Shown: positions 1 to 59,852, numbered from the stretch's first letter. The stretch is 59,852 bases of DNA from Microcaldota archaeon (GCA_021804105.1 JAJZKP010000004.1:1-59852); one strand, 5' to 3'. Program-made: numbers and translations. Notes: a model not told the origin generated them from the letters alone.

Positions 1-180
1 GTTGTTTCCGGCCTGTCTGGGGAGGAGATGGAGAGGACAGCAAAGGAGCTGAAGAGGATACTGGCCTGCGGCGGCACATACAAGAACGGCATGATAGAGC
101 TGCAGGGAGACCACAAGGACGCAGCTAAGAAGGCGCTGCTCCAGCTCGGATACCAGGAAGAGACAATAGACATGTCCTGA
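1..180 (+). CDS. Translation initiation factor aSUI1/eIF1 homologue, C-terminal part (truncated by window edge)
   Basis: Frame 1 reads VVSGLSGEEMERTAKELKRILACGGTYKNGMIELQGDHKDAAKKALLQLGYQEETIDMS*; the ACGGT..IELQGDH signature is typical of SUI1. Confidence 0.9.
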   Translation, partial: VVSGLSGEEMERTAKELKRILACGGTYKNGMIELQGDHKDAAKKALLQLGYQEETIDMS

Positions 181-322
181 TCGCCAGGCTGTTCTCTTTT
201 TTCTTGCACATATGCTATCCGGAGCGCATGCCAACAGGCATGACCAGGGCATCTGCAAGGATTAGTACGTACTACGCAAGGCAAGTGATAAAAGACTGCT
301 ATGGCAATCTATTCCTGAGGAG

Positions 323-2443
323 ATGAGGATAGATGAGCTAAGGGACAGGGTCCCTGCAGATTTTATAGACGCGGCGCTGAGGCAGGGCATAGAGAAGCTC
401 ACGCCTCCGCAGGAACTCGCAGTGGAGAGCGGCCTGCTAGAGGGGAGAAACATAGTCATAGCTGCGCCTACAGCAAGCGGCAAGACACTCATAGCCGAGA
501 TGGGCATCATAAAGGCAGTTGCGAAAGATCACAGGAAGGCAGTGTACATAGCGCCGATGCGCGCGCTGGTGAGCGAGAAATATTCCGACTTCAAGAAGCT
601 GTACCCGCACCTGAGGATCGCAATGTCGATAGGAGACCTGGACTCGCTGGATCACTGGCTTGCTGAGTACGACATCATACTCGCGTCTACGGAGAAGCTG
701 GACAGCCTGATCAGGCATGGAGCCGACTGGCTTGGAAGCATAGGATGCATTGTCATCGACGAGGTGCACATGCTTGACGATCCGGGGAGGGGACCCACGC
801 TAGAGGTCCTGGTCTCCAGGCTCAGGAGGATATGCAAGGATGCTCAATTCATCGCGCTGAGCGCCACTGTAGGCAATGCCAACGAGATAGCGGACTGGCT
901 TAAGGCAGGGCTCATAGAAAGCGATTACAGGCCGGTTCTCCTTGAGAAAGGCATTGTGTTTGATTCCCGCATCTATTACGTTGACAAAGAGGAGGGATTG
1001 GAAGGCACACATAGGATCCCGGAGATGAGGATAACGCAGGATACGCTGGAGAAAGGGAAACAGATACTCATTTTCTACAGCACAAAGAGGAACACCGAGT
1101 CAGGAGCGGAGAGGCTTGGCGATGTTGTACCGCAATATCTGAAGGAGAGCGAGAAGGAGGAGTTGAAGAGGCTGGCAGGTAGGGTCCTCCATTCGCTGGA
1201 CAGGCCTACGGCGCAATGCGAGAAGCTAGCCAGAGACATTGAGAAGGGCACCGCCTTCCACCACAGCGGGTTGGTAAATGAGCAGCGCAAGCTTATAGAA
1301 GACGCATTCAGGGCAGGCCTGCTGAAGGCCATATGCTCCACAACGACACTGGGCCTTGGGGTGAACCTTCCGGCCCACACAGTGGTGGTCAGGGATACCA
1401 CAAGATACAGCGAGGGCGAAGGATCCGAGAAGATAAGTGTAAACGAGGTGACGCAGCTCTTCGGGCGTGCCGGCAGGCCAAGGTATGACAAGTATGGCAG
1501 GGCGCTCCTCATAGCCAGATCAAGAAGTGAGATAGATGACCTGCAGAACAGGTACATCTCGGCGAGGCTCGAGCCAGTGGTCTCGAAACTCGGGGTCCTG
1601 CCGATACTAAGAACGCACATATTGGCATTTGTTGCCACCAAGTTCCTCACCAACGAGGATTCCATATTGGGATTCCTCAGCGAGACCCTTTACGGATACC
1701 AGTATTCCAGCATGTCGGAGTTGAGGTCGATAACCAGGGATGTGCTCACGGAGCTTGCGAAGTGGAGGTTCGTTGAGAAGAAGGGTAGTGTGTACAGCAC
1801 TACAAAGATAGGGGAGCGGGTCAGCGAACTGTACATAGATCCGCTCTCAGCGCAGTGGATACTCGACTCGCTCGTGAAGGAGCGCGATGACATAGCTAAT
1901 CTTTTCATGATAGCCAATACTGTGGAGATGAGGCCGTACATGAAGCCCACCGACGATGCTGCGGAGGCATTCATGCACTACCAGTACATGCTGAACAACA
2001 CATCCGTCAACTATGATTCCGAGGAGCTCGTTTTCTATGACCCGATAAAGCCATTGAGCACTGCGCTTATGCTCCACATGTGGATAAACGAGATAACTGA
2101 GCAGGACCTTACCAAGGCATACTCAACAACCCCGGGGGCAATCTTCGCAAAGATAACAAATGCGGACTGGCTGCTTTATGCTGCTGCTGAGCTGGGCAAG
2201 CTTGCCAGGGTGAACACGCGGCCGTTGCTAGAGCTTAGGATAAGGATGAAGTACGGGATAAAGAAGGAGCTTACGGATCTTGTGCGCCTGCAGCAGGTAG
2301 GGCGCGTAAGGGCAAGGCTCCTCTACAGCAACGGGATAAAGGGCGTTGCCGACCTCAGGAAGGATGACTCGCCTGCAATAGTGGAAAGGCTCTTTGGCAA
2401 GGAACTCTCACTCAGGATACTCGAACAGGTAAAGACCTTGTAG
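323..2443 (+). CDS. Hel308/Ski2-like ATP-dependent DNA helicase
   Basis: Walker A TASGKT, DEVH box, QLFGRAGRP motif VI, C-terminal helix-hairpin-helix region. Confidence 0.92.
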   Translation: MRIDELRDRVPADFIDAALRQGIEKLTPPQELAVESGLLEGRNIVIAAPTASGKTLIAEMGIIKAVAKDHRKAVYIAPMRALVSEKYSDFKKLYPHLRIAMSIGDLDSLDHWLAEYDIILASTEKLDSLIRHGADWLGSIGCIVIDEVHMLDDPGRGPTLEVLVSRLRRICKDAQFIALSATVGNANEIADWLKAGLIESDYRPVLLEKGIVFDSRIYYVDKEEGLEGTHRIPEMRITQDTLEKGKQILIFYSTKRNTESGAERLGDVVPQYLKESEKEELKRLAGRVLHSLDRPTAQCEKLARDIEKGTAFHHSGLVNEQRKLIEDAFRAGLLKAICSTTTLGLGVNLPAHTVVVRDTTRYSEGEGSEKISVNEVTQLFGRAGRPRYDKYGRALLIARSRSEIDDLQNRYISARLEPVVSKLGVLPILRTHILAFVATKFLTNEDSILGFLSETLYGYQYSSMSELRSITRDVLTELAKWRFVEKKGSVYSTTKIGERVSELYIDPLSAQWILDSLVKERDDIANLFMIANTVEMRPYMKPTDDAAEAFMHYQYMLNNTSVNYDSEELVFYDPIKPLSTALMLHMWINEITEQDLTKAYSTTPGAIFAKITNADWLLYAAAELGKLARVNTRPLLELRIRMKYGIKKELTDLVRLQQVGRVRARLLYSNGIKGVADLRKDDSPAIVERLFGKELSLRILEQVKTL

Positions 2444-2491
2444 GCAGGTATATGGGTTCTTATTTCTTGCGTCTGGTAGTTAATAGAGTTA

Positions 2492-3004
2492 ATGGAGCAT
2501 AGTAAGAGCATACGAAAAGCCCAGTCAGCAATCGAGTATCTTATGACCTATGGCTGGGCCCTGCTGATAATAACAATCGCCATGGGCGTGCTCTTCTACC
2601 TCGACTTCTTCAACGGCGTAGCATCAGTGCAGTCAACATGCATATCTTCGACAGGATATTTGTGTGCAGATCTTACCATGAATTCTACAGGCTATGCAAT
2701 AGTAACCTTAGGGCAGACTGGAGGATACCCAATTACAGTTACAGGGATTGCGTGCACTAATAGCACCACGCCGCCATCGACTTTTGTCTCAATTTCCGGA
2801 GCCACACTGCAGGATACAGGCACGTCCAGGTTCGTATTCCAATGCCCCGGATCGGCAGGGCCAATAGGCAAGGCATATAGAGGATACTTATGGATTGTGT
2901 ATAATACCGAATCACAATCAGATCTAGTAGTAAGAATAGCAACTTTCAGCGCACAGGTTGTCACTAATGCAGGTATGGGAACAGGTTTTGGCGCACAGAC
3001 ATGA
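2492..3004 (+). CDS. Class III signal peptide (archaellin/type IV pilin-like) secreted protein
   Basis: N-terminal KAQSAIEYLMTYGWALLIITIAMGVLFYL. Confidence 0.75.
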   Translation: MEHSKSIRKAQSAIEYLMTYGWALLIITIAMGVLFYLDFFNGVASVQSTCISSTGYLCADLTMNSTGYAIVTLGQTGGYPITVTGIACTNSTTPPSTFVSISGATLQDTGTSRFVFQCPGSAGPIGKAYRGYLWIVYNTESQSDLVVRIATFSAQVVTNAGMGTGFGAQT

Positions 3005-3186
3005 GAGGTTGGCTGGGTGTTACCCTGAGCTGGCCTGGTGCGGATTGCCCGGCATAGCAGTGCGCGCATTCTCCGACGTTATAGGCACATGGGCAGGTCT
3101 TTATCTCGGTAATTCCCCTATCACCCTCGGAGAGAAAGAATTATAAAAGCAATTGTCGTAGTAATCGCAGGCGATTGGTGATAAGA

Positions 3187-3558
3187 ATGGGAGTTTTCGA
3201 CAAGCTTGGGCAGACTTTTGGTTCTGCGAAGGAGATAAACGTAGAGGACTATATGAACTCGGTAGAGATGGATGACGTCGACTTGCTGCATGAGCCTGCA
3301 GACATGTACGTTAAGCCTGTTTCTCTGGTAAGCGAGGACGATGTGAAGCCTATAGAAGAGGAACTGGGGAAGAAGAATATCCTGCTCCTTGACATGACTG
3401 AGCTTAACAAGAGGCCTACGACAAGAGGCAACATAATATCGGAGCTGAAGAGGTATGTCGACAAGATAAACGGCGACATAGGCCAGCTTGATGCAAACAG
3501 GATACTTGTTACCCCTGCAAAGGTAAAGATAGTGAAGAGGAAGAAGGACGGCAAGTAG
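3187..3558 (+). CDS. sepF: Archaeal SepF-like cell division protein (DUF552)
   Basis: MGVFDKLGQTFGSAKE...YVKPVSL...NILLLDMTELNKRP...LKRYVDKINGDIGQLDANRILVTPAKVKI resembles the SepF fold; two ftsZ genes lie nearby. ORF start trimmed from 3175 (TTG) to ATG. Confidence 0.8.
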   Translation: MGVFDKLGQTFGSAKEINVEDYMNSVEMDDVDLLHEPADMYVKPVSLVSEDDVKPIEEELGKKNILLLDMTELNKRPTTRGNIISELKRYVDKINGDIGQLDANRILVTPAKVKIVKRKKDGK

Positions 3559-4251
3559 TCATTTCAGAGCTGTTATGAGCGCGTGGACCTCCTGCCTGGC
3601 AGGTTGTGCGTTGGATATGGTTCTTCTGAACACGCTCATTACAGCCTTTCTATTCCTTATATTTTTTCCTTTCAGCGTAAGTTCAAAGAGCGAGTAGAGA
3701 TGCTCAAGCTCCTTTCTGTCCGGCATCTGCTGGTTCATCCCCGGCCTTGGCCTTGAAAAGTTTCTGCTGGTCAGGGCATAAAGCATTATTGCAAGCGCAT
3801 GAGATATGTTCAGCACAGGATATGCGGGGTTCGTGCCTATGTACGCAACAATATCGCACTTGCCCAGCTCTTCTACTGTAAGGCCCGTATCGTCCCTGCC
3901 AATGGCAAGGCCTATAGTTCCGTTCTTCCTAATCTTCCTGCCTTGCACTTTCTTTATCGCCTCTTCAAGCATATAGACCTTGTTGAAGTCAGAGCGGGCT
4001 TTCTCCCATATGCCTGTTGTTCCCAGTACAATGTCGCAATCCTTTATGGATTCGTCGAAAGTTTCATAGACCCGCGCATGGACAAGCAGCTCCCTGGCAT
4101 GCTTAGCATACATGACAGACTTTATTCCAGAGAGCTTGGCCCTGGGCTTCACGAAAGAGAGTCTCTTTATGCCGAAGTTCTTTGATACCCGCGCCATGTA
4201 TCCCAGGTTTATCTGGTACTTGGGGCTTACAGCTATGACCTTTATGTTCAC
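3559..4251 (-). CDS. SPOUT-class tRNA/rRNA 2'-O-methyltransferase, TrmJ/SpoU-like
   Basis: INLGYMARVSKNFG...VLGTTGIW...IGLAIGRDDTGLTVEEL...NPAYPVLNISHALAIMLYAL. Confidence 0.85.
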   Translation of the reverse strand: MNIKVIAVSPKYQINLGYMARVSKNFGIKRLSFVKPRAKLSGIKSVMYAKHARELLVHARVYETFDESIKDCDIVLGTTGIWEKARSDFNKVYMLEEAIKKVQGRKIRKNGTIGLAIGRDDTGLTVEELGKCDIVAYIGTNPAYPVLNISHALAIMLYALTSRNFSRPRPGMNQQMPDRKELEHLYSLFELTLKGKNIRNRKAVMSVFRRTISNAQPARQEVHALITALK

Positions 4252-4964
4252 GCCAGCACCATGAAGGTAAGGAGTATGGTTAATGTATTGACAAGTATGT
4301 GCGCTATGATCGAGGGATAGAGGGAATTGGTCCTCTTGTAGACATAACCTGCGAGCAGTCCGAAGATGAATGCGGCTATTACCTCTATGCCAAATGATGA
4401 ACTATAGGTCACGTGTCCCGCTGCGAAGATCAGTGCGCTCAGTATTATGCCTATCCTGGGCACGAGAAAGCCCCTGAAGAGTATCTCCTCGTTTATCGGG
4501 GCTATGAGCGAGGTAAAGACGTAGAACCATATAGGGGCTGATGCGAAAAGCACATTTACATTGCTGTTTATCGGCGTGTTGGTAACTACGCTTATTATAC
4601 CAACAATCAACTCAAGCACGAAGATTACTATGAAGAGGAGCACCCCGAGGAGTATCCTGTTTATCCCGAAGACTCCTTTCCCCTTAAGCCCCACGCTTGC
4701 TGCCATGGAGCCAAGGCTCTGCTTCTTGTAGAATACGAAATAGCAGAGAACAGACAAGGAGAATGACATTGAGAGAGTTGCATCGGATACGAACATGAGC
4801 GAGTTATAGCTCATATATCCGGAATAGTAAAAATAGAGAGCCGGAACCGTGAATATTACATTAAGTACCAGGAATATGGCCAGAAAGACAATTATGCCAA
4901 TGAATTTTCCGAGATAATCGGTTTTAGCTTTCTTCTTCATCCTCTTAGCCAATGATTTCACCAA
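4248..4964 (-). CDS. CPBP family (CAAX protease/bacteriocin-processing) intramembrane protease
   Basis: Multiple TM segments, NEEILFRGFLVPRIG motif and later AGHVTYS / HILVNT. Confidence 0.85.
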   Translation of the reverse strand: MVKSLAKRMKKKAKTDYLGKFIGIIVFLAIFLVLNVIFTVPALYFYYSGYMSYNSLMFVSDATLSMSFSLSVLCYFVFYKKQSLGSMAASVGLKGKGVFGINRILLGVLLFIVIFVLELIVGIISVVTNTPINSNVNVLFASAPIWFYVFTSLIAPINEEILFRGFLVPRIGIILSALIFAAGHVTYSSSFGIEVIAAFIFGLLAGYVYKRTNSLYPSIIAHILVNTLTILLTFMVLA

Positions 4965-5120
4965 TTACTTGCTGGGCTTCCATTCGGTGTAGCCGCATTT
5001 TCCGCATGCGAGCCTGTCCTTGTGGTCGGCCATCCTGGCTCCGCACTTGACGCAGAACTTTGACGCGGGCTTATACGCCTTTGGCTTCTTTTTAGGTTTT
5101 TCCTGTGATTTTTCTGGCAT
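4965..5120 (-). CDS. rps27ae: 30S ribosomal protein S27ae
   Basis: Manual translation: [51 protein letters not shown], a C4 zinc ribbon; not in the supplied ORF track. Confidence 0.93.
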
Positions 5121-5135
5121 GGATCATCACTTGTA

Positions 5136-5456
5136 TCAAGATTTTGCTTGTGCAGCTGCAGGAGCAGCCCCGGGCTTCGCCTTCTTCTCCTTCTCCTTCT
5201 TGGCAAACTTCTGAATTGCCTCCTTGCTTTTGTATGAATATGCCTTTACTTCGCTCGTCCTTACGCCATAATTCTGGTCCACGCGCACTATCTGGAACGT
5301 GTCCGGGTTCAGGTTGAGTTTCTTGCATATGCCCTCGGCTATATCCGCCTTCGTAGGCGTCTTGCCTTCATACACGGCATGAGCAGATATCTCTCTCCTC
5401 TCGAAGAGCTTGTCCTCATGGTCATCAGTTATAGTCAACTCCATATGCTTATGCAC
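5136..5456 (-). CDS. rps24e: 30S ribosomal protein S24e
   Basis: MELTITDDHEDKLFERREISAHAVYEGKTPTKADIAEGICKKLNLNPDTFQIVRVDQNYG. Confidence 0.9.
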   Translation of the reverse strand: MHKHMELTITDDHEDKLFERREISAHAVYEGKTPTKADIAEGICKKLNLNPDTFQIVRVDQNYGVRTSEVKAYSYKSKEAIQKFAKKEKEKKAKPGAAPAAAQAKS

Positions 5457-5853
5457 CTCCTACAACTCTTGAGATCGCCCGCTTGCCCATGCTCTCGAGT
5501 ATTTCCACTTCTGCGCCGGCCTTGAGCGATCCCTTGAGGTCTTCAGGTATCGTAACTTCAAACGTGTCATAGTTCTCCAGATCCATCAACTGCACCGTGG
5601 TATCGGTCAATGAGACTATCTGGGCTTTCTTCTTCGTAATTATTGGCACTTCGACATCTGCATGGCTTGTGGCAAGCATGGTCCTCTTCTGGTTGTCGAA
5701 TACGCCAACTGCAGTGATTCTTACTTTCGCGGCCCCGTGCTTTCCAGGCGACGAGAAGTCAAGCTCAACAACCTTGCAAGGTATACCGTCTATGAGAAGG
5801 TACTTGCCTGGCTTGATGTCTTTCATCGATGAATACATTATGTCTTCCGGCAT
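5449..5853 (-). CDS. Translation initiation factor aIF5A (hypusine-type)
   Basis: Hypusination loop SPGKHGAAK and overall IF5A sequence. Confidence 0.95.
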   Translation of the reverse strand: MPEDIMYSSMKDIKPGKYLLIDGIPCKVVELDFSSPGKHGAAKVRITAVGVFDNQKRTMLATSHADVEVPIITKKKAQIVSLTDTTVQLMDLENYDTFEVTIPEDLKGSLKAGAEVEILESMGKRAISRVVGGA

Positions 5854-6020
5854 CTAACCATACCATCTTTTGAGCAGAATGCTCAAGATTATATGAATAG
5901 GAATCATTATTAAATATACTCCCAGACTTACGTTATCCTGTTCTCAGAGAGCACCCGCATATCATGCTCGTGCGGAGATTGTGGAAGCCGGGCTAACCGC
6001 GTGCATTTTTGTCCAGGATC

Positions 6021-7043
6021 TCAGTAGAGCCTGTCGACTCCCTCCATAGCCATTGCAGTAGCGTGCTCCTTGTACTCCTTTGGGCTGCCGAACTTGGCCT
6101 TTACACCGGTGATTATGGACATGACGCGAACCTGATCCGCAAGTTCCGGAAGCATGCGCGCTCCAAAGATCACATTTGCGTCAGGAGCAAGGGCATCAGT
6201 AACGCCTTCTCCTATCTTTGTTGCATCGCTTATGCTCAGGTTGCTTCCGCCCACAACATGAATCAGGCCACCCTTAGCCCCTTCATAGTCAACGTTGAGA
6301 AGAGGATGTGTCCTTGTAGACCTTATTGCCTGCTGCACCCTATCCGCACCGCTGCCTGATCCAAGGCTTATGACTGCAGTGCCAGTGTCCTTGACCACAT
6401 TCCTAAGATCTGCAAAGTCCAGATTGATCAGGCTCGGCAGTGTTATTGTGTCAGATATTCCTTTAACTGCATTGCCAGTTATGTTGTCAACCAGCTCGAA
6501 CGCCCTCTCGATAGGCAGGTTTGGCACGTATGAGAGAAGCTTATCGTTCTCTATCACTATCGTGCAGTCAGCCTGCTTCTGGAGTTGCTCAAGCCCCCAG
6601 TCGGCCTTGAGCTTCCTGGACCTTTCAAGTGAGAAGGGATAGGTTACTGTTGCTATGACTGTTGCGCCAAGCTCCCTTGCCACATTGGCTACTGTAGGAG
6701 CTGCACCTGTTCCGGTTCCACCGCCCATGCCTGCAGCAACAAAGACCAGGTTGTAGCCCTGAAGGGCTGCTTCAATCTCCCTGCGTGACATGTCAGCGCA
6801 CTTTGCTGCAACTTCTGGAAATCCTCCGGCGCCAAGGCCGTTGGTTATCTCCTTGCCTATAAGTATCTTCTTTTGTGCCTTGATCATGTTCAAGTGACCT
6901 ATATCGGTATTCACTGCCACAGTATCCGCGCTCTTTATGTTGTGCGAAAAGAGCCTGTTCACTAGGTTACTTCCCTGTCCACCGACACCAACTACCGCTA
7001 TTCTGGGTGTGAAGGCATCATAGTCGAATTGATTTTCTCCCAT
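6021..7043 (-). CDS. ftsZ: Cell division protein FtsZ
   Basis: [25 protein letters not shown] tubulin signature; likely ATG at 7041-7043 (ORF extends to 7088). Confidence 0.95.
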   Translation of the reverse strand: MGENQFDYDAFTPRIAVVGVGGQGSNLVNRLFSHNIKSADTVAVNTDIGHLNMIKAQKKILIGKEITNGLGAGGFPEVAAKCADMSRREIEAALQGYNLVFVAAGMGGGTGTGAAPTVANVARELGATVIATVTYPFSLERSRKLKADWGLEQLQKQADCTIVIENDKLLSYVPNLPIERAFELVDNITGNAVKGISDTITLPSLINLDFADLRNVVKDTGTAVISLGSGSGADRVQQAIRSTRTHPLLNVDYEGAKGGLIHVVGGSNLSISDATKIGEGVTDALAPDANVIFGARMLPELADQVRVMSIITGVKAKFGSPKEYKEHATAMAMEGVDRLY

Positions 7044-7114
7044 CCTGGTCACCAAATATGAAAAACGGCAGGCAAGATGCCTGCCCAATCATTTCATGAA
7101 CTTGTCTTGCGAGA

Positions 7115-8161
7115 TCAAATGGTCTCTAGGCCGCTGTATGTGGGTTCCTTCTGCTCCTCGAACTTCCCTATGATGCTTGAGCCCTTCACGCCAGTGACTA
7201 TAGCCACTATCTCGAGTTGGCCCTCGTATCCAGGGATTATCCTTGCGCCCCACTTTATGTTCGCCTTCGGGTCCATGCGCTCTGTTATAACTTCACCGGC
7301 CTTTATTGCATCTCCCAATGTAAGGTCTGATGCTCCGGATATGTGTATCAGGGCGCCTTTCGCATTCTCGAAGTCTACATCGAGCAGCTTGTTCTTGAGC
7401 ACTGCCTCAGCCGCAGACATCACCTTGTCGTTGCCCTTTCCGGTTCCGACAGAAATGAATCCCACGTCGCCACTTCCCATTATTGAACGTACGTCAGCGA
7501 AGTCTATGTTGATCAGGCTCGGCTGCGTGATTGTCCAGACAAGTCCGCCTATTGCCTTTGCCAATATGTCGTCAGCAACTGCGAACGCCTCGTTCATAGG
7601 CAGGTTAGGCACAAGCTTGACAAGCCTGTTGTTGTCAAGTATTATTACGCTGTCTGCGTATTTCCTGAGCTTTGATATGCCCTCCTCGGCCTTGAGCTTC
7701 CTCACCCTTTCTAAGTCGAATGGGTAGGTTACCATCGCGACAACTATTGCACCCTGCTCTTTTGCTATCTGGGCAACAACTGGCATCGATCCAGTACCTG
7801 TTCCGCCCCCCATGCCTGCGCATAGGAAGACAAGTTGCGCGCCATAGAGCACTTCTTCAAGCACCTGCCTGTCCACTTCGGCAGCCTTTGCCCCTATGTC
7901 AGGAGCGCCTCCGGCACCGAGTCCGCGGGTTATGCTCTTTCCGATAAGTATCTTCTTTATCCTGTCGTCTATTATCTTGAAGTGCTGGACATCGGTGTTG
8001 ATTGCAACTAGGTCAGTGCCCTTGACTCCAACCTTGAGAAGCCTGTTAACGGTGTTGTTGCCACCGCCTCCGCATCCGATTGTCACTATCTTTATCTGCG
8101 GAGTGCCCGCAGAAGCATCCTCACTCTTTCCACCTAACAACTCGTTTGTAAAGTCTACCAT
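7115..8161 (-). CDS. ftsZ: Cell division protein FtsZ, second paralogue
   Basis: [25 protein letters not shown]; likely start MVDFTNEL at 8161. Confidence 0.95.
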
Positions 8162-8410
8162 ACCGATCGCCTGGTAATGCAATTACAATCAATAGGTTTA
8201 AATAGCTTTTGTAAATCTGCTGTTAGCGGAATGTGCTAAATTACTAGGTTTTTCAGAGATTTTCTGTATGAATTAGATTGCCAGATAACTGAACGATAAT
8301 TGCTTCCTAATGTATTTTGTAACTATGCAGGCATGTCGGCCGTATGTTGCGGAATAGCAGTAGAAAAACTATTTATATGACGAGAAACCTTTGTATATGT
8401 TAGTGGTAAG

Positions 8411-8953
8411 ATGAAGGCAAGGTCAGGAGTTAGGGCAGGATCTGCGCTTGGCAAGCAGGAGATTGCAGAGCTTGCCGCACTGCAACGTCAGCTAGAGAGC
8501 AGCAACATATTTGGCAAGAACAGAATCGCTATCATAAAGCGATGCGAGGAGATACGAGGACAGAGGCAGGACTTAGCGTCGCACACGACCACACCGATTG
8601 CCAGTGCGGACAAAAACCAGGCAAGGCAGATAGTTTCCTCGTCAGAGAGGCTTTTCAGGAACTATATGGCGCAAGATGCATCGCATAGGCAATTCGATGA
8701 ACGGGTGATCGCAGCATTCGGAATTGCAATGAGACCGCCAACAGGATGGAGATGGAACAGCAAAGCGGGCATAAAGGAAGCCAAGAGGAGGGTAGCGGCG
8801 TTTGCAGAGCGGGAGGGACGACACCCGGGCGAAGGCGAATTTGGAGGGATGCTGGGCCTTGGCGGATTCATGGACATTTACAAGAAGGCCTTGGGCAGCG
8901 CTTATTCGTACGAGTCTATGATGATGGTTCTGTCGCGCATGAATGTAGAATGA
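8411..8953 (+). CDS. Uncharacterised protein with possible C-terminal HNH_repeat-like DNA-binding motif
   Basis: ORF with TATA-like aaactatttatatgac upstream; C-terminus IKEAKRRVAAFAEREGRHPGEGEFGG...YKKALGSAYSYESMM. Confidence 0.65.
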   Translation: MKARSGVRAGSALGKQEIAELAALQRQLESSNIFGKNRIAIIKRCEEIRGQRQDLASHTTTPIASADKNQARQIVSSSERLFRNYMAQDASHRQFDERVIAAFGIAMRPPTGWRWNSKAGIKEAKRRVAAFAEREGRHPGEGEFGGMLGLGGFMDIYKKALGSAYSYESMMMVLSRMNVE

Positions 8954-8983
8954 TATTTATTTCTTTGACTCAAATGGCATATC

Positions 8984-9286
8984 ATGAGAGCTGAAGAACT
9001 GGCCAAGCGCCTTGATTCATATCCACTGACTCCGTTTCAGAAGCGCGTACTCGGGATTGTTGCGAGGATTCCAAGGGGAAAGACGCTAACATACAAGCAG
9101 GTTGCTGCCCTCGCAGGAAAGCCGAATGCATACAGGGCCGTCGGTACGGCTGTCCGGAATAACCCCTTGGCACCAATGATACCATGCCACAGGGTGGTAC
9201 GTTGTGATGGCATTGGGGATTACTCTGGAAAGGGCGGTCGCGCAGGGAAGATCAGGATGCTAAGAGCCGAGGGCGCTGTTATTTAG
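8984..9286 (+). CDS. Methylated-DNA--protein-cysteine methyltransferase (MGMT/Ogt catalytic domain)
   Basis: FQKRVLGIVARIPRGKTLTYKQVAALAGKPNAYRAVGTAVRNNPLAPMIPCHRVV; PCHRV active site. Confidence 0.93.
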   Translation: MRAEELAKRLDSYPLTPFQKRVLGIVARIPRGKTLTYKQVAALAGKPNAYRAVGTAVRNNPLAPMIPCHRVVRCDGIGDYSGKGGRAGKIRMLRAEGAVI

Positions 9287-9719
9287 GTTCTTTCTGTGCT
9301 GCACCTTTATCTGTAAGCTCAACCTCTATCCCGCCAACCCTAGGAGCGAGGAAATTGTATGCAAGCGCTCCAAACACGCCAGCTAGGAAGCCTAGTATTG
9401 CGAAGAGTATCGGCAATGCCACTATTGCAGCGATCCCTAAGAGGCCGAGAATGGGGCTTGCGCCGAATATTGGAAGGTTGGAGAATGAGCCGAGTGATCC
9501 AAGCGACCCGGGTATCGATGCCGGCACAGCAAATGGAGATGTAGGGGATAAGGCTCCCGAGGATATTGAGGATAAGTTTCCTATAGAACCCAGGAGACCC
9601 TGGAAAATAAATGAAAATGCAGCCAGCGCAAGACCGTAAAGGAGTCCTACTATGGCTCCGGCTATGGCCATCATCTTGCCCGCAGATGTTGCTGCTATCT
9701 TGCTTATCACAACAGCCAT
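9279..9719 (-). CDS. Small membrane protein, unknown function
   Basis: Gly/Ala-rich predicted TM segments; compact fit between neighbouring genes. Confidence 0.6.
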   Translation of the reverse strand: MAVVISKIAATSAGKMMAIAGAIVGLLYGLALAAFSFIFQGLLGSIGNLSSISSGALSPTSPFAVPASIPGSLGSLGSFSNLPIFGASPILGLLGIAAIVALPILFAILGFLAGVFGALAYNFLAPRVGGIEVELTDKGAAQKEPK

Positions 9720-9723
9720 TCAA

Positions 9724-11514
9724 TCACTTCTCCTCTACTTTTACCCTTTTCTGCATGCCATACATTTCAATTATCTCTTTTGTAGATGTAGCATCCTCAG
9801 GGCTCTTGTCCTCTCTCACGCCATCGCTAACTATCCTTGGAAACCTCAGCGCATATCCAGTCTCTCCCTCCTTTCCGCAGGTATGCATAGGCGATTTTGT
9901 AATCTCGTCTGCCCTGACAGTAACCACATAAGTGGGTTCAACCCAGAAGTCCGGGACAACAACCGCATCTACGCGCGCAGGCTTGCCTGGTTTCTTTATC
10001 TTGTCAAGCAGTTTCTTGAAGGCCTTCATCTGCTCCTCTGAGAATCCGGTGCCAATCCTGGTTATAGTCTCGAACATGTCTCTCTTCTCGTTATATACCG
10101 CGGCCAACAGTCCGCCGAACTGGAACTCTGCACGTGAACCTCTGCCAAGATAGTATCCGACTATAACTAGATCAACAGTATCGGATAACTCGCCCTTGTA
10201 GCTTCTCTTCAGCTTTATCCAGCCGAACTTTCTTGCTCCGGCAACATATGGCGCATTGAGGTCCTTGGCCACTATCCCTTCCAGCCCCTCGGATATCTGC
10301 TCCTCGAAGTATTTCTCGAGCTCCTTAGGATTCTCCGCTATTATCCTTCCGGAAGGAATGATCGTCTTGCTTCCTCTTATTACATATTCTAGCTTCGCCC
10401 TCCTCTCGTGGTAAGGTTTCCCAAGGTAATCTTCTCCGTCTAGATACATCAGGTCAAAGGCGAATAGGTGCAGAGGCATGGTCTCGCTGAGCTCTTCTAT
10501 CCCATGCTTCCTTTTCCTCTGTATTGTCTCCTGGAACGGCCTGAACTCCCCAGTCTCTTCGTTGTACGCTATGGCCTCGCCCTCTATTATCGCGCGCTCG
10601 GCCTTGACCTCGGATAGAGCAGCTTTGGCTATTTCAGGAAGCATTGGCGTGAGCTTCTCCAGGTTCCGGGAGAATATCTCTACTTTCTTCTTGCCCTTGT
10701 CCAGGTGCACCTGCGCCCTCAGCCCGTCGTATTTTGACTCGACAGCGCACTTGCCGTGCATCTTCTCGAGTATCTCTTCCGATGTTGGAAGGCGCTCGGC
10801 CAGCGCGGGTCGGATGGGATTGAAGACTGAAACCTTGACCCTTTTTATGCCCTTCATTCCTGACTCAGCGAGCACTTCCCCGACTTTCCCAAGGTCGCCG
10901 CATATGTTGTATGCGTTCTCGAGCAGGGCCTTGGATGTCCTTTCTCCTGTGGCCGTTTTTGATAGAGCTTCGAGTATCGTGGCGTCTCCGGCGCCAAGGC
11001 GCACTTTTCCGAGCGCAAGCCTGATAATGTATCTGGCTTCCAAGGGGCTTGCAGAGGCTAGGAGCGCTGCAAGGTTGCGGATCTTGGCCTCCTGGCTGCC
11101 GGAACCGGATGTTGAGGCTGTTTTCAGCATCATAGCGAATACATCGCGCACGCTCTGCTTCCTTGAACTCATTCTCCTGAGCTTCGTCTTCCTGGCAAGG
11201 CCCTCTGCAGTGTTCCCGAGGTCTCCTGTCCTCTTCGCGTCAGCTACTACTTCCTCCTTGGTGAACCCTGTTGCTGATGCTATTGCCTGCTGGGCGAACT
11301 TCTCTGCTATTCCTATCTGTATGCCCTCGAAAGGAGGGCCGAGCAATCCCTGCGTCATATATATGAGCGGGCGAATCTCCTCTTTCTCTGCCTTACCGAA
11401 CATTTCGGCAAGTATGTCTATCATTGAGATCCTTGAAGTAACTGATTCCAGTTTCTCATAATACGATGCCGCATCCTCGAAGAGCATCAGACCACTATTA
11501 GCCATTGCATGCAA
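9724..11514 (-). CDS. lig: ATP-dependent DNA ligase
   Basis: Nucleotidyltransferase motif ESKYDGLRAQVH, later EGIVAKDLNAPY, IKLKRSY. Confidence 0.93.
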   Translation of the reverse strand: MHAMANSGLMLFEDAASYYEKLESVTSRISMIDILAEMFGKAEKEEIRPLIYMTQGLLGPPFEGIQIGIAEKFAQQAIASATGFTKEEVVADAKRTGDLGNTAEGLARKTKLRRMSSRKQSVRDVFAMMLKTASTSGSGSQEAKIRNLAALLASASPLEARYIIRLALGKVRLGAGDATILEALSKTATGERTSKALLENAYNICGDLGKVGEVLAESGMKGIKRVKVSVFNPIRPALAERLPTSEEILEKMHGKCAVESKYDGLRAQVHLDKGKKKVEIFSRNLEKLTPMLPEIAKAALSEVKAERAIIEGEAIAYNEETGEFRPFQETIQRKRKHGIEELSETMPLHLFAFDLMYLDGEDYLGKPYHERRAKLEYVIRGSKTIIPSGRIIAENPKELEKYFEEQISEGLEGIVAKDLNAPYVAGARKFGWIKLKRSYKGELSDTVDLVIVGYYLGRGSRAEFQFGGLLAAVYNEKRDMFETITRIGTGFSEEQMKAFKKLLDKIKKPGKPARVDAVVVPDFWVEPTYVVTVRADEITKSPMHTCGKEGETGYALRFPRIVSDGVREDKSPEDATSTKEIIEMYGMQKRVKVEEK

Positions 11515-11614
11515 ACATTATATTGGTTGCCGTGCTTTGACTGAGACACGCTCTTGCAAGTGTCGGCGGCGGTTCCCCTTTTATATTTTGATTCTGCAAT
11601 GTTATTGTGGTCCA

Positions 11615-12262
11615 TTGCTAGAGTACAATAGCTTAAGCATAGAGACTGGCAGCAAGGTATACGTGCCTGCAGAGGATTCCCTGCTGGCGGCAAGGCTAGT
11701 CAGCGGGCACCTTGCAAAAGAGAGAAGACGCGGACTTGAAACCATAGACATTGGCACAGGCACGGGAATACTCGGGCTGGTAATGGCAATGGACAGGCAT
11801 GTCAGGAGCGTGAGGCTTTCAGACATAAATCCCGATGCAGTTGACCTGGCCAGGCGGAATTACGAAAGAAACAAGGACAAGCTTCATGCATCGTGCTTAT
11901 TCTCTGTTGCGGACATGTTCCCGATTGCAGATGAAAAGTACGATGTTATAATGTTCAATGCGCCGTACCTGAATAAAGAGAATGGGGAGAAGGGAGAGCC
12001 TTGGTGGGATGGAGGGAAAGAAGGCGTTGAAGTATCACTGCGCTTCATGGAAGGCGCAAAGATGCACATGAAATCCGGAGGATCTGTATTCCTCGTTTAC
12101 AGTTCCTTGGGGAATGAGGGGAAACTCCTCGAAGGCATAAATAAGCTTGGTTTCGTTATTCTGGAAACAAGGAGCGAGCACTATTTCTTTGAGGATATAA
12201 GAGTCTCAAGAATGGTTAAGGGGCCGAGATCCCACCGTGCCCTTTCCGGGGAAAGCGTATGA
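11615..12262 (+). CDS. HemK2/Mtq2-like SAM-dependent methyltransferase
   Basis: VYVPAEDSLLAARL, IDIGTGTGILG, MFNAPYL; TATA box at ~11578-11589 supports TTG start at 11615. Confidence 0.8.
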   Translation: MLEYNSLSIETGSKVYVPAEDSLLAARLVSGHLAKERRRGLETIDIGTGTGILGLVMAMDRHVRSVRLSDINPDAVDLARRNYERNKDKLHASCLFSVADMFPIADEKYDVIMFNAPYLNKENGEKGEPWWDGGKEGVEVSLRFMEGAKMHMKSGGSVFLVYSSLGNEGKLLEGINKLGFVILETRSEHYFFEDIRVSRMVKGPRSHRALSGESV

Positions 12263-12689
12263 CATTGGCCCTGGACAGCGAGTCGTCGAGTTTATGAATC
12301 TCCCTTGCAAGGTCCTGCACTATGTCATGCCATGATACCTGTGCTTCAGGGCGGAGTGGGGAAAATTTCGAGTGAAGCGAGAATATTTCCACTGCAGCGC
12401 CCAAGGCATCGGTCAGGGCGATCCTCTTTTCCCCCATGTCCCTGGCCTCGTTTGCTATCTTAACAAACTCTGTGTATTCGGCGCGCTTCTGTTCTATCTT
12501 CATATTGACTTCGCCATTGCATTCGCCAAGCCATGCGCTGCGCGTATCCGGCCTTTTCAATATAATGACCTTGGCAAGAGGAGCACCTGGTAAGTCGGCT
12601 TGGTTGCCATTGCGGGGCTGCGCCGGTGCGCGTTGCCTGAACGGAAGTATCTCGGCCATTTGAGGATTCTTGCGCAATAGCCCCATCAT
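12216..12689 (-). CDS. Uncharacterised helical protein
   Basis: Open frame overlapping the next gene by 4 bp; part of a minus-strand cluster. Confidence 0.55.
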   Translation of the reverse strand: MMGLLRKNPQMAEILPFRQRAPAQPRNGNQADLPGAPLAKVIILKRPDTRSAWLGECNGEVNMKIEQKRAEYTEFVKIANEARDMGEKRIALTDALGAAVEIFSLHSKFSPLRPEAQVSWHDIVQDLAREIHKLDDSLSRANVIRFPRKGHGGISAP

Positions 12690-13054
12690 ACACGCCTCAT
12701 GGCCGTGAAGTCCATTTGTCCGCTCCTGTATGCTGCTTCTATGGCCTTGCCAGGATCCCCGCTGTAATAATCGTTAAGCATTTTCGAGAGCCCGTGACGC
12801 CTGAATGCAGCCCTGCCGGGGGTCTTGCCTTTTGATGCTGCTTCAACAATGACATTGCCGATAAGGCCTATGCGCACACAGTTGTCCTTAAGATCCTCCT
12901 TGCTTGGCTTGCTGCCGTGGACTTTTTGCGAGAATCTTTTCTGACGAACAACCATGAGGCATGCTTTTCTGCAATCGAATTCAGGAGCAGTCTGCCTGCC
13001 TCCACTGATCAGGATTAACCTGCCACTAGGCCTTCCACGCGCCTGAAATTCCAC
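12686..13054 (-). CDS. Uncharacterised small basic protein
   Basis: GKTPGRAAFRRHGLSKMLNDYYSGDPGKAIEAAYRSGQ; translationally coupled (4-bp overlap) to the downstream ORF. Confidence 0.55.
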   Translation of the reverse strand: MEFQARGRPSGRLILISGGRQTAPEFDCRKACLMVVRQKRFSQKVHGSKPSKEDLKDNCVRIGLIGNVIVEAASKGKTPGRAAFRRHGLSKMLNDYYSGDPGKAIEAAYRSGQMDFTAMRRV

Positions 13055-13110
13055 TGTGACACCTCCATTTACGCTACTACTCCGTGTCTTTTAAGACTTT
13101 TCTACAAAAG

Positions 13111-13245
13111 TCAGGGATACTCATCCTTGAACTTAACATTCTCGGGAGCAGGCTTCCCGCATGCCTTGCAATAGATGGTCTTGTCGCCTATGTACCTGCG
13201 GAACTCCCTGCTTCCGCATTCGCACACGTATGGTTCAGCCTTCAC
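13111..13245 (-). CDS. 44-aa zinc-ribbon-like protein
   Basis: Manual translation with GTG start: MKAEPYVCECGSREFRRYIGDKTIYCKACGKPAPENVKFKDEYP*; overlaps the end of the upstream ORF. Confidence 0.6.
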   Translation of the reverse strand: MKAEPYVCECGSREFRRYIGDKTIYCKACGKPAPENVKFKDEYP

Positions 13246-14218
13246 TCATCTCCCTCTCGATTAAATCAATTCTGGCAAAGTATCCGCCCCTTGCAAGGTA
13301 CGTGCCAAGCTCTAGGTTTACGCCAATGCTGCTCGGGTCAATGCCGCTTTTCTTTGCAGAGTTCATCCTTGTTACCATAGGCCTGAGCATGTCCATCAAT
13401 TCGCTGGCATCCTCTCTGTACATTTCCATAGAACCAAGTTGGAGTTTCCTCCTATATAACTCGGCAAGCTCCACTTGGGTCTTGTACACGGAAAGGAGCG
13501 CTCCTGCCACCCTCATTGCCCCATCAGGTTCTCCGTAGGCCTTGCGTGCTGCCAGTATCTGTTTTCTCATAAGACCAAGGAGCATAATTTCCTGTTCTGA
13601 CAAGGCAGGGGGTGCGCGGGGCTTCTGGCTCGGAATAGCATTCTTTCTTAAGAGCTGTCGCGGCTCGATTGGATAAGGTTGTATCCTTGTGTTTAGCGTT
13701 ATGGCAGCGCAAGAGCTATCCTGCGCTTTGTCATGCACCCTGATTTCTTGATTCTTGTATTGCGTAGATGTAGCACTGGAGATTCCTTGTCTCTCTTCCC
13801 CTTGCCTTTCCCTCTGCCAGGCAAGTTCCTGTCTGGGAAGCCCGTTTGCCTTTATGGCAGCGTATATTGCACTCTTGCCATTTCCGAGCTCCCTGGCGAT
13901 CTGCGAGACAGGCATGCCGGTGCCGCGGAGCACAGCGAGCCTTGAAGCGTCTACCCTCGACGGGACTCCAAAACGCGCCTTGTTTGAATTGATGCCATAT
14001 CGCTTGTACGCGCTGCGCACTGATGATCTTGATACTTGGTATAAGCTGGCTATCTCTGGCACTGTGAGTCCGTCCTCCGTAACAGACTCGAGCTGCTCCT
14101 TGGTTATTTTAGGTATCGGACCTTTCCTACGCATGCCAGGAAGCCTGGGTCTGGACCCTTCGGTTATTGCACTGCGCATTGTGCACGCAGAAGCAGTATA
14201 AGGACTCTTGCCCTGCAT
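13235..14218 (-). CDS. Multi-HTH DNA-binding protein, paralogue of 14313-15203
   Basis: Two Hin/resolvase-type HTH segments (LTVPEIASLYQVSRSSVRSAYKRYGI; MPVSQIARELGNGKSAIYAAIKANGL) plus helical C-terminus. Confidence 0.7.
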   Translation of the reverse strand: MQGKSPYTASACTMRSAITEGSRPRLPGMRRKGPIPKITKEQLESVTEDGLTVPEIASLYQVSRSSVRSAYKRYGINSNKARFGVPSRVDASRLAVLRGTGMPVSQIARELGNGKSAIYAAIKANGLPRQELAWQRERQGEERQGISSATSTQYKNQEIRVHDKAQDSSCAAITLNTRIQPYPIEPRQLLRKNAIPSQKPRAPPALSEQEIMLLGLMRKQILAARKAYGEPDGAMRVAGALLSVYKTQVELAELYRRKLQLGSMEMYREDASELMDMLRPMVTRMNSAKKSGIDPSSIGVNLELGTYLARGGYFARIDLIEREMSEG

Positions 14219-14312
14219 GATAGATAAACCTTGCAGTGAATCACCAAACTATTTCTCATGATCAGATTACCTTGGGCTATTTATATTGCTTTTCTTCGAA
14301 AATATCAGGATA

Positions 14313-15203
14313 TCAGAAGCTGCCCATCTCGTCTTCAAGATCCTGAACTTCCTTGTCTCTCCTCTGCGCGTAAGTCGTCCTATGCAGCAGGTAATCGGCT
14401 ATCTCGCGGGAAGGTCTGACTGCGGCAGGGTCCCTTCCTAGCATCTTCGAGAGCCGCATCTCTTCAAGCATGGGATTGACAAGCATGAGCATGCTCTTCC
14501 TGAGCTCCTGAGTCTCTTCTGCCCTGGAATATTCGTGTATCTTGAAGTACACATCCCCAAGTTCCTTCTGGTCCTCTGCAATTGAGAGTAGTGCACCTAC
14601 AAGTCTTATAGCGTCTTTGGCTTCGAGTGCATTTGTTGCTTCCTCGAATTGCCTTGAAGCATGATCTAGCAGGGACCTCTTTCTCGACTCGGCCGATATC
14701 CCAGAGTCTTCGTGCGTGATGGGCTTCCAGTTCTGGGTAAGATCAATTATCTGCCGGGTTGAGCGACGCTTCACTGGTCCTGCGCCATTGCTCTCTGGCG
14801 CCTTTACTGGTTTCTCCTTGGTGCGATTTGCCTGTGCTGTTTCTGTGGCATGGGCCTTCCGTTCGGATTCTTGCCTCTTTATACCATATCTCTTGCACGC
14901 ATTATAGACACTTGCCTTGGTTACCTCGAATGTCTTCGCAATCTCACGCACAGAGGTCCCAGCATCCAAGAGTTCCTGGAGCGCCTGCGGGTCTATCTTT
15001 CTGCGCGTGGATCCGCGTGGACGGGTCTCGGCAACGGTTTTTCTTTGGGAGACATACTTATTTGGAACTGAGGGCGCCGTGGCTTCTGCGACAGTGCCGT
15101 TTCCATTGTCAGACCTTGCAGCTTCGAGCAGGGCCTTAACCTTGTCCTCATGCATGTCAAGTATCTTCGCCACGTGATGCGCACTTCCGGAGACTCGCTC
15201 CAA
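14313..15203 (-). CDS. HTH DNA-binding protein, paralogue of 13235-14218
   Basis: TSVREIAKTFEVTKASVYNACKRYGIKR plus the same C-terminal domain; true start uncertain (frame open to at least 15280). Confidence 0.7.
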   Translation of the reverse strand: MERVSGSAHHVAKILDMHEDKVKALLEAARSDNGNGTVAEATAPSVPNKYVSQRKTVAETRPRGSTRRKIDPQALQELLDAGTSVREIAKTFEVTKASVYNACKRYGIKRQESERKAHATETAQANRTKEKPVKAPESNGAGPVKRRSTRQIIDLTQNWKPITHEDSGISAESRKRSLLDHASRQFEEATNALEAKDAIRLVGALLSIAEDQKELGDVYFKIHEYSRAEETQELRKSMLMLVNPMLEEMRLSKMLGRDPAAVRPSREIADYLLHRTTYAQRRDKEVQDLEDEMGSF

Positions 15204-15332
15204 TGCCAGGAGCTTCGTTGCAGACGGGATTCCTTTCCCTGTCTTGCCAGCACGTGCAACATTTTCTCCCAGTAGATCACCGAATACGCGTTTAGAGTAT
15301 ATATTTACATTTATATTGCTTCACTGGAGGAT

Positions 15333-16580
15333 TCAGTCTTTGATCCTGAGAACTTTCCTTACCTTGGATATGGCGTCTACGGCCTTATCGACCTCCTCTT
15401 CCATGTTATACAGGTAGAAACTCATCCGTGCAACAGATGTCTCTTCAAGAACCTGGTTGACAAGGGGCATTGCGCAATGATGTCCTGCCCTTATTGCTAT
15501 GCCTTCACTGTCGAATATCGTTGCCACGTCATGCGGATGGGCTCCGTCTATGTTGAATGATACTACCCCTCCACGCTTATCTGCATCCTTTAAACCAGGG
15601 CCGTATACCTTGACCCCTTTGACCTCATCAAGGCGCTTCAGGGCATATCTTGCAATTTTCATCTCATGTTCGCGGATCCTTCGCATGCCTATCCTTTCGA
15701 GGTACTCTATTGCCGCAGCAAGGCCCACCCCGCCTTCCATGTTCGGGGTTCCAGACTCAAATTTCCATGGAAGTTCGTTCCAGTCAGCGGAATCGAATGT
15801 AACGCTTCGTATCATATCGCTGCCGACTATTGCAGGAGTGATTGACTCAAGGAGCTGATCCTTCCCGTAGAGCACCCCGATTCCGGCAGGGCCCAGCATC
15901 TTATGGCTCGAGAATGTAAGGAAATCGCAATCCATGTCCTTTACGTCGACAGGCATGTGCGGCACTGATTGTGCTGCGTCTATCAGGACCAGCGCTCCGG
16001 CCTTGTGCGCCAGCCGTGCCATCTCCTTGGCATCGTTTATGGTGCCAAGCACATTTGATGCATGCGTTATCGCAACCATCTTTGGCCCATGTTCCAGCTT
16101 TTCCTTGAAGTCGTCCATGTCGACGAATGATTTGTCCTTGAGCTTCGCATGCTCCAATATCGCCTTCTTCCTCTTTGCAAGCATGAGCCACGGAACTATG
16201 TTGCTGTGGTGCTCCATGTCGGTTATCAGTATGCGATCTCCCTTTTCGATATTCGGCTCGCCCCATGACAGTGCAACTATGTTTATCGCATCGGTAGTAT
16301 TCCTGCAATAGATTATGTCGCGGTATGATTCCGCGTTTATCAGTTTTGCAGAGAGTTCCTTGGAGCGCTGGTACTCTTCAGTAGATCTCATTGACAATTC
16401 GTAAAGGCCGCGATGTATGTTGGCGTTGAATGTCTTGTAGTATTCGCTTACCCGGTTTATCACATAGAGGGGCTTTTGCGAAGTGGCTGCGCTGTCCAGG
16501 TATACCAGCGGCTTTCCATGGTTTGTGGTGGAAAGTATGGGAAAGTCCTTCCTTATATCGGTTACATCAATGCCAGCCAA
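15333..16580 (-). CDS. sufS: Cysteine desulfurase SufS
   Basis: LDSAATSQKP, TDMEHHSNIVPW, DAAQSVPHMPVDV, FSSHKMLGPAGIGVLYG, RAGHHCAMP. Confidence 0.95.
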   Translation of the reverse strand: MAGIDVTDIRKDFPILSTTNHGKPLVYLDSAATSQKPLYVINRVSEYYKTFNANIHRGLYELSMRSTEEYQRSKELSAKLINAESYRDIIYCRNTTDAINIVALSWGEPNIEKGDRILITDMEHHSNIVPWLMLAKRKKAILEHAKLKDKSFVDMDDFKEKLEHGPKMVAITHASNVLGTINDAKEMARLAHKAGALVLIDAAQSVPHMPVDVKDMDCDFLTFSSHKMLGPAGIGVLYGKDQLLESITPAIVGSDMIRSVTFDSADWNELPWKFESGTPNMEGGVGLAAAIEYLERIGMRRIREHEMKIARYALKRLDEVKGVKVYGPGLKDADKRGGVVSFNIDGAHPHDVATIFDSEGIAIRAGHHCAMPLVNQVLEETSVARMSFYLYNMEEEVDKAVDAISKVRKVLRIKD

Positions 16581-16584
16581 GCAA

Positions 16585-17310
16585 TCACTTTGCTTCGTAT
16601 CCTTCCTTCTCGATCTTCTCTATGAGTTCCTTGCCGCCTTCCCTAATTATCTTGCCCTCATGCATCACGTGTATGAATTGCGGTGACATATAATTAAGTA
16701 TCCTGCTGTAGTGGGTTATGACAAGAAGGCCGTTCTTCGTCTTCTCCTGCTGCTCTATTATGCTCTGGGCCACTAGTCTAACCGCATCTACGTCAAGGCC
16801 GGAGTCGGGCTCATCAAGTATTGCAAGCCGGGGTTTCAGCACTGACATCTGCAGTATTTCAGTCTTCTTTTTCTCCCCTCCGGAGAAACCGTAATTTAAC
16901 GACCTTCCGATAAGGTCTTCCTTTATCTTCAGCTTTGTCGACGTATCCTTGATCTCAGTCATAAAATCCTTGAATGACTGGGAAGTGCCAGCCGCTCCTC
17001 TCGCGGTGTTCAGGAAATTCATCAGGCCCAGGCCCTCTATCTCGGTAGGGTTCTGGAACTGCAGGAATATGCCTTTCTTGGAGCGCTCGTTGGGCTTCAG
17101 GTCCTTTATGCTCTCTCCGTCAAGCAGTATGTCTCCGCTCGTTATCTTGAGCTGCGGATGCCCCATTATGGCCTTTGCAAGAGTCGTCTTTCCGGATCCA
17201 TTCGGCCCCATAAGCACATGCTGCTCATTCTCCCTTATAGTCAGCGTGACTCCCTTTACTATCTCTTTCCCTTCAGCTTCTACGTGCAGGTCTTTTATTT
17301 CCAATAACAT
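16585..17310 (-). CDS. sufC: Fe-S assembly ATPase SufC
   Basis: ABC ATPase: GPNGSGKTTLAKAIMG, GFSGGEKKKTEILQM, LDEPDSGLDVDA. Confidence 0.96.
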   Translation of the reverse strand: MLLEIKDLHVEAEGKEIVKGVTLTIRENEQHVLMGPNGSGKTTLAKAIMGHPQLKITSGDILLDGESIKDLKPNERSKKGIFLQFQNPTEIEGLGLMNFLNTARGAAGTSQSFKDFMTEIKDTSTKLKIKEDLIGRSLNYGFSGGEKKKTEILQMSVLKPRLAILDEPDSGLDVDAVRLVAQSIIEQQEKTKNGLLVITHYSRILNYMSPQFIHVMHEGKIIREGGKELIEKIEKEGYEAK

Positions 17311-17314
17311 ATTC

Positions 17315-18553
17315 TCACCTTGTTGGCCTCGCCACCATCCAGATATTCCTTGGTGTTATCTCTGAAAGCGTGCCGAATGTCTTCTTGTCGAGTTTGTCAA
17401 GCATTATGGACATGGCTATCTCCCTTGCCGATGGGCTGGATATCTTTGATATGTATTTTGAGATGAATGCCGAGATAAATAGCTTTCTTGCCTGCGATTC
17501 CTCTATGCCCCTTGAAGTCAGGTAGAATAGCGCATCCTGGTCTATGGGTGTAGTGGATGCAGAATGGGATGCCTTGACTTCGTTGCTGTAGTCTATTGAT
17601 AGATCCGGCAATGCGTCCATGTGCGCATCCTTGCTCATCAATATCCCTTTCTCAACTATTGTTGAGACCGATCCCCGTGTCTTGTCGGCGACCTTCGCAA
17701 AGCCCTTTAGCATGCACTTTGAGAGGTCATCAAGGACGACGCCAGACTCGAGAAAGACAGAGCTATACGGGGTGGAATTTATTATTGCAGTGTCTATGTC
17801 AAATTGCTGTGATGAAATGCCAAACGCGAGCTCTGTGACCTCTATCCTGCTTGCCTGGCCTTTTGCATCGAGTATTGACCTGGCTTTTGTAGCATTGCTT
17901 CCGCAATAGACAGAGTTTAGGTAAAGCTTTGCCTTTTCGCCTGTGCCGCCCTTGCATAGGCTTACAACCGAGGTCCTCTCATTCTCATTATGGAATGCGT
18001 TGATTTCCATTACGGAATTCTCCGCGCATTCCACCTCGTGGAGCACTGAGATTGTTGCGCTGTCGGCTGCACTTGAGAAATAGAATTCCGATACTTCCGC
18101 CTTTGCAGACTCCCCGCTCTTTACGAATACTTCGGCGGAAAGGTGGCCAGTGGTTGCAAATAATATATTCAGTGTTGATTTTGCGTTCTTCGCAGTATTT
18201 ATCTTTATAAAATATTTTGCTTTTGAGTTTATGTATGCGGCAAGCTTATCCTCGCTGCTCTTGAAAATCTTGTTCTCAAGCATGCCCTCATCAGCATCCT
18301 CTGCCTTTGTTATCTGCACGTTCGGATTAGAGCTTCTTGCAAACGAATTTGTCACAACGGCATCAAACTTTATTCTGGTCTTTTCAGATATCTGGCTTAC
18401 CATCTTATCCAGATCCGCGTCCGCGGCACTGCCTGAATTTAGGTTGTCAGGCAGGGCTATGGCCAGGCTATACTTCTTGTACAGCTCGTTCATCTCTATT
18501 GGCAGAGACTTATAGTGCTGCATGGCTTCCTTTACGAATTCCGAGTAAGTCAT
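17315..18553 (-). CDS. sufD: Fe-S assembly scaffold SufD
   Basis: SufBD-family C-terminal core with SHSASTTPIDQDALFYLTSRGI; start at MTYSEFV. Confidence 0.9.
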   Translation of the reverse strand: MTYSEFVKEAMQHYKSLPIEMNELYKKYSLAIALPDNLNSGSAADADLDKMVSQISEKTRIKFDAVVTNSFARSSNPNVQITKAEDADEGMLENKIFKSSEDKLAAYINSKAKYFIKINTAKNAKSTLNILFATTGHLSAEVFVKSGESAKAEVSEFYFSSAADSATISVLHEVECAENSVMEINAFHNENERTSVVSLCKGGTGEKAKLYLNSVYCGSNATKARSILDAKGQASRIEVTELAFGISSQQFDIDTAIINSTPYSSVFLESGVVLDDLSKCMLKGFAKVADKTRGSVSTIVEKGILMSKDAHMDALPDLSIDYSNEVKASHSASTTPIDQDALFYLTSRGIEESQARKLFISAFISKYISKISSPSAREIAMSIMLDKLDKKTFGTLSEITPRNIWMVARPTR

Positions 18554-18569
18554 AAAGATCACGCTGCAA

Positions 18570-19991
18570 TCAGCCGATTCCCTTGCTTGTGTCAAGCTTT
18601 ATGAGCCTCTTAAGCTCTAGCGAGTACTCGAGAGGCAATACCTTGGTAAGATCGTCTATAAATCCGAGGACTATCATCGCTACGGCATCGTCCTCCGATA
18701 TTCCCCTTGACATTAAGTAGAATATGTCATCATCGCTTATCTTCCCGACCTTTGCCTCATGGCTTATCACTGCGTCACTCCTGTTGATCTGATTGTATGG
18801 ATACGTATTGGTTTTTGCCTTGTCGTCAAGAAGAAGTGCATCGCATGAAACATGGGCCTTTGCATTTGCAGCACTCTTTGCAACATGCATTAGTCCCCTG
18901 AACGAGGTGACCCCCGTTCCCTTAGAAACGCTCTTCGAGATTATCTTCGATGTTGTATTTGATGCGAGGTGGTAGATCTTTCCGCCAGAATCCTGGATCT
19001 GGCCGTCCCCTGCAATCGCTATCGAGAGCACTTCCCCGCTTGCACGCTCCCCCATCAGGTAGATTGACGGATACTTCATGTTGACCTTGCTGCCTATGTT
19101 TGCGTCTATCCACTCTACGCGAGCATCTTTTGAAGCGTGAGCACGCTGAGTTACAAGATTGTAAATGTTCTTTGACCAGTTCTGGATTGTAACGTATCGT
19201 ATGTGTGCGCCTTCCAGTGCAACAAGTTCGACTACAGCAGCATGAAGGGAATCTTTCTTGTATATGGGTGCAGTGCAGCCTTCAAGGTATGTGACATCTG
19301 CTCCCTCGTCTGCAATGATAAGCGTTCTCTCGAATTGGCCGGCATTCATTGCGTTGATCCTGAAATATGCATTGAGCGGCATCGGTACCTTCACCCCTTT
19401 TGGCACATATATGAAACTGCCACCCGACCAGACCGCAGTGTTTAGCGCAGCAAACTTGTTGTCCGTAGGAGGTATTATAGTGCCCCAGTACTTCTTGAAT
19501 AGTTCAGGGTACTTCTTTATTGCAGTGTCCGTATCAGTGAATATTATTCCGAGCCTGTTGAGTTCCTCATTCACGTGCGAATATACAACTCCGCTGTCAA
19601 ACTGAGCCTCTGCGCCTGAGAAGAACTTCCTCTCTGCCTCAGGGACTCCAAGCTTGTCGAACGTGTCCTTGATCTCCTTCGGAACGTCCTCCCACTTGTT
19701 TGATTCCTTCATCTTAGGCATAAGGTAGTAGTAGTATTCTGCGAAATCGATAGCGTTTAGGTCGGCTCCCCATTTTGGCATGGGCTTGCTCTCGAATACC
19801 CTGAATCCCGTGAGTCTCTTCTCAAGCATCCAGTCCGGCTCGCCCTTGAGCTTTGAGATCTTCCTGACTATATCCTCAGAGAGCCCTCTTGGAAAACTCT
19901 CGTAGTCTACAGTCTTGCTGAACCCGTACTTCTCCGCGTACTCAGTGCGTTCTACAACTTCTTCCAATCCTTCGTTTACCATATAAATCAC
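18570..19991 (-). CDS. sufB: Fe-S assembly scaffold SufB
   Basis: SGGSFIYVPKGVKV, GCTAPIY, DALLLDDKAKTNTYPYNQI, SHEAKVGKISDDDIFYLMSRGI; start GTG 19991 or ATG 19982. Confidence 0.95.
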   Translation of the reverse strand: MIYMVNEGLEEVVERTEYAEKYGFSKTVDYESFPRGLSEDIVRKISKLKGEPDWMLEKRLTGFRVFESKPMPKWGADLNAIDFAEYYYYLMPKMKESNKWEDVPKEIKDTFDKLGVPEAERKFFSGAEAQFDSGVVYSHVNEELNRLGIIFTDTDTAIKKYPELFKKYWGTIIPPTDNKFAALNTAVWSGGSFIYVPKGVKVPMPLNAYFRINAMNAGQFERTLIIADEGADVTYLEGCTAPIYKKDSLHAAVVELVALEGAHIRYVTIQNWSKNIYNLVTQRAHASKDARVEWIDANIGSKVNMKYPSIYLMGERASGEVLSIAIAGDGQIQDSGGKIYHLASNTTSKIISKSVSKGTGVTSFRGLMHVAKSAANAKAHVSCDALLLDDKAKTNTYPYNQINRSDAVISHEAKVGKISDDDIFYLMSRGISEDDAVAMIVLGFIDDLTKVLPLEYSLELKRLIKLDTSKGIG

Positions 19992-20317
19992 TCTGTCTCC
20001 GCGCTGGAGAACTTGCAGTCAAATGCGTTCTCCTTCTTGCAGACAGTACATATGGCGGAATTTGCATACTTCCTGTCCCCGCCTGCAAGCAGGCTGATCT
20101 TGCCTGCGATCCACTCCTTGCTTATCCTGCTTTCCATGTCCTTTATTCTATCAGAGTATTTCCCGGAGAGGTACTTGCTGACAGCAGCCTGGGCTATGCC
20201 CAGCCTTGCCGCTATCTCCTGCTCCGTGAGGTGATATCTTTCCTTGAGCTCCTTGGCTATTACCGACCTTGCAGCTGGTATTATCAGTTTCGATGCGCGA
20301 GTGTAACCGTTTATCAT
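19988..20317 (-). CDS. XRE-like HTH regulator with C-terminal cysteine cluster, first gene of the suf operon
   Basis: HTH LTEQEIAARLGIAQAAVSKYLSGKYSD; C-x2-C-x7-C (CTVCKKENAFDC); SD GGAGG before ATG; overlaps sufB. Confidence 0.85.
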   Translation of the reverse strand: MINGYTRASKLIIPAARSVIAKELKERYHLTEQEIAARLGIAQAAVSKYLSGKYSDRIKDMESRISKEWIAGKISLLAGGDRKYANSAICTVCKKENAFDCKFSSAETE

Positions 20318-20330
20318 GACTTCCTCCTTT

Positions 20331-20347
20331 TTATAACTCAGTTATAA
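20331..20347. promoter_or_regulatory. 17-bp perfect palindrome (TTATAACT-C-AGTTATAA), candidate suf operator
   Basis: Read directly; minus-strand TATA box TATATAAAA at ~20364-20372 places the TSS inside the palindrome. Confidence 0.7.
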
Positions 20348-20404
20348 TATAGGCCATGAACTATTTTATATACCTTCGTGGAAGGCAGATATCCCATTAC
20401 TGGT

Positions 20405-21685
20405 TTAGAGGGATGTGGCAGTTAAAGGCTGTAATGCGCGTTTTCTATCCTTCCCTGGTATTAGAGGTATGAATAGGGCTGACGCTACCCCGAATATTAG
20501 CATGGCCCACATGGTAGCGGTGAGGCTCACCCCCAGGTAGAGCAGGAGTGACATAACGGCAATGCCTGCAGCGCCTCCCAGTGTGTTGCCTATGCCCCAC
20601 ACCATGCCGTGTGCCGTTGTTGCAATGTCTTTTGGCACTATCTGGTTAACGTAGCCGAGCAGCACAGGGAATCCGGTAAACGAGAGGAATATGAATAATG
20701 CATAGAAAATTGTTATTAGTGCCATGTGCGAACCGGAGAGCATGAACAGCAGGAAGAAGAGCGCGGAGAATACAGTTGTTATGCCTATGGTTGCTTTGCC
20801 TCCGTATATGTCAGTGAGCTTTCCGAAGATAGGCTGCCCGAGTATGGCGGTGATGAAGCTTAACGTGAGCACGTAGCCGACCAGTATCTCCGAGCCTGTC
20901 TGGACCAGAAGGTACTCTGATATGTATGTTATTGTGCCAGAGAGGAACATAGACCTGATGAATACCATAGAGACAAGGGCAATAAGCATGGGGCGGTAGC
21001 GCTTCAGTGCAACCTTGTTGCTATATGCTTTCCTTGCAGTATCGACCTTGCGCGTTTCTTCTGCCTTGAGGAATCCAAGGCCTATGAATATAGCCCCGCC
21101 TGCAAGCATCGCATATGCGCCAAGTATCAGCAGCGCATAGAACTTTCCAACCAACAGTATTAAAGGTATGAGCACTATGGGGAGCAACGACCTTCCAACA
21201 CTGCCGAACGAGCCATTTATGCCAAGTGCAGATGCTGATTTCTTTGAGTATACTCTATTCAGGATAGAAGCCCCGAGAGGATGGTAGAAGGACTCGCCGA
21301 TGCCAAGCAGTATTGCTGCGGCAAGTATCACAGGAATGATGTAAGTGCCGGAAACGAATGAGACTGCGAAAAGCACCATTGATAGTCCGAGTATGACTAT
21401 GCCCATTGCCATCAGGATGCGGTGCGTCCTGGTCCTGTCCGCGAACCTGCCTATGGAAGTGCTAAGGAAACCGCTTATCACATTGTATGCTATTGCAATT
21501 ACGCCAAGCAGGGCAAGTCCAAGTCCGAAATCCTTGTTGTAGTATATTATGAGCACTGAGAAAAGCAATGTTGTGAAGTCGTTGCTGAAATGGCCCAGGG
21601 AGGTGAACGCCAGCGCCCTAAGTCGCATGGATCCTTCATTAGGCATAAGTCCTTTAGATATGCAGCTTCTTAATAAATAATACAT
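20405..21685 (-). CDS. MFS transporter
   Basis: 12-TM-like pattern, SLGHFSNDFTTLLFSVL...GRFADRTRTHRIL. Confidence 0.85.
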   Translation of the reverse strand: MYYLLRSCISKGLMPNEGSMRLRALAFTSLGHFSNDFTTLLFSVLIIYYNKDFGLGLALLGVIAIAYNVISGFLSTSIGRFADRTRTHRILMAMGIVILGLSMVLFAVSFVSGTYIIPVILAAAILLGIGESFYHPLGASILNRVYSKKSASALGINGSFGSVGRSLLPIVLIPLILLVGKFYALLILGAYAMLAGGAIFIGLGFLKAEETRKVDTARKAYSNKVALKRYRPMLIALVSMVFIRSMFLSGTITYISEYLLVQTGSEILVGYVLTLSFITAILGQPIFGKLTDIYGGKATIGITTVFSALFFLLFMLSGSHMALITIFYALFIFLSFTGFPVLLGYVNQIVPKDIATTAHGMVWGIGNTLGGAAGIAVMSLLLYLGVSLTATMWAMLIFGVASALFIPLIPGKDRKRALQPLTATSL

Positions 21686-21971
21686 TCTGCAAGGTTATTG
21701 CAATATTAGCTTCCCTGGCAATCGCTTTTTGTATGGCGGTGAATATGGCGCACGCGATGCCGATAACAATTAACATAAGTTTCCGGACCTGTCGCTTAAA
21801 TGCCTCAGGATAATACTGCATGTTGGTGTGGGCCGCGCAAGTGATTTATACCCTACGTGTGATGTATAAGAGCATGCCGCGGGAGACAGGTACAGATTTT
21901 TATAAAGTGGGCATGCGCAACGGGTCTTAATATCCTGGCATAGGGATAGAAGGCCATTAGTTGGTGGTATT

Positions 21972-22856
21972 ATGAGAAGAATTTACCTTAATGTTGCTGT
22001 ATTCCTGCTCGCAGTTATTATCGGGACTGCATTAGTAATCCTGATACCGCAGCTCTACAAGTCATCCTTAAACGGCACGGCAGTTTATGCCATGGCACTG
22101 CAGGCACTTCTGATCGTAATATTTGGCTATATAGCCACACACGCGTTGGAGTCGCTAGTAATAGCTTATGGAAAAGGGAAGCAGAGGATGGATGAGAGAT
22201 CCCTTGCCAAGGTGGCGCGAGTACTTGGTTACATAGTGATCGTTTTCATACTCCTTGTCATGTTTCAGGTGAACCTAACCGGATTATTGATTGGAGCTGG
22301 TTTCCTTGGGATAGTTGTCGGATTGGCGGCCCAGTCAACCCTGGGGAACCTCTTTTCTGGAATAAGCATGATGGCTGCAAAGCCGTTTGCTGAAGGCGAC
22401 AGGATAACATTTACCACATGGCAGTACGGAATGATGCCGCCTTCATATTCCCACCACGCCATGTTTCCGGGATTCTCAGGTGTCATAGACACTATAGGTC
22501 TCATGTATACGAAGATCAAGCTTGATGACGGACCAGTCACGTTTGTTCCTAACGCAATAATTAACCAGGCAGTGGTAATGAACTACTCGATATCGAATAG
22601 CAAGGATGTGGTAGTCAGGGTTGAGTTGGTGAAGAAGCAGTTCAAGTCCTTCTCTGAAGAGGTTATGAAGAGGATACGCGCAGATAAGAAGCTTGAGAGG
22701 CTGATAGGCGACAAGGTAGATATCCGCATAACAGACATAAACCTCAGCAACTACGGAGTTGCAGTGAGGGTCACAGTTCCGGTAAGCCAAGAGGACTTTG
22801 TAAGCAAGAGGCTCCCTGACCTTATACTCGGTGTAGCTGGCAGGTTCCAATCATGA
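21972..22856 (+). CDS. MscS-family mechanosensitive channel
   Basis: GLLIGAGFLGIVVGLAAQSTLGNLFSGISMMAAKPFAEGDRI. Confidence 0.93.
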   Translation: MRRIYLNVAVFLLAVIIGTALVILIPQLYKSSLNGTAVYAMALQALLIVIFGYIATHALESLVIAYGKGKQRMDERSLAKVARVLGYIVIVFILLVMFQVNLTGLLIGAGFLGIVVGLAAQSTLGNLFSGISMMAAKPFAEGDRITFTTWQYGMMPPSYSHHAMFPGFSGVIDTIGLMYTKIKLDDGPVTFVPNAIINQAVVMNYSISNSKDVVVRVELVKKQFKSFSEEVMKRIRADKKLERLIGDKVDIRITDINLSNYGVAVRVTVPVSQEDFVSKRLPDLILGVAGRFQS

Positions 22857-23024
22857 ATACGTCCCAAAATAGAGATAACGAAATTTGTTGGATTATCGGT
22901 TTCCTCCATCGCTTTTTACATGCTTTCTTTTGTTGTCTGTCCTGCTATATAGGCAGCAGGGTGATAACCGCACCGATTGACTTTTAGCCCGGGGAGGGCT
23001 GCGGGCCTTTGCGTATCGTTGATG

Positions 23025-23096
23025 AGCCTCAGAAGGGGATTGAACCCTCGACCCCCAGTTTACGAAACTGGTGCTCTACCACTGAGCTACTGAGGC
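23025..23096 (-). tRNA. tRNA-Thr (anticodon CGT)
   Basis: Reverse complement GCCTCAGTAGCTCAGTGGTAGAGCACCAGTTTCGTAAACTGGGGGTCGAGGGTTCAATCCCCTTCTGAGGC; loop TTCGTAA; CCA not encoded. Confidence 0.95.
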
Positions 23097-23187
23097 ATAG
23101 TAGTATTAGTATATTTAATAACCGTGTAAAAGCTATATAAATCCAAATACAGATAGGCTAACTGGCTTAGGGTATGGCAGAATAGCG

Positions 23188-26100
23188 GTGCACAAGATCA
23201 TGAATAACCCTTTCGTTTCAAGGGCTCAGAGCGCTGGGGGCAGTTCGCCTGCGCCTCAGCCAGGGCCTGCGGCTCCGGGTCCCGGATCCCCAGCAAGCAT
23301 TCCGCCGGGCAATTCGCCTTCAGGGCCTACGCCGGACCGGAAGCCGGCTTACAGCTCAAGCGGCAATGCACCGTTAGAAGCGAAGCGCCTCTCTGACGAG
23401 ATGGTAAACAAGATAGACAACGCGGCGAAGAGGAACTCAGTAATCAAGCTTAGTGCTCTTGTGGTTATTATTGCGGTAGTTGCCATAGGAGGTTATCTTG
23501 CATATTCGCATTATGCTTCCACGATTACTACAACAACCGCGCTTACTACTGCATCTGCCACTACTGCGCCAACCACTACAGTGAAAGCGGTGATCGAGAA
23601 GCTCTCTTCATGCTCTACAATAACATCTCCAGGCACATATTACTTAACTTCGAGCATAAGCACGGGAATGCAGAGCGGCTCATGCATAAACATAGAGAGC
23701 AGCAATGTCAAGCTGATAGGCAACGGCAACCGGGTACAGGGCAATGGGCCTTATGTATCATCACCGCCATTCTCTTATGGAGTATTTGTAGGACAAGTAT
23801 CCAATGTGACTGTTACAGGGATCATAGTCTCCAAGTTCTCCTATAACTTCTATTTCAACGGATCTAAGGTCTCTTACCTCACCAACAGCAGTTCCAGGAA
23901 TGCTACAATATCCGGTATTTACCTCAACCGCACTTATGGGGATTACTTGATAGGAGACAACTCCTCTGGCACGGCATACAGCGGGGGCGGAATCAACTTC
24001 AATGGCGGGAGCGGCACGGCAGTAGATGACGACATAGTGCAGAACAACGCTTATTATGGGATGTACATAAATTCTTCTGGAGACTCATTCTCAGGCGATT
24101 CCTACATAAACAACCCCATAGACCTTGCTTGCATCGGAAAGAACGGATTGAGTTCAGCGAGCAAATTCTCTGCATCTTACTGCAGCATCAACCAGGAATG
24201 CAACTTCGCAAGGTGCTCCCAGACCAATATACCTTTCAACATAAGCACAATAGCGCTGGCAGGCAGAATAAGCTCGTGCGGCACAATAGCGTCATCTGGC
24301 ACTTACTCCCTTTCCAGCAGCATTAACGTGCTTGATTACATAAATACTTCATCGCAGCCAGCGCTGGCTTCCAGATGCATAAACATAGCCGCTTCAAACG
24401 TGCGCCTGGATTGCAACGGCTATTCGATTGACAATGGGGGTTATGGCGTCTATGCCTCGTCCCCTGCAGGCCTTTACAACGTTACGGTAGCAGGATGCAC
24501 GTTCTCGAACGATACGTACGGGCTTGGAATAAACCACGCATTTGAGGTAAATGTAAGCAAGATAAATGCCATAGGCGACGGTACTGGAATAATCCTGCAG
24601 AATGTCACTACGGGAGTCGTGGGCGGCGCATACATGCGCAGCAGCCGTGAAGGCATAGTCCTCAATGGCACTAGCGGAATAACTCTTACCGGAATAAACA
24701 GCAACAATAACACTTATGGCACAGAGGTGTTGAGCCCGGGACCGGATATCTATTCGAATGACACATTTGCGAACAACAAGGCAGCAGACCTCGCATGCAG
24801 CTCAAGTGCGTATAAATCTACCACGCAGACCCTGCAGGGCATTACCTGCGGAACCACTACCTGCGCGTGGGGAGCCAACTACTGCAAGGCCTACCTGCCT
24901 CCACAGCAGAACGTAAGGCCGTTGAATTCGTGCTTCACCATCACGGCGCCGGGCAACTACTCGATATCGAAGAACATTGTCTCATCGCAACCCGGGAACT
25001 GCTTTGTATTCCAGGCATCTGATGTCAACCTCTACTGCAACGGCAATACAGTCTATGGAATCAAAGGGGCAGAGGCATTTACCGCGGCAGGGGTATCAAA
25101 TGTTATAGTAAGCAACTGCAGCATAGCGGACTTCGGCACTGGCATAGCGATCAGCAACTCAAACAGCATAGCCCTAAGGAACCTCAATATCACGAACTCA
25201 ACGGTCCCGGTTCGCCTGGACGTAGGAAGCCATGACCTGGTATCCAATGTTGTGGTCTCGTATTCCCAGCAGGGACTCAACTTCACCGATGTGAACAATT
25301 CTTCCATATCCAATGATACGGTAAGGTACGTGCTTGGAGGCTACCCGGGATTCAACTTCACCGGAGCGTCAAAGGACGTGATACTGTTCAATACCGCGCT
25401 TGAGAATAGCGGCTACGGCTTCTCGTTTACCGGATCCAGGAACAACCTGGTCTCGAACAACACGGGCTCATCGAACAAGCCAGATGACTACTATTGCTCG
25501 CAGGACTCGTCAGGCTTATATGCGAACAACGGAGGCATAAATGTGGGGCTTGACAAGGTTGGCTGCAAGTGGCTCGTTGCTGTGCCAGTCTCAACCTACA
25601 CGCCGTCTTGCGAGGGCATTAACACAGTCTCGCATATAACGCTAACAACCGACCTGCTCTACACATATGGAGGCACCTGCTACACTGTATTCTCCAATGA
25701 AGGCACGTCTGGGAGCGGAACCGTCATAAATTGCGCGGGGCACACGATATACGCAACACACGGAGGCACTTTCGTCAAGGTGATTAACGCCACGAATGTT
25801 GAGGTAGAGAACTGCGTATTCAGGAACTTTACAACACCGGTGGTTTCCACCGCCTCGTATACAAAGGTAATAAACAATACATTCGGAAATGCAAACGCAT
25901 CAGTCTCGCTCTACAATGCGCAGGACCAGGAAGTGCTTAACAACAACATATTCAATTCCTCATACGGGGTATTTGCCCAGAAGGTCTCTTTCGAGACCAT
26001 ATCGAACAACAACATGACAAATACAAACGTAGGCATCTACCTGGTGAACGACACCCAGGGCAGCATAGAGAACAATACTGCTTCGGGTTCTGTGGGCATG

Positions 26101-26286
26101 TACATGGTAAACTCAAATAGGGATCAGGTATATGGCAACAGGTTCGTAAACGAATCTGCAAACGGGGTTGTCTGTGCGATGACAGCGCAGGGAGTCACTA
26201 GCGGGAACGAGGACCTTGGCAACAATGCGTGCTCAAGCAACTCCAATTGCCAGTGGATGACCACGTCAAATGCATGCAGAGTGTAG
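23188..26286 (+). CDS. Membrane-anchored secreted parallel beta-helix (NosD/pectate-lyase-like fold) protein with four modules
   Basis: N-terminal TM VVIIAVVAIGGYLAY, Thr-rich linker, repeated SxC-TI-s-G-Y-L-s-I...CI-I--S-V-l-CNG modules. Confidence 0.8.
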   Translation: MHKIMNNPFVSRAQSAGGSSPAPQPGPAAPGPGSPASIPPGNSPSGPTPDRKPAYSSSGNAPLEAKRLSDEMVNKIDNAAKRNSVIKLSALVVIIAVVAIGGYLAYSHYASTITTTTALTTASATTAPTTTVKAVIEKLSSCSTITSPGTYYLTSSISTGMQSGSCINIESSNVKLIGNGNRVQGNGPYVSSPPFSYGVFVGQVSNVTVTGIIVSKFSYNFYFNGSKVSYLTNSSSRNATISGIYLNRTYGDYLIGDNSSGTAYSGGGINFNGGSGTAVDDDIVQNNAYYGMYINSSGDSFSGDSYINNPIDLACIGKNGLSSASKFSASYCSINQECNFARCSQTNIPFNISTIALAGRISSCGTIASSGTYSLSSSINVLDYINTSSQPALASRCINIAASNVRLDCNGYSIDNGGYGVYASSPAGLYNVTVAGCTFSNDTYGLGINHAFEVNVSKINAIGDGTGIILQNVTTGVVGGAYMRSSREGIVLNGTSGITLTGINSNNNTYGTEVLSPGPDIYSNDTFANNKAADLACSSSAYKSTTQTLQGITCGTTTCAWGANYCKAYLPPQQNVRPLNSCFTITAPGNYSISKNIVSSQPGNCFVFQASDVNLYCNGNTVYGIKGAEAFTAAGVSNVIVSNCSIADFGTGIAISNSNSIALRNLNITNSTVPVRLDVGSHDLVSNVVVSYSQQGLNFTDVNNSSISNDTVRYVLGGYPGFNFTGASKDVILFNTALENSGYGFSFTGSRNNLVSNNTGSSNKPDDYYCSQDSSGLYANNGGINVGLDKVGCKWLVAVPVSTYTPSCEGINTVSHITLTTDLLYTYGGTCYTVFSNEGTSGSGTVINCAGHTIYATHGGTFVKVINATNVEVENCVFRNFTTPVVSTASYTKVINNTFGNANASVSLYNAQDQEVLNNNIFNSSYGVFAQKVSFETISNNNMTNTNVGIYLVNDTQGSIENNTASGSVGMYMVNSNRDQVYGNRFVNESANGVVCAMTAQGVTSGNEDLGNNACSSNSNCQWMTTSNACRV

Positions 26287-26379
26287 TGAATAGCTGGAAA
26301 CAGCCTGTTCAACTGCCAAGTCTTTACATGAAATGATGAATGCGCAACTTAAGGCAGAATAACCAGTAGGCTCCTGGTC

Positions 26380-28131
26380 TCACGGTCTCCCTTTCCCTTT
26401 TATCTGCGATATCTGCTCAAGAAGGTCCTTTGACTCTTCGTCAAGCAGGCTCTCGAATTTATACCTCAGCGCCCTCTCGTTCTCATCATTCATGAACGTG
26501 TAGAGGATATCGTTCTCGCGTATCTGCCTCCCGTAAGTTACATCATCTATCGAGATTGCAACGCTGCTCCCCTTCTTCGCCTCCTGCATGCTTATTCCGT
26601 TGTCCTGTATCTCCTTGACCTTGCCGATTATGGTTCCGTGCTCGTTCATCATCTGGTACCCGGGCTTTATCCTCCCTTTCTGCACCTCTACGCCGAATAC
26701 GGCAGGATGTGATATCCTGAACGTGCTGTTCGGAAGAAGCTTTACCTGGCCGGGAAAGACCAATGACTTCTCAAGCACGTTCTTCTCTGCTTCCCTCTCC
26801 TTCTGCACCCAGGCCTTGTAGTCATCTATGATCTTGTAGATTATGTTGCTTCCTATCACGCTTATGCCCGTGGCTTCGCTCTCGGCCCGGGCCTCCTCGT
26901 CTACAAGAACATTGAATGCCAGCACTACAGCGCCGTACGGGTCAGTGGCCTTCATCGAGAAGGCATCGAGGATGTCTCTCTTTGTGACCTTGCCTATCTC
27001 CTTCTTGCTTATGCTTATGTTCTCGGCCTTGAGGAGCCTTGAGAGGGCCTCTATGCTGCCCATCGTATCAGCCTTGAGTATCACTCCTGCCTTTTCCACT
27101 GCAAAGATCTCGCTTATCTCGGCCTTTATTTCCTGCTGGTAGTTTGGGATCTCGGTGGAAAGGACAAGCGATCCGGGAAGCGCCTCGTCAAGTCCGCTCC
27201 CGCTGACCTTTATGCCTGATGCGGCGCTCACCGAGTCCACGTAATAGAACTTGCTTGACGACTCGCGCATTTCCTGCAGCTCTTTGGGCTTTAGTAGCGC
27301 CTTGATCTTTGTGGTTCCGAATCCAGATTGCGTGGCAAAGGCTATCGTGTCGTTTACTTTTATGGTGCCGTTGTATAATATGATGTCTATGGTAGTGCCG
27401 AGTCCCTTGTCCTCCTTCCTCTCTATGATATTCCCCCTTCCCGGGCCAGATACCTCTATCTGGAGCCTCTGCTCCAGGAACCTCTGCGCAAGGCCAGTTG
27501 CATACATGAGCAGCTCGGCTATGCCTTCACCGGTCTTTGCGCTCTCGGGGACTATTATGACCTCTGTCTTGAAGTCCTTGACCCTGTCGAAGCGTTCGCT
27601 GTTGAAGCCAAGCTCGCTCAGCTTCCCTATAAGCCCATAGATCCTTGCCTCAAGGTCATCCGCGACTTCCCTGCGCTGCTTTGATATGGACTCGGAAAAT
27701 GACTGCGTAGGCTGCGGCATCCATCCGGTAACAGCGTCGATCTTGTTTGCAGCGACTATGAACGGAGTCTTGTATTCCTTGAGTATTTCCAGTGCCTCAT
27801 AGGTCTGCGGCTCGAAACTCTTCGTTACGTCAACCACGAGTATTGCAAGGTCTGCCACTGATCCTCCTCTTCTCCTCAGGTTCGTGAATGCCTCATGGCC
27901 GGGCGTGTCTATGAAGAGCAGGCCCGGAATCGTTATGTTTATTCCGAACTTCTGGATAAGCGGGCCTACGGTCTTCTTTATCACCTCAAGCGGCACTTCG
28001 CTCGCGCCTATGTGCTGCGTTATGCCTCCGGCTTCCCTCGCGGTAATGGTGGTGCTCCGGATCCTGTCAAGCAGGCTGGTCTTGCCGTGATCCACATGGC
28101 CCATTACGCATATGATTGGCTGCCTGATCAT
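26380..28131 (-). CDS. infB: Translation initiation factor aIF5B/IF-2
   Basis: IICVMGHVDHGKTSLLDRIR, DTPGHEAFTNLRRRGG, NKID; start trimmed to MIRQPIICVMGHVDHGKT at 28131. Confidence 0.96.
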   Translation of the reverse strand: MIRQPIICVMGHVDHGKTSLLDRIRSTTITAREAGGITQHIGASEVPLEVIKKTVGPLIQKFGINITIPGLLFIDTPGHEAFTNLRRRGGSVADLAILVVDVTKSFEPQTYEALEILKEYKTPFIVAANKIDAVTGWMPQPTQSFSESISKQRREVADDLEARIYGLIGKLSELGFNSERFDRVKDFKTEVIIVPESAKTGEGIAELLMYATGLAQRFLEQRLQIEVSGPGRGNIIERKEDKGLGTTIDIILYNGTIKVNDTIAFATQSGFGTTKIKALLKPKELQEMRESSSKFYYVDSVSAASGIKVSGSGLDEALPGSLVLSTEIPNYQQEIKAEISEIFAVEKAGVILKADTMGSIEALSRLLKAENISISKKEIGKVTKRDILDAFSMKATDPYGAVVLAFNVLVDEEARAESEATGISVIGSNIIYKIIDDYKAWVQKEREAEKNVLEKSLVFPGQVKLLPNSTFRISHPAVFGVEVQKGRIKPGYQMMNEHGTIIGKVKEIQDNGISMQEAKKGSSVAISIDDVTYGRQIRENDILYTFMNDENERALRYKFESLLDEESKDLLEQISQIKGKGRP

Positions 28132-28204
28132 GGAAATCGCCAGAATAGTAGCTAATATAAATGTCAAGGATAATATAAAAAGAGATAATGTACACGGTGA
28201 GCAT

Positions 28205-28747
28205 ATGAGCCAGGAACTTATCTTTCTGAAGCCTGATGGCATAAAGCGCGGTTTGGTAGGAGTAGTAATAGGAAGATTCGAGAAAGCAGGATTCAAGATA
28301 GCCAAGATGCGGAAGGGAAGGATCTCCAAGGAGCTCTCGGAGCTGCTATACCAGGACTCGAAGGCCCAGCTGGAAGGCATGGGAGGGAAGACCCTGAAGG
28401 CCATGACAGAGAAGGGAGAGAGGGCAAAGGTAATGCAGCTCTTCGGCACTGAGGTACCTTTCGAGATAGGAAAGCAGCTTAACCAGTGGAACAGGATTTA
28501 TGCAACTTCCTCTGATGTCATTGCCGTGATACTTGAGAAGGAGGGCGATGCGGTTACTGAGGCAAGGTCCATAGTGGGCAAGACAGATCCGGCCATCTCT
28601 CCTAAAGGCACAATACGCGGGGACTTTGCCGCTGACTCAATATACAGTGCCAACATGGGAAAGAGGGCGTGCGAGAACGTGGTCCATGCTTCCGATGTTG
28701 ACACTGCGGAGATGGATATAAGGAACTTTGAGAAACACTTCTTCTGA
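28205..28747 (+). CDS. ndk: Nucleoside diphosphate kinase
   Basis: LIFLKPDGIKRGLVG...KTDPAISPKGTIRGDFA...ENVVHASD; start at ATG 28205. Confidence 0.9.
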   Translation: MSQELIFLKPDGIKRGLVGVVIGRFEKAGFKIAKMRKGRISKELSELLYQDSKAQLEGMGGKTLKAMTEKGERAKVMQLFGTEVPFEIGKQLNQWNRIYATSSDVIAVILEKEGDAVTEARSIVGKTDPAISPKGTIRGDFAADSIYSANMGKRACENVVHASDVDTAEMDIRNFEKHFF

Positions 28748-28750
28748 AGA

Positions 28751-29056
28751 TCAGACCTGCATGCTTAGCCTGACTTCCTCAGTTATCATTTCCGGGATCC
28801 ATGCAGGCTCCCAGACCAAGTCCATAGTTACCTGCCCGGCATCCTGGATATGCTCAAGACGGAGCTGGGCATCGGCAAGTATTATGCTTGTAACAGGGCA
28901 CATGGGACTTGTCATTGTAAGCCTTAATGTAATGTTATTGCTTTGGTCAATGCCTATCCAGTGGATAAGGCCCAAGTCCACTATGTTTATGCCTATCTCT
29001 GGGTCAACGCACCCCTTCAGGGCATCCACAACCTCGTTCCTGGTTATGTTATGCAT
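28751..29056 (-). CDS. MIP18/DUF59 (PaaD/SufT-like) Fe-S assembly protein
   Basis: VVDALKGCVDPEIGINIVDLGLIHWIGID...LTMTSPMCPVTSIILADA. Confidence 0.9.
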   Translation of the reverse strand: MHNITRNEVVDALKGCVDPEIGINIVDLGLIHWIGIDQSNNITLRLTMTSPMCPVTSIILADAQLRLEHIQDAGQVTMDLVWEPAWIPEMITEEVRLSMQV

Positions 29057-29094
29057 GTCTTGTATATTGCAGGGGCTGTTATTTTAACGTATCG

Positions 29095-30489
29095 TCATGC
29101 CATGGAGAAGAGGTAGTTGGCTGCGTTGGTGGCCATGCTTATCATAGGCTGCGGGTACAGCCCGAGCAGCAGGGTTATCGCAAGGCATGCAAGCACAACG
29201 AAGACTATCGCGCCTTCCGGCTTGATCTTCTTGGCTGCGGCCTTGACCGCATACATGGCCATTATGGGCCTTGCGTAATAGTATATTGATATTACGCTGT
29301 TCACCACCCCGATTATGGCTAGCCAGACAAGGTTTGCATTGACCGCGCTCAGGAAGAGGAGGAACTTGCCCACAAATCCTGTTGTGAACGGCAGGCCTAT
29401 TAGAGAGAGCATGAACAATGTGGCCGCGGCTGCCATTAGCCTGCTCTCCTGGTTAAGCCCTATCAAGTCATCGATCTCGTTCCTGTTGCGCGACTCAAGC
29501 CATGCGACTATTGCGAATATGCCTATGAAGATGAATGCGTGTGCGAATATCTGGAACATAGTGGCTGCTATTCCGGCAGAGGTAGCCGCGGCTATGCCTA
29601 TCAGCATGTATCCGGCCTGCGATATAGAAGAATATGCCAGCATGCGCTTGAAACTGCGCTGCATTATGGCAACGATGTTGCCGTAGAACATTGTCAGCAC
29701 CGAGAGCATTGCAACGGCAAGGAATGCGGACTTGAACGTGGCGAAGACAAGTATGAGGACCTGCATGAGCACGATGAAGCCTACTTTCTTGTTTATGCCG
29801 CCGAGCATGGCGGTTGCGTAGGACGGGGAGCCTTCATAGACATCTGGTATAAGAACGTTGAATGGAAAGATCGATGCCTCGAATCCCAGGGATGCGACGA
29901 AAAGCGCGGCTGCGAAGAGCATCAAATCGGATTGCTGGGCATGCACGAGGGCGAAGCTGTTTGAAGCGCCGTATATGGTAACGATGGCAAATGAGAGAAG
30001 GCCTATTGAGATGGCGCTCATTATGAAGAGCTTTGCCGCGGCTTCAAGACTGCGCCTTGAGAGCAGGACTATGAATACAGTTGGTATGACCATTAGCTCA
30101 AGGCCAATGAAGATGGAAATCAGGGAATTGGCGAACGCAACAAGGTATATGCCCATCATGGAGAATGATGCCATTAGCGCGAAGTCACCGTACCGGCCTG
30201 CGTACTCATATGCAAGTATGCCGGTTAGGAGCATGGCTATGGTCAGTATCAGGACGAAGAAGAGGGAGAATGGATTGATTGAGAGCATCCCCATGGCAGT
30301 AGTAGCAAGGTCCGACGAGAGCATCGATGCGGAAAAGAGGGCAAGCAGTGAGAGCACTGCGCAATTGAAGAGGAACTGCGGAAAGTCCTTGTTGGAGAGC
30401 CTGATGACGAGGTTGCCTAGCAGGAAGAGGACGCAGAGACCGAAGAAGATATATAGCTCGGATATCAGACGATCACCAGAAAGATCCAT
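29095..30489 (-). CDS. nuoN: NADH dehydrogenase-like complex subunit N
   Basis: PDVYEGSPSYATAML, RMLAYSSISQAGYMLIG, GLPFTTGFVGKFLLF, YYYARPIMAMY. Confidence 0.9.
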   Translation of the reverse strand: MDLSGDRLISELYIFFGLCVLFLLGNLVIRLSNKDFPQFLFNCAVLSLLALFSASMLSSDLATTAMGMLSINPFSLFFVLILTIAMLLTGILAYEYAGRYGDFALMASFSMMGIYLVAFANSLISIFIGLELMVIPTVFIVLLSRRSLEAAAKLFIMSAISIGLLSFAIVTIYGASNSFALVHAQQSDLMLFAAALFVASLGFEASIFPFNVLIPDVYEGSPSYATAMLGGINKKVGFIVLMQVLILVFATFKSAFLAVAMLSVLTMFYGNIVAIMQRSFKRMLAYSSISQAGYMLIGIAAATSAGIAATMFQIFAHAFIFIGIFAIVAWLESRNRNEIDDLIGLNQESRLMAAAATLFMLSLIGLPFTTGFVGKFLLFLSAVNANLVWLAIIGVVNSVISIYYYARPIMAMYAVKAAAKKIKPEGAIVFVVLACLAITLLLGLYPQPMISMATNAANYLFSMA

Positions 30490-32258
30490 GCAAGGAGCAC
30501 TGCAAAGCCAACTGCAAACACGAAAGCGTATGGGTTGATTCCGCCGACTGACATGCGCCGTATGCCCCTTGAGGCAAGCACGACGGCATGGCCCAGCCAG
30601 TCGAAGGCCTCGCTTAGGTAGAGGTCAAAAGCGCCTACTCCCTCGGATATTTCGTACACGAACCGCGCCGCACCGCCATAGAGGAGCATGAAGAACTTAT
30701 GCGTGTATGCAAGGGAAGCGAGGGCGCTTCCCTTCTTCTGCGACGGTTTAAGGAGCCTTGAAGGTTTATAGAGCGAGTAGCTTACCGCAGCGCCAACTGC
30801 AAACAGGACCGTCACGCTGACTATGTCGAGCAGGCTGACAGAGAGCTGCGGTGCGCCGGTTATGAAGGCGGGCGAAGATGACAGGAATCCGGGGATGAGG
30901 AAAAAGATTGAGGATCCGGCAAGCGTGAGCGCTGCAAGCAGGACAGCAGGGTATATCATGGCCCTTGGCAAGGCCTTGTATCTAAGCGCTGTCTCGCCGG
31001 CCTTGTCTGGCCCGGATATCATGAAGAACCACCTGAAGATGAAGAAACTTGTTCCCAGGCCAATGAGGATTATAAGCGAATATACGATTAGGTTGGTGAA
31101 GACGGAAGAGCCTATTGCGGCTGAGGCGAAGAACCCTGAGAATGGTATCATGCCGGCAACAGAGAGCACGCCGAAGAGTGTCGAGATATAGAGCAGCTTG
31201 TTAGATGACATGCCGCGTATCTTGTCTATTGATTCCTCTTCGGTAGCATGCATTACGCTTCCGGAGCTGAAGAAGAGCAGCGCCTTGTAGAAGCTCTGTA
31301 CTATGAAGAAGTAAATTGCAGCGATGAGCGCGCCGCTTGCGACAGCCACGAGCATCAGGGAGAGCTCCTGCACTGTGGAGTAGGCGATAACGCGCTTGAC
31401 CTGCTTCTCGCGCATGGCATTGAACGTGGCTATGATTGCAGTGAGCACCCCGAACCAGAGCATGAGAGCAAGCAGGTGCGCAGCTGCGAAGATAGGGAAG
31501 AGTATTATCGCGGCAAACACCCCGGCCTTTACCATGGTAGACGAGTGGAGGAATGCCGATACGGGAGTAGGGCCTTCCATCGCCTCAGGGAGCCATTCCT
31601 GGAACGGGAATTGGGCCGACTTGGTGAAGATGGCAAGAAGGAGGAGCGCAGAGCCTGCGAGAAGGCCTATGGAGACGCTGTGCGGCATGAGCGAGAGGAT
31701 GGTTGCGAAGTTGAATGTGCCAAAGGTGTTCCAGAAGATAACTATCGCGGCTATCAGCGCTATGTCTCCTATCAATACAGTGGTTATTGCAAGCCTTGCT
31801 GCACGGACTGCGCGCTCGCGGTTGTGCCAGAAGCCAATGAGCATATAGCTGAGCATGCTCAGGAATTCCCAGGCTATGAAGAGCAGGATGAAATTGCCGC
31901 TCATCGCGAACGTGGCCATTGCTATCTCGAAGGCGAGCATCTCGATGTAGAAGCGTTTCTGCTCGCTTAGGGTTTTCAGGTATCCGGTAGAATAGAGGTG
32001 TATGAGCGTGCCTATGAAGAAGACAATTGCAAGGAGTGCCATGTTCAGCGGGGCTATTGTTGTTGTTATAGCTATCGCGTCCTTGCCTATCGTGAACCAG
32101 GTTATTGTGATGCTGCCATTCTGCACAAAATACAGCAGGAGCAGGCTGGCCAGGCTGGCCGCAGAGGCAATGTAGCCGTATTTCATGCTGGGCCTCAGCA
32201 ATGCTATCGCTATCATCGCAGCGAAGAGAGGGACCAATAGCAGCAACGGGAGGAACAT
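30465..32258 (-). CDS. nuoL: Complex I subunit L
   Basis: IAWEFLSMLSYMLIGFW, FQEWLPEAMEGPTPVSAFLHSSTMVKAGVF, RVIAYSTVQELSLM. Confidence 0.93.
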   Translation of the reverse strand: MFLPLLLLVPLFAAMIAIALLRPSMKYGYIASAASLASLLLLYFVQNGSITITWFTIGKDAIAITTTIAPLNMALLAIVFFIGTLIHLYSTGYLKTLSEQKRFYIEMLAFEIAMATFAMSGNFILLFIAWEFLSMLSYMLIGFWHNRERAVRAARLAITTVLIGDIALIAAIVIFWNTFGTFNFATILSLMPHSVSIGLLAGSALLLLAIFTKSAQFPFQEWLPEAMEGPTPVSAFLHSSTMVKAGVFAAIILFPIFAAAHLLALMLWFGVLTAIIATFNAMREKQVKRVIAYSTVQELSLMLVAVASGALIAAIYFFIVQSFYKALLFFSSGSVMHATEEESIDKIRGMSSNKLLYISTLFGVLSVAGMIPFSGFFASAAIGSSVFTNLIVYSLIILIGLGTSFFIFRWFFMISGPDKAGETALRYKALPRAMIYPAVLLAALTLAGSSIFFLIPGFLSSSPAFITGAPQLSVSLLDIVSVTVLFAVGAAVSYSLYKPSRLLKPSQKKGSALASLAYTHKFFMLLYGGAARFVYEISEGVGAFDLYLSEAFDWLGHAVVLASRGIRRMSVGGINPYAFVFAVGFAVLLAWIFLVIV

Positions 32259-32259
32259 C

Positions 32260-32568
32260 TTACCACTTCATCTTTGATAATTTTGTAACGTCGAAGTCTG
32301 CACCGCGGTATTTCATGTAGACATAGAAGGCCATGAGCGTGATTATCTCAACGGCTGCAACGGCCCATATGCTTATCAGCATCACTATCGCGCCAGGATT
32401 CTGCACGGCATTGTAATCGAAGAATCCCACGAGGGCTATTGTGCTGGCAACCAGTATTAGGGCTATGCCCAACATTATGACTATGAAATGCCTGTCGGTG
32501 GCGAGACCGGCAAATGCGATCCCTATCAGAACCAGCGAAAGAGCAAATACGTAGAGCAGCATGATCAA
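32260..32568 (-). CDS. nuoK: Complex I subunit K
   Basis: Three-TM protein in operon position; HFIVIMLGIALILVASTIALVGF. Confidence 0.85.
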   Translation of the reverse strand: MIMLLYVFALSLVLIGIAFAGLATDRHFIVIMLGIALILVASTIALVGFFDYNAVQNPGAIVMLISIWAVAAVEIITLMAFYVYMKYRGADFDVTKLSKMKW

Positions 32569-33051
32569 TTATGTCACCAGTTTTGAGAATTTCTTGATGA
32601 ATAGTACGCTTCCGAGGGCAACTGCGAAGAGCAATGCAGCTATTCCGTAGAACAGCGGATAGTATTGGGCTATTGCAACTGCGAACGTGGCATCCATGCT
32701 CGAGCCTGAAACTACCTCGGAATGCAGCGAGAGCTGCGCGAAATATGCGAACCATATGGAAAGTGCTATCACTATGGGTATGAAGAATGAGACGCGTATG
32801 TATCTCCTTCCTTTTTCCTCGTTGGCCAGCGAGACCATCAGATATGTGGAGAGGCCGCCGACGAAGACGAGGAGCTGGAGAAGCGCCACGAAAGTCTGGT
32901 TCAGTATCAGGAAGAGCACTGCACTCATGGAGAAGGCCATGGTCAGGGCAAGGACCGCATGGACAAGCTTTCTCTGTATGAAGACGAGCACGGATGAGAG
33001 GGCAGTAAGAATGGCAAATGTGTAAAAGGACAACGTATATACATCGGGCAT
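32569..33051 (-). CDS. nuoJ: Complex I subunit J
   Basis: VFIQRKLVHAVLALTMAFSMSAVLFLILNQTFVALLQLLVFVGGLSTYLM. Confidence 0.87.
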   Translation of the reverse strand: MPDVYTLSFYTFAILTALSSVLVFIQRKLVHAVLALTMAFSMSAVLFLILNQTFVALLQLLVFVGGLSTYLMVSLANEEKGRRYIRVSFFIPIVIALSIWFAYFAQLSLHSEVVSGSSMDATFAVAIAQYYPLFYGIAALLFAVALGSVLFIKKFSKLVT

Positions 33052-33055
33052 CTCA

Positions 33056-33418
33056 TCACTCGAGCTCCTCGGGCCTCTTCAGCAGCGCCCTCTTGTCCTC
33101 AACCTCATTGAATGAAACATCCTTCGAGAGCGTCAGGCATTTCGGCGGGCAGACTTCCTCGCATAGGGCGCAGAAAAGGCACCTTTCAAGGCCTATCTGC
33201 GGCATTACCTTTTTTCCCTTGTCAGTCATTACGTCAACCATGGTTATGGTCTTGTTTGGGCATATCCTCTCGCAGGCTCTGCAGCTGATGCACGTGCTCA
33301 TGTCAAGGCGCAGCTTCCCGCGGTAGCTGTCAGGGAGCGCCTGTTTCTCCATGGGAAAGTCTAGCGTGGACCTTTTCTCGAGTATTGCACCTGTAGATTT
33401 AGCCAACGGTCCAATCAT
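33056..33418 (-). CDS. nuoI: Complex I subunit I (2x[4Fe-4S] ferredoxin-like)
   Basis: CISCRACERICP and CLFCALCEEVCPPKC. Confidence 0.93.
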   Translation of the reverse strand: MIGPLAKSTGAILEKRSTLDFPMEKQALPDSYRGKLRLDMSTCISCRACERICPNKTITMVDVMTDKGKKVMPQIGLERCLFCALCEEVCPPKCLTLSKDVSFNEVEDKRALLKRPEELE

Positions 33419-33421
33419 GCT

Positions 33422-34441
33422 CTACGCCACGAATAGTATATAGACAAGTATAAGGTTTAATAAGGAAAGGGGAAGCAGCCATGTCCACCCAAGCCTGAGG
33501 ATGCGGTCTATGCGCATCCTGACAGTAGTGGCCCTTATTATTATAGTGAATAGGGCTATGATGAATGCTTTTATCAGAAGCCATGCAAGTGGGGGAAGCA
33601 GAGGCCCGCTCCATCCTCCAAAGAAGAGCAGCGCTATTATCAGGCTTGCAAGGAACATCCTCGTATAGTCTATAAACAATGCCAGGGCGTAATACGGCCC
33701 GCTATAGTCTGTCAGCCATCCCGCTATTAGTTCAGAATCGGCTTCCCTAAGGTCGAACGGAGGCCTCTCCATCTCTGCCAGCATGGTTATGAAGAAGACG
33801 ACAAATCCTATCGGCATCAGTAGGATATACCAGTGCGAGGCTGCCTGTGCCGAGACTATGCCGCTTATGCTGTACGTGCCTGAGAGCAGTGCAATTGCAG
33901 CCACGACCACAAGAAGCGGTATCTCGTAGCTTATGAGCATGAGCACGGACCTCTGCGCACTTATGTCTGCAAACTTGTTTCCGGTAGAGAACCCGGCAAG
34001 AAAGACGATGATGGGCAGAAAGGCGATGAGCACAAATATGAGAAGGAGGCCAAGGCCGAGGTTAGTTGCCTGCAGGGTAGGCGAGAACGGAAGCAGGAGA
34101 ACCATGAACGTGGTTACCGCCAGCATGAGTATGGGGCCTATCGTAAGAAGAATCCTGTCTGCATTGTCCGGAGTGATGTGCTCCTTTGAGAGAAGCTTGA
34201 CCAGGTCCGCAAGGTTCTGGAGGATCCCGAACTTACCGACAAATGTTGGGCCGTGCCTGTGCTGTATCTTGGCTATGAGCTTTCTCTCGACCCATCCGAA
34301 GATATATGCGAATATCGACGTCACTATGAGTATGAAGATTGCATAGATGAGGATTGCTATGCCGTAGAAGAGCAAACTGCTACCGTTGAGCCAACCCTGC
34401 CACGTAGACACTATTGAGAATATGATGTTATCTATCAACAC
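33422..34441 (-). CDS. nuoH: Complex I subunit H
   Basis: WVERKLIAKIQHRHGPTFVGKFGILQNLADLVKLLSKE, AEMERPPFDLREADSELIAGW. Confidence 0.96.
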   Translation of the reverse strand: MLIDNIIFSIVSTWQGWLNGSSLLFYGIAILIYAIFILIVTSIFAYIFGWVERKLIAKIQHRHGPTFVGKFGILQNLADLVKLLSKEHITPDNADRILLTIGPILMLAVTTFMVLLLPFSPTLQATNLGLGLLLIFVLIAFLPIIVFLAGFSTGNKFADISAQRSVLMLISYEIPLLVVVAAIALLSGTYSISGIVSAQAASHWYILLMPIGFVVFFITMLAEMERPPFDLREADSELIAGWLTDYSGPYYALALFIDYTRMFLASLIIALLFFGGWSGPLLPPLAWLLIKAFIIALFTIIIRATTVRMRIDRILRLGWTWLLPLSLLNLILVYILFVA

Positions 34442-35519
34442 AGGCCATCACCAGGTCAAGCGAACCCATTATTGAGAAAAGATCCGCAAGGCGCTCCCCC
34501 TTTGCAATATGATTCAGGGCAGCGAGATTCACGAAGCATGGCGAGCGGATGGAGAGCCTGTACGGGCGCTGGGGATCAGACACCATGTACATCATGCACT
34601 CTCCCCTTGGAAGCTCCCTGCTTACCGTGACAATCTTGTTCTTCGCAGGCGGACCTATCAGTTTTATCGAGGCTCCCAGCGCATCGCCATCAGGCATCTT
34701 CTTTAGCGCATCGCGTATGAGCCTGATCGATTCGCGCAGTTCCATGATCCTTATCCTGTACCTTGCGAAGTTGTCACAGCCATGCTCCACTGCAACATGG
34801 AAATTGAGTTTCTCGTAAACATAATAGGGCTTTGCCTTCCTGACATCATAGCTTATCCCGGAAGCCCTTAGAACAGGACCTGCGACCCCAAGGCTTTTTG
34901 CGTCCTCGGCACTTAGCACGCCTATGCCCTTGGTTCTTTCCATGAAGACAGGGTTCTTTTCCAGGTATCTCTGGTACTCGCCAATCCTCTTTTCTAGGTG
35001 GCTGAGAAGCTTCATGCAGTTCTCGCCGAAGTCAGGAGGAAGATCCATGGTGACTCCGCCAAGCCTCATGTTAACGTAGAACATCCTCTGGCCCGTAGCC
35101 TCCTGGAGCAGCTCAAGGACGCGGTCACGGTCTTCGAATACCCACATGAACATTGTGAACATCTGGCCCATGTCATTGCATAGTGCGCCCAGGAAGAAGA
35201 GATGGCTTGCAATTCGCTGCAGCTCCAACTCTATTAGCCTCACGTATTGCGCGCGCTCCTTTACCTCTATTCCAAGCGCTGCTTCTACAGTTGCGACATA
35301 CGCCTCGTCGTAAGAGAGAGGCGCCACATAATCGAGCTTCTCCATGTATGGCGGGCACTGCATGTACATCCTGGTCTCGACAAGCTTTTCAACTCCCCTG
35401 TGAAGGAAGCCTATGTGGGGCTCGACGTTCTTCACAGTATCGCCATCGACATCTACAACAAGGCGCAGCACTCCGTGCGTGCTGGGATGCACAGGGCCTA
35501 TATTGATCCTGGTGCTCAA
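34428..35519 (-). CDS. nuoD: Complex I subunit D
   Basis: NIGPVHPSTHGVLRLVVDVDGD...HIGFLHRGVEKL. Confidence 0.96.
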   Translation of the reverse strand: MSTRINIGPVHPSTHGVLRLVVDVDGDTVKNVEPHIGFLHRGVEKLVETRMYMQCPPYMEKLDYVAPLSYDEAYVATVEAALGIEVKERAQYVRLIELELQRIASHLFFLGALCNDMGQMFTMFMWVFEDRDRVLELLQEATGQRMFYVNMRLGGVTMDLPPDFGENCMKLLSHLEKRIGEYQRYLEKNPVFMERTKGIGVLSAEDAKSLGVAGPVLRASGISYDVRKAKPYYVYEKLNFHVAVEHGCDNFARYRIRIMELRESIRLIRDALKKMPDGDALGASIKLIGPPAKNKIVTVSRELPRGECMMYMVSDPQRPYRLSIRSPCFVNLAALNHIAKGERLADLFSIMGSLDLVMACVDR

Positions 35520-35900
35520 TCATTCCACCCCTGTCCTGTAGTCCTTGTCCCATTCAAAGCTCTTCCTGAAAGGAGGGTCGATTCCGTCCCATTTCTCGAG
35601 CAGTATGCGCTTTGCAATCCTGTTCTTTATCGCCACTCCGAACATCTCCATAAGTTCGCGCTCGTACCAGTCCGCTGCGGGGAAAATGTCCATGGCAGTC
35701 GGTAGCCATGCGTCATTGTACTCAAGATCTATCTCCAGGGTCTCGTCCTTGTTTTCGGCAATATTCCTCAGGAAATAGACTGCCTGTAGGCTCTTTCCAT
35801 AGTCTACAGCCGTTATCTTCACTAGGTAGTCATATCCCTGGCCCTTCATCTCTTCCAGCCTGCGTAGTAAATCCCCTCTATCACACTTCAATCTTTCCAC
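35520..35900 (-). CDS. nuoC: Complex I subunit C
   Basis: [16 protein letters not shown]; ends [11 protein letters not shown]. Confidence 0.93.
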
Positions 35901-36456
35901 CCAGCTTGTCCTGCAATTTCATAAGAGCTGCGAAGAGGTTCTCGGGCCTTGGAGGGCATCCGGCAACATAAACGTCCACGGGAAGCACCTGGTCTATCCC
36001 TCTTACGATATTGTAGCTCTCCCACCATGGCCCTCCGCATGTTGCGCATTCGCCGAATGCGATTACATGCCTTGGCTCGGTCATCTGCTCGTAAAGCCTC
36101 TTGACCTCTGGTACCATGCTCTTGGTTACCCATCCTGCAACAAGCATCACATCGCATTGCCTCGGAGTTGCCCTGAAGAGCAGGTACCCTTTCCTCTCGG
36201 CGTCAATCCTCGCAGCGCCGAAGTCCATGAGCTCTATGGCGCAGCATGCCAGCCCGAACTGCAGGGGCCAGAGGGAGTTCCTTCTTGACCATTTGACCAG
36301 TTTGCTAGACACAGGTATGGCCTTGACCAGGTCTGACAACTTGGCGAACATGGCATTGGGCTTGTTCTCGCTCTTCAAGGAATCCATGACAAGCTTGTCC
36401 ATCTCCTGCTTGGCATTGAGGAATTCCTGGCTTTTGCGATCTATATTCCTATCCAT
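35881..36456 (-). CDS. nuoB: Complex I subunit B
   Basis: [47 protein letters not shown]. Confidence 0.96.
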
Positions 36457-36460
36457 TCCA

Positions 36461-36817
36461 TCATTCCCTTGCGTGCTTGGCCATGATGATTACAAGCATC
36501 TCGAATATAAAGCCAGCCACGAAAAGGCCCAGTATGGCGTAATTTGCGGTTGAACCCACCGCCTTGGCGCTTATTACCCAGACCAGCATTATGGCGATGA
36601 GGATCTCGAATACCAGGAACATAGGGAAGTAGTACAGGTATTCGCCCATCACGCTCGTCCTGGCGCCTGTGCTCTCCTCGGCGCTTTCGTAATTGCCCTT
36701 CTTGACGCGCGTCTCCCTGCTCCTGCGACGTATAAGCTTTGAAGAGAGAAGCATGAGCAACGGTTCAAGGATTGCCAATGCAATGAATATTATTATGGCT
36801 ATATAGGCGGAGACCAT
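36461..36817 (-). CDS. nuoA: Complex I subunit A
   Basis: [13 protein letters not shown]...[19 protein letters not shown]; start trimmed to MVSAYIAI. Confidence 0.88.
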
Positions 36818-36982
36818 GGTTCGTAATAAGAAGGTTAGTTTAATATTCGTTGCCCGCAGGCATGCTCCCGGGCATACATGGTTCACAAAGCTATGGGCAG
36901 GAAGTGCATGGCTTGATGGACGTGCACATTAGAGTGGAGGCAAAATAATATAGAAAACTTAATATGGCTGAACTTGGGATAA

Positions 36983-37384
36983 ATGAATATGCATGTCTAT
37001 GCTTTTCGACTCGCACAAGGAGCAGACCTCAAGGAAAGCATACTTGACATGGTAAAGAAGAATGGGATAAAGGCAGGATGCATTATCGCATGCATAGGAG
37101 ACCTCGGGCAGGCGACCATCAGGTTGGCAGGCGGCAAGAAGAGAAAGGTGATCAGGGAGCAACTAGAGATAGTCTCAGTGGCCGGCACCCTGGGAAACGG
37201 AGAGTGCCATGCACATATAGTTGTTGCGGATAAGAATGGAAAGTGCACCGGAGGCCACATGAAGTACGGTTGCGTAGTAGAGAAGGCTGCGGAGATAGTC
37301 ATAGGAGAGATAGATGGTTATTCCTTCTATAGGGAGCTTGATGAGGATACAGGATACAACGAACTTGTAGTAAGGAAGGCTTAA
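36983..37384 (+). CDS. PPC/DUF296-domain (putative DNA-binding) protein
   Basis: YAFRLAQGADLKESIL...GTLGNGECHAHIVVADKNGKCTGGHMKYGCVV. Confidence 0.88.
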   Translation: MNMHVYAFRLAQGADLKESILDMVKKNGIKAGCIIACIGDLGQATIRLAGGKKRKVIREQLEIVSVAGTLGNGECHAHIVVADKNGKCTGGHMKYGCVVEKAAEIVIGEIDGYSFYRELDEDTGYNELVVRKA

Positions 37385-37388
37385 ATGC

Positions 37389-37463
37389 GGGCCCGTAACT
37401 CAGCATGGCTAGAGTGGCTGGCTTTTAACCAGTAAGTCGTGGGTTCAAATCCCACCGGGCCCG
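37389..37463 (+). tRNA. tRNA-Lys (anticodon TTT)
   Basis: GGGCCCGTAACTCAGCATGGCTAGAGTGGCTGGCTTTTAACCAGTAAGTCGTGGGTTCAAATCCCACCGGGCCCG; loop CTTTTAA; CCA not encoded. Confidence 0.96.
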
Positions 37464-37608
37464 TTCATGTTGCATGTGCATTACAACTAATTCCAGGTCC
37501 TGCAAGAGAGCGCGGTTTGTTAGGTTTCAAGCCGGCATTGGCACGGAAATGCGCAGGCTTACATTAATATACAAAAGGGTTATTATCCATATATAAGATA
37601 CCCTATAA

Positions 37609-39375
37609 ATGAACAAGGCTGAGCTTAGCATGGCAAAAAAGGACGAGTATAGCAGGCATGCAGAAGAATATGATATTAAGGCTGAAAAGAGGGAGACGAG
37701 ATTCGGTGTCAATTACAAGTGGATAGCGCTATCCAACACCACGCTAGGAGTCCTGATAGCCACGATAGACAGCTCCATACTGATAATCTCCTTGCCGGCA
37801 ATCTTCAATGGCCTCGGTGTCAATCCGCTCACTCCAGGAAACATAACGCTGCTCCTCTGGCTTCTTGTCGGTTACATAATAACGTCATCGGTAACTGTGG
37901 TGACGATAGGAAGGCTCTCTGACATGTTCGGCAGAGTGAAACTCTACAATCTTGGATTCCTGGTCTTCGCAATATGCTCGACCCTGCTCTGGATATCAAC
38001 ATACCTGGTCCATGGCACTGAGGGAGTCATCACGCTAGTTGTGATAAGGCTCTTCCAGGGCCTTGGAGGCGCGTTCCTGTTCGCAAATGGTACTGCCATA
38101 CTTACAGACGCATTCCCACACAATGAGAGGGGCAAGGCGCTTGGCATAAACCAGATTGCAGGTGTTTCAGGAAGCCTGATAGGGCTTGTCCTGGGAGGCA
38201 TACTTGCAGCCATTGATTGGCATCTGGTTTTCCTGGTCAGCGTACCTATCAGCGTATTTGGAACCCTCTGGGCATATTTCGCCCTGCATGAACTCGCAAC
38301 AATCAAGAAGAACCAGAAACTGGATGTCTTAGGCAATGCTGCCTTCGCTGTAGGATTGACTGTGATACTCGCTTCGCTGATATACAGCCTGCTGCCTTAT
38401 GGCAGCAGTTCGGCAGGATGGACAGACCCGTGGGTAATAGGAGGGCTGGCGATAGGCATATTCATGCTGGTCGCGTTTGCCTACATCGAGAAGAAATCCA
38501 AGGATCCCATGTTTCGCCTTGAGCTGTTCAAGATACCTACCTTTAGCCTTGGCAATCTTAGCCTTTTCTTATCAGGCATGGCAAGAGGAGGCTTGCAGTT
38601 CGTGCTGATAATATGGCTACAGGGAATTTGGCTTCCCCTTCACGGGGTAAATTTCATCAACACCCCATTCCAGGCAGGAATAGACATGACACCGCTGATA
38701 CTGGGATTCCTTGTGGCAGGTCCGCTTTTCGGAACCCTTTCGGACAAGTACGGCTCACGGCTCTTCTCAACCTTGGGAATGCTCATTGGTGTTGCAGGCT
38801 TCATAGCACTGCTCTTCCTTCCGGTAAACTTCAATTTCTATGTATTTGCGCCGATAATATTCCTGCTTGGCATAGGGCAGGGGATGTTTGCTGCACCCAA
38901 CACCGCTGCAGTGATGAACTCCGTGCCCCCGGAGACAAGAGGCGCAACTGCAGGTATGAGGTCCACGCTTATGAATGTCTCGTTCATGTTCAGCCTGGTT
39001 ATCTTCTTCTCCCTGCTCGTACTTGGAGTCTCTACAGACCTCTCCGGAGCTTTGTATCATGGGCTTGTAGCACAGAATGTCTCATCGTCAGTGGCCGTGG
39101 GCATTTCCAAGCTTCCGCCGACAACCGTCCTTTTCGCAGCGCTCCTTGGGTACAACCCGATGGAAAGCCTGCTCCCGCAATCGGTGCTCAGCAGCCTGCC
39201 TGCAACGAACAGGGATGCCATTCTTGGCACCTCTTTCTTCCCAACCCTCATATCAGGGCCATTTGTCAACGGATTGCACATTGTATTTTACATCGGCGCG
39301 GTTTTCGCCATGATTGCGGCAATAGCCTCCGCGGTGACAAGGCGCGAGAAGCTTGGGACAGGCAAAGGCAAATAG
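37609..39375 (+). CDS. MFS transporter, DHA2/EmrB-QacA-like (14 TM)
   Basis: TIDSSILIISLPAIF, GRLSDMFGRVKLYNLGFLVFAICS, RLFQGLGGAFLFANGTAILTDAFP. Confidence 0.9.
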   Translation: MNKAELSMAKKDEYSRHAEEYDIKAEKRETRFGVNYKWIALSNTTLGVLIATIDSSILIISLPAIFNGLGVNPLTPGNITLLLWLLVGYIITSSVTVVTIGRLSDMFGRVKLYNLGFLVFAICSTLLWISTYLVHGTEGVITLVVIRLFQGLGGAFLFANGTAILTDAFPHNERGKALGINQIAGVSGSLIGLVLGGILAAIDWHLVFLVSVPISVFGTLWAYFALHELATIKKNQKLDVLGNAAFAVGLTVILASLIYSLLPYGSSSAGWTDPWVIGGLAIGIFMLVAFAYIEKKSKDPMFRLELFKIPTFSLGNLSLFLSGMARGGLQFVLIIWLQGIWLPLHGVNFINTPFQAGIDMTPLILGFLVAGPLFGTLSDKYGSRLFSTLGMLIGVAGFIALLFLPVNFNFYVFAPIIFLLGIGQGMFAAPNTAAVMNSVPPETRGATAGMRSTLMNVSFMFSLVIFFSLLVLGVSTDLSGALYHGLVAQNVSSSVAVGISKLPPTTVLFAALLGYNPMESLLPQSVLSSLPATNRDAILGTSFFPTLISGPFVNGLHIVFYIGAVFAMIAAIASAVTRREKLGTGKGK

Positions 39376-39404
39376 TCTGCCTTGAATATAAATAAGCATC
39401 GTGC

Positions 39405-40685
39405 ATGTATATGCGTATGAGGCTTTTTAGGGCATTATTAATTGCACCTGTACTCGCGGTTATTCTCGCCATGTTCTTTTCAGACCTGGTTTATGCCCAG
39501 CTTGTCAACCCTACATTGGAGGCGAATGCAACAACACCGGTTCCAGTAGGAGTAGTGAGCTACGGCCTGTATAATATATCGCAGGATACCGGGGCATATC
39601 AGGTCGAGACCAGCACAATAGTGGGCTATTCGAGGATAAACGCGCTCTCGGCATACAACTCAGTACCGCCTGCCAATGTCTCCGCGTACGGAGCTACGGT
39701 GCAGTTGAATACGGTGATGAATATCACCGGCACCGATGGCAAACACTACTCTTATTGGCTCCAGGATGTGATGGACCTCAACACGAGCAACAGAACCGAA
39801 TTTCTTGTTGACAACGTATGGAACCTGACTGATAATAACGCAAATGTAACAAATGGGACCATAACCGGATATGGGAACTTCTCGGCTACAACATATCCCG
39901 GTACCTTCTCTAATGTAAGCCAGGAGTTCTATGGATATTACCTCAATTCCACCCAGTTCTCATATCCGCTCTTCTTCAACCCTGTAATAACCATAAGCAT
40001 GGCGAATGGATACCCGGTGGTGCATATGGGATACGACCAGAACGGCACATACAGGTTCTATGATAACATAACCTTCTATATACCCGCAAGAAGCGCATAC
40101 ATGCTTGTGACCCCGTATTACCAGTCTCCGGAGCCGTACCTTTCGCAATACAATGGGAGTTTTTACGATGCGGAAATGGTGCTGGGAGGGGAAGGAAGCG
40201 GAGAGGTATCCCAGTTCTACAACTCAAGTGCAACCATGTGGATAGGTTACCTGAATGGCAGCACAGGCAAGATTGAGCCCTTCCCCGTAGTAGCAGATTT
40301 TGGAATGGACACTGAAGAAGCTGCAATAAACCTAGCAGTGGAGCCTGAGAACGGCATGGCGAGAGTGACAAACGGGCAATTAGATTACAACGAGAGCATA
40401 ACGCAGTACGGTGTGCCTGCTGCCCTACTCAAGTCTTCTGCGAATCAGACAACACAGGGCACCACGACAGTTGCATCTACAACAACGCAGAACAACCCTT
40501 CCTCAACTGTCTCAGCCGGTAACAGCACCGAATCGGGGCAATCAAACAGCACTGCAACTGTGGCAAGCGGACCTGCAGGCATATCGCAGTACTTTGTACC
40601 CATAATTGCGGTTGTAGTGATTGCGCTGCTTGTAGCTCTTTATCTCATGGCTAAGGCGATGAGGAATTCTAACGCTTCGCGTTGA
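39405..40685 (+). CDS. Secreted surface protein with N-terminal signal, Ser/Thr-rich stalk and C-terminal TM anchor
   Basis: N-terminal hydrophobic segment; TTQGTTTVASTTTQNNPSST stalk; FVPIIAVVVIALLVALYLMAKAMR anchor. Confidence 0.7.
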   Translation: MYMRMRLFRALLIAPVLAVILAMFFSDLVYAQLVNPTLEANATTPVPVGVVSYGLYNISQDTGAYQVETSTIVGYSRINALSAYNSVPPANVSAYGATVQLNTVMNITGTDGKHYSYWLQDVMDLNTSNRTEFLVDNVWNLTDNNANVTNGTITGYGNFSATTYPGTFSNVSQEFYGYYLNSTQFSYPLFFNPVITISMANGYPVVHMGYDQNGTYRFYDNITFYIPARSAYMLVTPYYQSPEPYLSQYNGSFYDAEMVLGGEGSGEVSQFYNSSATMWIGYLNGSTGKIEPFPVVADFGMDTEEAAINLAVEPENGMARVTNGQLDYNESITQYGVPAALLKSSANQTTQGTTTVASTTTQNNPSSTVSAGNSTESGQSNSTATVASGPAGISQYFVPIIAVVVIALLVALYLMAKAMRNSNASR

Positions 40686-40737
40686 TACTGCCTATATATA
40701 TTTTCCGTGCATCAATCTACCTGAAACAGGTCATCCT

Positions 40738-42189
40738 ATGGTCGACAAGTTCAAGCTGGAGAAGCTGAAGAAGCTCAGGGAGCTGGGGGTGAACCCGTAT
40801 CCGTACACTTTCTCGGTTACCCACAAGACGGTAGATGTAGTAGGCGAATTCGGAAGCCTGGAAGGCAAGGAGGTGCGCATGGCGGGAAGGATGATCAAGA
40901 GGAGAGAGATGGGCAAGCTCTTTTTCATAGACATACTTGATGGGTATGGCAAGATACAGGTCTTGATCAAGAGTGATAGCGCAAAGGAGGGTGCGCTCAA
41001 GATAGCAAGGCTCACTGACGTAGGAGACATAATAGGCGTACGCGGGCGGGTGATGAAGACCAATAAGGGCGAGATAACCGTGGATGCGGAGGAGGTCACA
41101 ATGCTGGCAAAGTCGCTCCTGACAATGCCGGAGAAGTTCCACGGCCTGACGGATATGGAATTGCGCTACAGGAAGAGGTATCTGGACCTAATAATGAATC
41201 CAGGCGTGCGCGGCTTCCTGACCATGCGGGCCAGGATACTGAAGTATCTTAGGGACTTCCTTGATTCGGAGGGCTACATAGAATTCGAGACTCCGGTGCT
41301 GCAACCCACGTATGGAGGGGCAAACGCAAAGCCGTTCCTCACTGACTACAATGCACTAAACGCCAAAGTATTCCTGAGGATATCCGACGAGCTTTATCTG
41401 AAGAGGCTTATAATAGGCGGCTTCGAGAAGGTGTACGAAGTATCAAAGGATTTCAGGAACGAGGATATAGACTCTACGCACAATCCAGAGTTCACGCAGA
41501 TAGAATTCTATGAGGCATACAAGGACTATGACGATTTCATGAGGTTCACCGAGAAGATGCTCTCCGGGCTTGTAAAGTACATATTCGGATCCTACAAGGT
41601 GGGATACCAGGGTCGCGAGATAGACTTCACGCCGCCTTTCAAGAGAGTGCCATGGGTGGAGGAACTGAAGAGGCAGGCAGGGATAGATGTCTCAATAATG
41701 ACAGATGTAGAGGCAGCCAAGGTAGCCAGGGACGAAGGATTAGACATCCCGATAAAGAACGCGTATCATGTTGCTGACGCCCTGTTCGACAAATACATAA
41801 AGCCAGACCTCTTCCATCCGACTTTTGTGATAGACTTCCCGGCGTATATGTGCCCTCTTACCAAGGACAAACGCGGTAATCCCAAGCTGAGCGAGAGGTT
41901 CGAGCTCTTCATAGCGGGCAAGGAGGAGGGGAACTGCTATTCCGAGCTCACGGATCCGCTGGAGCAGAGAAGGAAGTTTGAGGCGCAGGAGCTTGAACGG
42001 AAGAAGGGCGATTACGAAGCGCCTCCAAGCGATTCTGATTTCCTGGAAGCGATAGAATACGGAATGCCGCCAACAGCAGGCATGGGCCTTGCGATAGACA
42101 GGCTGGCCATGATACTGACAGATAACATATCAATAAAGGAAGTTATACCGTTCCCTGCCGTTAAGCCCGAGGGTAAGCCTAGCAGGTGA
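40738..42189 (+). CDS. lysS: Class II lysyl-tRNA synthetase
   Basis: RYRKRYLDLIMN, FETPVLQPTYGGANAKPF, EVSKDFRNEDIDSTHNPEFTQIEFYEAY, GMPPTAGMGLAIDRLAMILTD. Confidence 0.96.
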   Translation: MVDKFKLEKLKKLRELGVNPYPYTFSVTHKTVDVVGEFGSLEGKEVRMAGRMIKRREMGKLFFIDILDGYGKIQVLIKSDSAKEGALKIARLTDVGDIIGVRGRVMKTNKGEITVDAEEVTMLAKSLLTMPEKFHGLTDMELRYRKRYLDLIMNPGVRGFLTMRARILKYLRDFLDSEGYIEFETPVLQPTYGGANAKPFLTDYNALNAKVFLRISDELYLKRLIIGGFEKVYEVSKDFRNEDIDSTHNPEFTQIEFYEAYKDYDDFMRFTEKMLSGLVKYIFGSYKVGYQGREIDFTPPFKRVPWVEELKRQAGIDVSIMTDVEAAKVARDEGLDIPIKNAYHVADALFDKYIKPDLFHPTFVIDFPAYMCPLTKDKRGNPKLSERFELFIAGKEEGNCYSELTDPLEQRRKFEAQELERKKGDYEAPPSDSDFLEAIEYGMPPTAGMGLAIDRLAMILTDNISIKEVIPFPAVKPEGKPSR

Positions 42190-42195
42190 TTTCCT

Positions 42196-43008
42196 TCAAT
42201 TCTTTGAGTATGCAAAGACAGCAGTAACGCTCTCCGAGATTGTGCTGGTTCCGCCATAAATTATTGGTGGAGGGGGAGATGACGAGGCTGTGCTTGCAAC
42301 ATATAGGGGGAACGGCCTGAAATAATAGCTATTCACCGATACATTCAGTACTGAGATGTTGTATCTGCCCCCAAGCGTGGCAGAAGCTTGCTCTGTTGCG
42401 TTTTGCATTGCATCAGAGAGTGCTATTGGCCTGAGCGCGGCTATCTGGGCGTTGGAGAACTTTGAATAGATGCTGCTTACGTATACGTTTGGTATGGCTG
42501 AGAGTGCGTTGACTGCTGCGCCTGCCTGCGTCTGGTTCGGCAGAAGCACAATCAGTCGCTCATCGGCTTCATATGTCACGGGATAGGAGCACTTGAATCT
42601 AGGGTATAGCGTTGACGATATCGTGTAATATGTGCCATTGCATATGGCTTCTACATTGTAAGAAGAGGTTTCTATGTTGCTGAGGTTGTCCCCCACATAC
42701 GCATAGATGGTATTGTTAAGATTCCCTATTGTGGACGAAAGATTAGCCACTGCATTTTGCGTAGTGGTGCCTGTGCCGTTTACATTGATGTACATTTGGG
42801 CCTGCGAAGGCTGGCCTCTGGCATAGCCGATCGCAGTAACCGTTATAGTATGATTATTTGTAGTGGTATTGCGCTGAGGGGGTGCGGTAGATCCGTACGA
42901 GTTACTGTGGGTAATGGATACTATAGCAATAGCGCCAAGAAGCAGCACTGCTATCAGAGTCACTAGCGGCCATGCGTTGCCTTCTTTTGTCATTTCAAAC
43001 ACAGACAT
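42196..43008 (-). CDS. SIMPL-domain (DUF541) membrane-anchored protein
   Basis: N-terminal TM; ITVTAIGYARGQPSQAQMYINVNG...LSNIETSSYNVEAIC...ALSDAMQNATEQASATLGG. Confidence 0.78.
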   Translation of the reverse strand: MSVFEMTKEGNAWPLVTLIAVLLLGAIAIVSITHSNSYGSTAPPQRNTTTNNHTITVTAIGYARGQPSQAQMYINVNGTGTTTQNAVANLSSTIGNLNNTIYAYVGDNLSNIETSSYNVEAICNGTYYTISSTLYPRFKCSYPVTYEADERLIVLLPNQTQAGAAVNALSAIPNVYVSSIYSKFSNAQIAALRPIALSDAMQNATEQASATLGGRYNISVLNVSVNSYYFRPFPLYVASTASSSPPPPIIYGGTSTISESVTAVFAYSKN

Positions 43009-43212
43009 ATGTTTGTGAAGCTTATTATTAAAGTATTTGTTATGAGTAGGTTTTTTGTAGGTTTCTTATTCTCTGGTGCGGACATGCAGTCAAGCCACAC
43101 CGCCGTCTTTGTTATATGCTGGTGGAGCAATATCGACCGGTTGCGTTGCCATTTTATTGGGTGGTAGCCTGGGCGGGGGCATTGTGGGCATCAAGCATGG
43201 GTTATTTAAACT

Positions 43213-43926
43213 TTGCATTATACGTATTTTTGTGAATCCATGGCAGTAAAGACTAAGAACCCGAGTCTTGGGAAGCGAGCCTTTGTTGAGGCCCTTGGAG
43301 TATTTATATTCGTGATCCTGGGCGCAGGATCGGTTGTTGCAGCCCAGTATGCAGGGTTAGGGAGCACAGGCTTGCTTGTAATAGCCCTTGGCAATGGAAT
43401 AGGTCTTGCACTTGCCATCTCATTTGCCATGAACATCTCTGGCGGCCACATAAACCCTGCGGTGTCAATAGCGGCATGGGTAAAGGGCCTGATAAGTGGC
43501 AGGGAGGCAATAATATATATAATAGCGCAGGTGATAGGCGCTATACTTGCAGGGCTGGTGCTTGTAGCGCTTTATCCTGCTTCGGCAGGGGTGCCAGTAC
43601 ACTATGGCGCACCAGCACTGGGATCCGGAGTTACGGTAGTACAGGGAATACTATTCGAGGCACTTATGACGTTCTTCCTTGTAATGATGGTTATGGGAAC
43701 CATTGTTGACAGGAGGGCACCGAAGATGGCAGGATTCGGAGTCGGGCTTGTAGTCATGCTCGATGTCTTCATAGGCGGATCATTCACCGGAGCTGCTATG
43801 AACCCTGCCAGGGCAATTGGTCCGGCCATAGCTGCGGGATTCCTGAACAACTGGTATGTCTACTGGATAGGCCCCATAGTAGGCGGAATAGTAGCTGCAC
43901 TTGTGTACAAGTATCTAGTTGAATGA
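43213..43926 (+). CDS. MIP family channel (aquaporin/glycerol facilitator)
   Basis: Two NPA motifs: GGHINPAVSIAAW and MNPARAIGPAI. Confidence 0.95.
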   Translation: MHYTYFCESMAVKTKNPSLGKRAFVEALGVFIFVILGAGSVVAAQYAGLGSTGLLVIALGNGIGLALAISFAMNISGGHINPAVSIAAWVKGLISGREAIIYIIAQVIGAILAGLVLVALYPASAGVPVHYGAPALGSGVTVVQGILFEALMTFFLVMMVMGTIVDRRAPKMAGFGVGLVVMLDVFIGGSFTGAAMNPARAIGPAIAAGFLNNWYVYWIGPIVGGIVAALVYKYLVE

Positions 43927-44107
43927 GGCCTACGGGACGTATTGCTTGACTATATGTTCCCATCACGCGGAAATCCTATTTGGCCATATGTCAGATTTAT
44001 TTCGTTTAGAATACGGTAGGCAAGCCTGGCATTTGCCACTGAATCAAAGGCAGTTGGGTGGGGCAACCTTTTTATAGTCATCAGTCAATAGAATATTTGG
44101 CGATACT

Positions 44108-44248
44108 ATGGTACAAGCCTATTGCGTTAAGTGCAAAGAGAAAAGGGAAATGAAGGATGCGAAGCAGGTTACCATGAAGAATGGTAAGAAAGCGACACAG
44201 GGAGTATGTCCTGTATGCGGAACGAAGATGTTCAAGATAGGAGGCTGA
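44108..44248 (+). CDS. 46-aa zinc-ribbon protein (DUF5679-like)
   Basis: Manual translation: MVQAYCVKCKEKREMKDAKQVTMKNGKKATQGVCPVCGTKMFKIGG*; below the ORF-track length cut-off. Confidence 0.85.
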   Translation: MVQAYCVKCKEKREMKDAKQVTMKNGKKATQGVCPVCGTKMFKIGG

Positions 44249-44337
44249 GTTGTGCTGAGACGCAGTACTCCGCGGGGTGCTGCGCCATCTTATTCTTCAC
44301 AGCGCATGCGGTAATTAGCGTGATGTAGCAGGAAGAC

Positions 44338-45510
44338 TTACAGTCGACGCTTATAGTCCCCGTATCCAAAGCTCTTAACGATCCTGAGCTTCCCATCAAG
44401 GCCATATATGGCTATGCTAGGCAGGCGTATGCCGTTGAATGTTGTAGTCTTGACAATAGAATAATGCGCCATGTCCAGAAATACAAGCCTATCCCCGGGC
44501 TTGAGCTTGGTAGCAAAAGAATAGTCGCCTATTACATCTCCAGCCAGGCACGTCATGCCTCCTAGGCGGTACGTATACTTATGCTCTCCGGGCTTTCCGG
44601 CGCCAATTATTTCGGGACGGTATGGCGACGCAAGGACATCCGGCATGTGTGCTTCTGCAGAGGTATCTAGTATGGCTATGTCCAGCTTGTTATGGATTAT
44701 GTCTAGCACTGTTGCTACAAGGACCCCGGAATAGAGGGCAACCGCCTCTCCAGGCTCAAGATGCACCTGCACCCCGTACTTCTCCTTGAACTTGTTCACA
44801 ATTCTGACCAACAAATCCACATCGTAATCCTTTCTCGTTATGTGGTGCCCTCCGCCGAAATTGACCCATTTCATTTGCGGTATGTACTTGCCGTATGTGC
44901 GCTCGAAGAGCCCCAGCAGCTTGGCGAGCTCTGCTGCATTCTGTTCGCATAAAGCATGGAAGTGTATGCCATCTACCCCGGCAAGGTCTTCGCCCTCAAG
45001 GTCCTCAGGCAGCATCCCAAGCCTAGACCCAGGAAGGGTCGGGTTGTATAGCCTTGTCTTTACCGTAGACCTGCCTGGATTCACTCTCAGTCCCACCTCT
45101 ATCTTGCGCTTGGATCCCTTCACCAGTCCGCGGTACTTCTTCCATTGTGCTATCGAGTTAAATATTATGACATCGGAGTACTTTATTGCCTCAACTATGT
45201 CCTTGTCAGAGTATGCAGGCGCATAGGTATGCACTTCCTTGCCAAACTCTTCCCTTCCCAGCCTTGCCTCAATTGGTCCGCTCGCACATACGCCGTCAAG
45301 ATACTTGCTCAGCAACGGAAATGTCTCGTATGTGGCAAACGCCTTCAATGCCAATAGCACCTTGGCCCCTGTTTTCTTCCTGACATGACCAAGTATCTCA
45401 AGGTTCCTCTTGAGCATGCTTTCGCTCACCACGAAGCACGGAGTCTCGACGCTGTCAGTAACGCTTTTGGGAAAGCTCTTCAATTCTTCTAGATGCATTT
45501 TCATAGTCAT
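44338..45510 (-). CDS. nspC: Carboxynorspermidine decarboxylase
   Basis: Fold-III PLP decarboxylase: VETPCFVVSESMLKRNL, VLLALKAFATYE, WVNFGGGHHITR, LGGMTCLAGDVIGDYSF. Confidence 0.88.
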   Translation of the reverse strand: MTMKMHLEELKSFPKSVTDSVETPCFVVSESMLKRNLEILGHVRKKTGAKVLLALKAFATYETFPLLSKYLDGVCASGPIEARLGREEFGKEVHTYAPAYSDKDIVEAIKYSDVIIFNSIAQWKKYRGLVKGSKRKIEVGLRVNPGRSTVKTRLYNPTLPGSRLGMLPEDLEGEDLAGVDGIHFHALCEQNAAELAKLLGLFERTYGKYIPQMKWVNFGGGHHITRKDYDVDLLVRIVNKFKEKYGVQVHLEPGEAVALYSGVLVATVLDIIHNKLDIAILDTSAEAHMPDVLASPYRPEIIGAGKPGEHKYTYRLGGMTCLAGDVIGDYSFATKLKPGDRLVFLDMAHYSIVKTTTFNGIRLPSIAIYGLDGKLRIVKSFGYGDYKRRL

Positions 45511-46715
45511 TCCGGAAGCTTGCCTTTAAAATCAACTGCCTGCCATGGCAGGCCGTACTTGTTCAGCGCGTCCATGAACTTGTCAGGGTCGAGTTGCTCA
45601 ACATTGAATACGCCACTGCCTTTCCAGGTGCCGTTGAGCATGAGCATTGCGCCTATCATAGCCGGCACCCCAGTAGTATATGAGATTGCCTGCGCGCCGA
45701 CCTCCTTGAACGACTCTGCGTGATCGCAGACATTGTATATGTATACAGACTTCTTTTGGCCGGACTTTGTCCCGGTGAATACGTTGCCTATGACTGTCTT
45801 GCCAGTATAATTCGTGCCGATCTTGGCAGGGTCAGGAAGAAGGGCCTTTAGGAACCTCAGCGGCACCACTTTCTTTCCTTCATAGTCAACTTCATCTATC
45901 CTGGTCATGCCTACGTGCTGCAGGACCCTCAGGTGCGTAAGATAGTTCTCTGAGAAAGTCATCCAGAACCTTATCCTCTTGAGGCCCTTGATATTCATCG
46001 CAAGCGATTCCAGCTCCTCATGGTAAAGCAGGTAGCTCTCCTTCTTTCCTACTACGGGATAGTCAAAACTGAAGTGCACGCTTCGCGGATCCAGGATAGG
46101 CGGTGTCTCAACCCACTTGCCATTGTTCCAGTGCCTTACCGCCTGCGTTACCTCCCTGATGTTTATTTCTGGGTTGAAGTTTGTCGCAAAATCATAGCCG
46201 TGGCTTCCCGCATTGCAATCCAATATGTCTATATAGTTTATCTCGTCGAAGAGATGCTTCTGTGCGTACGCAGAGAAAACGTTGGATACACCAGGGTCAA
46301 ACCCGCAACCCAACACCGCCATAAGGCCCTTCTGCTTAAACCTCTCGTTGTAAGCCCATTGCTGCTTGTACTCAAAGTGGGCCAGCTCTGGGGATTCGTA
46401 ATTGGCGGTGTCAAGATAATTGACGCCTGTCTGCAGGCACGCGTCCATTATTGCCAGGTCCTGGTATGGCAATGCAACATTCAGAACAAGATCCGGGTCA
46501 TGTTCCTTTATTAGCAATACAAGATCCTTGACATTGCCTGCATCGACACGCGCGGTCTTTATCCTATGCCCGGTTCTGCCCTCTATCTCATTGGCTATCT
46601 GTTCGCACTTGGACGGAGTCCTACTGGCAAGGACTATCTCAGAAAAAGCGTCATTGGCCTGCGCGCATTTGTGCGCTACCACACGCCCCACTCCTCCCGC
46701 GCCTATTATCAGCAC
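45507..46715 (-). CDS. Carboxynorspermidine dehydrogenase (saccharopine dehydrogenase superfamily)
   Basis: LIIGAGGVGRVVAHKCAQ, NYLDTANYE, MAVLGCGFDPGVSNVFSAYAQKH; 4-bp overlap with nspC. Confidence 0.88.
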   Translation of the reverse strand: MLIIGAGGVGRVVAHKCAQANDAFSEIVLASRTPSKCEQIANEIEGRTGHRIKTARVDAGNVKDLVLLIKEHDPDLVLNVALPYQDLAIMDACLQTGVNYLDTANYESPELAHFEYKQQWAYNERFKQKGLMAVLGCGFDPGVSNVFSAYAQKHLFDEINYIDILDCNAGSHGYDFATNFNPEINIREVTQAVRHWNNGKWVETPPILDPRSVHFSFDYPVVGKKESYLLYHEELESLAMNIKGLKRIRFWMTFSENYLTHLRVLQHVGMTRIDEVDYEGKKVVPLRFLKALLPDPAKIGTNYTGKTVIGNVFTGTKSGQKKSVYIYNVCDHAESFKEVGAQAISYTTGVPAMIGAMLMLNGTWKGSGVFNVEQLDPDKFMDALNKYGLPWQAVDFKGKLPE

Positions 46716-46788
46716 TTTTCCTATGTTATTACCTCTTCACAGCAACGATAAATTGGGCCACTCCTCATTAATAAGATTATCCGTCTTT

Positions 46789-47310
46789 TCAGGAATTTAT
46801 GCGTTCGAGTGTTATCTTGAATACCAAAGTGTATCCTGCAAGAGGAGGATTGAAGTTTATTGTTACATTAGTAGCATTCACAGAGGTTATCCTGCCTTGC
46901 GCATAATGGCCGCTGGAATTACTTGCCACAGTCATTCCGGCCGTGACTGTGTTGTTTCCAAAATAGGATCGCGGTACCACAAGTATAAGCGAAGGATTCA
47001 CTTCGCCGTAGGCCTCGTTTGCAGGAATTGCAACAGTCTTTGTCTGGTTGACATGCATGCCAATAACCGCCAGCCCGAACCCAGGTATTATGGCATTAGA
47101 GCCCACCACAAAACTGAGTGGCGTCTGTCCGACGTTGGTGCTGAATATCGTGCCGTTTGTAAATGACCCGGTGTAGTATACACTGACGTTGTCGCCTACC
47201 TTTACCGTTGCGCCTGTGGCGCTTGCAGCAGATATGTATACCACAAGTATTATTGCTGCTACGATCACAACAGCTATGCCGTAGAGTAGTCGGTTTGCCA
47301 TCTTCTTCAT
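46789..47310 (-). CDS. Membrane-anchored, predicted extracytoplasmic FKBP-type peptidyl-prolyl isomerase
   Basis: N-terminal TM then VKVGDNVSVYYTGSFTNGTIFSTN...IPGFGLAVIGMHVNQTKTVAIPANEAYGE. Confidence 0.88.
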   Translation of the reverse strand: MKKMANRLLYGIAVVIVAAIILVVYISAASATGATVKVGDNVSVYYTGSFTNGTIFSTNVGQTPLSFVVGSNAIIPGFGLAVIGMHVNQTKTVAIPANEAYGEVNPSLILVVPRSYFGNNTVTAGMTVASNSSGHYAQGRITSVNATNVTINFNPPLAGYTLVFKITLERINS

Positions 47311-47360
47311 TGCATCACTAACAATTGCAACCAGAATGATTTAAATTTATAGGTAATAGG

Positions 47361-47744
47361 TCAGGGTTTCTGCACATGGGCATGGTGCACCTCTATTCTC
47401 AGCAATATCCTGTCGCCGTGCTGCCTGTAGTTAGCACCGGTGTATTTCTGTGAGAGTTTGTCGACATGCTCCTCTGCGCCGGCCTTTGTCATTTCCACAA
47501 CCTTGCCCCGGAGGAAGACCGCGTCATAAGGATCATCCATGCTGAATATGCTGAGTGCCACCCTGGGATCGCGTCTTACGTTCTTCGCTTTGATCCTATC
47601 CTCGGTGGTATTGACAAGTACTGTATCACCATCCCTGTCGACCCATGTCACTGTCACTTGCGGGGATCCGTCAGGCATAAGCGTGGCTATGTTAATGAAG
47701 TTCTTTCCGTCTATAAGCTTCTTCGCCTTGCTCGGGAGTTCCAT
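47361..47744 (-). CDS. Pyridoxamine 5'-phosphate oxidase-like / split-barrel flavin or F420 enzyme
   Basis: KAKKLIDGKNFINIATLMPDGSPQVTVTWVDRDGDTVLVNTTEDRIKAKNVRRDPRVALSIF; start trimmed to 47744. Confidence 0.85.
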   Translation of the reverse strand: MELPSKAKKLIDGKNFINIATLMPDGSPQVTVTWVDRDGDTVLVNTTEDRIKAKNVRRDPRVALSIFSMDDPYDAVFLRGKVVEMTKAGAEEHVDKLSQKYTGANYRQHGDRILLRIEVHHAHVQKP

Positions 47745-47950
47745 AAAAACACCGCATAGTAATATGCATGGCATGCTTATTAGCTTGTTGCTTGCGTGCT
47801 TCACGCCCAGTTGCTTTTGTCCACGATACTGTAATATTCCCTGGAATCCAGATGCCAGTCACGGCGAATGGGACCTTTGCCGGATCCCATACCTGCTGCT
47901 ACCTTCCCGCGTTCTAGAGCTCTTCGTATTGCAGACTTATGCAGGATTGG

Positions 47951-49399
47951 TCAATTCATGGAAGGTGGCGGCGAACGGTCTATGATCCTTAACCTCTCCA
48001 CGTATTGTATGTATGGGTCTATGGCTTCGGCAAGCTGCGACTGGGGCAGCATGCAAAGGTACTTTATCCTATGCTCGAACTGCTCTTCGGAGAGTTGGCC
48101 AAGCGAGACGCTTTGCGCCAGATACACGGTGTATGGCGCCACATAGGACCTGTAGCTCGAAGAGCCCACATGGTAATCATTATTGGATAGAAGGTCATGG
48201 ACGTGCACATTGCGCATTATCCTGAATATCTCGGCAAGCTGCGTGTTGGAAAAATTGCCTCCCGCGGCACCGCGCAAATATTCGGTAGTAAGGACCTGCT
48301 GTACAGGCCTGAGGTCCCTGTATGACGATAGTGTATCTAGCAGGGATTCACGCGAAGGTGCATAGACCAGATCGTTGTCATGGTACAGCATCTTGTCCAT
48401 GAACTCCCCGAGCATATCCGTTATTATTGTGTCGTTGCCATTGAGCAGGCTGCCGTCATCAAACGGTTCGAGTATTCTTTTCATGAAATCCCTCTGCAGC
48501 AGATGGCCAGCTTCCTCAGCCACGTCTTCGTCGATATTCATGTATCTGCCCATTAAGGAGAGCATGAACCTGGCCAGGTTTGGGTGATCCGAATAGGCCA
48601 GCACCGTGTCTGCTACTATATCGCTGCAGAATTCTTCAACGAACTTGGCCGGGGCTTCCCCCACAGCAAACATAAAGTCTTCCCTTGCCAGTTCGTCTCC
48701 TCCACGCTTCAGATACAAGGCTCCGCAATATCGTTCGATTCCATCAAGTATTACAGTTATGAGTTCGGGGATGGACTTATATTTTAGCAACGGCATTAGA
48801 ATACGGTCAAGTATGTCCATGTCCTCTATGGCCATTGCATGGTTTGCAATGACAGTATATGCACCGAAGAGCTGATTCGGATTGATGCCGCTTAGAAGCT
48901 CCATCAGTTCCCTGCCGTGATCTGTGCGTATCAGGCGGATGTATCCGGAGAACATGTCCTCGTTGTCCTCTTCCTTGTCGTGATAAACCAATGCGGCATT
49001 GCTTATCCCATTGACAACGCCATGCAGTGCTGCGCTGCCAGAGTATGATTCCACTGTCTCCAGTACATAGCCATGCCTCATTCTCTCAGAGATTAGCTCA
49101 ATGCAGTCATGGCGCCCCAGGCATTCTTCGCTGTCTTCTGAGAGCGCAACTTCGAGCATTCCAAGGACCTGGGTCACTGAATCGCCGAATCGCTTGTATG
49201 CTGAGACAAGTCCTGCTGCTTCTGCTACTGTGCTTGCGCCGTATTTCAGGGCTATTCGCTCCATGTCCTTGAGTATAATGTCATTGAGAGCGCTATCGCA
49301 AGTCAGTGCCCCTGCAACTGCGTTTTTTGCTCCAGGGCCGGCCATGCTGCCTATCCTGTCCAGAGTTGTTGCGCTTCTATCAGCGTATCTGCCCTCCAT
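47951..49399 (-). CDS. Uncharacterised helical protein, paralogue A of a tandem pair
   Basis: Long open frame; C-terminal alignment to 49457-50881, both ending PSMN. Confidence 0.75.
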   Translation of the reverse strand: MEGRYADRSATTLDRIGSMAGPGAKNAVAGALTCDSALNDIILKDMERIALKYGASTVAEAAGLVSAYKRFGDSVTQVLGMLEVALSEDSEECLGRHDCIELISERMRHGYVLETVESYSGSAALHGVVNGISNAALVYHDKEEDNEDMFSGYIRLIRTDHGRELMELLSGINPNQLFGAYTVIANHAMAIEDMDILDRILMPLLKYKSIPELITVILDGIERYCGALYLKRGGDELAREDFMFAVGEAPAKFVEEFCSDIVADTVLAYSDHPNLARFMLSLMGRYMNIDEDVAEEAGHLLQRDFMKRILEPFDDGSLLNGNDTIITDMLGEFMDKMLYHDNDLVYAPSRESLLDTLSSYRDLRPVQQVLTTEYLRGAAGGNFSNTQLAEIFRIMRNVHVHDLLSNNDYHVGSSSYRSYVAPYTVYLAQSVSLGQLSEEQFEHRIKYLCMLPQSQLAEAIDPYIQYVERLRIIDRSPPPSMN

Positions 49400-49456
49400 G
49401 CAATGACACAGCTCTATCAGGTTGCAATCTAGGACTATAAATAATTTACCTGCAAC

Positions 49457-50881
49457 TCAGTTCATAGATGGGGTGCCCCTAAGGCTCTCTACGTAGCTAA
49501 GCATCTGGTAACGTTCCATCTCAGCAGAAAGGCCCTTGAGCGAGAGTGCAAGCAGGTAAATCACATTTTCCTTGAAATCTTCAGGGGTAATGTCTCCCTT
49601 GGCCGTCTGCTGTGCTAGTTCCATAACGCGCTTACCTACCATGAACTGCGCGGCGAAGTTGGGCCTGTATGCTCTTTCGAGAAGGCTCTCTACGTAATCG
49701 TACTTCATCATCTTAAGCATGCTTGCAAGTTGCTCGTCGCTGTTCGTCTCATCTACTACCCTATGCATATACTCCATTGCAAGGGTCATTTGCACTTCGG
49801 GCATTCCCTCATGCTTGTCGAGCAGGTCCAGGAGTACAGCGCGCGAATCCGCGAATTGGGCTTCTGATTCGATCATCTTCGATATAAATTCTGTAATTGT
49901 CTGGTGTACCGGATTATCCTGATCCTCAAGTATGTCATAATCATCAAAGCAGCGTATTATCCTCTTCATGTAGCCCTTGCGCACCTGCTTGGAGGCCATA
50001 AAGGACGCCTCTTCCCCAAGATTTGCATAACCGACCATTATGGGGAGCATTATCCTTGCAAGGGTCTCGCTTTCCGAGTACTCAAACACGGCGCTGCTAA
50101 CAGCATCGCTCGTAGCACGCTGGAGGTATAGGACTGGAGAGGCAAGCAGGACATGCCTGGCATTCTCGTCTATGCCTCGTATCATGCCCATCATGTCCCC
50201 AAGCCGCTCTAGTGCGGTTGTTATGTCAAGCAGTATTCCAGGCATGCCTTTGTATATGGCAAGCTCGGAGAGTATTCTGTCAACAAGCCCGGGATCACCG
50301 GAGACGCGTGCATACTGCTCTACAGAAGCATGGAGCGTGAACATGGCGCCATCATCCAGCGGGCCTAGGGATCTGGAGATGTCCCTGCCGTACTCCTTGC
50401 CAAGTGTCTCAACAAGACCCAGGAATGAAGGTTTTTCCTGTATTTCCCCAAGTGTGTGGTAGAAATATGCCGCACTTGCAATGCTGCTTATGGCTCCGGA
50501 AAACGCGGCCCTATCATCCGCATACGATTTAAGAGTGCGCATGACTACGTCATTGAGCATCCATTCTGAGAGGATGCTTGCACAATCGTGGTCTTCCTTG
50601 CACCTTCCCAAGTTGTCTGGAGTTACGAGTTCGAACATCACAAGCAGGTGCTCCTCGCTTCCAGGAAGACCTCTGTAAACTGCGATGGTCCTTGCAGCAG
50701 AGATCACTGAAGACTCCCTGTTGGTTGATTGGGCCAAGTTTTCCATTACATATAATATCTTATTGTCGTTTCTCTCATCGTTGGTGAGCAGTCTCTCTAC
50801 CGCCATCCTTGCGTCGAACGTGGTTGCGGCCTGTATCCGGTTTAATGCCGCAGTAGACCTCAAGTCTCGCTTGGCCTCCAT
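49457..50881 (-). CDS. Uncharacterised helical protein, paralogue B of a tandem pair
   Basis: Long open frame; likely start MEAKRDLRSTAALN at 50881; similar to 47951-49399. Confidence 0.75.
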   Translation of the reverse strand: MEAKRDLRSTAALNRIQAATTFDARMAVERLLTNDERNDNKILYVMENLAQSTNRESSVISAARTIAVYRGLPGSEEHLLVMFELVTPDNLGRCKEDHDCASILSEWMLNDVVMRTLKSYADDRAAFSGAISSIASAAYFYHTLGEIQEKPSFLGLVETLGKEYGRDISRSLGPLDDGAMFTLHASVEQYARVSGDPGLVDRILSELAIYKGMPGILLDITTALERLGDMMGMIRGIDENARHVLLASPVLYLQRATSDAVSSAVFEYSESETLARIMLPIMVGYANLGEEASFMASKQVRKGYMKRIIRCFDDYDILEDQDNPVHQTITEFISKMIESEAQFADSRAVLLDLLDKHEGMPEVQMTLAMEYMHRVVDETNSDEQLASMLKMMKYDYVESLLERAYRPNFAAQFMVGKRVMELAQQTAKGDITPEDFKENVIYLLALSLKGLSAEMERYQMLSYVESLRGTPSMN

Positions 50882-50988
50882 AAAATCAGAAGAATTGAAA
50901 TGAATCGAATTTGCATCTATAAATAGTTTCTCTACAACAGCGAAGGCCAGCAATGGGCGTGTGGGATAAGTGTTATGGTATTTTATTC

Positions 50989-52278
50989 ATGATATTTCAA
51001 GATCCGATAGAGAAGATGGTTGACTCTACTATAGAGATAGGGCTTACAGTATTCATCATGTTGATAGCAATAGCACAGCTTATCGCGTTAAGGCTAAGGA
51101 TTCCGTATACTCTGATGTTGGTGTTCATAGGCATAGGAATAACGGCTTTCTCTACCCTTGCCCTCAGCCCAGGGTGGATACAGTTCTCAGTAAACCAGAT
51201 AGGCGCTTTATACAACCAGCTGGTAGGCACAGGTCTCTTTGTAGGGCTGATCGTACCGCCACTTCTCTTTGAGGCCATGATACATATACGCAGGAGAGAG
51301 CTGGTAGCGGTGTTCAGGCCAGCCTTAGCACTGGCTACCGTGGGGGTGGTGGTCTCGACGGTGGTGGCAGGCATAGTAGTATGGAAGATTGCAGGTATTT
51401 CCCTTTTTTCGGCATTGCTCTTTGCAGTGATTGTAGCCCCGACAGATACAATAACCATATTGCAAGTATTCAGACGCATAAAGGTTCCGGCAAGGCTTTC
51501 CACACTAATGGAAATTGAAGCTGCCTTCAATGACGCTAGTGCCATAGTCCTTTTTAGCATACTTATCTCTTCGGCAAAGCTGATCGACGCGCTTTCAATA
51601 TTGAATGGCATAGAGATATTCGTATATAATTTCCTGGCGGGCATAGCCATAGGCATAGCGATAGCTGTTGCTGCAGGGCGGATACACGCCTGGGTGAATG
51701 ACAAGCTTGCAGAAACAACGCTTACCATAGTAGCTGTTTATGGATCGTACGTACTCGCCACAAGCATAGGTGCATCTGGACTTATAGCTGTTGCCATAGT
51801 TGGGCTTTACTTTGGCAACAGCACAATGAAACGTGCAGTATCTAAAAGCGTAAAGGCTTCCATACTGTCATTTTGGGAGATAGCTGCATTCCTAGGAAAT
51901 GCTGTCGCATTCATGCTCATAGGTTTTGAGACAAACCTGGTGCTGTTCTTCGATGCGTCATTGCTTATATTGGTTGCCTACCTTGCAACCATAATAGCGC
52001 GAGTAGTTGCCGTATACCCGACATTTGCCATATTTAAGAGGCTTGGAAACGGAATGCCATCTGCTTGGGGCAACATTGCCACCATGGGAGGAGTCAGGGG
52101 GGCCCTTTCCATAGCACTCCTGGCCACGCTTGCAGGAACTGGAATACTCCCCAGTTCCGAATTGTCAGTGATAACGACCATGGTGTTAGGGGTTGTATTC
52201 ATTTCAATAATAGCGCAAGTTCCGATTCTCTCGCGCTATGCCAAGGGCATCTTTGGTAAGAAGACCGATAGTGCATAG
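50989..52278 (+). CDS. CPA1-family Na+/H+ antiporter (NhaP-like)
   Basis: PPLLFEAMIHIRRREL, VIVAPTDTITILQVFRRIKVPARLSTLMEIEAAFNDASAIVLF, MGGVRGALSIALL. Confidence 0.92.
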   Translation: MIFQDPIEKMVDSTIEIGLTVFIMLIAIAQLIALRLRIPYTLMLVFIGIGITAFSTLALSPGWIQFSVNQIGALYNQLVGTGLFVGLIVPPLLFEAMIHIRRRELVAVFRPALALATVGVVVSTVVAGIVVWKIAGISLFSALLFAVIVAPTDTITILQVFRRIKVPARLSTLMEIEAAFNDASAIVLFSILISSAKLIDALSILNGIEIFVYNFLAGIAIGIAIAVAAGRIHAWVNDKLAETTLTIVAVYGSYVLATSIGASGLIAVAIVGLYFGNSTMKRAVSKSVKASILSFWEIAAFLGNAVAFMLIGFETNLVLFFDASLLILVAYLATIIARVVAVYPTFAIFKRLGNGMPSAWGNIATMGGVRGALSIALLATLAGTGILPSSELSVITTMVLGVVFISIIAQVPILSRYAKGIFGKKTDSA

Positions 52279-52436
52279 ACGCAGGTTGAGGCATTGCTGC
52301 TAAACTCGGAGCTTTTTAGATAAAGCTGCGAGTTTTAGTAGGTTTAAGAATATTGGTCAGCTATTCCCGTATGCTCCAGATCGTGTTGGAGATAATCCAT
52401 TGTAGAAGAAACAAATGATACTTTGATTTATGTGTT

Positions 52437-53390
52437 TTGCGTATTTGTTATAATGTGTTTGTTATGATATTCATTCAGGAAGCGATATATAAGAATAAAC
52501 GATCGTCGCCATCTTTAAGTTCGAAGGGTAGACCTAAGGCCCAGTCTGCAATGGAATATCTGATGACATATGGATGGGCTATTCTCATAATAGCAATAGT
52601 TCTAGGTGTGCTCTACTACTTGGGCGTATTCAATGCCACTAATCTGGCACCGCATGCACAGCCAAGTAGTTGCCAGGTCTACAGGCCGAATGGGCCAGGG
52701 AGCCCTCAGTTCCTTTCGCTACAGGGCACATGCGGGCTTCTGCCAACGTATGTGGGTGCATTCGGTAGTGGTTCTGATATATATGGTTCTGTACCCACGC
52801 TGCAAACTGCTACAGGCACGTACGACACAGTTTCTTTCTGGATGTATTGGGCAGGGTCCAGCGGCGAAGTCGTATATGGAGAAGGCGGATCTACAGAGGA
52901 TGGATACACATTGTATTTCCCTAGCTATAACAACTGTTTTGGCTTTAACACAAACCATGGCGACCTGTATGGGGTAAACGCCTTGCCGCTTGCAAACAAG
53001 TGGGTATTTGTAACTGCAGTAATGTACAATGGTGGCTCCTACGTAGGCAATTCCCTGCTATACATAAATGGGGTAAGCCAAGCCCTGACCCAGTGCTCTG
53101 GAACAGCAGAAACCGGATTATCATATACACCATATAACATATCCTATCCAGGCTACTATTTCAATGGAAAGCTTTCTAACTTACAAGTGTATAACAGCTC
53201 GCTATCTGCAAATGACATAAAAGCGCTTTACAATGAAGGTATCGGAGGAGCCCCGCTTGATCTTGAGAATCTAGTTGCATGGATACCTCTCAATGGAAAT
53301 TCGGATGATTACTCTGGTAATCTAAATAGTGGTACGGCAACATCAGTCGCATATACAAGTTCATGGACATCTGGCTATTCTGCGCCTTAA
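52437..53390 (+). CDS. Class III signal peptide protein fused to a LamG/concanavalin-like domain
   Basis: KAQSAMEYLMTYGWAILIIAIVLGVLYYLGVF followed by LSNLQVYNSSLSANDIKALYNEGIGGAPLDLENLVAWIPLNGNSDDYSGN. Confidence 0.8.
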   Translation: MRICYNVFVMIFIQEAIYKNKRSSPSLSSKGRPKAQSAMEYLMTYGWAILIIAIVLGVLYYLGVFNATNLAPHAQPSSCQVYRPNGPGSPQFLSLQGTCGLLPTYVGAFGSGSDIYGSVPTLQTATGTYDTVSFWMYWAGSSGEVVYGEGGSTEDGYTLYFPSYNNCFGFNTNHGDLYGVNALPLANKWVFVTAVMYNGGSYVGNSLLYINGVSQALTQCSGTAETGLSYTPYNISYPGYYFNGKLSNLQVYNSSLSANDIKALYNEGIGGAPLDLENLVAWIPLNGNSDDYSGNLNSGTATSVAYTSSWTSGYSAP

Positions 53391-53491
53391 AGCAATGATC
53401 TGGAGAGCCTTAGATGCAGAGGTACTCTATAACGGTGGGTTCTAAAATAGGATATCTATTGGTGCAAGCATATCGGGGTGCTAAGTCCTAA

Positions 53492-53542
53492 CTCAAGCGC
53501 ATCGCCCGATGCACAAGATGCGCTACAGGCACATCTCCGACA
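53492..53542. repeat. Direct repeat copy A, tRNA-Asn 3'-end-like
   Basis: ctcaagcgcatcgcccgatgcacaagatgcgctacaggcacatctccgaca; nt 53495-53513 identical to 59729-59747. Confidence 0.85.
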
Positions 53543-53552
53543 GTGCATCTTT

Positions 53553-53610
53553 ATAATGTCTTTCAGAGAGGCAATATTTAAATATTTATGTCTTCTATAT
53601 AAGACATTAT
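53553..53610. promoter_or_regulatory. Nested palindromes at the ATPase promoter/start codon
   Basis: ATAATGTCTT (53553-53562) / AAGACATTAT (53601-53610); ATGTCTT (53588-53594) / AAGACAT (53601-53607); AATATTTAAATATT (53573-53586). Confidence 0.7.
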
Positions 53611-54928
53611 GAAAGAGGAGTTCCGCTACGTGGTAAGTGAATGGCTTGCTAGGAAGCTGCCTGAGACCGTAGCGAGAGATGTAAACATAGACCTAAATGC
53701 AGACAAGATAATAGCAATAGCAGGGGTAAGGCGTGCCGGCAAGACCTATCTACTTTTCGACACGATAAAGAAGCTGGCTGGAAGCGGCGTGCCTAGGGAA
53801 AACATGCTTTACATAAATTTTGATGATGATAGGCTGATGGGCCTGGCGAGTGGCGACCTTGATGACATACTAAGCGCTTACTACGAACTGGCGCAGCCTA
53901 AAAAGGATTCTGGCATTTTTTTGTTCTTGGATGAGATACAGAACGTGAAGAACTGGGAGCTGTGGGTAAGGAGAACATACGATTCGAAGAAATGCAGGAT
54001 ATTCATAACGGGATCTAGCTCTAAACTTCTAAGCAGAGAGATTGCCACTTCGCTGGTAGGAAGGAATATAACCTATGTGTTATACCCTTTCTCTTTCAGA
54101 GAGTTTCTCTCAGCAAAAGGCGTAAGGCTAGGGAAGGACATCTTGCATAGCTATGAACGTCATAGAGTAAATGCCTTGGCTAAGGAGTATATGACAAATG
54201 GCGGGTTTCCAGAAACGGCATTTGAAACGGATAGTGAGACAAAGAAGAGGACAATAAGCTCATATTACGATGCAATATTGTACAGGGATATAATAAGCAG
54301 ATATAGGGTTGAGGATGCGAACAGGCTGGAGATGGTCTTCAGATATGCAATTAACACGTATAGCAGCGGGTTCAGCACTGTGAAACTCTACAACTACTTC
54401 AAGAGCCAGAACCTTGGGATAAGCAGGCAGACTATAAGCAATTTTATCAAGTTCGGAGAACAGACGTTCCTCTTCTACCAGCTATTGCAATTCTTTAAGG
54501 GCTTCAAAAGATCCAATCAGTCCAGGAAGAAGTTATATGTTGTTGACAATGCAATAATAACTCTGCTGATATCTAGCCCAGAATACGGAAAATTGCTAGA
54601 AAATATAGTCCTGATTGAACTTCTACGTAGGAAGGAAAGAAACCCGTCTATCGAGCTAAATTACTTAAACAACAAAGAGGGTGAGGTTGATTTTGTAGTT
54701 TCAGAAGGCGGATCTATAAAAGAGCTTATACAGGTGACTTACGAACTTAATCAAAAGAACATGGAGAGGGAACTGAGACCTCTCTTAAGCGCGATGAAGG
54801 AGCTCAAGCCCGAGAGATGTGTGCTAATAACCTTCAATGCCATAGGCAGGGAAACGGTTGTGGAAAAGGGCGTAGAGGCATTGACATTTGTGCAATGGGC
54901 ACTAGGTGCTTACGATAGGAAGCTATAG
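53609..54928 (+). CDS. AAA_14/DUF4143 ATPase
   Basis: Walker A AGVRRAGKTYLLF, FLFLDEIQNVKNWELWVRRTYD, TGSSSKLLSREIATSLVGRNITYVLYPFSFREFL, C-terminal EVDFVVSEGG. Confidence 0.93.
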   Translation: MKEEFRYVVSEWLARKLPETVARDVNIDLNADKIIAIAGVRRAGKTYLLFDTIKKLAGSGVPRENMLYINFDDDRLMGLASGDLDDILSAYYELAQPKKDSGIFLFLDEIQNVKNWELWVRRTYDSKKCRIFITGSSSKLLSREIATSLVGRNITYVLYPFSFREFLSAKGVRLGKDILHSYERHRVNALAKEYMTNGGFPETAFETDSETKKRTISSYYDAILYRDIISRYRVEDANRLEMVFRYAINTYSSGFSTVKLYNYFKSQNLGISRQTISNFIKFGEQTFLFYQLLQFFKGFKRSNQSRKKLYVVDNAIITLLISSPEYGKLLENIVLIELLRRKERNPSIELNYLNNKEGEVDFVVSEGGSIKELIQVTYELNQKNMERELRPLLSAMKELKPERCVLITFNAIGRETVVEKGVEALTFVQWALGAYDRKL

Positions 54929-54947
54929 CTTGTGTCATAGGAGCAGA

Positions 54948-55000
54948 ACTTGAAGGCCATCGCCCGAAGCACAAGATGTGCCACAGGCACATCCCCGACA
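54948..55000. repeat. Direct repeat copy B, tRNA-Asn 3'-end-like, with hairpin GATGTGCC-ACA-GGCACATC
   Basis: acttgaaggccatcgcccgaagcacaagatgtgccacaggcacatccccgaca; aligns with copy A along its length. Confidence 0.85.
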
Positions 55001-55113
55001 AGGAAGTTTTAAATAATGTGTTTTAATTGATGTAAATCGTATAGATTTATTTAAACATATAAGGAACGTACAGAGAAGGTAGGATACTAAAACATATTAG
55101 TATGGTCTGATTT

Positions 55114-55638
55114 ATGGCTAAAAACAAGCATTTAATTTTTACTATAGGCCACTCAACACATAAGCTTAGAGAATTTGTGAGGTTGCTGGACGCATACAAG
55201 ATAAAGGAATTAGTAGATATACGTACCATACCTAAATCTCGGGTCAATCCGCAGTTCAACGAGAAACGACTTGCTGCTGGCCTAAAGAGGCATCGCATAC
55301 GCTACATGCATATGAAAGGACTCGGAGGCCTCAGGCACCCGTTGAAGAACTCAGCCAATACATACTGGTACAATGCGTCATTCAGAGGTTTCGCAGACTA
55401 TATGCAGACCAGCGAGTTCAGAGAGAGTCTCATCGAGCTTATAAGCCTGGCAAAGAAAAGGCAGACGGCCATAATGTGTGCAGAGGCAGTGCCATGGAGA
55501 TGTCATAGATCGCTGATAGCAGATGCACTTCTCGTCAGGGGTGTGGATGTCAGACACATCTTCAGTCCAACCAATTCAAAATCACACGAGCTAACAAAAA
55601 GCGCAAGGGTGAACAGATTGAATATAGTGTATAAATAA
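55114..55638 (+). CDS. DUF488 family protein
   Basis: IFTIGHSTHKLREFVRLLDAYKIKELVDIRTIPKSRVNPQFN...YMHMKGLGGLR...AIMCAEAVPWRCHRSLIADAL. Confidence 0.93.
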   Translation: MAKNKHLIFTIGHSTHKLREFVRLLDAYKIKELVDIRTIPKSRVNPQFNEKRLAAGLKRHRIRYMHMKGLGGLRHPLKNSANTYWYNASFRGFADYMQTSEFRESLIELISLAKKRQTAIMCAEAVPWRCHRSLIADALLVRGVDVRHIFSPTNSKSHELTKSARVNRLNIVYK

Positions 55639-55643
55639 CCGGC

Positions 55644-56081
55644 ATGCAAGAGATAATCGGTGCGTTTATGGATAATGTTGCTGCAACGAGCAAGATGGTA
55701 AAGCTTTACATAGCTACGGGATTCTTGTATTTCGTAATCGGTACGATACTTCTTGCTTTTAGCATGTCAGGCGCAGTCGCTGTAAGTAGAGACCCGATAT
55801 TCATACTATTATTGTATGGCTTTGTCACACAGCTGATTTTTGGCGTTTCGTACATCTTCGTGCCTGGAGTTTCCCGACATAGCGGGGCCAATTACAAGGC
55901 AATAATTGCAGAATACATTCTTCTGAATTCAGGGATAATTGTATTTGAGGGTGTTGCACTTACTGGCCGGAAGGATGTTGTGGTGCTACTTGGAGGTCTA
56001 ATAGCGTTAATTATAGCTGTCCTGCTGCATGCAATTAACATATGGCACACGATAATTGGCAGGAAAAAAGGTACGGTGTGA
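55644..56081 (+). CDS. Small multi-pass membrane protein, unknown function
   Basis: About four predicted TM segments; possible start MDNVAATSKMVKLY. Confidence 0.7.
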   Translation: MQEIIGAFMDNVAATSKMVKLYIATGFLYFVIGTILLAFSMSGAVAVSRDPIFILLLYGFVTQLIFGVSYIFVPGVSRHSGANYKAIIAEYILLNSGIIVFEGVALTGRKDVVVLLGGLIALIIAVLLHAINIWHTIIGRKKGTV

Positions 56082-56385
56082 TTATAACATTATGTCATCC
56101 TGTCCAACGCTTCATTCCTTGCCTTGTCATCTATATAATCGTCAATCAATGGGCATATGTCTCCCTCTCCATCTTATGATGCCCTATCGCCAGCTGCTCC
56201 AGATTCGTCTCCGGTTCATATCTCTGTTCTTTAATCTTGTAAATATTCTGTTTAAATCACACTTATCTTATGGTGCTGCAATACCTGCCCGCCTATCATT
56301 GCCGAACCTTCTTCCAGCCTCTGTTTGGCGTGAGTGGCGTATAGCAATTTAAATGGTTTAGTCGCATATTAGTATAGGGGGTTAG

Positions 56386-59300
56386 GTGGTATTGCCCATA
56401 ACCAGAAAGAGTCCAAACTACATTATTATTCTAATTGCTGCAGTGTCGGTAGCCATAATTGCTGTGTTCCTACTTACAATTAGGTTACAGGGAACACCAC
56501 AGGCAGAAAATCTTAGCATGCCAGACCCTTATACTCATCTTGGCAATGCCTCGTTCGCGCTGGTTGCTCCATATAATGTTTTGTCAGCTAATGGCAGGTT
56601 CGCATCACTGGCAAGCGAGAGATATGATTTCAGGTACACCGACGCAGCGAATTTCACAAGTGTAGAGAACTCCACATTCATAGTAATTGTAGTAAACAGT
56701 AGTAGCGGTGCGTACGCGCAACTTGCAACGAAAGCCATCAATATCACAGAGCTTGACAGTGCTCTGAATTACACAAAAGGCGCAATGATAAGCAAGTATA
56801 ATGTATGGGGTTCCGCACAGACCGTCTTTCTGTTAATAGGATATAATGCAAGCTCGCTTTCTTCAGCTCTGTTGAGTTTTTTTGTTAAAAGCCCTGTCTA
56901 CGCCCCAAAGCAGTTTAGCGTAAGGTTCGTGAATGAGAGCGGCAAGGCACCTGGTGATCCCGTAATGGATGCGGTTCTTGACGGCACTTATGAGCTCAGT
57001 CCACATGACAGCGCACTTCCATACCCCTACAGCTATTACGATAACTTTGCATACCTGATATATTATGCTCCTGTGATAACTTCGATAGTTCCTGGATTTG
57101 AAGGCAACAGTTCAGGTTCTGGATTGCCGCTGTCTGCTCCAATATGCATGCCGCCTCCTCCTCCCCCTGGAGGCGGTTCATCGATGTGCATAGGCGATTA
57201 TGCTGCGATGCCAATGCTGCAGGTAGGAAGTGCGCCCCCTTTACGTCCGCAGTGGAGCTATGATACTGGAGACTGCGAGTTCTTTGGCATAGATGACTGC
57301 ATAGATGCTGAGGGCTGGGCTGCTTCGGGCCTGAACCCGCAGCTTCCCTACAGAGAGATACCAAGCGTCTACTTCGGAGTCACTTTTACTGGAAGCCCTG
57401 TTCCTCCTTCGATGGATGGCACATTTGGCCCCGTGTCGGACAGCCTCCCAATCACCTGGTGGGTTTATGGGCCGAGCTCGTTCGGAGAATCGACCGGAGG
57501 GTTTCAATCAAGCCTATCTGGGGTTATGAACGAGTCTGAGACTGCGCTGCTGATCAACGCAGGCGTTGATATGTTCTCTGCACCCATAGGCGAAACCCCA
57601 GTCGGCAATTTTACCGTATACAACGCAACAAACTCCTCTTCTACGTATTCGTGCGGCAGCGAAATATGCGGGATGAAATTCAACTACACCATATACGCGC
57701 TCCTTAACATATCATCCACGATACCAGGGGACGCATCGGTGGCGTCTCCGCGGGGATACTCGCCAAACCCGCAGCTTAACTATTCGCCTGTGCTGGAACC
57801 TGTGTCGCTCTCCACGCCCAAGATTGTGAAAACCTCTGCGCAGACATACTACTTCAGTTACTGGAGTGTCTACTCCGAGCTGGCAGGCAACCAATACTAC
57901 AAAAAATACAGCACGTCAAATATAACATTCCAGCTTATAGGGCCCACGCAGGCCAGGGCTATATACACAACAAATACTACTGCGGCCAACGGCCCTGGCA
58001 ATGTTATAATATACAGTGATTATATTCCTATGTTCCAGTTTGGGTCATGTTCTAACAACCCTGCAAACTGCACAAAGTATGGGAGTTATTACCGGATACC
58101 AAATGTCTCTGTGTCCATATCGATACCTGGGGGGAAGGAGGTATTTTCAGGAGCCACAAACGCAACGGCAATGGCAGTTACTGGAAAGCTTGCAGGCGGG
58201 TGCTACAATATCGCAGTCTCTAAGCAGGGTTACAATCTTTTCGCAGATCCGAATCCGCTATGCGTCAACGGCGTAACATCGTTGTTCCTAGTCGATACGG
58301 ATCCCTATATATTTGATATAACGTGGCCTTCATCATATCCGTATGCACTTGCGCCTGTCAACGGCACTATACCAATTAACGTATCCGTGCGCTACGCCAG
58401 CACCGGTGCATCTGCAGGAAATTCCTCGAGGTATCTGTATGCACACACCACTTCAGGCGTAATGGAAGGATACTCTTCTGGGCGCATAGTAAACGGCTAT
58501 TCAAACCTCTCAGCAAATGGAACTGCAGACTTTTTGTGGGAGGTTGGCAAAACTCCAGGGATGCACGTGATAAACTTTACAATCGGCGTGGGATGGCCCA
58601 TACTGTCGGAATCCTACTCTATGCCGGTGGTTGCCTATTCCGGCAATTATTTGAGGACAGAGTTGAACATAAGCCTTTCAAATACAACAGAATACGCTTC
58701 TCCGGGAGAGTCTTTCGCTGACAACATAACCGTAAGACTGTGCAGAACGTATCTTATTTCAAACAGGTCGCTGCCCTGTATGCCCTTAATGCCGTATGCT
58801 TCAAACATGTCTTTGATATACGTGAATGACAGGCCGGCCAACACTACTGCAGTATTTGTACCGGATCCAGCCCCTGCAAATTCAGAATCATTAAGCGACA
58901 TGGCATCCTTACGTATATCTCTAGGCAGTGGTGTGCGAAATGGCCTGTATGTAGCCAGGATAACTTCAGTTATGCATACTTCCAATGCAACATACAATTC
59001 AACTGTGCCGCTGCTGATATATGTACCTAAAAATACATCTGCGAACAACAGCACGACAACCATACCGCCAACAAGTATATCAACCACAACAATACCTATT
59101 GTTTCAGGATATGGGGCGCTTAACATAAATGTGTTTTTCAATGGCGCTCCTGCCCCTGCTGCTGAAGTAGGTGCATTCTCGCCAGGCATACAAACTTACA
59201 GTGGATGGTACACTAATTCGAACGGCGAATACTATACTGGATATATAATACCACCTGGCAGCTACGAGGTTGATGGCACCTATCACAATATAACCAATAG

Positions 59301-59574
59301 CACGAACTATCTTAACGTCAGCGCGGGGAAAGTGACATACGTTGATATATACATTTATGGCACTGTAAACACAACTACAACGTCATCTACAACCACCACA
59401 ACTTCGATAACATCTACCTCTTCCACAAGCACTATGCCGTCTTCTACCACTACTGTGCAATCCGGCTATTACGAATGCAATGTGTGTTATAAAGTGATTG
59501 AGGCTGGATTTACCTGCCCATCAACATGCCCTACATCAGTATTGTGCAACTACGGCGGTTTTAAATGCACCTAA
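56386..59574 (+). CDS. Large secreted/cell-surface protein with Thr/Ser-rich stalk and Cys-rich C-terminus
   Basis: N-terminal TM IIILIAAVSVAIIAVFLLTI; many N-x-S/T sites; TTTTSSTTTTTSITSTSSTST stalk; CNVCYKVIEAGFTCPSTCPTSVLCNYGGFKC. Confidence 0.78.
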   Translation: MVLPITRKSPNYIIILIAAVSVAIIAVFLLTIRLQGTPQAENLSMPDPYTHLGNASFALVAPYNVLSANGRFASLASERYDFRYTDAANFTSVENSTFIVIVVNSSSGAYAQLATKAINITELDSALNYTKGAMISKYNVWGSAQTVFLLIGYNASSLSSALLSFFVKSPVYAPKQFSVRFVNESGKAPGDPVMDAVLDGTYELSPHDSALPYPYSYYDNFAYLIYYAPVITSIVPGFEGNSSGSGLPLSAPICMPPPPPPGGGSSMCIGDYAAMPMLQVGSAPPLRPQWSYDTGDCEFFGIDDCIDAEGWAASGLNPQLPYREIPSVYFGVTFTGSPVPPSMDGTFGPVSDSLPITWWVYGPSSFGESTGGFQSSLSGVMNESETALLINAGVDMFSAPIGETPVGNFTVYNATNSSSTYSCGSEICGMKFNYTIYALLNISSTIPGDASVASPRGYSPNPQLNYSPVLEPVSLSTPKIVKTSAQTYYFSYWSVYSELAGNQYYKKYSTSNITFQLIGPTQARAIYTTNTTAANGPGNVIIYSDYIPMFQFGSCSNNPANCTKYGSYYRIPNVSVSISIPGGKEVFSGATNATAMAVTGKLAGGCYNIAVSKQGYNLFADPNPLCVNGVTSLFLVDTDPYIFDITWPSSYPYALAPVNGTIPINVSVRYASTGASAGNSSRYLYAHTTSGVMEGYSSGRIVNGYSNLSANGTADFLWEVGKTPGMHVINFTIGVGWPILSESYSMPVVAYSGNYLRTELNISLSNTTEYASPGESFADNITVRLCRTYLISNRSLPCMPLMPYASNMSLIYVNDRPANTTAVFVPDPAPANSESLSDMASLRISLGSGVRNGLYVARITSVMHTSNATYNSTVPLLIYVPKNTSANNSTTTIPPTSISTTTIPIVSGYGALNINVFFNGAPAPAAEVGAFSPGIQTYSGWYTNSNGEYYTGYIIPPGSYEVDGTYHNITNSTNYLNVSAGKVTYVDIYIYGTVNTTTTSSTTTTTSITSTSSTSTMPSSTTTVQSGYYECNVCYKVIEAGFTCPSTCPTSVLCNYGGFKCT

Positions 59575-59736
59575 GGCGTCGGCGCGTTACGGCAGTGCAA
59601 GGCACGCGTGTAAGTTTTATGTAACGGCACATCGTTAGGCATATTGAGGTACTTTGCGCCTAGTGGCCTTATTCTGGAGACCAGCTTTTAGGGGAAGGAC
59701 GCAGAAAGGTAGTGGGGGCCGTACTTGAAGCGCATC

Positions 59737-59808
59737 GCCCGATGCAGGGATCGAACCTGCGACATCCTGGTTAACAGCCAAGCGCTCTACCACTGAGCTA
59801 ATCGGGCA
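59737..59808 (-). tRNA. tRNA-Asn (anticodon GTT)
   Basis: Reverse complement GCCCGATTAGCTCAGTGGTAGAGCGCTTGGCTGTTAACCAGGATGTCGCAGGTTCGATCCCTGCATCGGGCG; loop CTGTTAA. Confidence 0.96.
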
Positions 59809-59852
59809 TTTTGAAGAATGGGAACGGCTCTGCGAGCTTTACTATCTTGATG

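Follow-up and report, generated by a model that had tools for sequence, protein, structure and literature searches.

The accretion of integrative elements and of cis-mobilizable elements (CIMEs) at the 3' ends of target genes has been reviewed (PMC5704250). In Acinetobacter, small pdif (dif) modules, mainly on plasmids, are attributed to the host XerCD recombinase (PMC6449649). Integration of SNJ2 uses a 13-bp att site at the acceptor end of a tRNA; membership in its family requires at least 30% identity across 60% of the protein, and this family has been reported from Halobacteria only, with no cassette arrays described for it (PMC8371274).

Here we compare these systems with an array of genes at the tRNA-Asn gene of a Micrarchaeota genome. 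The array resembles CIME accretion in that integrase-less, att-flanked units are stacked at a tRNA 3' end, decayed integrase remnants occur and the innermost site keeps the tRNA intact (PMC5704250). However, the Micrarchaeota units are only about 1 kb long, mostly carry a single gene and circulate between genera and families; they often have a TATA box by the att site, and they form multi-site arrays across an archaeal order. With integrons and CALINs, archaeal ones included, the array shares copies in one orientation, adaptive cargo, an integrase that is often absent, and the gain, loss and reordering of cassettes (PMC9668308). Unlike integrons, it has no attC boxes and no folded-strand signature, and no attI/intI platform was recognised; its platform is a tRNA gene, and over half of the copies have a TATA box by the site. 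Like pdif modules, the cassettes are small adaptive or toxin-antitoxin modules with short tyrosine-recombinase sites in one lineage, but the Micrarchaeota sites all point one way at a tRNA gene and have a dedicated integrase linked to them (PMC6449649). With SNJ2-type and XerA-related integrases the system shares a whole, non-suicidal integrase beside its tRNA target and a short att site, while its complete element holds type I restriction-modification genes, with no virus genes recognised (PMC8371274).

When the alignments were read for the attC simple sites RYYYAAC/GTTRRRY, without a covariance model, no conserved boxes were seen in the consensus of 45-57 copies. The linked integrase is like archaeal XerA-like and pleomorphic-virus integrases, although no dedicated IntI model was used. 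Since attC boxes and a folded site are missing and the platform is tRNA-Asn, we do not class the array as an integron. By analogy, it can be described as working like an integron or dif-module array, while mechanistically it would be tRNA accretion of CIME-like elements reduced to single genes.

The array at tRNA-Asn

The window is the whole stretch of 59,852 nt that was analysed, and positions are counted from its first letter. A first-pass annotation had proposed stacked integrations at tRNA-Asn, delimited by two upstream copies of the tRNA 3' end. The parts of the locus are listed below; L110 is the corresponding locus of a close relative.

52437-53471, plus strand: left chromosomal flank, a LamG-domain gene (52437-53390; Pfam Laminin_G_3) and about 80 nt
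53492-53543, plus strand: att copy A, the distal full att site of the array
53550-53557, plus strand: TATA-like box TTTATAAT at a fixed distance after copy A (read from the sequence)
53609-54928, plus strand: cassette 1, AAA_14/DUF4143 ATPase, 439 aa (Pfam; PADLOC candidate family PDC-S01)
54926-55001, plus strand: att copy B with left arm (core repeat 54948-55001)
55007-55017, plus strand: TATA-like box TTTTAAATAAT after copy B (read from the sequence; positional enrichment)
55114-55638, plus strand: cassette 2, DUF488 protein, 174 aa (Pfam)
55644-56081, plus strand: cassette 2, small membrane protein, 145 aa, which accompanies DUF488 in other arrays
56090-56211, minus strand: hemerythrin gene remnant of cassette 2 (tblastn match to the hemerythrin gene of L110, in two frames, E 2.4e-8)
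56386-59574, plus strand: cassette 3, surface protein, 1062 aa
59721-59746, plus strand: tRNA-junction half site, the end of the left arm and the 12-nt acceptor-stem core
59735-59808, minus strand: tRNA-Asn (GTT), the integration platform (ARAGORN and Rfam)

The tRNA gene and both copies are found where the annotation had placed them. Copy A and the 3' end and flank of tRNA-Asn agree at 19 of 19 nt (E 0.001 in the 805-kb genome), as had been stated, and copy B, then called a near match, is 91% identical to copy A over 43 nt (E 2.6e-11 in the same genome). This likeness reaches far past the tRNA-derived part, so the repeat is not simply a duplicated tRNA end. Copies A and B and the tRNA junction belong to one type of att site, about 51 nt long, observed in a single orientation and on the 3' side of the tRNA. 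Matches scattered over the genome would have refuted the proposal; a search of the rest of the 34-contig genome with the repeat gave none better than chance.

Between copies A and B there is, as annotated, a single ORF, the AAA_14/DUF4143 ATPase. The DUF488 protein, the small membrane protein and the surface protein that had been placed between copy B and the tRNA are there as well, and the interval is probably two cassettes fused by deletion. This is inferred from the antisense, frameshifted remnant of a hemerythrin C-terminus, which lies where L110 has an intact gene followed by an att site; the remnant likely marks the att site lost between cassettes 2 and 3. A surface protein 84% identical to that of cassette 3 is alone in its own att-bounded interval in locus L115 and is accompanied by an AHSA1-type gene in L110. 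No Pfam match was found for the small membrane protein. Elsewhere in the window, two neighbouring minus-strand ORFs of 482 and 498 aa (47951-50953) have similar ends (..PPPSMN and ..TPSMN), and neither has a match in Pfam.

The right-hand end of contig C18, from a MAG that is 75% complete, makes up the window. The annotation had suggested that an integrase, absent from the window, might lie beyond its right edge. This can now be dismissed for the adjoining contig: the reverse-complemented end of contig C19 overlaps the last 127 nt of the window exactly, and C19 runs through tRNA-Asn into core genes without an integrase. The one-k-mer overlap suggests that the assembly graph branches where the tRNA has its 3' end. 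Just past the overlap comes the variable Y of ACY|TGAAG, which would be expected if, as we infer, a second cassette adjoined the tRNA in part of the population. On another contig of the same genome (C14, locus L228, 960-2802), a 34-nt duplication of the 3' region of tRNA-Glu brackets about 1.8 kb with an integrase ORF of 276 aa; this is a tiny integrated element.

Anatomy of the att site

The consensus of 57 copies reads ACYTGAAGSBCATCGCCCGAWGCACAAGATGYGCGTCAGGCRCATCTCCGACAAGGAGGA; a second alignment contains 45 sequences. The left half with the core (TGAAG..CATCGCCCGAWGCA) is the part present at the tRNA junction, while the right half contains AGATGYGC-N5-GCRCATCT. The motif GCRCATC appears three times, forward, reverse and forward, and the variable W is the centre of a dyad, CATC-N13-GATG. 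Our inference is that these repeats and the dyad are double-stranded protein-binding half-sites around the overlap of a tyrosine recombinase. A hairpin or attC-like site was rejected for lack of covariation. In the first helix 91.7% of the cells are paired, against 91.6% in shuffles, and in the second dyad 83.2% against 84.0%; neither shows compensation, and the covariation scores of both helices are at or below the shuffle mean.

A TATA-like box begins 6-7 nt past the att site in 55 of 99 copies, while such boxes are found in only 1.9% of random 35-mers. A reverse-strand box is also enriched in the left arm (23/98 copies against 5.7% of random 30-mers), with only a weak link to antisense cassette genes. 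Some tRNA-Asn genes have no left arm in their 3' flank (L112, L136, L137 and L140), and the arm must therefore be element-borne. Interior att copies without a left half occur in L114, L131 and L298. Displaced 3' fragments of tRNA-Asn, about 30-55 nt long compared with the usual core of 12 nt, are seen in the arrays of L117 (10442-10500) and L121 (7532-7580).

Distribution among genomes

The repeat is present in 34 of 60 relatives (E <= 0.1), often as arrays adjoining tRNA-Asn, and in 58 of 301 genomes of the phylum (E <= 1e-6), all of them in two families of the window's order. Further, a scan of 84,980 species genomes with a degenerate pattern returned 42 stretches, labelled almost entirely Candidatus Micrarchaeota. 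The remaining labels are four 'Marsarchaeota' records, one 'bacterium' and one Oscillospiraceae. One of the 'Marsarchaeota' records and the 'bacterium' record agree in length with contigs of genomes in the window's family; the Oscillospiraceae match is partial (15.9 bits) and was judged to be chance. In the viral collection no contig contained an exact match to the pattern. In the genomes scanned, the integron-like system was found essentially only in one order of tiny archaea within the Micrarchaeota.

In total 101 unique att copies were collected from Micrarchaeota MAGs at a threshold of at least 25 bits. Polarity is observed without exception: each of the 57 copies that share an examined stretch with tRNA-Asn lies 3' of the gene and is oriented towards it.

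It should be kept in mind that all genomes are MAGs, and that the bins of G007, G019 and G038 seem to contain array contigs from more than one strain. Each of these bins has two different tRNA-Asn or tRNA-adjacent loci (L108 and L109, L115 and L116, and L124 and L125, respectively), and strain mixing around the array is suggested for them. Statements about hosts are subject to this caveat of binning; the order of genes in a contig is not, and several of the contigs are long (771, 484 and 438 kb).

Exchange of cassettes

All 84 repeat-bounded intervals have copies of the same orientation at both ends. Their median length is 986 bp, and 45 of them contain a single ORF. The cargo comprises toxin-antitoxin, defence-like, metal-transport and surface-protein genes. 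Found in the intervals are AAA_14/DUF4143, DUF488, hemerythrin and AHSA1-domain proteins, large surface proteins and hydrolases; a PemK/MazF-like toxin with a VapB-like antitoxin, AbiEi/AbiEii and Fic/DOC; and RibD_C reductase-like proteins, an E1-E2 (P-type) ATPase, a CitMHS-type transporter and a protein of the uracil-DNA-glycosylase family. AAA_14 and DUF488 match candidate defence families in PADLOC.

Had gene order been conserved in all relatives, the proposed insertions would have been refuted. L110 has the same two flanks as the window, being 90% identical up to 53471, just ahead of the first att copy, and 91% identical over 6.3 kb from 59721, with a tRNA-adjacent gene that is 97% identical; between these flanks it holds a different set of cassettes. 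The order in the window is AAA_14, DUF488 with the membrane protein, and the surface protein. In L110 it is a P-type ATPase, a surface protein with the AHSA1-type gene, a different AAA_14, and DUF488 with the membrane protein and hemerythrin. Cassettes have been gained, lost and reordered between the two. The repeat, its polarity and these alternative cassettes support the annotation's main proposal, stacked site-specific integrations at tRNA-Asn. The comparison of tRNA-Asn loci that it had called for showed alternative occupancy and bare flanks, among them L137, a bare tRNA flank with other genes; no exact empty site with the window's distal flank was found.

Exchange is also observed between more distant genomes. 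The bodies of AAA_14 cassettes are 95.6-96.8% identical across six genomes, and beyond the outer att sites identity drops to 20-39%. The AAA_14 protein of the window is 97-98% identical in G001, G002 and G007; in one contig (L103) it is 97.7% identical while the core gene is only 50% identical. DUF488 proteins in cassettes of other genomes are 85-94% identical to that of the window, and in G039, which belongs to another family, the figure is 94% against 26% for the tRNA-adjacent core gene. The locus is one instance of an order-wide system of exchanged, mostly single-gene cassettes, not one of a few decayed islands.

G039 has two arrays, both with DUF488 cassettes. One is on the tRNA-Asn contig (L127, 5735-10630), and the other is at a look-alike of the core, CGCCCGAAGCAGGCG, beside a protein gene (L314, 3059-10527). 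The look-alike is possibly a secondary integration site.

The letters of the core provide a further observation. In 33 of 51 cases the core in the array is unlike that of the host's own tRNA; L103, for instance, has the host core CGCCCGCTG and array cores CTG, AAG and ATG. It follows that cores travel with the cassettes. This fits conservative site-specific recombination better than target-site duplication of the casposon-like kind, which we disfavour for the same reason. The att arms of the nearly identical AAA_14 cassettes (window 53492-53545 and 54926-54957 compared with L103, L104, L108, L178 and L185) are only 57-86% identical, against about 96% for the bodies, and look mosaic. Exchange is thus not confined to one point of the core; there are either multiple exchange points or conversion between att sites.

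The integrase IntAsn

In locus L105 a tyrosine integrase of 408 aa, which we call IntAsn, was found (PF00589, E 1.7e-21). The CRIGE, HAFR, GW and Y motifs of the R..HxxR..Y pattern can be read in the sequence, and a zinc-ribbon-like stretch is present at the C-terminus. The start of the gene is 58 nt inside the left arm; the element, 13 kb long, ends at a full att copy and also carries the type I restriction-modification genes and a winged-helix/PCNA-like protein.

A search of the phylum (301 genomes) identified IntAsn, 79-95% identical to that of L105, in G203, G254, G190, G035 and G173 besides G004. Of these, G004, G203 and G190 carry it at full length, and in G254 it runs open to a contig end. 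The next relatives are at most 42% identical, and the more distant integrases that were examined are mostly located at other tRNAs. In L215, L294, L295 and L296 IntAsn is just inside the left arm and directly beside tRNA-Asn, within the innermost element, and truncated N-terminal pieces of it, likewise 79-95% identical, are observed just inside the left arm (L193, L201 and L209) or beside tRNA-Asn (L121); L108 retains only the first 17 codons. The pairwise dN/dS of IntAsn copies is 0.03-0.09, and judged from its coding sequence alone the gene is under purifying selection. IntAsn was not found in the window's own genome, which is 75% complete.

Integrases of archaeal pleomorphic viruses match IntAsn best among the phage records (28-31% identity over 67-77% of the query); these figures do not come from the reference set of the SNJ2-type family. 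The best matches in the PDB are XerA/XerC/XerD-like enzymes. No relative of IntAsn was found in the viral collection, and a viral or plasmid carrier was rejected, as plasmid and phage records contain only distant integrases.

Integrases of about 400 aa also adjoin tRNA-Glu, Gly, Gln, Val, Ala, Arg and Thr genes in Micrarchaeota relatives (L218-L224, L227 and L231-L233) and are 27-38% identical to IntAsn. The tRNA target has therefore diversified many times within a single integrase family. No cassette-type repeats were seen at these other tRNAs in the stretches examined.

Proposed mechanism and alternatives

The association of IntAsn and its remnants with att sites makes movement in trans the simplest model for cassettes that have no integrase. 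This was one of the options that the annotation had left for a window without an integrase, and it is the one we favour. We put the probability at about 0.8 that the locus is an array in which mobile cassettes without an integrase accrete at the tRNA-Asn 3' end and owe their movement to IntAsn acting in trans. A cassette would be a small circle in which the right half of att is followed, usually after a TATA promoter, by one or a few genes and then by the left half. IntAsn, targeting tRNA-Asn and encoded by a related autonomous element, would recombine the att site of the circle with one of two partners, the 12-nt acceptor-stem core of the tRNA gene or an att site that the array already contains, by a crossover through the shared core CGCCCGAWGCA. 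The tRNA would stay intact and a full att site would be regenerated, so that the next cassette could enter. Most cassettes would have lost the integrase gene and would move in trans. Three points are inferred: catalysis by IntAsn, the existence of circles and continuing activity. Excised circles were not observed, and none of the 17 contigs examined for circularity showed a terminal self-overlap. It also counts against the model that intact IntAsn is rare, that the arms are mosaic and that some interior copies have no left half.

These weaknesses are where other explanations find support. If the locus were no more than a pile of old integrations, static or in slow decay, with no active site-specific recombination and with homologous recombination between cassettes and att copies as its only source of reshuffling, then decayed genes, fused cassettes, half sites, mosaic arms and the scarcity of intact integrases would all be expected. 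However, purifying selection on IntAsn is not, nor are near-identical cassettes in otherwise diverged genomes where the identity of the flanks collapses from the att sites outwards, and sites of 51 nt that are about 90% alike are, we infer, short for homologous exchange. Such a pile seems unlikely to us. The rarity of intact IntAsn could also mean that the host recombinase XerA moves the cassettes, as XerCD does for the dif modules of Acinetobacter, and that IntAsn elements only have the site in common with them. These genomes commonly encode PF00589 proteins of about 300 aa, and small adaptive modules with short sites do resemble dif modules (PMC6449649). A host Xer enzyme does not, however, predict IntAsn and its remnants just inside the site, and the site contains the end of tRNA-Asn and points at it in every case; we hold this explanation to be rather improbable.

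Nor can much be said for the idea that the repeat is a non-coding RNA gene, or a selfish repeat containing a tRNA end, with ordinary accessory genes between the copies. The repeat does have inverted repeats, folds slightly better than shuffles and is followed in many copies by a TATA box. But an Rfam search found no RNA family besides tRNAs, covariation is lacking, the boundaries of identity coincide with the copies, and the polarity towards tRNA-Asn is uniform, so that this idea retains hardly any credibility.

It is a wider claim that a trans-acting integrase, an essential tRNA gene as platform, cassettes that often bear a promoter and core letters recording the previous host's tRNA together make up an independent archaeal counterpart of the integron, dedicated to cassette capture and confined to one order of ultra-small DPANN archaea. 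Here we consider the chances to be about even. Publications on archaeal integrons, archaeal tyrosine recombinases and islands of acid-mine archaea did not mention Micrarchaeota as far as they were covered, and as this coverage is incomplete the novelty is provisional. There is a fair chance that the array deserves the name of a separate cassette-array system.

Implications for Micrarchaeota

Micrarchaeota, with genomes of about 1 Mb, are presumed to be host-dependent, and by what route they acquire genes is an open question. The locus offers a route that is concrete and open to testing: toxin-antitoxin, defence-like, metal-transport, oxygen-binding and surface genes are gathered on a fixed platform, and near-identical cassettes occur across genera and families. 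The letters of the core are a natural tag of a cassette's previous host, and IntAsn together with its short site may be of use as a tool for integration in archaea. The array would extend the short list of cassette-array systems, integrons and dif modules, to the DPANN archaea.
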